A stretch of DNA of 24,965 nt from a virus. Of the stretch, positions 1-24,965 are shown in pieces (position 1 is the stretch's first letter; every line of letters begins with the position of its first letter). A program made the translations under genes and the position numbers. The notes beneath the pieces were generated by a model, which had not been told where the DNA came from, made no database searches, and worked only from the letters and a program-made list of their open reading frames with translations. The stretch spans positions 1-24,965 of the IMG/VR virus record IMGVR_UViG_3300011114_000344; one strand, given 5' to 3'.

Positions 1-221
1 GCCATTTTCTTAGCGGGAGCGCCCTTTTTCTTAGCCATCATTGCCATGAAACCGGGGTTCATTTTCGTAGCCATATCACCACCTTTTGAGAAAGATTTGC
101 CTTTGTCGGCGTTAGAGAAATCCTTACCCACAGACTGTGGGATACCTACCCTCTTGGCAAAACCCGGATTGTGGGCTATTGCCGCCATAAACTTGTGCTG
201 GGCTTTTGATGAGGAAGGCAT
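1..221 (-). CDS. Small conserved phage protein, partial (C-terminus off window)
   Basis: The reading frame starts MPSSSKAQHKFMAAIAHNPG and runs to the window edge, giving about 73 visible residues. The N-terminal pattern (PSSSKAQHKFM, then a Gly/Lys-rich stretch with GIPQSVGKDF) is familiar to me from short uncharacterised proteins in phage virion regions; no biochemical role is known to me. The start ATG follows directly after the TAA stop of the upstream gene, which suggests translational coupling. The visible C-terminal part is rich in Lys, Ala and Met. It is probably the next member of the late transcript restarted by the promoter at 1308-1336. The function is unknown. Confidence 0.75.
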   Translation of the reverse strand, partial: MPSSSKAQHKFMAAIAHNPGFAKRVGIPQSVGKDFSNADKGKSFSKGGDMATKMNPGFMAMMAKKKGAPAKKM

Positions 222-479
222 TTAGCATTTCCATCTTGCAAGAGCCGCTGCTTTGCGGGTAGGCTTGCCTTTTTCATCCTTCATCGGCCCCGGCATACCG
301 CTCATCCGGGCACAGAACGAGTCTTTGCGTGGGCCACCTTGGGGCTGGGGAGCCTTGAGGTTGCTGCCCGTTGCTGCGTTATATTTGGCTCTGCCCTTGG
401 CAGTCAAACCAGCACCCTGAGAGATCGGGAGCTTCTCGCCCCGACCAACAGAGAGAACCGGGCCTTTCTTCTTAGCCAT
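222..479 (-). CDS. Conserved small basic phage protein (DUF6321-like)
   Basis: This 85-aa protein begins MAKKKGPVLSVGRGEKLPIS and ends with a Lys/Arg-rich tail finishing in WKC. The opening and the Lys-Gly-Arg-Ala-Lys-Tyr-Asn segment match a short family I recall from phages, probably DUF6321; the family number is from memory. It has no membrane segment or known catalytic motif, is strongly basic and may bind nucleic acid or virion components, which is inference. Its ATG lies inside the last codons of the upstream 97-aa gene (8-nt overlap), so the two are likely translationally coupled. Confidence 0.8.
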   Translation of the reverse strand: MAKKKGPVLSVGRGEKLPISQGAGLTAKGRAKYNAATGSNLKAPQPQGGPRKDSFCARMSGMPGPMKDEKGKPTRKAAALARWKC

Positions 480-765
480 AGAAAACTTCGATACCTACAA
501 CAGTACCCACGCTGGTTGTGAGGTGCAGCCCTGTGGTTGCCAAGATACCTTCTCCGGGTATGGTGATGTTGAAGTTTACAGGGGTAGTAACGCTGGCAAT
601 GTCCATCGTAAACAACACCGCGCCAGTGGCGCTGCCATCACGAATCTCAAATGTGGCTGCCGTAGAAACTTTAGGACTGACCACAATACCTTTGAGGCGT
701 GTGCGTCCCAGCATAAAAGAACCGGCGGCACTTAAATGCGCCGCCTTTACGTCTGTTTGCATCAT
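472..765 (-). CDS. Putative small virion protein (97 aa)
   Basis: The protein starts MMQTDVKAAHLSAAGSFMLG and continues as alternating hydrophobic and Thr/Ser/Gly residues, which suggests a beta-sandwich. The MQTDVKAAHL opening is one I recognise from short genes near capsid and connector genes in environmental phages, where they are annotated as structural or hypothetical. A good ribosome site (TGGAGA) precedes tandem ATG codons at 765 and 762; either could be the start. It lies 34 nt after the 139-aa gene in the same late transcript. A head-completion or decoration role is inference from position and composition. Confidence 0.8.
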   Translation of the reverse strand: MMQTDVKAAHLSAAGSFMLGRTRLKGIVVSPKVSTAATFEIRDGSATGAVLFTMDIASVTTPVNFNITIPGEGILATTGLHLTTSVGTVVGIEVFYG

Positions 766-799
766 AATTAATCTCCAGTTGTGAGGTTACCCCCGAAGA

Positions 800-1219
800 T
801 TAAGCTGTGCGTGTGAACACGTAGGCTGTTGCGCTGGAGAACATTAGCGTGAACCGGCCCACACCTGTAACACCAGAGGCCACTGTCAGGTCACCAAATG
901 AGCCGGGGGTGTCAGCAGCGCCAGAGGACAAGATGCCGTTAACTGCAACAACCATTGTCACAGTTGACGCGCCTGCGGTGTTGTCAATATACAAATCAAA
1001 CACAGTACCTTGCGTTGCACCCAGTGCTGCGCCAAGCAAAGTGCCCGTGGGCAGTGTGATGGCAGTTGCTGAGGCTGAAGTCGAGGTGATGTAGCCAGTT
1101 GCTACCTGTGCTGCTGTGGCAGTCGCTGTGGCATTGATTGCATTGGAGGCGGTAACTTGATGCCCATCAATGAAGCCATTTTGGGATGTGACGGGGCCGT
1201 TAAACGTGGTGCGTGCCAT
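800..1219 (-). CDS. Putative virion or decoration protein (139 aa)
   Basis: This 139-aa protein begins MARTTFNGPVTSQNGFIDGH and is dominated by Ala, Thr, Gly, Ser and Val, with almost no charged residues in its central part. That composition and the MARTTFNGPV start are typical of small phage surface or decoration proteins of beta structure. There is no transmembrane segment or enzyme motif. AAGGA precedes the ATG at normal distance. It is the first gene after the minus-strand promoter at 1308-1336 and has an 88-nt leader with potential stem-loops. The structural assignment is inference. Confidence 0.8.
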   Translation of the reverse strand: MARTTFNGPVTSQNGFIDGHQVTASNAINATATATAAQVATGYITSTSASATAITLPTGTLLGAALGATQGTVFDLYIDNTAGASTVTMVVAVNGILSSGAADTPGSFGDLTVASGVTGVGRFTLMFSSATAYVFTRTA

Positions 1220-1307
1220 GATTTTTCCTTACATACAAGTTAGGCGCATTAGTCTGTATGTCGTCAGCCGGGGCTGTCTAATGCACCGGAAAGCCCGGAG
1301 TAAGAGC
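1220..1307 (-). promoter_or_regulatory. Structured 5' leader of the 139-aa gene
   Basis: The untranslated leader between the promoter and the start codon at 1219 contains nested complementary arms. GCATTAG (1246-1252) pairs with CTAATGC (1278-1284), and inside it CAGCC (1265-1269) pairs with GGCTG (1272-1276). A competing pair is CATAC (1232-1236) with GTATG (1256-1260). The alternatives are mutually exclusive in part, so the leader could influence translation. That role is speculative; only the pairings are seen. Confidence 0.4.
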
Positions 1308-1336
1308 AATATAGCATACTTTTTAGGGAGGTGCAA
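1308..1336 (-). promoter_or_regulatory. Sigma70-like promoter restarting late transcription
   Basis: On the minus strand, TTGCAC (1336-1331) is followed after exactly 17 nt by TATATT (1313-1308), with TG one base upstream of the -10 (extended -10 form). The -35 overlaps the last codons of the HNH gene. It would drive the 139-, 97- and 85-aa genes and the partial gene at the edge, which are otherwise separated from the head operon by the terminator after the capsid gene. Confidence 0.6.
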
Positions 1337-1916
1337 GGAGCTTGTTCGACTTTTTTAAATTTTCTTCTTGGGTAATTACCCGTAGGTTCCACGGCACATG
1401 TAGCCCACAAACAGTTTCACCCTGTAGCGGAATAATGTGATCTACAACGTACTGTTCGCCAGTGGTCTGCGTCATTGTCATGGCAATTTGGTAAAGCTGC
1501 CGTATCTCCGACTTCTGCTTGCGACTCAGCCACGGCGGGGTGGCGTTTCGGTGTTTGCGTCTGCGAACCTTGTTGTCTGCCAGCACTTGTAGTGGGTTGT
1601 TTGCTTTCCACGTAGCCCGGTAGAGGCGTTGCTCTTCAACAGGGCGTGCTTGCGCCCGTGCTATGACTAGCTGCTTGTTTCTCTTGTAGTACTCTTGTTT
1701 TGCAGTTAGCCCTGCCTCTGATTGGTTGTACTCCGCAAAGTAGCCTGCGCGGGATACCGCCCCTTCTTGCCACTCTGCCTTCAGGCACTCAACACACGCG
1801 CCTTTGGTTTTGCGAGGGGCTGTGTGCCCGTGCTTGCACGGCTCTCCCGTAAAGTAGTACTTAGCTCCAGCGGCTTTGGCTTCGGCGCGTGTTTTAGGTA
1901 GTTTGATAGTGTCCAC
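1323..1916 (-). CDS. HNH homing-type endonuclease
   Basis: The protein is about 197 aa with a GTG start at 1916, chosen because AGGAGA sits five nt upstream; the open frame continues into the capsid gene but without a better start. An N-terminal Cys/His cluster (CKHGH then CVEC) looks like a zinc-binding treble clef. The C-terminal part carries the HNH signature VVDHIIPL, then CGLHVPWNLRVI and ENLKKSNK, supplying the expected His, Asn and His/Lys positions. Such proteins make double- or single-strand DNA cuts, and many phage copies are selfish homing endonucleases. It sits as a cassette between the capsid gene with its terminator and a promoter for the next virion genes, consistent with insertion into a late operon. 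The target site is unknown. Confidence 0.88.
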   Translation of the reverse strand: MDTIKLPKTRAEAKAAGAKYYFTGEPCKHGHTAPRKTKGACVECLKAEWQEGAVSRAGYFAEYNQSEAGLTAKQEYYKRNKQLVIARAQARPVEEQRLYRATWKANNPLQVLADNKVRRRKHRNATPPWLSRKQKSEIRQLYQIAMTMTQTTGEQYVVDHIIPLQGETVCGLHVPWNLRVITQEENLKKSNKLLAPP

Positions 1917-1976
1917 GATATCTCCTGTGTTACGACACAGGTAATGTACCATAATTTTAGCCAAGCTACAGCAGGC

Positions 1977-2001
1977 AAAGAAAAAGGCCCCGAAGGGCCT
2001 T
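1977..2001 (-). terminator. Rho-independent terminator after the capsid gene
   Basis: On the minus strand AAGGCCC, a TTCG tetraloop and GGGCCTT form a perfect 7-bp stem (2001-1984), followed by TTTCTTTG. This is a textbook intrinsic terminator 36 nt after the major capsid stop codon. It should strongly reduce read-through into the HNH gene. Confidence 0.85.
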
Positions 2002-2037
2002 CCAAATCTTGCTAAGTGCTTGATTTTACTGGGGTTT

Positions 2038-2949
2038 TTAAGTAGAACCCGGCGATCCAAAAATTCCAAGCGGATCCGACCAGCCAAAGCTGTAGCGCTC
2101 ACGGGACTTGTATCTCACGTTTCCGGTGTCAAAATCACCGTCCATTGAATTTGCCAACGCTGCACGTTCAAAATGCTTCAGGCCGTTGGGCACATCGGTC
2201 ATCAGGAACCATGCATTGCTATCAGTCAAGAAGTGGTTAATGCAATACCCTTGTGGGATAGAGCCGTTGTTCTTCAAGGCGTTGATATCGTTGTCGGCAG
2301 TGCCAACACGTAGATTGGTTTCCAGCAAGCGGGTTGCAGTGAACTGCAATGCTGGCGGGATGACCAATTTTTTGGGCTGTGCTGCGATCAGAAGACCGCG
2401 CTCATCAGTCCAAGCAGCAATCTGAATAACTGCGTTTTCCAACGAAGTCTCATTCAAATCGGCTGCGGTTGCAGGACGGTTGCTGTTGGTTCCACCAGAC
2501 ACCAGAGGGTGAGAAGTAGAAATTAAAGCAACTCCGTCACCACCCACATATGCGCTACTAAAAGCGTTGTTGAGGGTTGCAGCGGCCTTGACTTGCTTGG
2601 TATACGCCATTGCACGGGCCAAAGCCTTGGTGTAACGGGCAGACAGCGAGTCATACAGGTTGTCCTCAACAGCCTCTTCGGTGATAGAGAAGCCAAGAGC
2701 GATAGTCTCGTGGTTGTACCGAGCTGTAAACGCTTCCTGTGCATTGTCATAAGCAATGGCAGAACCCTCGTTTTTGACTGGTGCAGCGGAGAATCCCGAC
2801 AGCTTGGTCTCTTCTTCAAAAGAACGCTCTGATTTTTCAGTCTCATAAATCTCTTTATGTTCCTGTTGGTAGGTTGTGTATTCCAAACCAAACAAAGCGT
2901 TCAGACCGGGAAGGAGTTCCTTCAGTAGTTGTGCGCGTGAAATAGCCAT
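2038..2949 (-). CDS. Major capsid protein
   Basis: This 303-aa protein has the length and position expected for a phage major head protein, after portal, scaffold and a minor head gene. It begins MAISRAQLLKELLPGLNALF and has an acidic, helical N-terminal arm (residues about 25-45) followed by mixed alpha/beta sequence. Typical features are a stretch on self-assembly and virion contacts such as ITEEAVEDNLYDSL and a C-terminal segment with FGWSDPLGIFG. It probably has the HK97 fold, with about 400 copies per virion for usual capsid sizes; this is family knowledge, not visible here. AAGGAGC precedes the ATG, the best ribosome site in this operon, and a strong terminator follows the stop, both fitting a highly expressed gene. 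No separate protease gene is seen in the window. Confidence 0.85.
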   Translation of the reverse strand: MAISRAQLLKELLPGLNALFGLEYTTYQQEHKEIYETEKSERSFEEETKLSGFSAAPVKNEGSAIAYDNAQEAFTARYNHETIALGFSITEEAVEDNLYDSLSARYTKALARAMAYTKQVKAAATLNNAFSSAYVGGDGVALISTSHPLVSGGTNSNRPATAADLNETSLENAVIQIAAWTDERGLLIAAQPKKLVIPPALQFTATRLLETNLRVGTADNDINALKNNGSIPQGYCINHFLTDSNAWFLMTDVPNGLKHFERAALANSMDGDFDTGNVRYKSRERYSFGWSDPLGIFGSPGST

Positions 2950-2961
2950 GATTTATGCTCC

Positions 2962-3567
2962 TTATACGCCGGTTGAGTTGTTGTACTGATGCATAGTCGC
3001 ATTGATTTTCACGATTACCTCGGGAAAATTGTCAGCAGCCGTAGCGGTGTCCCGCACCACATCAATAATACGAATAGGCAACGTGTTGGTTGTTGCAGTA
3101 GAGTCCAAAAGAGCCACGGCTGAGTTACCAGTCGTAGTTGAACCTGCGTTCTGTACCAACGTGGCGTTATTTCCGATGGAGGTAATACCCACACCAGAGA
3201 TAACAGTTGTGCCAGACACGACCGCCACTTGGAACAGCGTATCGGGATCATCAGCGACCACAGCGAAGATTTTAGTCCCCGAAGCAATTGCCTGACTAGC
3301 TGGATAGAACTGTTGCTGCTGGATTTGCCCAGTTGAACTGTTGGTAAAACTCACACCCATAAACACACCGCAAGGCGTGGCAGTGGTTGTGCCCGTGTCT
3401 TTTTGGATTGTGCCGTCAGAAATGCGTTTTACCAAGTCACCAAAGAAAATGTTTGTGGCATAACCACTTGCAATTTCCATCAAGCGGGTTGCACCCGCAA
3501 ATACCTGTCCACCGATTAGGTTTACAGGCTTTAGACCGTAAGGGGCCGAGACTGTAGGATAAGCCAT
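2962..3567 (-). CDS. Putative capsid decoration or minor head protein (201 aa)
   Basis: The 201-aa protein starts MAYPTVSAPYGLKPVNLIGG and is rich in Thr, Val, Gly and Ala with few charges, consistent with an all-beta virion protein. The APYGLKPVNLIGGQ opening is familiar from phage head regions where it is annotated as a structural or hypothetical protein. It lies 12 nt upstream of the major capsid gene with its own CAGGAG site. Decoration (head-stabilising) proteins commonly occupy this position, so that is the favoured role. A head-tail connector protein is a weaker alternative. Confidence 0.75.
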   Translation of the reverse strand: MAYPTVSAPYGLKPVNLIGGQVFAGATRLMEIASGYATNIFFGDLVKRISDGTIQKDTGTTTATPCGVFMGVSFTNSSTGQIQQQQFYPASQAIASGTKIFAVVADDPDTLFQVAVVSGTTVISGVGITSIGNNATLVQNAGSTTTGNSAVALLDSTATTNTLPIRIIDVVRDTATAADNFPEVIVKINATMHQYNNSTGV

Positions 3568-3579
3568 TTAAAACTCCTG

Positions 3580-4029
3580 TTATTTAGAACCAGAACCAAA
3601 TCCTTGTCCACGAGTGCTTGTAGATTTTCGGTCTGCAAACAGAGGCATACGAGGGTCGTTGTTCCGCATAAAACTATTATCCACTGACTCCATCTGCTCA
3701 GATGCGTGTTTGTCATAGTACTGCTTTCGGGCCTCTGTGCGGTCGGATGGCTGTTTGCATAGCATCAGTCCACCGATTTCCACATTGCCGTTGGCACTAC
3801 CAACAATCATCAGTTCAGGATGGTCTACTGCTTTTACTGGCTCCCAACCATCTCGCATTTGGCGAGATACATTGGTGTGGTGTGCTGTTCCGTTTACATG
3901 CGTTGCAATCCAACGGAACGAGTACCCCGGTTCAGGAGTCGGGTCTGGCAGTGAAGAGGGCGGTACATAGACCGTCCGTGCATTTTTATCGCGTGACACT
4001 AGGTCGCGGGGGGTACGAGCATCAGCCAT
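3580..4029 (-). CDS. Conserved head-module protein of unknown function (149 aa)
   Basis: This 149-aa protein is hydrophilic, begins MADARTPRDLVSRDKNARTV and has a central FRWIATHVNGTAHHTNVSRQ segment followed by a region with DGWEPVKA. The C-terminus is Gly/Ser/Lys-rich and probably disordered. It overlaps the end of the scaffold-like gene by 8 nt and precedes the 201-aa virion gene, so it is expressed with the capsid assembly genes. I see no enzyme motif. It may be a minor head or assembly protein, on position alone. Confidence 0.75.
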   Translation of the reverse strand: MADARTPRDLVSRDKNARTVYVPPSSLPDPTPEPGYSFRWIATHVNGTAHHTNVSRQMRDGWEPVKAVDHPELMIVGSANGNVEIGGLMLCKQPSDRTEARKQYYDKHASEQMESVDNSFMRNNDPRMPLFADRKSTSTRGQGFGSGSK

Positions 4030-4942
4030 TTTGATTCTCCAGTTTAGCTACTTGAACAGCATATTGTTGAGGGGTTAGTCCAAACTTCTTAGCCAACGCC
4101 ATCTGCGTTAACGTAAGCTGAACTTTCTTTGGCCCCGACGAACGAGTCGCAGAGGCTACAACAGATGAAGGTCGAGTGCTTCGTGCTTCACGCCCCCCAA
4201 ATGCTTCTGGGAAGGTGCTCCGCATCCGGGCATCAATACGTTCAAAATACTCATCCGAGCGGGGGTCTACCCCCGAATTCACTAGTTTTTGGTGCAGCCC
4301 TAGTGAAAAGCTGGTTAATTCTTCGTTTCCCGCAGCGCCAAACCACTGGTTTTTTGCTTGCCAGCGCAAGGTTTTGTCATCAAGTTCGGGCGCTACAGGT
4401 TCCGATTTCCGTATTTGTACACTATCTGAAGCCGTTTGTAAAGGGGCCGGTTTAAAATTTTCTGCTGAAATCATTCTCAGCTTGGCATCTGTCAACGCTT
4501 CCTGTGCCGCAATGATAGCATCAGTATCAAAAGCCTCCTGTGCTGCCTTGTAGTTACGCCTTGCAGTCTCAAGTTCGCTGCCAACCGCCTGTTTTACGGT
4601 TTCTGCGTACTGTTTGGCCCCAGTATTGGCGTATTCTTTCAGTTGCCGGTTCTCATCTAGCAACTGTTGGGCAAGATTCTCAAGTTCCTGCTTTTCTCGG
4701 ATTGTAGACTCTTTGGCACGGCGCTCATCGTGTCTGGCATGGGTCAATTCCTTGATCCTACCCTTCACTTTGTCCGAATATGAGTTGATTTCCTCATCTG
4801 TGGGGTCTTCAACGGGTCGGTCAAGGGCTTGTCGGCCCCTGTCTTGGGCTGGGGTGTCATCTACAACCTCAATTTCGACCTCAATCTCTTTTTCATCAGC
4901 TTTCGCTGCAATTTCATCAGGAAATTCAAACTTTTCAGCCAT
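4022..4942 (-). CDS. Capsid scaffolding-like protein
   Basis: The 306-aa product is highly charged and helical. Residues about 15-60 are strongly acidic; about 60-150 form a predicted coiled coil rich in Glu, Lys, Arg, Gln and Ala; and the C-terminus is basic (SSGPKKVQLTLTQMALAKKF then PQQYAVQVAKLE), like the helix-turn-helix capsid-binding tails of known scaffolding proteins. Low sequence conservation is usual in this group, so the call rests on composition, length and position between portal and major capsid protein. GAGGAG precedes the ATG. It would act inside the procapsid and be removed on maturation. It could instead be a minor head protein. Confidence 0.75.
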   Translation of the reverse strand: MAEKFEFPDEIAAKADEKEIEVEIEVVDDTPAQDRGRQALDRPVEDPTDEEINSYSDKVKGRIKELTHARHDERRAKESTIREKQELENLAQQLLDENRQLKEYANTGAKQYAETVKQAVGSELETARRNYKAAQEAFDTDAIIAAQEALTDAKLRMISAENFKPAPLQTASDSVQIRKSEPVAPELDDKTLRWQAKNQWFGAAGNEELTSFSLGLHQKLVNSGVDPRSDEYFERIDARMRSTFPEAFGGREARSTRPSSVVASATRSSGPKKVQLTLTQMALAKKFGLTPQQYAVQVAKLENQNG

Positions 4943-4952
4943 TTTCTACTCC

Positions 4953-5381
4953 TCAAGCACGAGTTAAGCCTCGCGGATCTTGCACAACAGCGTCTACTTG
5001 GTCATCGTTAAGCAGACGGAACTCTTTGCCGTAGATTTTGAAGCGTGTACCAGAATACGTTCTGACCAAAACAAAATCTCCAGCCTTACACCACGCACCA
5101 CCGGGGAACTTGACCTGATCTTTGTACGCATCGGGGCCAATTTTTACAACAAAGAGCACGGTGGTGGCGTGTTCCTCTTGCCGCATGTAGGGATCGGCTT
5201 TGACAATGCTGGAATTCTCAAAAGTTTTTTCTACATCAGGTACAACACACAACAATTTCCAACCTGTGGGGTCGGGTAGCTGTGTGGCTTTCTCTTCTTG
5301 GGACGCATCTTCACTAGGGTTTTCCCTAGGTCGGATGGTTTTTGGCAAACTAATGCCGGGTGGAAGAATCAGATTACTCAT
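4953..5381 (-). CDS. GroES-like co-chaperonin
   Basis: The 142-aa protein has an N-terminal extension of about 35 residues (Pro- and Glu-rich), then a Cpn10-like core: GWKLLCVVPDVEKTFENS resembles the GroES start, a mobile-loop region lies in the middle, and GAWCKAGDFVLVRTYSGTRF followed by GKEFRLLNDDQVDAVVQDP corresponds to the second half of the GroES beta-barrel. Standard GroES is about 97 aa, so the extra length is at the N-terminus. Phage co-chaperonins (T4 gp31, RB49 CocO) adapt host GroEL to fold the major capsid protein, and the location between portal and scaffold fits such a role. It overlaps the preceding 64-aa gene by 8 nt. The loop that contacts GroEL cannot be verified by eye. 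Confidence 0.75.
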   Translation of the reverse strand: MSNLILPPGISLPKTIRPRENPSEDASQEEKATQLPDPTGWKLLCVVPDVEKTFENSSIVKADPYMRQEEHATTVLFVVKIGPDAYKDQVKFPGGAWCKAGDFVLVRTYSGTRFKIYGKEFRLLNDDQVDAVVQDPRGLTRA

Positions 5382-5568
5382 TGGCGCTTTCTACTTTCTC
5401 AGCAAGGTCAATTAAATAACGCTCTGCGAGAGCTAGACCCTGAATAGTCCCGCAGAGTTTTTGGTACTCTTCAAAATTGCGACAAGCACCCCCCGCCAAG
5501 TCATCGGCGTAGTTGTTCATGTCGGTACGAATCTTTTCGCGCAGTACCCGCACAAAATCTTGGATCAT
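5374..5568 (-). CDS. Small helical protein (64 aa), unknown
   Basis: This 64-aa protein starts MIQDFVRVLREKIRTDMNNY and is predicted to be almost entirely helical, with two Cys residues in the middle (GGACRNF and KLCGTI). The ATG overlaps the portal stop codon (ATGA), and its end overlaps the co-chaperonin start by 8 nt, so it is embedded in a translationally coupled chain. Small helical genes just after portal are common in phages, but I do not recognise a named family. Confidence 0.75.
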   Translation of the reverse strand: MIQDFVRVLREKIRTDMNNYADDLAGGACRNFEEYQKLCGTIQGLALAERYLIDLAEKVESANE

Positions 5569-8105
5569 GTTGGTTCTTTCGGTTGTTGCGTGGCTTGCGC
5601 CCTGCTCTTGGCAACATCAATACCCATTCTGACCCCAGCCTCTTGTTGCTGCGCTGACAGTTTGGCTTTGCTATCTTGTATCTGCGCCCCAACTTTCATC
5701 CCGGCAAGCTGGCTCTGCAATTGAGCTTTCTGTTGCTCCAGTTTCAGTTTGTCAGCCTGTGTTGTGGCGTCCACCAAAAGCTTCTTCTCTTGCATAGCGG
5801 CCTGTTGAGCCATTTGTTGATTTTTAGCTTGTAGCTGCTGCATGGCAATTTGATTCTTCATCTGGGAGTCTTGGGCTTTAAGCTGCAACTCCTGCTGCTT
5901 AATCTGAAGCTCCATCTGCTGCATTTGAATCAACGGGTCTTGTTGATTCTGTTGTGCTTGCTGTTGAGCAGCCTGTGCTTGATTTTGTTGCAAGACCTGT
6001 TGAGCAGCTTGAGCCATCATTCCCGACAACGCAGTTTCAACCTCCGGTGGAAGCTTCTCATCTTGCGGAGGCAACGGCATCCCTAGCTGTTGTTCAATCT
6101 GTTGTCGGTACTGGAACCCGACATGCTCTGCAATATGAGCCATCATGGCTGACTGAATAAGAGGAGCCTTGGGATTTTGACCAATCAATTGAGTAACTGA
6201 TGGGTCTTGCATCATCGCCATGTGAACGCCGATGTGCGATTTCTGATCCTGATAGGAGAACGCCTTGACCGGCTCTCCCTTGATGATCATCATGTTCTCA
6301 GTCACCGGGTCTGTTGGTTTCTGGTCGTCTGGTAGGGGGACTAGCTTTTCTGCGTTCTTAATCCCCAAGACCTCCAGCATGTTGCGGTGCAACTGAGGCA
6401 GGTCATAAATATCAGGGGCCATCTGCGCCATCTGAATCACAGCTTGGTACTGAACAACCCGCTGGCTCATGGTGGCTGCATTGGGATCACTGACCGGAAT
6501 GACATCTACATCGTCGTAGTCTTCTTTCTTGGCCTTCCTCTCACCCACCTCTGGCTCATATGAATAGTCAGGGTCGGTGTAGTCGGCAATGATCCGGGCC
6601 AGCAGCTTCAGTTCTTGTTTAAACGCAGCATGAACCCTAGCCTGCACTGCGGTCATCACCTTGAGTTGGCGCTCCAGCAAAGCCAGCGTTGTGCCTACCG
6701 GCGACTGACCCGACATGTCGCTGATCTTTAAATCTGCGGTGGCGGCAAACCTACGGCCTTCCTCGACGATGTTCCCCAGCAGGGTGTAGAGAACTTGGCT
6801 CGGCTCTTTATATGGCAGGGGCAGGATGTTGTCCCGCATGACCCCCGAGCCAATATCTACATCTCGCCATTCACCGGGGGCAATGGGGGTGTCATCTCCC
6901 TTGATTCGGAGTCCTCGGGTCTTGAGACCACCCGGCAAGTTGGACAGTGTTCCTGCGTCCACAAGCTGTCGCATAATGCTGGTAGCCGACTTCGCAAACC
7001 CTCCGATGAGGTGGAAAAGGCCGAAGCCGTAAGCCCCAAAACCCGGGATGTATTGGTAGTGAACAAAGTGCTGTCGTTTAAGTCGGAGGTCGTCATCTTC
7101 TTCCCAGTTGCGGCGAATTGCCAAAACATCGCCCGTACCCTTGATCAGGGTGACTACATAGGGCAGCATAATCCCGGTTTCATCACCCTCTTTGTCGGTG
7201 TCCTCAAACCCTTTTAAATCAAGGTCTGCATGAATTTCATACAAGATAAAACGGTCATCGTTTAAATCACTGAACCCGGTCTCTTTGTCCTTGGCCTTCT
7301 CAATGTCGGTGGTCTCTTTGGTTGGGTCACCAATGTCACATTCCCGGTAAAACCCAGCGGATTGCAGCTTCAATATCTCATTCTTGGTCTTGTGCATCAC
7401 ATGGGTGACGCGATAGCAAGACTGAATGTCTGATGCGCCATAGGGCAACAAGATGTCTTCTGCCGGGATAAATATGGATATCTGCCTGCCAAGGCTGGGG
7501 TCGTAATAGACCTTCTTGAATGCGGAGCCTGTAGCAGGTAGGCTCCACAGCATCCTCTCATGCTCTGCCCTGAACTCAACCATCTTCTCGGTCAGTTGGT
7601 AGTTCATGTCTTCCCGAACCCTGACCGCCGACTCCTTCTTCTCCTTAGTCTCTTTACCAATAATCTTGGTCTTCACCGGGCCAGCAGCCGGGAAGGTTTC
7701 GGTGATAGTCTCCGATTGAAACCTGACCACTGCCTCTGTAATCATGGGATGAAACACCCCACAAGCGCCGTTCCACGGCTCTGTTCGCTCTTCATACTGC
7801 AAACCCAACAGCTTCAAGCCCTCGGTGTAGGCTTTCTCCCAATCCTTGCGCCCTGCCTTGTCATTGTCAATTTCTGAAGTCAGGTCAGAACTGAGGGTCT
7901 GCATTGCCCCCTCAGTCATTTCATCTGCAAGATTTGCCGAGAAATCTTCTTCACCCATTGCATCGGGGTCAAGCTCAATCTCCATGCCGTCTATGCCAAT
8001 CTTCACTGACTCCGGGTCAACAATCTCTATCTCAATTGCCTCATCACCCATGTCATCCAAACCCATAGGGGCTTGGTACAACGCTTTATCAATGTTGGTT
8101 GCCAT
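5565..8105 (-). CDS. Portal protein with long Gln-rich C-terminal domain
   Basis: The 846-aa protein lies directly downstream of the large terminase (9-nt gap, ribosome site AGGATA) and has portal features: an acidic N-terminus, an early GLQYEERTEPWNGACGVFHP segment, and a conserved core with FHLIGGFAKSATSIMRQLVD, PGGLKTRGLRIKGDDTPIAP and SPVGTTLALLERQLKVM. Twelve copies would form the DNA entry ring at one head vertex, hold the terminase and later connect to the tail. From about residue 660 to 846 it becomes a Gln/Ala/Lys/Met helical coiled-coil region. The length is above that of typical siphovirus portals and closer to podovirus-type portals with C-terminal barrels. The Gln-rich end is probably part of that crown or barrel rather than a separate gene, because no stop or start interrupts it. 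Confidence 0.9.
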   Translation of the reverse strand: MATNIDKALYQAPMGLDDMGDEAIEIEIVDPESVKIGIDGMEIELDPDAMGEEDFSANLADEMTEGAMQTLSSDLTSEIDNDKAGRKDWEKAYTEGLKLLGLQYEERTEPWNGACGVFHPMITEAVVRFQSETITETFPAAGPVKTKIIGKETKEKKESAVRVREDMNYQLTEKMVEFRAEHERMLWSLPATGSAFKKVYYDPSLGRQISIFIPAEDILLPYGASDIQSCYRVTHVMHKTKNEILKLQSAGFYRECDIGDPTKETTDIEKAKDKETGFSDLNDDRFILYEIHADLDLKGFEDTDKEGDETGIMLPYVVTLIKGTGDVLAIRRNWEEDDDLRLKRQHFVHYQYIPGFGAYGFGLFHLIGGFAKSATSIMRQLVDAGTLSNLPGGLKTRGLRIKGDDTPIAPGEWRDVDIGSGVMRDNILPLPYKEPSQVLYTLLGNIVEEGRRFAATADLKISDMSGQSPVGTTLALLERQLKVMTAVQARVHAAFKQELKLLARIIADYTDPDYSYEPEVGERKAKKEDYDDVDVIPVSDPNAATMSQRVVQYQAVIQMAQMAPDIYDLPQLHRNMLEVLGIKNAEKLVPLPDDQKPTDPVTENMMIIKGEPVKAFSYQDQKSHIGVHMAMMQDPSVTQLIGQNPKAPLIQSAMMAHIAEHVGFQYRQQIEQQLGMPLPPQDEKLPPEVETALSGMMAQAAQQVLQQNQAQAAQQQAQQNQQDPLIQMQQMELQIKQQELQLKAQDSQMKNQIAMQQLQAKNQQMAQQAAMQEKKLLVDATTQADKLKLEQQKAQLQSQLAGMKVGAQIQDSKAKLSAQQQEAGVRMGIDVAKSRAQATQQPKEPT

Positions 8106-8114
8106 TCGGTATCC

Positions 8115-9659
8115 TTAATAGTATGCAGCTTGTCTGCCGCGCCTGAATATTCTAGGCTCTTCTTTCTCATCCGACTCCAACGAGATAAACCCACCTTGGC
8201 GGTAGCGTAGTAGCGCTTGTGTGGTGGTGTCCACGTAGTCGTCGTGTTCTCCCACAGGAAACGCTGCCATTTCTTCTATGACTTCCCTAGCCCACCGGGT
8301 GTCTGGAGCCCATACTTTACCCGAAGTGAACAGGTCGGCTACGGCGTTCATCCGCACCATTTTGTCGTTTCCCCGGCTGGGGGTGAACTCTTGCACGGGT
8401 ATGCCCATTGCCCGAAGTTCCTGAATCAGAGGAGAACCTGCGGCTTTCTTCTCCACAATAATGCTATCAGGTTCCCAATCTTTCCAGTGTTTTAGTGCTA
8501 CCGCTTTCAATTCCGGGAAGGCCATCCGGTCTTTAAACGCATCCAGCAGTATGAGTTGGGGGGAGCCGTTTTCTTCGTCGTTGTACCAAATCCCCCATGT
8601 CGTACACGCACTGTAGTCAGCGGTTGTCTTGGTCTCAAAGGCGGTGTCCCACGACTGTATGATGTACTCACATTTGGGCGCATCGTCATGGGGCCAGACC
8701 CGCCAATCCTTACGGGAGACCACTGCCGACATGTCTGAGGTGGGCTGTTGCATGTACTGTGCGTTCCAGTACCGGGGCTCCAAGCTGGCTTTGGTCGTCT
8801 CCAGCAATTCTATGGGCCACTGTTCAGGCCACAAGGCTTTGCCAGAAGGTAGGATGGCGGGTAGCTCCACAATCTCCCACGGCGTGGAATCCGGGTTCTT
8901 GGTCTGGTAGTCAAGCAGCCGCCCGGTCAAGTCCAGTAGTGACCAACGGGTCATTACCACAATAATGGCTCCCCCCGGCATTAGTCGTTGTAGCGGCCCG
9001 GTCTGGAACCATGACCATGCGGTATCAAACGCCAAACGGCTGTTGACCTTTATGTCTTGCTCCGAATGCGGGTCATCAATGACGAATAGGTCAGCGCCGC
9101 GCCCAGCAAGTGCACCGCCAACACCCGCTGCGTAGTATTGGCCCCCGGCTGTAGTTGACCATTTACCGGCGGCTTTTTGGTCACTGGCAACAAGGGTGTG
9201 GGGGAAGATTTCATGGTATTCCTCCGAATCAATCAAGTTACGTACTCGTCTGCCATAGTCTTCGGACAGGGACGCTGTGTGTGTCCCCATGATAATTTTC
9301 TTTTCTGGGTACTTACCTAAAAAATACGCAGGAAACAAGTAAGAGGCAAATTCCGATTTTCCGTGCCGGGGGGCTATGTTAACGATCACCCGTTTCTTGT
9401 TACCCTCAATCACATCCGTAAATATCTTTGCCAGTTTGCGGTGATGGGGGCCAATCTTAAATCCGGGGTACACACCTTGAGCAAACCCCAAGGGGCTGTG
9501 TTTGGCGGCAGTCAGTCTGGCGCGTTGCTCACGAATACTCAGGTCATCAAACAGTTCAATCTTGTCCTGCAATGACATGGATGGCAAAGCGCGTTGCAGC
9601 GCTTCCAGTTCCACTTTACTTAGGCTGGTCAGCGTCTGTAGATTCATTAACTGGGACAT
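8115..9659 (-). CDS. terL: Terminase large subunit (TerL)
   Basis: The 514-aa protein has the two-domain plan of viral packaging motors. The ATPase has a Walker A-like APRHGKSE (about residues 96-103), Walker B LFVIDDP (about 191-197) and a coupling motif nearby in IIVVMTRWS. The RNase H-like nuclease has QSWDTAF (Asp about 338), IIVEKKA (Glu about 403) and GEHDDYVDT (Asp 473/474), the three acidic positions that bind metal. It packages DNA through the portal and cuts concatemers. The start at 9659 overlaps the TerS end by 44 nt; ATG at 9647 (MNLQTL) is an alternative with a similarly weak ribosome site. Portal follows immediately. Confidence 0.95.
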   Translation of the reverse strand: MSQLMNLQTLTSLSKVELEALQRALPSMSLQDKIELFDDLSIREQRARLTAAKHSPLGFAQGVYPGFKIGPHHRKLAKIFTDVIEGNKKRVIVNIAPRHGKSEFASYLFPAYFLGKYPEKKIIMGTHTASLSEDYGRRVRNLIDSEEYHEIFPHTLVASDQKAAGKWSTTAGGQYYAAGVGGALAGRGADLFVIDDPHSEQDIKVNSRLAFDTAWSWFQTGPLQRLMPGGAIIVVMTRWSLLDLTGRLLDYQTKNPDSTPWEIVELPAILPSGKALWPEQWPIELLETTKASLEPRYWNAQYMQQPTSDMSAVVSRKDWRVWPHDDAPKCEYIIQSWDTAFETKTTADYSACTTWGIWYNDEENGSPQLILLDAFKDRMAFPELKAVALKHWKDWEPDSIIVEKKAAGSPLIQELRAMGIPVQEFTPSRGNDKMVRMNAVADLFTSGKVWAPDTRWAREVIEEMAAFPVGEHDDYVDTTTQALLRYRQGGFISLESDEKEEPRIFRRGRQAAYY

Positions 9660-10215
9660 CCACTACGTCAATCACATGCATAAACTTGTTTAGCTTTTCT
9701 TTGATGCGCTGCTCCAGTTCGCTATCGGACATGTCGGTTTTCTTAATCTCCACACGTTCCGTAAATAGCGCTACCTCAGTTACCTTGCCCAACATCTCCA
9801 GCGCTTTGAGTCGGAAGCGGGTGTCGGGGTTTTTGGTTTCTTCAAGTATCTGTGACACGGCGTAGCCGCGCAGTTCTTTGGCCTGTTCTACAAACGCCCA
9901 ATCGTATGCGGTCAACATCCCTACCAGATGGCGCACCGCTTGGGGTGTCTTGACGTTGGTAAGCGCTAACTTAGTATTCTGGGGTGGGCTTCCCGCAGCC
10001 ATTGTGGCAAACGCTGCACGTACCGCCTGCGAGTCCGCAGCCGTTTCAATCTCTTCGTCTGGAATAGCGCCAAGCTGTTTCAACCAATCTGCCGTTTTAA
10101 CTTTGGCGTCGATGATGTCCGCAACCGATTGGTTTGCAATAGGAGTTACCACACTCCCGGCTGGGGTGTTTTCTATTTCGGGGTGGTATTCCCCGTTGAT
10201 GAGGTGGTTAAACAT
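9616..10215 (-). CDS. Terminase small subunit-like protein
   Basis: This 199-aa gene is the first of the leftward head operon, immediately upstream of and overlapping TerL, the usual TerS position. The middle (KTPQAVRHLVGMLTAYDWAF) and RFRLKALEMLGKVTEVALFT segments are helical, the latter a pattern seen in TerS-like proteins, and the C-terminus is acidic and Lys-rich. TerS would recognise the packaging site and stimulate TerL. No convincing ribosome site precedes the ATG at 10215; a good AAGGAG lies about 55 nt upstream at about 10276 but with no start codon close to it in frame. Initiation may therefore be unusual, or the start may be wrong. The assignment is mostly positional. Confidence 0.7.
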   Translation of the reverse strand: MFNHLINGEYHPEIENTPAGSVVTPIANQSVADIIDAKVKTADWLKQLGAIPDEEIETAADSQAVRAAFATMAAGSPPQNTKLALTNVKTPQAVRHLVGMLTAYDWAFVEQAKELRGYAVSQILEETKNPDTRFRLKALEMLGKVTEVALFTERVEIKKTDMSDSELEQRIKEKLNKFMHVIDVVDVPVNESTDADQPK

Positions 10216-10297
10216 AGGCAGTGCGTAATAGTGTACACTTCTTTTTGAGTGGCGGTAGTTTCCGTTGCTTCTCCTTGATAGGCAACCCTATCTTTAC

Positions 10298-10321
10298 CCC
10301 CCCGCACTGGGGGGTTTTTTT
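10298..10321 (+). terminator. Rightward rho-independent terminator without an upstream gene
   Basis: CCCCCC (10298-10303), loop GCACT and GGGGGG (10309-10314) are followed by seven T (10315-10321). The T run lies on the plus strand, so it terminates rightward transcripts; on the opposite strand the hairpin is followed by TAAAG and should work poorly. No plus-strand gene precedes it, so it may end an antisense or small RNA or block rightward transcription across the TerS start. Confidence 0.75.
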
Positions 10322-10330
10322 ATGGGTATT

Positions 10331-10346
10331 TGTCTAACATTAGACA
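10331..10346. promoter_or_regulatory. Palindrome, candidate operator
   Basis: TGTCTAA, two bases (CA), then TTAGACA form a perfect 7-bp inverted repeat. One arm plus following bases (TTAGACAT) recurs at 11995-12002 ahead of the 251-aa gene, in the same orientation. It could bind a dimeric regulator; no protein is assigned. Confidence 0.4.
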
Positions 10347-10376
10347 TAGTATGGGCTGGTTTTTTATAATTTTTGT

Positions 10377-10415
10377 GGGGTAGGGGTTTTTGTTTGGAAG
10401 GGGGGGTGGTGTGGG
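10377..10415 (+). other. G-run tract with quadruplex potential
   Basis: Runs of 4, 4, 7 and 3 G occur on the plus strand with loops of 2, 13 and 6 nt; splitting the 7-G run gives a tighter four-run arrangement. The preceding bases are a T/A-rich stretch (10360-10376). Whether it folds is not testable by eye; strand asymmetry is directly visible. Confidence 0.35.
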
Positions 10416-10465
10416 CTTGTCGTTGCGGATTTGGGGAAAATGTAAATTGGCATGTTTTGCAGCTT

Positions 10466-10487
10466 TGTGGATTATGGCTGTGGATTA
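10466..10487 (+). repeat. Two DnaA-box-like direct repeats
   Basis: TGTGGATTA occurs at 10466-10474 and 10479-10487, a 13-bp period. Its complement TAATCCACA differs by one base from the DnaA consensus TTATCCACA. In a non-coding, AT/G-biased region between divergent modules this suggests an origin-like element, but two near-consensus copies can occur by chance. Confidence 0.4.
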
Positions 10488-10546
10488 GTGTTGTTGTATG
10501 AGCGGTGCTGCTTGGCCCAAAAGGGGGGCTGGGGGTACAGTGGGGT

Positions 10547-10585
10547 CTGAGATTACTGCATTTCCACGCTCCTGAGATTGCTGCA
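10547..10585 (+). repeat. 14-bp direct repeat upstream of the early promoter
   Basis: CTGAGATTACTGCA (10547-10560) and CTGAGATTGCTGCA (10572-10585) match at 13 of 14 positions, 25 bp apart (start to start). The second copy covers the probable -35 of the promoter at 10578-10605, so the pair is a good candidate for a regulator-binding site. Confidence 0.5.
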
Positions 10586-10605
10586 AATACCCCTCATGGT
10601 ATAAT
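10578..10605 (+). promoter_or_regulatory. Extended -10 promoter for the early block
   Basis: TATAAT at 10600-10605 is a perfect -10, with TG at 10597-10598 giving the extended -10 form. A weak -35, TTGCTG, lies 16 nt upstream at 10578-10583. It precedes the first palindromic element and the 133-aa gene. Confidence 0.7.
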
Positions 10606-10634
10606 AGAGGCATCGGTTGGGGGTTCTAGCCGAT

Positions 10635-10657
10635 AGAGGGAGAATGGTTCTCCCTCT
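10635..10657. repeat. Palindromic element copy 1 (of 5)
   Basis: This is a dyad with core GGGAGAATGGTTCTCCC, extended on both sides to give 10-bp perfectly complementary arms around TGG. It lies 28 nt upstream of the ATG of the 133-aa gene and about 30 nt after the promoter, so it is transcribed as a stem-loop or acts as a DNA operator. Confidence 0.85.
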
Positions 10658-10685
10658 GGTTTATCAATGTAATCAGGAAACTATC

Positions 10686-11087
10686 ATGTCAATCAAATCC
10701 GCAGTAATCACATCGTTTATCAGTGCTAACTCAGTGGCTTACGACAAAGCCGCCGTAATCTTCCACAACATGGAGACTACGGGGGAAACATGGGTAACAG
10801 CACTTGCTGCCGCCGGTGTTATCGGGTCAGACGTCAAAGTCTTTGCTACAGTATGGGTAACAAAGGTATCAAATGTGATGCCCCATGACTATCGTGGCAC
10901 ATGGGTATTCACCAAGGACTCAGCAGAGCACAGCAGAGTCAAGTACTTGTGCGCCGTGGCATCTGGTGCGACGACACGCAAGGCCGGTACACGCAAGAGC
11001 GCCAAGGTTGACCCGGTTGACGCAGTGCTCAAGGCATACAAGGCGCTGACCACGGCACAGAAGCGTGCCTTCATTGCGGCTATCTAA
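10686..11087 (+). CDS. Unknown early protein (133 aa)
   Basis: The start is taken at 10686 (MSIKSAVITSFISANSVAYD) because AGGAAAC lies just upstream; the frame is open further left but that part contains the palindromic repeat and is an unlikely coding region. The protein has an Ala/Val-rich N-terminal half, a central segment with GTWVFTKDSAEHSRVKYLCA, and a basic Lys/Arg/Ala-rich linker before a final helix, ALTTAQKRAFIAAI. No known domain is recognised. As first gene of the rightward block with a strong promoter it is probably an early-expressed protein. The basic linker could contact nucleic acid, which is inference. Confidence 0.7.
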   Translation: MSIKSAVITSFISANSVAYDKAAVIFHNMETTGETWVTALAAAGVIGSDVKVFATVWVTKVSNVMPHDYRGTWVFTKDSAEHSRVKYLCAVASGATTRKAGTRKSAKVDPVDAVLKAYKALTTAQKRAFIAAI

Positions 11088-11100
11088 GCTGCTACCAATC

Positions 11101-11123
11101 AGAGGGAGAACTGTTCTCCCTCT
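11101..11123. repeat. Palindromic element copy 2 (of 5)
   Basis: The core GGGAGAACTGTTCTCCC is a perfect 8-bp dyad around a single T; outer bases also pair, giving 10-bp arms. It is 13 nt after the 133-aa gene and 77 nt before the 46-aa gene start. Confidence 0.85.
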
Positions 11124-11200
11124 ACTTTTAGGACTCTCTCACAGCGCATCCGCAAGGGTGTGTTGTGGGGGCAATCTTGCCCTGACTGTAGGAGATATCA

Positions 11201-11341
11201 ATGAACGTAGCACTTGGAATTATTGGCACGGCTTGCGTGGCCGTAGCCTTGGGTCAGCTTGTCCCCGAGGGGATGTGGTTGTGGCTGGCGGTCTTGGGAT
11301 GGGGATGTTGCACCCTGACCTTGGCCTTCGTCTGGGACTGA
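11201..11341 (+). CDS. Small hydrophobic membrane protein (46 aa)
   Basis: The frame reads MNVALGIIGTACVAVALGQL then VPEGMWLWLAVLGWGCCTLT and a short LAFVWD end. It has two hydrophobic stretches separated by a Pro-Glu-Gly turn, so it is likely a two-segment membrane hairpin or a single longer one. TAGGAGA precedes the ATG by 6 nt, which supports translation. A long antisense frame also covers this area, but it lacks a ribosome site and crosses several non-coding features. The gene lies between palindromic copies 2 and 3. The function is unknown. Confidence 0.6.
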   Translation: MNVALGIIGTACVAVALGQLVPEGMWLWLAVLGWGCCTLTLAFVWD

Positions 11342-11348
11342 ACACTCT

Positions 11349-11371
11349 ATAGCCCTGTGACAGGGGGCTAT
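11349..11371 (+). other. Stem-loop after the 46-aa gene
   Basis: ATAGCCC (11349-11355) pairs with GGGCTAT (11365-11371) around a nine-base loop with further partial pairing. It starts 8 nt after the 46-aa stop codon. No T run follows, so it is not a standard terminator; an RNA stability or processing role is possible. Confidence 0.4.
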
Positions 11372-11384
11372 GTAGTGCGCTGTT

Positions 11385-11407
11385 AGAGGGAGAACTGTTC
11401 TCCCCCT
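11385..11407. repeat. Palindromic element copy 3 (of 5)
   Basis: The core GGGAGAACTGTTCTCCC is identical to copy 2, while the right outer arm ends CCCCCT rather than CCCTCT, so one outer base pair is lost. It sits 22 nt before the 76-aa gene start. Confidence 0.85.
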
Positions 11408-11429
11408 GAGTGTCACTGAGGAGTTAATC

Positions 11430-11660
11430 ATGAAAACCACCATCATGGGTGTTACGTACACCATCATCCGCCGCCAACCTTTGCGTAATGACCCATCGTA
11501 CTGGGTCATCCATGCCGTGAGCACAGACGGCAGAACCACGGCGCACAGCAGCACCGAGGCGTTCCTCGGGTGGGCGGAGCGTGAAGGCATGGCCCAACGC
11601 TCCGAACGCCGCCCTATGGGCGTGATGAAGGCCGCACTTTTAAGCGCAGGTTTGCAGTAA
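11430..11660 (+). CDS. Unknown small basic protein (76 aa)
   Basis: The protein starts MKTTIMGVTYTIIRRQPLRN and contains SYWVIHAVSTDGRTTAHSST, followed by a helical, Arg-rich C-terminus (AEREGMAQRSERRPMGVM). GAGGAG lies just upstream of the ATG. The short beta-rich N-terminus and basic helix could fit a small nucleic-acid-binding protein, but no named family is recognised. It is one of the genes carrying the 17-bp palindrome in its leader. Confidence 0.7.
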   Translation: MKTTIMGVTYTIIRRQPLRNDPSYWVIHAVSTDGRTTAHSSTEAFLGWAEREGMAQRSERRPMGVMKAALLSAGLQ

Positions 11661-11672
11661 TCTCGCCCGAGG

Positions 11673-11739
11673 GGGGTGGCCCACCTTTTTCCTGCAATGT
11701 CCAAGACTAATGGGCGCTGTACAGGAAGTGGGCTACCCC
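11673..11739. repeat. Long GC-rich stem-loop
   Basis: GGGGTGGCCCAC (11673-11684) pairs with GTGGGCTACCCC (11728-11739) over 12 positions with one G-T pair. Inside it TTCCTG and CAGGAA can extend the pairing. There is no T run after it, so it is not a simple terminator. Confidence 0.65.
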
Positions 11740-11994
11740 TAAGTTGTTGTTCTATAAGCGTTTCCAACAGGTGGTGTCCTATATATATAATTAAATAGAT
11801 TTACTTTATATATACAGCAATCTCCTTTTATCCATTCGTTCTTTCTTTTGCGTTTGGTTTAATAGAAGATTACAAGGGCTTTAGTTTATTTTAAAATCAT
11901 GCTACACTTGGGACAGTAACCACGCGAACCCTTGTGCCACAAGGGTTTGAGGGTAGCCCACCTCCTGTCCTAGCACCTTTAGTCTGGGACATCG
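11695..11994. repeat. Imperfect 44-bp inverted repeat flanking an AT-rich core
   Basis: The reverse complement of 11695-11738 and the direct sequence 11951-11994 align without gaps at 34 of 44 positions by my count. Both share GGGTAGCCCAC, CCTGT, TTAGTCT and GGACAT blocks. The arms enclose 212 bp of mostly AT-rich DNA. Terminal inverted repeats around a short non-coding core are seen in miniature elements, and also in origins; no target duplication was found at the outer ends. Confidence 0.55.
11886..11908 (+). promoter_or_regulatory. Possible extended -10 promoter
   Basis: TACACT at 11903-11908 has TG one base upstream (11900-11901), the extended -10 form. An upstream -35 is poor. It would transcribe rightward into the 251-aa gene through palindrome copy 4. 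Confidence 0.35.
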
Positions 11995-12030
11995 TTAGAC
12001 ATTTACTGGGCCACCCCCCACCCAAAAAGC

Positions 12031-12053
12031 AGCGGGAGAACGGTTCTCCCCCT
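12031..12053. repeat. Palindromic element copy 4 (of 5)
   Basis: The core GGGAGAACGGTTCTCCC is intact while the outer left base differs (AGC for AGA). It lies 14 nt before the ATG of the 251-aa gene and ends just ahead of its AAGGAG ribosome site. Confidence 0.85.
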
Positions 12054-12067
12054 AAAAAGGAGCCGAA

Positions 12068-12823
12068 ATGGTTGAATCTTACGCAGCGCTAACACCAAAA
12101 GCGTTAGCAAACCACCTTGCCAAGCGCAAGGTTCCGCTTGTTATGGTGCAAGCCATACAAGAGCGTGCTGCCCAACAGCGTGCGTTCAAGCGCTCCGACA
12201 CGGGCACTAGGCGAACGCATAAGGAATTGTGGGGCAATCTGCTGTTCCCCCTGCGTTATGAGCGCAACAATGTGAAGGCTGGCATCAAGTATGCCGGTGG
12301 TGACGCACGGGGTGAAGCAATGCACAGTTATCTCATTGTGCTGGAGGAACTGCTCTACCGGCTGAACATGCACGCCACAGCCCGTATCCTGACCCCACGC
12401 CAACTGTGCAAGGAACGCAACGAGTCGGGCCGAGGCGCACACATACCCAATGCAGGAACCCATTGGTCGGATTGGGTTCCGCAGCACATCAAACTGAGGG
12501 TGTGTGTCCTGTTCGACGCCATACCCTATAAACAGCGTGCGAAACGCAAGCTACCTTTCCAGCGTGCCATACCCCCGCCGCTGTACAGCAGGCTGTACGT
12601 AGCCCTTGGCTTGCGTACGCAGGGGTTCCTGAGCGCAGCACAGCGCAAGCATGCCGTTGCGCCCACTGAGGAGACAGCCGCTACTGTTGCAGCCATACAA
12701 CACGCGCTGGTGGTCTTGCAAGAGTGGCCCCGCAACACAGCCCTGCCCTACGCATGGCAGAGCCTTGCGGCAACCAGTATCAAACAGAGGGAGAACGGTT
12801 CTCCCCCTAACCTAGGAGAGTGA
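12068..12823 (+). CDS. Unknown basic protein (251 aa)
   Basis: This 251-aa product starts MVESYAALTPKALANHLAKR and is rich in Arg, Lys, Ala and His. It contains aromatic- and Arg-rich stretches (LLFPLRYERNNVKAGIKYAG) and a mid-region with Trp and Cys (WSDWVPQHIKLRVCVLFDAI). AAAAGGAG precedes the ATG. No enzymatic motif is recognised, and it could be a nucleic-acid-binding protein by charge. Its last 13 codons carry palindrome copy 5 (KQRENGSPPNLGE), so the protein end and the regulatory element overlap; the true protein domain may end before that. It lies in the palindrome-marked block upstream of the amidoligase. Confidence 0.75.
   Translation: MVESYAALTPKALANHLAKRKVPLVMVQAIQERAAQQRAFKRSDTGTRRTHKELWGNLLFPLRYERNNVKAGIKYAGGDARGEAMHSYLIVLEELLYRLNMHATARILTPRQLCKERNESGRGAHIPNAGTHWSDWVPQHIKLRVCVLFDAIPYKQRAKRKLPFQRAIPPPLYSRLYVALGLRTQGFLSAAQRKHAVAPTEETAATVAAIQHALVVLQEWPRNTALPYAWQSLAATSIKQRENGSPPNLGE
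12786..12808. repeat. Palindromic element copy 5 (of 5)
   Basis: The core GGGAGAACGGTTCTCCC lies within the last codons of the 251-aa gene and 16 nt before the ATG of the 68-aa gene. Its retention inside coding sequence supports selection on DNA or RNA rather than on protein. Confidence 0.85.
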
Positions 12824-12824
12824 G

Positions 12825-13031
12825 ATGAAGACAGTATCAATTGGCATATTCAACAAAGAGGATGTGTTCATAACGGTGTGCACGTTGACCAACAACGGGG
12901 GGCACATGCCCGAGCCCGTATTCGAAGCGCTCGTTGAGCGTACAGCCCTCGGGTTGTCCGCTCATCTGGGCGAGTGGGACACGATAGTCATGGAGCGCCA
13001 AGACGCCCCGGACTGCGTAGACACAGAGTAA
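12825..13031 (+). CDS. Small acidic protein (68 aa), unknown
   Basis: The protein begins MKTVSIGIFNKEDVFITVCT and continues with a helix (MPEPVFEALVERTALGLSAH) and an acidic tail. Beta-strand then helix suggests a small alpha/beta fold. TAGGAGAG precedes the ATG, which begins one base after the stop of the 251-aa gene. It is the last gene before the amidoligase; a partner or substrate role for that enzyme is possible but only because of position. Confidence 0.7.
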   Translation: MKTVSIGIFNKEDVFITVCTLTNNGGHMPEPVFEALVERTALGLSAHLGEWDTIVMERQDAPDCVDTE

Positions 13032-13041
13032 GAATCCGTTG

Positions 13042-13058
13042 CCGGTACGGTTTACCGG
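13042..13058. other. Short stem-loop before the amidoligase
   Basis: CCGGTA (13042-13047) and TACCGG (13053-13058) form a 6-bp dyad around CGGTT, in the 51-nt gap before the amidoligase. It differs in sequence from the five-copy palindrome but occupies the same position relative to a start codon. Confidence 0.45.
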
Positions 13059-13082
13059 TATGTTAGTTATCAAGGAAACAAA

Positions 13083-14711
13083 ATGAAAATCTACATTAGT
13101 GATTGTGGGATTGTGCTCAAGGCACAGATCGTGGACAGCATTACGTACGTGCAGGTCACGGGTACGCTGGACGAGGGGTACACATGGCTGCGTTGGAGAG
13201 CGGACACCGTACCGTTCTCCACCCCGGCGTTCACACCAGAGCAGACCGGCCTGCTGAAGACACTCAGCCCCGAGGTGTACGGGCAGTTGCTCAACAACAT
13301 GGTGGAGCCGCTCTCGTTGGCAGCATCACGGCGCATGCGTGCGCTGTACCGCCGTTGGGGTCAGAGAGAAAACACCTCCCGTCCAGTGGCACATTGCCGG
13401 GGGGCCACCTTTTTCTTTGACACCTACGGTGTCGCCCGGTTCAAGGCAATGAAGGAGATGTGTCGTGACCTCAACGTGCATGTCAAAGCGGCCATCCAAG
13501 GTGACGAGGATGCGCTAGTCGAGTTCATCGTGGAGAACGATGGGAGCGACCTGATCGAACGGGTGTTCCCCAAGATAAGCCATCTCGTTGACGAGTGCTT
13601 GGCTTTGGCAGACTGCGGCCACATCACCCGGCCCGATGACATGACAGATGTGCACCGCACCTCAAGGAACTCCAGCACCATGTGCTTGGACTGCCGCAGC
13701 AATCAGGCGGTGTACTGCGAGGACGCAGAGGAGTACTACTTAGAGTCTCGTGCCTACCTCCACAGCGATGACAATTGGTATACGTACGAAGAAGAGCGGG
13801 AGGAGGAGGAGGAGGAGGAGGAAGAGGAGGAGGAGGAGTGTGACCACAACGGGCACTCCATGAGCTACTCGGCATGCGTCTTGAAGTATGCCTCGGCAGA
13901 TGCCAGCATCCACAGTTCCAAGTACGGGGACTTCACGCTAGGCATTGAGTTGGAGATGGCCCCGGGGCGTGCGTCTAGGTACGATGCCATTGAGGATGTG
14001 CGGAACCAGCTTGGGCATGACTACTGCATCATCAAGGACGATGGCAGCATCAGCGGGGTCAATGGCTTTGAGGTAGTGACAGCCCCCCGTGGTCTGAAGG
14101 AGCACATCACACGCTTCAAGGCATGGGATGTCAACAAGGCTTATCGTGCTTGGGATGTGGAGAAGTGCGGCACGCATGTGCACATCGACTCCCGTGCCTT
14201 CACTGAGTTGACCCTTGGCAAGTTCCTCATGTTCATCAACTCCAACAACAACGCCGACTTCATCCGCAATATAGCAGGCAGGCATCCGCTCAAGGACAGC
14301 CAAGCGAGGGAGTACTGTGCCAATGAGGAGCAGGGCATCTTGGACAACCCCAAGCAGGCCATCCTCGGCAAGACGGCACAGCGCTACTACATGGTGAACC
14401 TGAACAACTTGGCGTATGACGAGTCACGGCGCTTAGGGTTCAAGAGTACGTACACAGAGGGCAAGTACAACACGATAGAGCTACGCATCTTCCGGGCCAC
14501 ACTCAAGAAGGAGCGCTTGCTTGCACAGATAGAGTTCACCCATGCCAGTGTGCACTTCTGTCGCAATGCGAGTTTCCGCGAACTCAACGGCACAGAGTTC
14601 GTGGCATGGCTCAAGACTACCAACAACGCATACCCACACCTGTCCGATTGGTACGGCACACGCCGCCCCAAGCAGGTTCCCCAGTCCCCTGCACTCGCAA
14701 CAACTGAATAA
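13083..14711 (+). CDS. Amidoligase (ATP-dependent COOH-NH2 ligase family)
   Basis: The 542-aa protein has three parts. Residues 1-180 are unrecognised. Residues about 185-255 contain a Cys/His-rich patch (DCGH, CLDC, YCED, then CDHNGH) and a run of 13 Glu (240-252). Residues about 280-500 show the amidoligase_2 (PF12224-type) signature in order: GIELEM (G287, E289, E291), KDDGS (319-322) with FEVVTAP (E330), CGTHVHID (C362, H365, H367), and IELRIFR (E466, R468, R471). This family, related to glutamate-cysteine ligase and glutamine synthetase, uses ATP to join a carboxylate to an amine. The next gene is a class II amidotransferase, 11 nt away, which could supply ammonia. The substrate is unknown. 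CAAGGAAAC precedes the ATG. Confidence 0.82.
   Translation: MKIYISDCGIVLKAQIVDSITYVQVTGTLDEGYTWLRWRADTVPFSTPAFTPEQTGLLKTLSPEVYGQLLNNMVEPLSLAASRRMRALYRRWGQRENTSRPVAHCRGATFFFDTYGVARFKAMKEMCRDLNVHVKAAIQGDEDALVEFIVENDGSDLIERVFPKISHLVDECLALADCGHITRPDDMTDVHRTSRNSSTMCLDCRSNQAVYCEDAEEYYLESRAYLHSDDNWYTYEEEREEEEEEEEEEEEECDHNGHSMSYSACVLKYASADASIHSSKYGDFTLGIELEMAPGRASRYDAIEDVRNQLGHDYCIIKDDGSISGVNGFEVVTAPRGLKEHITRFKAWDVNKAYRAWDVEKCGTHVHIDSRAFTELTLGKFLMFINSNNNADFIRNIAGRHPLKDSQAREYCANEEQGILDNPKQAILGKTAQRYYMVNLNNLAYDESRRLGFKSTYTEGKYNTIELRIFRATLKKERLLAQIEFTHASVHFCRNASFRELNGTEFVAWLKTTNNAYPHLSDWYGTRRPKQVPQSPALATTE
13788..13838 (+). repeat. GAG triplet run encoding poly-Glu
   Basis: The stretch codes EEER then 13 Glu in a row, almost all GAG codons. 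Triplet runs of this type can expand or contract by slippage, so tract length may vary between relatives. It separates the Cys-rich patch from the catalytic domain as an acidic linker. Confidence 0.85.
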
Positions 14712-14722
14712 GGATATCAATC

Positions 14723-15763
14723 ATGTGCCTCATCATCACTGGCAAGTCTGCCAAGATTCGCAACACCCTGCTCAACACAGCCGGGTTACTCGACACCATC
14801 TACACATCCAACCCTGACGGGATTGGGCTGATGTACAGCACCGCCAAGGGGCTCAAGACCGTCAAGGTGTTGCCCAAGTCGGCGGCAGATGCACGCGCCA
14901 TCATCAACAAGATACCCAAGGATGCCCGTGAGATGGCGATCCACTTCCGCTGGGCGACACATGGCAAGACAGACTTGCATAACTGTCACCCGTACGATGT
15001 CATCCCGGGCTACGTTGCCATGATGCACAACGGCGTGCTGCACACAGGCAATGAGGCTGACAAGGACAAGTCCGACACATGGCACTTCATCAAGGACTAC
15101 CTGTCAGAGTCGGTGCACATGGCCCCGGAACTGGTGTTCGTTGAGGGGTTCCTTGCCATGATCGCTGAGTTCATCGGGGACAATCGGTTTGTGTTTATGA
15201 ATGGCGAGGGGCGCATCAGCCATGTCAACAAGGACTCAGGCATCGAGCACGATGGCATGTGGTTCAGCAACACCTACGCATGGAACCCAGCGCTGCTGAT
15301 ACCCACGTACCGATCACGCCATACATCCTCACGCTACCTCGGGTCATGGAACAACACAGAGACAGACGAGGAAGACTATGGGTATTACAGCCGCAGCTTT
15401 AACGGGCACAAGCCCCTCTCCGTAGCGCCATCGAAGCCGCTTGTCACTGTGGATGAGATCACCACGCACCTCGATGCATACGATGCGCCGGGTCTGTGCT
15501 ACTTGCTAGAGGCGTTCCCCAGCACGACCGTGCACCTGCTGTGCAAGAACTTCATCCCAAGCCCCACCTCTGTGGCGTACCGGGACGAGATCAGCGCACA
15601 CGAGACGGCTGTGTATGACATGCTGCTGGAGCAGGACATGACGGGGTTGCTGACGTACCTGACGCACTCCACCTCCTCCGCTGCCACAGTGGCGGATGTA
15701 ATCTGTTACTACCTGAACTGGGAGCGATGCGTGAGCACCCGGCCCAGCGTAGCAGCAGCCTGA
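14723..15763 (+). CDS. Class II glutamine amidotransferase (Ntn hydrolase)
   Basis: This 346-aa protein starts MCLIITGKS, so after Met removal Cys2 would be the N-terminal nucleophile typical of GATase class II. Further motifs follow in order: NPDGIGLMY (about residues 30-40), HFRWATHGKTDLHNCHPY (about 74-91), AMMHNGVLH (about 99-107) and SDTWHF (about 117-122), all expected for glutamine binding and hydrolysis to glutamate and ammonia. The C-terminal 140 residues are not recognised. It directly follows the amidoligase, with AAGGA upstream of the ATG, and is likely a functional partner. It lacks synthetase domains, so the ammonia would be used by another protein. A hairpin follows the stop. 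Confidence 0.88.
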   Translation: MCLIITGKSAKIRNTLLNTAGLLDTIYTSNPDGIGLMYSTAKGLKTVKVLPKSAADARAIINKIPKDAREMAIHFRWATHGKTDLHNCHPYDVIPGYVAMMHNGVLHTGNEADKDKSDTWHFIKDYLSESVHMAPELVFVEGFLAMIAEFIGDNRFVFMNGEGRISHVNKDSGIEHDGMWFSNTYAWNPALLIPTYRSRHTSSRYLGSWNNTETDEEDYGYYSRSFNGHKPLSVAPSKPLVTVDEITTHLDAYDAPGLCYLLEAFPSTTVHLLCKNFIPSPTSVAYRDEISAHETAVYDMLLEQDMTGLLTYLTHSTSSAATVADVICYYLNWERCVSTRPSVAAA

Positions 15764-15769
15764 CACCAT

Positions 15770-15791
15770 GCCGGGGGAGACCCCGGCCTTT
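15770..15791 (+). terminator. Terminator-like hairpin after the amidotransferase
   Basis: GCCGGGG (15770-15776), GAGA tetraloop and CCCCGGC (15781-15787) form a 7-bp GC stem, followed only by CTTTC. The short T run makes it a weak intrinsic terminator. A second hairpin (CCTTTC/GAAAGG, 15787-15800) overlaps it. Confidence 0.5.
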
Positions 15792-15806
15792 CAAGAAAGG
15801 AAAATA

Positions 15807-15830
15807 AGTTTGTCCAAGGCTTGACAAACT
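15807..15830. promoter_or_regulatory. Inverted repeat over the -35, candidate operator
   Basis: AGTTTGTC (15807-15814) and GACAAACT (15823-15830) are perfect 8-bp arms separated by 8 bp. The right arm includes most of the TTGACA -35 box, so a bound dimer would block RNA polymerase. Confidence 0.6.
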
Positions 15831-15850
15831 GTTCAGAGATCGGATACGAT
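15821..15850 (+). promoter_or_regulatory. Sigma70-like promoter
   Basis: A consensus TTGACA (15821-15826) is spaced 18 nt from TACGAT (15845-15850), 26 nt before the ATG at 15877. It lies after the terminator-like hairpin and should start a new transcript covering the winged-helix-like and DUF932 genes. Confidence 0.75.
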
Positions 15851-15876
15851 AAACATCTAACTATTTTGGAGAAGTG

Positions 15877-16344
15877 ATGAGTAACAATAAACCTGCATGG
15901 ACTGAGGTTCTTAAACAATGGGAGCCCACCGCTACACCAGTAGCACCAACCGTTTTCCCAGTGACGAACAACGTCACTCGGCAGACGTTTGATTGCGTCA
16001 AGAAAAACCCCGGGATAACGGCACAGCAAGCCGTGGCGATGCTGCCCCAACAAAAAGCCAACTCGGTAAAGTCCCTCTTGACGCAGATGGTCAAGAACGG
16101 ACTGTGCCGCAAGCAAGACGGTGGGTTCTACACCCTTGTTGACGAGTACCTGCCGTTGAAAAGAGCGTATGCCAAATACGCAGCGGTAAAGAAGGTCAAG
16201 GCAAAGCCCCCCGCCCCCTCAATGGAGCAACGACTTGCCCCAGCAAGGGAGCAACGACTTGCTACGGCAAGCAACCTGATGCTGTCCCTCAACGTGGTTG
16301 AGGCGCGTCTTTTGTACGATGAACTGAAGAAAGTTTTTAACTAA
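15877..16344 (+). CDS. Winged-helix-like DNA-binding protein (155 aa)
   Basis: ATG 15877 is preferred over GTG 15874 because GGAG ends 5 nt before it. The 155-aa protein has a Pro/Thr-rich start (residues 10-30) and then a segment that reads like a winged helix: TFDCVKKNPGITAQQAVAML, QQKANSVKSLLTQMVKNGLC and RKQDGGFYTLV (about residues 32-88), with the turn and wing positions well placed. The C-terminus is basic and contains a duplicated MEQRLAPA/EQRLATA unit; at DNA level GAGCAACGACTTGC occurs at 16225 and 16249. It sits behind a promoter with an overlapping inverted repeat, so autoregulation is an attractive inference. Confidence 0.65.
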   Translation: MSNNKPAWTEVLKQWEPTATPVAPTVFPVTNNVTRQTFDCVKKNPGITAQQAVAMLPQQKANSVKSLLTQMVKNGLCRKQDGGFYTLVDEYLPLKRAYAKYAAVKKVKAKPPAPSMEQRLAPAREQRLATASNLMLSLNVVEARLLYDELKKVFN

Positions 16345-16352
16345 GGATTTAT

Positions 16353-17315
16353 ATGGCACACGAACTAACAACCAATCAGCAAGGGCAAGTCGAGTTTGCC
16401 TATCTTGAACAAGACGGCCTGCCTTGGCATGGCCTTGGTCAGCCGATGCCCGTGGGGGCAAGCATTGACGAGTGGCGCAGCAAGGCGGGTATGGACTGGC
16501 GCATCCAGCGCTCTGAGGTGAGGTTCAACACGAGCCGCACTGAGGAGGTGCTGAAGAAGATGCCCGAGCAGCATGTGCTGTTCCGCTCTGACAACCACGA
16601 GGCGCTTGGGCTTGTGTCCAAGAAGTACCAAGTGGTGCAGCCCAGTGAGGTGATTGAGTTCTTCCGAGACATCGCCAAGGCCGGGGGTCTGGAGTTGTCT
16701 GCGGCAGGGACGATCTACGGGGGCAAGCGCTTCTGGGCCACAGCCAAGATCGGCGAGGCAAGTCCGACCAGTATTAAAGACAAGATCAGCGGGTTCCTGC
16801 TCATCAGCACCAGCGCTGATGGCTCACTGGCAACCGAGGTGAGGCGCACAACTGTACGCACTGTGTGCTCCAACACGCTGGCTATGGCGATGGCGGATGC
16901 CCACGCATCTGTGCGAGTCACGCACAAGTCGGTGTTTGACCCGGCAGCAGTGAAGAAGTTCATGGGACTCAACGAGGCTGCGTGGGCAGCGTTCAAGCAT
17001 CAGGTGGTGCGGCTGGCTAACAAGCCTGTCGTCCTTGAAGAGGCAGAGCAGCTAACCGCCTTCATACTAGGCGGGGGGGAGCGCGTACAGGCGACAGCAG
17101 GGTACAACAAGATACTCGACCTGTTCCAAGGCGAGGCCAAGGGGTCTAGCCTTGAGGGTGTGCAGGGCACAGCGTGGGGGTACATCAACGCCGTGACTGA
17201 GTATGCCGATTGGTTCTCACGGGCACGTAGCCAAGAGAACCGCTTTGTGTCCGCACAGTGGGGGCCGGGTGCTGACCTCAAGCAGCGTGCACTGGACGCT
17301 GTGTTAGCTGTGTGA
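16353..17315 (+). CDS. DUF932 (phage/plasmid-like TIGR03299) protein
   Basis: The 320-aa protein has the DUF932/TIGR03299 pattern: an N-terminal GLPWHGLGQPMP followed by HVLFRSDNHEALGLVSKKYQ, central SADGSLATEVRRTTVRTVCS NTL (split here to avoid a long run) and a late YADWFSRARSQENRFVSAQW. These proteins occur in phages and plasmids, often near replication or recombination genes, and their function is not known. TAAGGAT precedes the ATG. The gene follows the winged-helix-like gene by 8 nt and a GC hairpin follows its stop. Its position at the junction between the amidoligase block and the small-gene train may be of regulatory or DNA-maintenance relevance. Confidence 0.85.
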   Translation: MAHELTTNQQGQVEFAYLEQDGLPWHGLGQPMPVGASIDEWRSKAGMDWRIQRSEVRFNTSRTEEVLKKMPEQHVLFRSDNHEALGLVSKKYQVVQPSEVIEFFRDIAKAGGLELSAAGTIYGGKRFWATAKIGEASPTSIKDKISGFLLISTSADGSLATEVRRTTVRTVCSNTLAMAMADAHASVRVTHKSVFDPAAVKKFMGLNEAAWAAFKHQVVRLANKPVVLEEAEQLTAFILGGGERVQATAGYNKILDLFQGEAKGSSLEGVQGTAWGYINAVTEYADWFSRARSQENRFVSAQWGPGADLKQRALDAVLAV

Positions 17316-17321
17316 TTAACC

Positions 17322-17337
17322 GGGGGCTTCGGCCCCC
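17322..17337 (+). terminator. GC hairpin after the DUF932 gene
   Basis: GGGGGC, TTCG and GCCCCC form a perfect 6-bp stem with a UUCG tetraloop directly after the stop codon. No T run follows (ATAACA), so it may protect the 3' end or attenuate rather than terminate. Confidence 0.5.
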
Positions 17338-17352
17338 ATAACAGGAGAAGCA

Positions 17353-17547
17353 ATGATTACATTTATCAAGAACTATTTCCGTAGACCCACTCCACTGGAA
17401 ATGATCGCCAAGGAGTTGTCTGTCGCCCACTTGTGCAAGCTGGAAGCAGAGACAGCGGTGGACTACGCCGTGTCTGTGGTGCGCTACAACGACACCCGCA
17501 TCAAACGGCTAGAACAACACATCAATAACCACAAGGAGCAGATATGA
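17353..17547 (+). CDS. Small protein (64 aa), unknown
   Basis: The protein starts MITFIKNYFRRPTPLEMIAK and continues with a helix (ELSVAHLCKLEAETAVDYAV). Short, basic and amphipathic, it might associate with a membrane or with DNA, but no family is recognised. AGGAG precedes the ATG, and its TGA overlaps the ATG of the next gene (ATGA), the first of a long series of such couplings. Confidence 0.7.
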   Translation: MITFIKNYFRRPTPLEMIAKELSVAHLCKLEAETAVDYAVSVVRYNDTRIKRLEQHINNHKEQI

Positions 17548-17732
17548 AAGACGACCATCGGATTGAGAATATTAGGGAAATCATATGGAACAACAAACGT
17601 GTACGAGCGTTTGACTCCTACGATAAGGACAATGTTTTTGAAGGTACTTTTACTGCGTCACTACGCACTCCGAAACACGCACTGTGGGAAGGGGTTGAAA
17701 AAATAACAGGAGAAACATATGAGCATTCCTGA
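17544..17732 (+). CDS. Small protein (62 aa), unknown
   Basis: The protein begins MKDDHRIENIREIIWNNKRV and has mixed charged sequence with two Trp. No motif is recognised. The start is 4 nt inside the previous gene, with AAGGAG upstream. Its end overlaps the next start by 14 nt. It appears as a short early phage gene in a coupled set. Confidence 0.65.
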   Translation: MKDDHRIENIREIIWNNKRVRAFDSYDKDNVFEGTFTASLRTPKHALWEGVEKITGETYEHS

Positions 17733-17967
17733 TAACGAGAGAGCGGCTATGGTAGTGCTTGTTAGCAACCCGCTGGTACAGCAAGCGATTGAAGCCCGAA
17801 AAAATAAACCCGAGTCAGTGTGGCTTGCTCATTCTTTTGAAGAAGCAGAAGCTAATGCAAACCTATTTACCAAGACACAATTACCTATCACCAACCCCGA
17901 ACGCAAGCGCAACCTGATAAGAGCGTTTGACCGAGCAGCTAAATCACGGGAGACATACCATGTATGA
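17719..17967 (+). CDS. Small protein (82 aa), unknown
   Basis: The product begins MSIPDNERAAMVVLVSNPLV and is mainly helical, with an Arg/Lys-rich end (ERKRNLIRAFDRAAKSRETY). CAGGAGA precedes the ATG. No named family is recognised. It overlaps its neighbours on both sides (14 and 8 nt), consistent with translational coupling. Confidence 0.7.
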   Translation: MSIPDNERAAMVVLVSNPLVQQAIEARKNKPESVWLAHSFEEAEANANLFTKTQLPITNPERKRNLIRAFDRAAKSRETYHV

Positions 17968-18085
17968 CGATGGCGACTATGGTGGCATTGATGAGTTCAT
18001 GTATTGGGTGACGCTTGTCATCCTGTTTCTGATGACCGTTGTCTTTCTGGGTGCTGTTGCAGGATTTATCTGGGGGATGCTATGA
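17960..18085 (+). CDS. Single-span membrane microprotein (41 aa)
   Basis: The frame reads MYDDGDYGGIDEFMYWVTLV then ILFLMTVVFLGAVAGFIWGM and a last Leu. It has an acidic N-terminus (about residues 3-12) and one clear hydrophobic segment (about 17-38) with a small C-terminal end. The start overlaps the previous gene by 8 nt; the ribosome site GGGAGA lies about 9 nt upstream. Phage membrane microproteins of this kind include lysis regulators and superinfection exclusion factors, but nothing here distinguishes them. Confidence 0.6.
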   Translation: MYDDGDYGGIDEFMYWVTLVILFLMTVVFLGAVAGFIWGML

Positions 18086-18138
18086 ACACTGAGGACGTTA
18101 TCCGTCCCGACTGCATTTTGCCGAGGCCATCAGAATAA
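18082..18138 (+). CDS. Possible very short peptide (18 aa)
   Basis: ATG overlaps the preceding TGA (ATGA) and the frame encodes MNTEDVIRPDCILPRPSE before TAA. GGGGGAT lies just upstream. Position in a coupled chain supports translation, but length makes it uncertain; it may only serve re-initiation. Confidence 0.3.
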   Translation: MNTEDVIRPDCILPRPSE

Positions 18139-18148
18139 GGGGAAACAA

Positions 18149-18367
18149 ATGAAAGAAGAATGGCTATTGCAAGGGGCCATAGTCCCGATAGATGCAGCAA
18201 CTACCACTGCACTTGTTGCTGAAATCAAACGGCTGATTGACGTTGTTGGCGGCATGGCCTTGGAAATTTTTAATCAAAACGAAATGCTGGAGCGCCAAAC
18301 AGCCCGTATCGTTGACTTGCAGACACACATTGAAAACTTTGAAGGGGAAGAACATGACAGAACTTAA
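18149..18367 (+). CDS. Coiled-coil small protein (72 aa)
   Basis: The protein starts MKEEWLLQGAIVPIDAATTT and continues as a heptad-like helix (about residues 20-62, with ALVAEIKRLIDVVGGMALEI and EMLERQTARIVDLQTHIENF) ending in acidic residues. AAGGGGAA precedes the ATG. It probably oligomerises through the coiled coil. Its end overlaps the next gene by 14 nt. The function is unknown. Confidence 0.7.
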   Translation: MKEEWLLQGAIVPIDAATTTALVAEIKRLIDVVGGMALEIFNQNEMLERQTARIVDLQTHIENFEGEEHDRT

Positions 18368-18608
18368 ATCAAAGCACAGTGCAGCGCAGAAAAAGCTGAT
18401 TGACAAGCTGACCGATGAGTCAGACACGCTGCTGATCGTGTACCAAAGAGGGTACGCCGATGGCAAGGAAGCAGCATGGCGCAAACCGCTCGATGATGTG
18501 CAAATTGATGCGCTGCGTTTAAATCTTGAGGTTGACATTGACTACTTGTGGGCACGTAAATTTGCCCGAGCCATCGAAGCCGCCCACAACATTAAGGATG
18601 GGACATGA
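18354..18608 (+). CDS. Small helical protein (84 aa)
   Basis: The start at 18354 (MTELKSKHSAAQKKLIDKLT) is chosen because GAAGGGGAAG lies upstream; the frame is open further left but lacks a site there. It has a predicted long helix and a second half with DVQIDALRLNLEVDIDYLWA. No known family is recognised. It ends ATGA with the next gene. Confidence 0.7.
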   Translation: MTELKSKHSAAQKKLIDKLTDESDTLLIVYQRGYADGKEAAWRKPLDDVQIDALRLNLEVDIDYLWARKFARAIEAAHNIKDGT

Positions 18609-18982
18609 ACAACAGAGAAGTAATGCAGCAGGCGCTGGAGGCGTTGGAGAGTGGGCTAGCATTTGCTGCGGATGCCCCTGTTTTACAAAACCTACGCACC
18701 GCGCTGGAGCAGCCTGAGCCACCACCAGAATGGGAGGTCATCAAGAACATCCTCAGCGAGTACGGGTTAGACGCGATTGCTTTTGTTGCCAACTGGAAAG
18801 CAGCACAACAGCAAGCAGAGCCGTGGGGCTGGTACTCTGCCAAAGCAGACGATTTTATGACTCATTCAATCCGCAAAGAACATGAGCGTTTGGGTAGCCA
18901 CACGTTTAAAAATGGCAAGTTTGATTTGCCGCTTTACACGCACCCAGCCGTTGGAAGCCAAACTCAAGGAGAAGAACAGTGA
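18605..18982 (+). CDS. Small phage protein with ALEALE-type N-terminal helix (125 aa)
   Basis: The 125-aa protein begins MNNREVMQQALEALESGLAF, with LRTALEQPEPPPEW next, a repeat-like layout (ALEALE..., LRTALEQPE...W) that I recognise from many small phage proteins of unknown function, often with a C-terminal PLYTHP motif, present here (FDLPLYTHPAVGS). No catalytic residues are known. It overlaps both neighbours by 4 nt. The last codons lie in a 25-bp sequence repeated at 19446-19470 but read in a different frame, so its C-terminal tail is probably not a conserved part of the fold. Confidence 0.75.
   Translation: MNNREVMQQALEALESGLAFAADAPVLQNLRTALEQPEPPPEWEVIKNILSEYGLDAIAFVANWKAAQQQAEPWGWYSAKADDFMTHSIRKEHERLGSHTFKNGKFDLPLYTHPAVGSQTQGEEQ
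18954..18978 (+). repeat. 25-bp direct repeat at a gene junction, copy 1
   Basis: The 25 bases are identical to 19446-19470. Here they code the tail of the 125-aa protein (SQTQGEEQ) in one frame. The repeat supplies the AAGGAG ribosome site for the following GTG start. Confidence 0.95.
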
Positions 18983-19152
18983 CTGAATACTTTCACCCCG
19001 CCTTCCCGAGGCTGTACCGCATTGGTGGTGAGTACTTGCCGGGACTAGCTAACCTATTCGGGGCGCATGAGTGCCATGAGGGTAAGGCGCATGACATTGA
19101 AGATGGCAAGTGCACCAAGTGCGGTGTACATGTAAAGGAGAAGAACACATGA
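18979..19152 (+). CDS. Small Cys-containing protein (57 aa)
   Basis: The frame starts at GTG (18979-18981), overlapping the previous stop as GTGA, with AAGGAG upstream. It encodes VTEYFHPAFPRLYRIGGEYL and continues to CHEGKAHDIEDGKCTKCGVH then VKEKNT. The His and Cys positions (AHECHEGKAH, CTKCGVH) look like a small zinc-binding knuckle (C-x2-C). No start codon better fits. The last 18 bases are identical to those of the next gene's end. The function is unknown. Confidence 0.55.
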   Translation: MTEYFHPAFPRLYRIGGEYLPGLANLFGAHECHEGKAHDIEDGKCTKCGVHVKEKNT

Positions 19153-19475
19153 TTAAGCGAGTGTTTGACGACAACGATCTGGCAACGTACTACTGCACCC
19201 TGTGCAACAGGCCGTTTAAACCATTGCAAGAAGCTAATGAACATGCAAGGTTCTGCAGTCAAGCTGTGCCAACGCAACCTGTATTTCGATCCTACACAAC
19301 AGCGGCAACCTTTGAGCTAGAAGATGATGACATCCAAGACTACAAAAAGCCGTGGGCAGGGCTGACGGATGAGGATTTAAAACTATTATCTGCTGAATGG
19401 CGAATTGTTTATGGCGCATGGGTGGATGACTTTGCGCGAGATATTGAAGCCAAACTCAAGGAGAAGAACACATGA
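19149..19475 (+). CDS. Zinc-finger-like small protein (108 aa)
   Basis: The start is ATG 19149, overlapping the previous TGA (ATGA) behind AAGGAG, rather than a longer in-frame extension to the left. Residues about 12-38 read YYCTLCNRPFKPLQEANEHA RFC, a C-x2-C plus H-x3-C arrangement like a C2HC finger. The second half contains an acidic stretch and WVDDFARDIEAKL; a similar DDFARD block occurs in the 58-aa gene at 20059, so the two may share a module. The end is the 25-bp repeat copy 2. A nucleic-acid or protein-binding role is inference. Confidence 0.65.
   Translation: MIKRVFDDNDLATYYCTLCNRPFKPLQEANEHARFCSQAVPTQPVFRSYTTAATFELEDDDIQDYKKPWAGLTDEDLKLLSAEWRIVYGAWVDDFARDIEAKLKEKNT
19446..19470 (+). 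repeat. 25-bp direct repeat at a gene junction, copy 2
   Basis: The sequence is identical to 18954-18978 but here is read in another frame (EAKLKEKN). An 18-bp sub-part with the following CACATGA also recurs at 19135-19152. All three copies place AAGGAG and a stop/start overlap for the following gene. Confidence 0.95.
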
Positions 19476-19825
19476 CAGGCTTTAACTCAAAACGCGAAGC
19501 ATCTCATCAAAAATTAAATTACGAAGTTGTTGGTGATGAGGTAGTCAAGGTTGGTAATTTAGATGAGCCTATATTTAAATATAGAGAAGATACCTATAAA
19601 GTCCCTAGATGTTTTAATTCTGTTGTTCAATGGAGAGATTGGCAAAAAGCAGCTAGGGCTTCAAATCCCGGTAGTAGCGGTTACTGCACAGACTGCACGT
19701 TTAAATACAAAAACCAAATGGTAAAAGAAAACCGTTGCAACTTTCCAACAGTTAAGTTTAAACTTACTGAAGATGGAGGCGTTGAAGGAGTTAGAGAAAA
19801 ACTATGGTTTGAAAAAAACACATGA
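19472..19825 (+). CDS. AT-rich unknown protein with Cys motif (117 aa)
   Basis: The 117-aa protein begins MTGFNSKREASHQKLNYEVV and has strands (VGDEVVKVGNLDEPIFKYRE) and a Cys cluster CTDCTFKYKNQMVKENRC, reminiscent of a small zinc site. Its codons are visibly AT-richer than its neighbours (AAA, TTT, GAT, ATT, AGA frequent), suggesting recent acquisition. It starts 4 nt inside the previous gene and ends with ATGA coupling to the next. No named family is recognised. Confidence 0.7.
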   Translation: MTGFNSKREASHQKLNYEVVGDEVVKVGNLDEPIFKYREDTYKVPRCFNSVVQWRDWQKAARASNPGSSGYCTDCTFKYKNQMVKENRCNFPTVKFKLTEDGGVEGVREKLWFEKNT

Positions 19826-20037
19826 GATGCCCCATATGTAATGCACCAACTGATGTAGAAGACTCACGACAAAGAAAGGAAACCAACAGTGTTATCAGAA
19901 AACGCAAGTGCTTCAACAACCACATCTTCAAGACGGAAGAAAAAATCCAAGGAGATAAACTTCTACGACCCGTTCAAGCGGGTAGACCCCAAGCTGCTGG
20001 AGCAGATGTACCGATTAGCGCAGAAGGAAAAACTTAA
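19822..20037 (+). CDS. NrdR-type zinc-ribbon small protein
   Basis: The first 45 residues, MRCPICNAPTDVEDSRQRKE then TNSVIRKRKCFNNHIFKTEE, match the zinc-ribbon start of NrdR (CP.C...T.V.DSR, R.R..C...) with ligands C3, C6, C30 and probably H34 in place of the usual Cys. NrdR represses ribonucleotide reductase genes, but this protein lacks the ATP-cone domain (71 aa against about 150), so only DNA-binding or a zinc-ribbon role is plausible. The last 25 residues (Pro/Gly/Ala-rich) are coded over a different, better-looking frame and may be non-functional. Confidence 0.6.
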   Translation: MRCPICNAPTDVEDSRQRKETNSVIRKRKCFNNHIFKTEEKIQGDKLLRPVQAGRPQAAGADVPISAEGKT

Positions 20038-20062
20038 ACAATTACCAGACGCATTACTATGA
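19889..20062 (+). CDS. Overlapping small protein (57 aa)
   Basis: In the +1 frame relative to the NrdR-like gene, GTG at 19889 follows AAAGGAAACC by a normal spacing and encodes 57 residues ending EINFYDPFKRVDPKLLEQMY then RLAQKEKLKQLPDALL before TGA. The Lys-rich Ser/Thr start is followed by a compact helical end with balanced charge. Its stop overlaps the next ATG (ATGA), which the NrdR-like frame does not do. On these grounds it is probably real; the 149-nt overlap is unusual. Confidence 0.5.
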   Translation: MLSENASASTTTSSRRKKKSKEINFYDPFKRVDPKLLEQMYRLAQKEKLKQLPDALL

Positions 20063-20235
20063 ACGGCATACCCACATTCAGTGCTTGGGACAGGGCAACG
20101 CTCGACGATTTTGCGCGGGATGTTTACATCAAGCTGCTACAGCAGCAAGAAACGATTGAGCAGTTGACGCTGGATAAGAAAACCATCTTTGAAGCGTACC
20201 GCATGTTAATAAAAGGGACTTCACATGACGCCTGA
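20059..20235 (+). CDS. Small helical protein (58 aa)
   Basis: ATG 20059 overlaps the stop of the 57-aa frame. The product begins MNGIPTFSAWDRATLDDFAR and continues with helices (DVYIKLLQQQETIEQLTLDK), ending in MLIKGTSHDA. The DDFARD block is shared with the gene at 19149. It overlaps the nuclease start by 11 nt; the ribosome site for the nuclease (AAAAGGG) lies in its last codons. No known function. Confidence 0.6.
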   Translation: MNGIPTFSAWDRATLDDFARDVYIKLLQQQETIEQLTLDKKTIFEAYRMLIKGTSHDA

Positions 20236-20533
20236 AGCAAGAGTTAAAAACGGAATCAAGAAGCTGTTGGACGCCCATGAGGTGTACTACTTCATGCCAG
20301 CAGCCAACGGATACGGACGCGCAGGGATACCCGACATCGTGTGCTGCATCAACGGGTGCTTCCTTGCGATTGAGTGCAAGGCGGGTAAGGGAAAAACAAC
20401 AGCCCTGCAAGACAGGGAGTTGGTAGCCATCCACAAGGCAGGAGGTAGCGCTGTGGTTATCAACGAGACTTCCCTGCACACATTGCAGGGAATCATTACA
20501 AACATCAAACAAAGGACAACTACATGGACTTAG
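20225..20533 (+). CDS. VRR-NUC domain nuclease
   Basis: The 102-aa protein is a stand-alone VRR-NUC (PD-(D/E)XK superfamily) domain: GRAGIPDIV (P36, D37), FLAIECKAG (E50, K52), GKTTALQDRE (Q62) and a C-terminal GGSAVVIN strand give all expected active-site positions in the right order. Such phage proteins are structure-selective DNA nucleases near replication genes; VRR-NUC is also the catalytic part of FAN1. The ATG has AAAGGG upstream. It is followed by a 95-aa gene (10-nt overlap) and then DNA polymerase, suggesting a role in replication or recombination intermediates. Confidence 0.9.
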   Translation: MTPEARVKNGIKKLLDAHEVYYFMPAANGYGRAGIPDIVCCINGCFLAIECKAGKGKTTALQDRELVAIHKAGGSAVVINETSLHTLQGIITNIKQRTTTWT

Positions 20534-20811
20534 AAACTGAACGCATGCACGCCATGCAGAATGAGATGAACGAGCGTATTGAAACGCTGTCAACGGAGGA
20601 GAAAGCACATCTGGCAGAACTCATACTTGTGCTAACCCGATGCTACGGCACTGAAGCAAACTGCGCCGTGGTGCTGTCCTACAGCAACGGCAAACTTTCA
20701 ATCATGTCAATGAACAATACAGAGCTAGAAGCGCATACGCTTTGCAAAGATGCAGCAAGCATATTGGCCGACAGCTTGGGCAGCAACAACCAACCGAAGG
20801 ATATACATTGA
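20524..20811 (+). CDS. Unknown helical protein (95 aa)
   Basis: The protein starts MDLETERMHAMQNEMNERIE and its first half is a charged helix (TLSTEEKAHLAELILVLTRC), followed by a short strand-rich part with VLSYSNGKLSIMSMNN. No family is recognised. It overlaps the nuclease by 10 nt and ends in TTGA with the polymerase start, so it is expressed with replication genes and may assist them. Confidence 0.65.
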   Translation: MDLETERMHAMQNEMNERIETLSTEEKAHLAELILVLTRCYGTEANCAVVLSYSNGKLSIMSMNNTELEAHTLCKDAASILADSLGSNNQPKDIH

Positions 20812-22775
20812 GCCAACCATACGACACCATCCTGACCATCGACTTTGAAACCCGATGGGACAAGGCCGACTACACCCTATCCAAGATGACCACCGAGGAG
20901 TACATACGTGATACTAAATTCCTTGCATTCGGAGCATGCATACATGAGTATGGAAGTGACGGAGTTATTCAATGGTATGGAAGAGACGAGCTTCATCGAA
21001 TCCTATCAACATATGACTGGACGCGAACAGCAGTCCTTGCTCATAACGCTCAATTCGATATTGCCATACTCGAATGGGTATACGGAGTGCACCCCTGTTT
21101 CATCTTCGACACCCTGTCAATGGCGCGAGCTTTACGGGGCGTGGAGGTTGGCAATTCCCTCGCCAAGCTCGCAAGCGATTTTGGCCTTCCCCCCAAAGGG
21201 ACAGCCGTATATTCTACGGATGGACTGGCCGTCCTTGAGCCTGAGACAGAAAGAGAACTTGCTGAGTATTGTAAGCACGACGTATATCTCTGCGAACAAA
21301 TATTCAAAAGACTCGCGGAGGGCTACCCTGCAAAGGAACTACGACTCATCGACATGACGCTGAAGATGTTCACTGACCCCACGCTGGTGCTTGACCCGGA
21401 CATGCTGGCCGATGCACTGCTGGATGAGAAGGAGCAGCGGGAGGCACTGCTGTTGCGGCTCAAGATTACCGAGTCTCAGTTGGCATCCAACCCGCAGTTC
21501 GCCCTCATACTGAACGAACTCGGTGTGCCCACGCCATACAAGACGAGCAAGACCACAGGTGAGCAGACCTTGGCGCTGGCTAAGACAGACGCGCTGTTCC
21601 AAGCCATGCTCAACGGAGACAACGAAGAGGTGGCGCTGCTGTGTGAGGCTAGGCTGAAGGTGAAGTCCACATCCGAGCGCACACGGGCACAACGCTTCCT
21701 TGAGATCAGCACACGGGGCACATTGCCTGTGCCGCTGTCCTACTACGGAGCCTCAACGGGACGCTGGACAGCCGCAAGGGGGAGCGCCATCAACATGCAG
21801 AACCTCAAGCGGGGGAGCTTCCTACGCAAAGCCATCATGGCCCCGGAGGGACACCAGTTGGTGGTGGGTGACCTGTCTCAGATTGAGCCCCGGGTGCTGG
21901 CATGGCTGGCTGACTACGATGATCTGCTGCACATCTTCAACGCCGGGGGTGACCCGTATGCTGCCTTCGGTGCACAGATGTTCAACATCCCCGGCTTGAC
22001 CAAAGAGAGCCACCCTGACTTGAGGCAGTCAGCCAAGTCAGCGCTGTTGGGTGCAGGGTATGGGTTGGGTTGGGCCAGCTTTGCTGCACAACTGCTGGTT
22101 GGGTTCCTTGGCGCACCACCTGTGCGCTACACCAAAGAGTTTGCCAAACAGTTGGGGGTGACAAGGGAGTCCGTAACTACGTTTGTTGAGTGGGATGACA
22201 ACGTGGAGAGAATGAGAGCAGTACCGCACACCTGTACCGAGCCAGAGTTGTTGATCCACTGCGTAGCAGCCAAAGCAATCATTGATAACTACCGCAAGAC
22301 CGCTGCGCCGGTTGTGAAATTCTGGAACATGTGCGGGGAACTGATACACCGAAGCCTGTACAGCGGCAAGGAGTACACGCACAAGTGCCTGACCTTTAGC
22401 AAGGGACAGATAAAACTGCCCAGTGGGATGTGCTTGCTGTACCCCAACTTGCGGCGGGGGAAAGACGAGGAAGGAAAGTTGCAGTGGACGTACGGTCTAG
22501 ATGCGAGTAAGATATACGCTGGCAAGATTACGAACAACGTCACGCAAGGCGTAGCAAGATGCGTGATGACAGACGGGATGCTCCGCGTAGCAAAGAGATA
22601 CCCCGTCAAAGGCACAGTACACGACGAGTTGATCGCCGTTGTACCGGATGCGGAGGTTGAAGAAGCTAAGACTTGGGTCTTGGAGCAAATGACTATGGAG
22701 CCACGGTATCTGCCGGGGATTCCATTGAACGCTGACGGCGGCGCACACCGTAGGTATGGACTAGCCAAAGGGTAA
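20808..22775 (+). CDS. polA: Family A DNA polymerase with 3'-5' exonuclease
   Basis: A TTG start at 20808 is chosen: AAGGA lies 7 nt upstream and the codon overlaps the preceding stop (TTGA), whereas the longer frame would begin inside the previous gene. The 655-aa protein has exonuclease motifs D12/E14 (TIDFETR), N80-F83-D84 (HNAQFD) and Y154-x3-D158 (YCKHD). Polymerase motifs are A (VVGDLSQIEPRV, D355, E360), B (RQSAKSALLGAGYG, R406, K410, Y418) and C (HDE, 605-607). The N-terminal 5'-3' exonuclease of bacterial Pol I is absent, as in phage replicative enzymes. Leu414 occupies the position of E. coli Phe762. It is probably the phage's own replicative polymerase. Confidence 0.95.
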   Translation: MSQPYDTILTIDFETRWDKADYTLSKMTTEEYIRDTKFLAFGACIHEYGSDGVIQWYGRDELHRILSTYDWTRTAVLAHNAQFDIAILEWVYGVHPCFIFDTLSMARALRGVEVGNSLAKLASDFGLPPKGTAVYSTDGLAVLEPETERELAEYCKHDVYLCEQIFKRLAEGYPAKELRLIDMTLKMFTDPTLVLDPDMLADALLDEKEQREALLLRLKITESQLASNPQFALILNELGVPTPYKTSKTTGEQTLALAKTDALFQAMLNGDNEEVALLCEARLKVKSTSERTRAQRFLEISTRGTLPVPLSYYGASTGRWTAARGSAINMQNLKRGSFLRKAIMAPEGHQLVVGDLSQIEPRVLAWLADYDDLLHIFNAGGDPYAAFGAQMFNIPGLTKESHPDLRQSAKSALLGAGYGLGWASFAAQLLVGFLGAPPVRYTKEFAKQLGVTRESVTTFVEWDDNVERMRAVPHTCTEPELLIHCVAAKAIIDNYRKTAAPVVKFWNMCGELIHRSLYSGKEYTHKCLTFSKGQIKLPSGMCLLYPNLRRGKDEEGKLQWTYGLDASKIYAGKITNNVTQGVARCVMTDGMLRVAKRYPVKGTVHDELIAVVPDAEVEEAKTWVLEQMTMEPRYLPGIPLNADGGAHRRYGLAKG

Positions 22776-22780
22776 TCACA

Positions 22781-23083
22781 TTGAAGATACCAAATAAAAT
22801 CAAGATAGGCCGACGATGGTACACCATCGAAGTAGTCGAGCAGATGCCAAAAGTAGGGCACATGGGGGACATCGACTATCCCCCAAGCCAGCACATCCGT
22901 GTCGGCTTGCGTAGCAGCAGGACAGGCAAGAGTTTCAAGCAAGAAGAAGTTGCTGACACGTTCTGGCACGAAGTGGTGCACGCCATACTGCATGACATGG
23001 ACAGCAGGCTGTACCGCAACGAGACGTTCGTCAGTGCGTTTGCCGCCCGTCTAACCAAAGCAATCAACTCAGCGAGGTTCTAA
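22781..23083 (+). CDS. Zinc metallopeptidase-like protein
   Basis: A TTG start at 22781 is supported by AAAGGG upstream and by the lack of any nearby ATG in frame. The 100-aa protein begins MKIPNKIKIGRRWYTIEVVE (initiator read as Met) and contains FWHEVVHAILHDM with HEVVH at 63-67, the HExxH zinc motif of gluzincins; the third ligand is not obvious, but a downstream Glu or His could serve. It resembles short ImmA/SprT-like zincins found in phages. Possible roles include cleavage of repressor or DNA-bound proteins, but the substrate is unknown. It is immediately upstream of the RecB-like nuclease. Confidence 0.75.
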   Translation: MKIPNKIKIGRRWYTIEVVEQMPKVGHMGDIDYPPSQHIRVGLRSSRTGKSFKQEEVADTFWHEVVHAILHDMDSRLYRNETFVSAFAARLTKAINSARF

Positions 23084-23749
23084 ATGACCAAGGTAGTATG
23101 GAGCCACTCATCCCTCAAAGACTTTGAGGGGTGTGCCCGTAGGTATCACGAAATCAAAGTACTTAAAAACTACAAGTTTCAAGATACAGACGCAACGCGA
23201 TACGGCACGGACTTGCACAAAGCGGCAGAAGACTACCTTGCTGATGGGGTGGTGCTGCCATCCCGGTTTACCTTTGTCAAGGACGTTCTGGATGTGCTCG
23301 ACAAGAAGCCCGGGCGCAAGCTGACAGAGCACAAGATGGCGCTGACAGAGAAGCTGCGCCCCTGTGCGTGGGATGCGCCAGATGTGTGGGTGCGCGGCAT
23401 AGCTGACCTGCTCATCATTGACGATGAGAACCTAACGGCGTGGGTGGTGGACTACAAGACGGGCAACAACAGATACCCTGACAGAGAGCAGCTTGTGCTG
23501 ATGTCACTGCTGGTGTTTGCCCACTTCCCCCACATCAGGCAGGTGAAGTCAGCGTTGCTGTTCGTTGTTAAGAACGACATGGTTAAGCACAACATGTCTG
23601 TCGATGAAGCCAAAGACGAGTGGCAGCGCTATCGTGAGCGTTCAGCACGCATTTCCGCATGCATTGACAGTGGTGTGTGGAACCCCAAACAAACGCCACT
23701 ATGCGGGTGGTGTGCAGTGAAGAGTTGTGAATTTAACCCCAAGCACTAG
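23084..23749 (+). CDS. RecB/Cas4-like PD-(D/E)XK nuclease with Fe-S cysteines
   Basis: This 221-aa protein has the PDDEXK_1 pattern: WSHSSLKDFEGCARRYHEIK (C17), a His in YGTDLHKAA (H45), GIADLLIIDD (D108), VVDYKTG (D123, K125) and Q136 in REQLV. Its end LCGWCAVKSCEF (C207, C210, C215) together with C17 gives the one-plus-three Cys pattern that holds a 4Fe-4S cluster in Cas4 and AddB nucleases. It probably degrades or resects DNA during phage replication or recombination. ATG follows the previous stop directly, and the HNH gene follows. No CRISPR repeats are present. Confidence 0.85.
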   Translation: MTKVVWSHSSLKDFEGCARRYHEIKVLKNYKFQDTDATRYGTDLHKAAEDYLADGVVLPSRFTFVKDVLDVLDKKPGRKLTEHKMALTEKLRPCAWDAPDVWVRGIADLLIIDDENLTAWVVDYKTGNNRYPDREQLVLMSLLVFAHFPHIRQVKSALLFVVKNDMVKHNMSVDEAKDEWQRYRERSARISACIDSGVWNPKQTPLCGWCAVKSCEFNPKH

Positions 23750-23758
23750 GAGAAAGTT

Positions 23759-23995
23759 ATGACCCAAGTCAACGGCAAGCGTGACTACAAACACGCATAT
23801 GTTTTGCAAAAGAAAAGCGGAGAGACAAAAGACTTTCTTGAACGACAGAAGGCCCGGCAAGCCTACGATGCCAAGGGCATTGATCGAACTGGGAAAGACA
23901 TCGACCACATCACACCGATACGCAAGGGAGGCAAGTCAACACCGGGCAACACCCGACTGCGTAGCCCCAAAGCAAATCAGAGCGACAACAAATAA
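23759..23995 (+). CDS. Small HNH endonuclease-like protein
   Basis: The 78-aa protein has a basic N-terminus and an HNH core: DIDHITPIRKGGKSTPGNTR (D49, H50 and N64) and KANQSDNK (N73). The Cys pairs seen in longer HNH proteins are absent. It is short for a complete homing enzyme and unlike the HNH gene at 1323-1916. AGGAGAAA precedes the ATG. In the replication module it could cut DNA with a partner protein. Confidence 0.8.
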   Translation: MTQVNGKRDYKHAYVLQKKSGETKDFLERQKARQAYDAKGIDRTGKDIDHITPIRKGGKSTPGNTRLRSPKANQSDNK

Positions 23996-24007
23996 CACGG
24001 AGAAGCA

Positions 24008-24965
24008 ATGGAAATCATAGAAAACAAGGCGCTGCTACTACGAACTCGTGACCCCGGTAAATACGGCATCATCCCCAAGAGTCGGGTTGTTGAGCAGCAC
24101 GAAGATGGGTCGGCATCTGTAGCAGTTTACTGGGGTCTAGAAGAAGCAAAGGTGCTTAGAAACTTAGGCGTCAAAGATGTACCCTCGCCCATAACCAAGC
24201 GCTATCACTGGCCCGGACGTTACATACCGATGGCGCACCAGATTGAGACAGCGGGGTTCCTAACCATGAACCGCAAGGCGTTTTGTTTCAGTGAGCCGGG
24301 TACAGGCAAGACCCTGAGTGCACTGTGGGCCGCAGACTATTTGATGTCACAGGGTGTGGTGCGAAGGTGTCTGATACTGTGCCCCCTGTCCATCATGCAC
24401 AGCGCGTGGTTGTCAGACATGACTAGCAGCATCATCCATCGTTCTGCCATAGTCGCCCACCATGCTCAAGCTAGTCGGCGCATTGAGATGGTGCAGCAGA
24501 ACTACGAGTTCGTCATTACCAACTACGATGGGTTGAACCTGATTGCGGACGAAGTGCGTAACGATGGGCGGTTCGACTTGGTGATTGCGGATGAGGCCAA
24601 CGCCTACAAGATGCCCACCACCAAAAGGTGGAAGTCGTTGCAGAAAGTTGTCACACCTGACACGTACCTGTGGATGATGACGGGCACACCCGCTGCACAG
24701 TCTCCCGTGGATGCGTATGGGCTTGCCAAGTTCGTTAACCCCAACGGTGTGCCGAAGTTCTACACAGCATGGCGGGATCAGGTGATGAACAAAATCACGA
24801 TGTTCAAATGGGCTCCCAAAGCCGATGCGCCTGAGACAGTGTTTGCTGCGCTGCAACCGGCGATACGCTTCACCAAAGCACAGTGCCTTGACCTACCGCC
24901 TGTCATCACAATGGTGCGCGAAGTACCGCTGACCCCACAGCAAAACAAGTACTACGTGATGCTCA
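24008..24965 (+). CDS. SNF2-type DEAD/DEAH helicase, partial at right edge
   Basis: The visible 319 residues start MEIIENKALLLRTRDPGKYG and cover the first RecA-like domain of an SF2 (SNF2-like) helicase: YIPMAHQIETAGFL ahead of motif I SEPGTGKT (G98-T102), CPLSIMHSAWLSD for Ia, motif II IADEAN (D195, E196; Asn replaces the last His/Asp), and motif III MTGTP (224-228). The second domain lies off the window. ATP-dependent remodelling or unwinding of DNA in replication or recombination is expected. GGAGAAG precedes the ATG. Confidence 0.88.
   Translation, partial: MEIIENKALLLRTRDPGKYGIIPKSRVVEQHEDGSASVAVYWGLEEAKVLRNLGVKDVPSPITKRYHWPGRYIPMAHQIETAGFLTMNRKAFCFSEPGTGKTLSALWAADYLMSQGVVRRCLILCPLSIMHSAWLSDMTSSIIHRSAIVAHHAQASRRIEMVQQNYEFVITNYDGLNLIADEVRNDGRFDLVIADEANAYKMPTTKRWKSLQKVVTPDTYLWMMTGTPAAQSPVDAYGLAKFVNPNGVPKFYTAWRDQVMNKITMFKWAPKADAPETVFAALQPAIRFTKAQCLDLPPVITMVREVPLTPQQNKYYVML

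Follow-up and report, generated by a model that had tools for sequence, protein, structure and literature searches.

A candidate replication origin and its neighbouring protein family in a group of uncultivated tailed phages

Introduction

Replication origins have seldom been identified in uncultured phages. Among the described origins, oriV of RSF1010 and the IncQ plasmids carries ssiA and ssiB, two opposed hairpin units that adjoin an AT-rich region.

In archaea, replicators and initiators form pairs in which origin recognition boxes are combined with cdc6 or whiP genes, and the layout of these origins, as far as it is outlined in PMC4010727, is similar to that of the phage element described here. 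In herpes simplex oriS, inversely oriented protein boxes have an AT-rich spacer between them, and in this arrangement of inverted boxes flanking AT-rich DNA it is again like the phage element (as outlined in part of PMC12543377). The phage world offers an iteron origin in the ICP1 satellite PLE, which possesses repeats and a dedicated RepA-type initiator (as sketched in part of PMC7145576). However, the phage element differs from each of these. Its host virus is a bacterial phage, and no homologue of Orc1/Cdc6 or WhiP was found beside it, Pfam and PDB sequence searches with the neighbouring protein family having returned no such homology. The box-binding protein of oriS, in the same partial account, is an SF2 helicase, its boxes are short and the virus is unrelated, so that the two are comparable only in how they would work. 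Unlike iteron origins of the PLE type, as far as that source outlines them, the phage element lacks an internal direct-repeat family (in the window, none has two copies inside 11671-12019, as would be expected of iterons), and the protein that the window encodes next to it has no RepA_N match. Searches of the open PMC literature, judged by titles and the beginnings of abstracts, brought up no description of this element or this protein.

Genomic Context

The whole stretch of DNA analysed here, hereafter the window, is a single 24,965-base record of an uncultivated phage. Leftward structural genes extend to 10215 and rightward early genes start at 10686. Recognisable proteins are a terminase, an amidoligase, a DUF932 protein and a family-A DNA polymerase, together with an SNF2 helicase and nucleases in the window or in its relative G001; a DUF927 primase-helicase is encoded in G001 and in seven of nine further records. 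Named phages carry terminase relatives of up to about 50% identity. The element is flanked by a 76-aa gene at 11430-11660 and a 251-aa gene at 12068-12823 (plus strand), and no plausible gene of at least 60 aa was found in 11660-12068, the sole listed open reading frame that enters this interval being 11198-11767 on the minus strand, which has a TTG start and overlaps plus-strand early genes. A weak match points to a small-terminase-like gene at 9616-10215, outside the element, and no partition or integrase family was found among the proteins scanned. Further to the right, 13083-14711 encodes an amidoligase-like protein with a long glutamate run, after which a possible class-II glutamine amidotransferase gene, below the Pfam cut-off, is located at 14723.

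Architecture of the Element

A preliminary description of this DNA had reported a non-coding AT-rich core with imperfect inverted flanks matching at 34 of 44 positions in opposite orientation. The core and its flanks are confirmed, and the match is exact as reported, ungapped, with 11695 set against 11951. When gaps are allowed, the arms extend to 11671-11762 on the left and 11927-12019 on the right (plus-strand coordinates), with 66 of 91 aligned positions matching and a score of 33.5, compared with a mean of 9.0, a standard deviation of 1.8 and a maximum of 23.0 when the same geometry was placed at 1184 other positions in the window. The left arm, whose outward reading is on the minus strand, is strongest at 11671-11740, and the right arm, which opens with a perfect hairpin at 11927-11949, is strongest at 11951-12019; the outermost bases, 11671-11683, have a perfect 13-bp inverted match to 12007-12019. 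A third partial copy of the repeat had been proposed at 11673, and this sequence does pair within its own arm as described, but it corresponds to the left arm's outer end and not to a separate copy. Between the arms lies the AT-rich core (11763-11926), a candidate unwinding element, of which the best 120 bp, from 11781, are 76.7% AT and the most AT-rich of the window, the next being 70% at 19512.

As single-stranded DNA, 11660-12025 folds with -69.8 kcal/mol, compared with an average of -37.2 kcal/mol for shuffled sequences (z -8.1; none of 100 shuffles equalled it), and the local DNA folds of the left and right arms reach -18.1 and -9.7 kcal/mol. In the window the arms fold with z-scores of -3.3 and -2.9, and in forming hairpins they resemble the opposed units of RSF1010/IncQ oriV; however, hairpin arms are a property of the window and a minority of other elements and not of the family. 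Over 39 elements single arms showed no unusual folding (median z -1.0 for left and -0.2 for right arms), and hairpin priming sites were rejected as a family feature since z was below -2 in only 8 left and 5 right of the 39 arms, the window included. A variable core hairpin was rejected likewise, perfect stems of at least 6 occurring in 9 of 39 elements and in 18 of 195 simple shuffles.

Conservation in Close Relatives

The protein of the 12068 gene is encoded at 94-96% identity in six further IMG/VR contigs, and a seventh contig, in which the element runs into the contig end, was found by a pattern search with the core. In the six contigs, 11650-12025 is retained as 376 bp without gaps and with 92-94% match. 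Over five aligned sequences, 71 of 76 columns are invariant in the left arm (11668-11743), 130 of 147 in the core (11744-11890) and 62 of 71 in the right arm (11950-12020), and the right end of the core (11891-11927) is less conserved, with 22 of 37. The left arm and the core are thus more conserved than the third codon positions of the 12068 gene, of which 172 of 240 are invariant. No second copy of the element was found in the window or in the six other records searched, each having a single one, and no empty site was found in the relatives, in the close ones of which place and length are constant. Since the element is gap-free and conserved in close relatives, a young mobile insert is excluded.

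The five long relatives measure 60.1, 62.8, 62.8, 60.6 and 60.5 kb, and in all five the core has the lowest duplex stability of any 100 bp in the contig (z 4.6-5.1, compared with 3.6-4.1 for the next site); in G001 and G003 it is the most AT-rich 120 bp as well. G001 (L105, L117) has a 127-bp direct terminal repeat and has therefore probably been assembled as a closed circle of about 59,964 bp. Only in G001 and G003 is the position of the GC-skew minimum independent of where the count is started; it falls to the left of the core there, by 2006 bp in G001 and by 2130 bp in G003, at the divergent gene border where the gene strand also switches, and the detrended minimum lies 10.8 kb left of the core in G007, 12.3 kb left in G008 and 2.3 kb right in G009. 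The DnaA box TTATNCACA was not found in the window, G001 or G002, and occurs once in G003 and once in the 40 kb of G004 that were read, each time far from the element. Two TGTGGATTA boxes form a direct repeat at 10466 and 10479 in the divergent intergenic region; they are absent from G001-G003, and G004 has two such boxes elsewhere. A DnaA-dependent origin was rejected, there being no TTATNCACA boxes near the element and no TGTGGATTA pair in G001-G003.

Linkage to a Protein Family in Distant Relatives

More distant phages were collected through the terminase, from which the best 80 of 600 matched stretches (79-98% terminase identity) were taken; of these, the analysis covered the 40 that extend about 2.9 kb or more upstream. 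Measured from the terminase start, the 120 bp richest in AT within the fetched upstream DNA are located at 1847-2860 bp in 29 of the 40 (2121 bp in the window) and at other distances in the remaining 11, ten of them having this peak at about 510-770 bp. Many of these relatives have long inverted arms of different sequence around the AT-rich block, and 30 of the 40 exceed an inverted-repeat threshold of 14.8 at an AT peak between 1.4 and 3.2 kb. Ten remain below this threshold around the AT peak, at least one of them (L081) through mis-centring, as the same contig passes under the name L177 in the gene-based set described below. A relative of the 12068 protein was found by tblastn in 26 of the 40 and as a strong profile hit in 27; ten of the remaining 13 encode a protein with an N-terminal CxxC...CxxC motif, and L041, L065 and L094 keep the AT-rich core and inverted arms but have another downstream gene.

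A search with the alignment of the 12068 family provided the gene-based set, with 80 listed loci of 255 candidates. Seventy-six of the listed loci were tested, leaving out two loci from window-group contigs (L121 and L125) and two loci with short upstream DNA (L176 and L181). All 76 have inverted arms around an AT-rich core within 450 bp upstream of the 12068 relative, which thus lies directly downstream of the element each time, with scores above the 99th percentile of the controls (median 39.6; 304 controls, 99th percentile 14.8, maximum 17.5). Scores exceed the control maximum in 73 of them, and the near-identical L162-L164 score 16.5. In 70 of the 76 no part of the fetched locus, which measures up to about 4.7 kb, is richer in AT than the core, and throughout the set 253-305 bp separate the start of the 100-bp AT peak from the protein match downstream. 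Many of these loci are near-identical, and 39 non-redundant elements, including that of the window, were used for the consensus, for the fold tests given above and for the mismatch counts given below.

While the layout is constant, the sequence of the arms differs between lineages. The consensus contains an outward motif around TATCTATCTATCTTTTT...TATATATATA, with CATGCGG as its end. Counted over 72 of the 76 loci, four window-group loci being left out, the outward motif (C/T)(T/C)AG(C/T)(A/G)TNCATGCGG, with two mismatches allowed, is present in 54 left arms, 62 right arms and both arms of 48 loci, and copies facing inward number none on the left and two on the right. L035 bridges these loci to the window, the outward left arms of the two aligning over most of their length with a score of 33.8 against a background maximum of 15.0.

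The Neighbouring Protein

The 251-aa product of 12068-12823 is a candidate initiator or regulator acting on the element. The window protein has no match in Pfam (RepA_N included), PHROG or PDB, and the aligned family members outside the window group are 23-42% identical to it. It was predicted by AlphaFold2 to be all-helical (mean pLDDT 83), and the form with the CxxC...CxxC zinc ribbon was predicted with a small head containing strands and a similar order of helices (pLDDT 85). The two forms are homologous by profile comparison (97.5% probability, E 6e-12), and the zinc ribbon beside a helical domain, as modelled, would fit a DNA-binding protein, though it is no proof of one. The zinc-ribbon form was observed in more distant phages, at L022, L027, L042, L043, L044, L049, L026, L045, L086 and L052.

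Structure searches gave no confident PDB fold for either model, the best Foldseek E-values against the PDB being 1.3 and 2.8 and the best VIA-align Z 6.8, which is within the common range for helical models. In a viral structure library only two unnamed proteins of uncultured phages matched at E below 0.001, and at the same level the zinc-ribbon profile matched only designed helical proteins. Pfam and PHROG scans of the alignment members yielded scattered weak hits, and weak endonuclease VII/HNH hits were given by two of the scanned zinc-ribbon forms, the L026 and L094 proteins. No relatives were found in 50,697 phage records for the four family members tried or in 72,556 plasmid records for one member, and a scan of genome contigs gave seven pattern matches, none of which is a relative.

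Change of the Two Arms

The two arms of one element are more alike than the arms of other elements, the self score being higher than every cross score for 10 of 11 representatives (all but L129), and the rank test of self against cross gives p 2e-5 for right-right and 0.0099 for left-left comparisons, which are not independent of one another. Changes were followed in 30 disjoint close pairs alongside these 11 representatives. Among 328 left and 388 right changes in the 30 pairs, 84 paired columns are doubly changed and 25 of these are mirrored, most changes thus being one-sided, as they also are in a test on small groups. If changes fell at random, 49.2 doubly changed and 9.3 mirrored columns (sd 3.0) would be expected, and with the doubly changed columns held fixed 16.2 mirrored ones (sd 3.2, P 0.0025). 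The mirrored excess is due in part to a shared variability of the arms and in modest part to true mirroring.

Rfam gave no match in the window at the gathering score, and for the element itself even E-values up to 5 brought none. In the window group no double compensatory change was seen at the 162 predicted pairs of five sequences. There is also no strand-specific preference for G-U pairs, as, with composition taken into account, GT mismatches (167 against 131 expected, 1.27-fold) and AC mismatches (329 against 275, 1.20-fold) are raised alike, and hence no sign of pairing in an RNA of one strand. We infer that the arms are constrained at the DNA level, as two copies of a binding site whose similarity would be maintained either through conversion or through a protein that itself changes.

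A Putative Origin and Its Alternatives

We consider it moderately probable that 11671-12019 is the replication origin of this phage, accompanied by its own candidate initiator. Two features familiar from origins are present, an easily melted AT-rich element and, in both arms of 48 of the 72 loci, an outward candidate protein-binding motif. The preliminary description had spoken of a second origin-like element; it is origin-like in its layout, melting rank, conserved position and linkage to a gene family, and no evidence was found for calling it second. The origin reading also draws on the closer resemblance of the two arms within an element, the modest excess of mirrored arm changes, the conservation of the left arm and core, and the replication genes of the phage group (family-A DNA polymerase, SNF2-type helicase and, in relatives, the DUF927 primase-helicase). 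On the other side, the GC skew lends it no clear support, L041, L065 and L094 have another gene downstream, 10 of the 40 terminase relatives stay below the inverted-repeat threshold, the AT maximum of 11 of the 40 lies elsewhere, and most arm changes are one-sided. In the mechanism that we propose, two outward-facing copies of one set of DNA motifs would flank an easily melted AT-rich core, and the 12068 product, possibly together with the DUF927 primase-helicase, would bind both arms. The bound protein would then open the core and the DUF927 primase-helicase would be loaded for two forks, such that replication would start here and proceed bidirectionally. The initiator role of the 12068 protein is a guess from its position, neither protein model having a confident PDB fold match.

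Chief among the alternatives is a transcription control region of the early operon that is autoregulated: the 12068 protein, which would regulate its own gene, or some other early regulator would use the arms as operators, and the core would be promoter and UP-element DNA; we regard this as rather unlikely, yet as deserving serious attention. The element is directly upstream of the 12068 gene and has operator-like 12-mers in common with the early promoter region. A weak sigma-70-like site (9 of 12; three such sites against 1.8 expected in the scanned region) is located at 11869-11897, and TACACT/TATACT at about 11903-11908. However, such a control region leaves the symmetry of the element unexplained, since transcription from a leftward promoter would be antisense to the early genes of the plus strand; the -10-like letters of the right arm vary among relatives whereas CATGCGG is kept, and a promoter would not need the lowest stability over 100 bp of a whole contig, as the core has in five of five relatives. 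The roles of origin and control region may coexist, and we would guess from the operator-like 12-mers in the early promoter region, at the left edge and in the core that the 12068 protein or another early protein couples the firing of the origin to early transcription.

The remaining readings are far less probable. A site for packaging, partition or recombination is very unlikely: in its favour, the distance of about 2 kb from the terminase genes is roughly conserved, but the small-terminase-like gene lies outside the element and the scanned proteins include no partition or integrase family. Slightly less likely still is a structured RNA or RNA leader in which the arms pair in the transcript; the strong fold z-score of the window and the modest excess of mirrored changes speak for it, and the missing Rfam match, the compensatory and G-U results and the ordinary folding of single arms speak against it. 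The miniature mobile element of the preliminary description has practically no chance of being correct. It is true that the arms (11671-11762 and 11927-12019) are terminal inverted repeats around an AT-rich non-coding core, as expected of a miniature inverted-repeat transposable element; however, there is a single copy at a fixed place, with no gaps in close relatives and no empty site, more conserved than the third codon positions of the next gene and upstream of the same gene family in all 76 tested loci. Synteny without length variation, which that description had set against its own proposals, counts here against mobility and not against an origin.

The element is strongly conserved and, for an origin, familiar in layout, and what is new is the protein and the manner in which the arms change. 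We tentatively advance, as a possibility of somewhat under even weight, that this is a replicator-initiator system new for tailed phages, in which a family of all-helical proteins, some of them bearing an N-terminal zinc ribbon, recognises two outward boxes around an AT-rich core, the arms of each origin staying alike while the boxes drift between lineages to give matched origin-initiator pairs. If the 12068 protein is an initiator, it would stand for a family of initiators not recognised so far, whose many cognate sites have diverged and can be tested, and the joint change of origins and initiators would become a question for the bench.

Short Motifs and Palindromes Near the Element

The operator-like 12-mer GAGATTACTGCA is found on the minus strand at 11653-11664, the left outer edge of the element, where relatives also have it, and with one mismatch at 11813-11824 (minus strand) inside the core; two direct plus-strand copies lie within 10549-10585 (at 10549 and 10574), upstream of the early genes and outside the element. 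One arm had been said to carry a sequence also present in a palindrome at 10331, and indeed TTAGACAT occurs at 11995-12002 (plus strand) in the right arm and at 10340, within the 14-bp palindrome at 10332-10345. This palindrome region is part of a non-coding stretch upstream of the structural operon (10229-10390) that matches many distant terminase relatives at about 70%. It contains a plus-strand terminator-like hairpin and the palindrome GTCTAACATTAGAC, which overlaps with an 11-of-12 sigma-70-like site; an anti-hemB-like Rfam hit in it is below threshold (24.4 bits against a gathering score of 49.5).

Immediately to the right of the element, a palindromic gene-spacer repeat with a GGGAGAACNGTTCTCCC core (12023-12054, plus strand) is one of five and does not belong to the element, being absent in L007. 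The five near-identical palindromes with this core are located in early-gene spacers at 10634-10657, 11101-11123, 11385-11407, 12029-12051 and 12786-12808, and L035 has five copies of a different palindrome, of the GGGGGAACNGTTCCCCC type. In L055 and L073 a palindrome around GATTATTGACGTCAATAATC is found just left of the element, built from the half GATTATTGA that ends both arms in several relatives.
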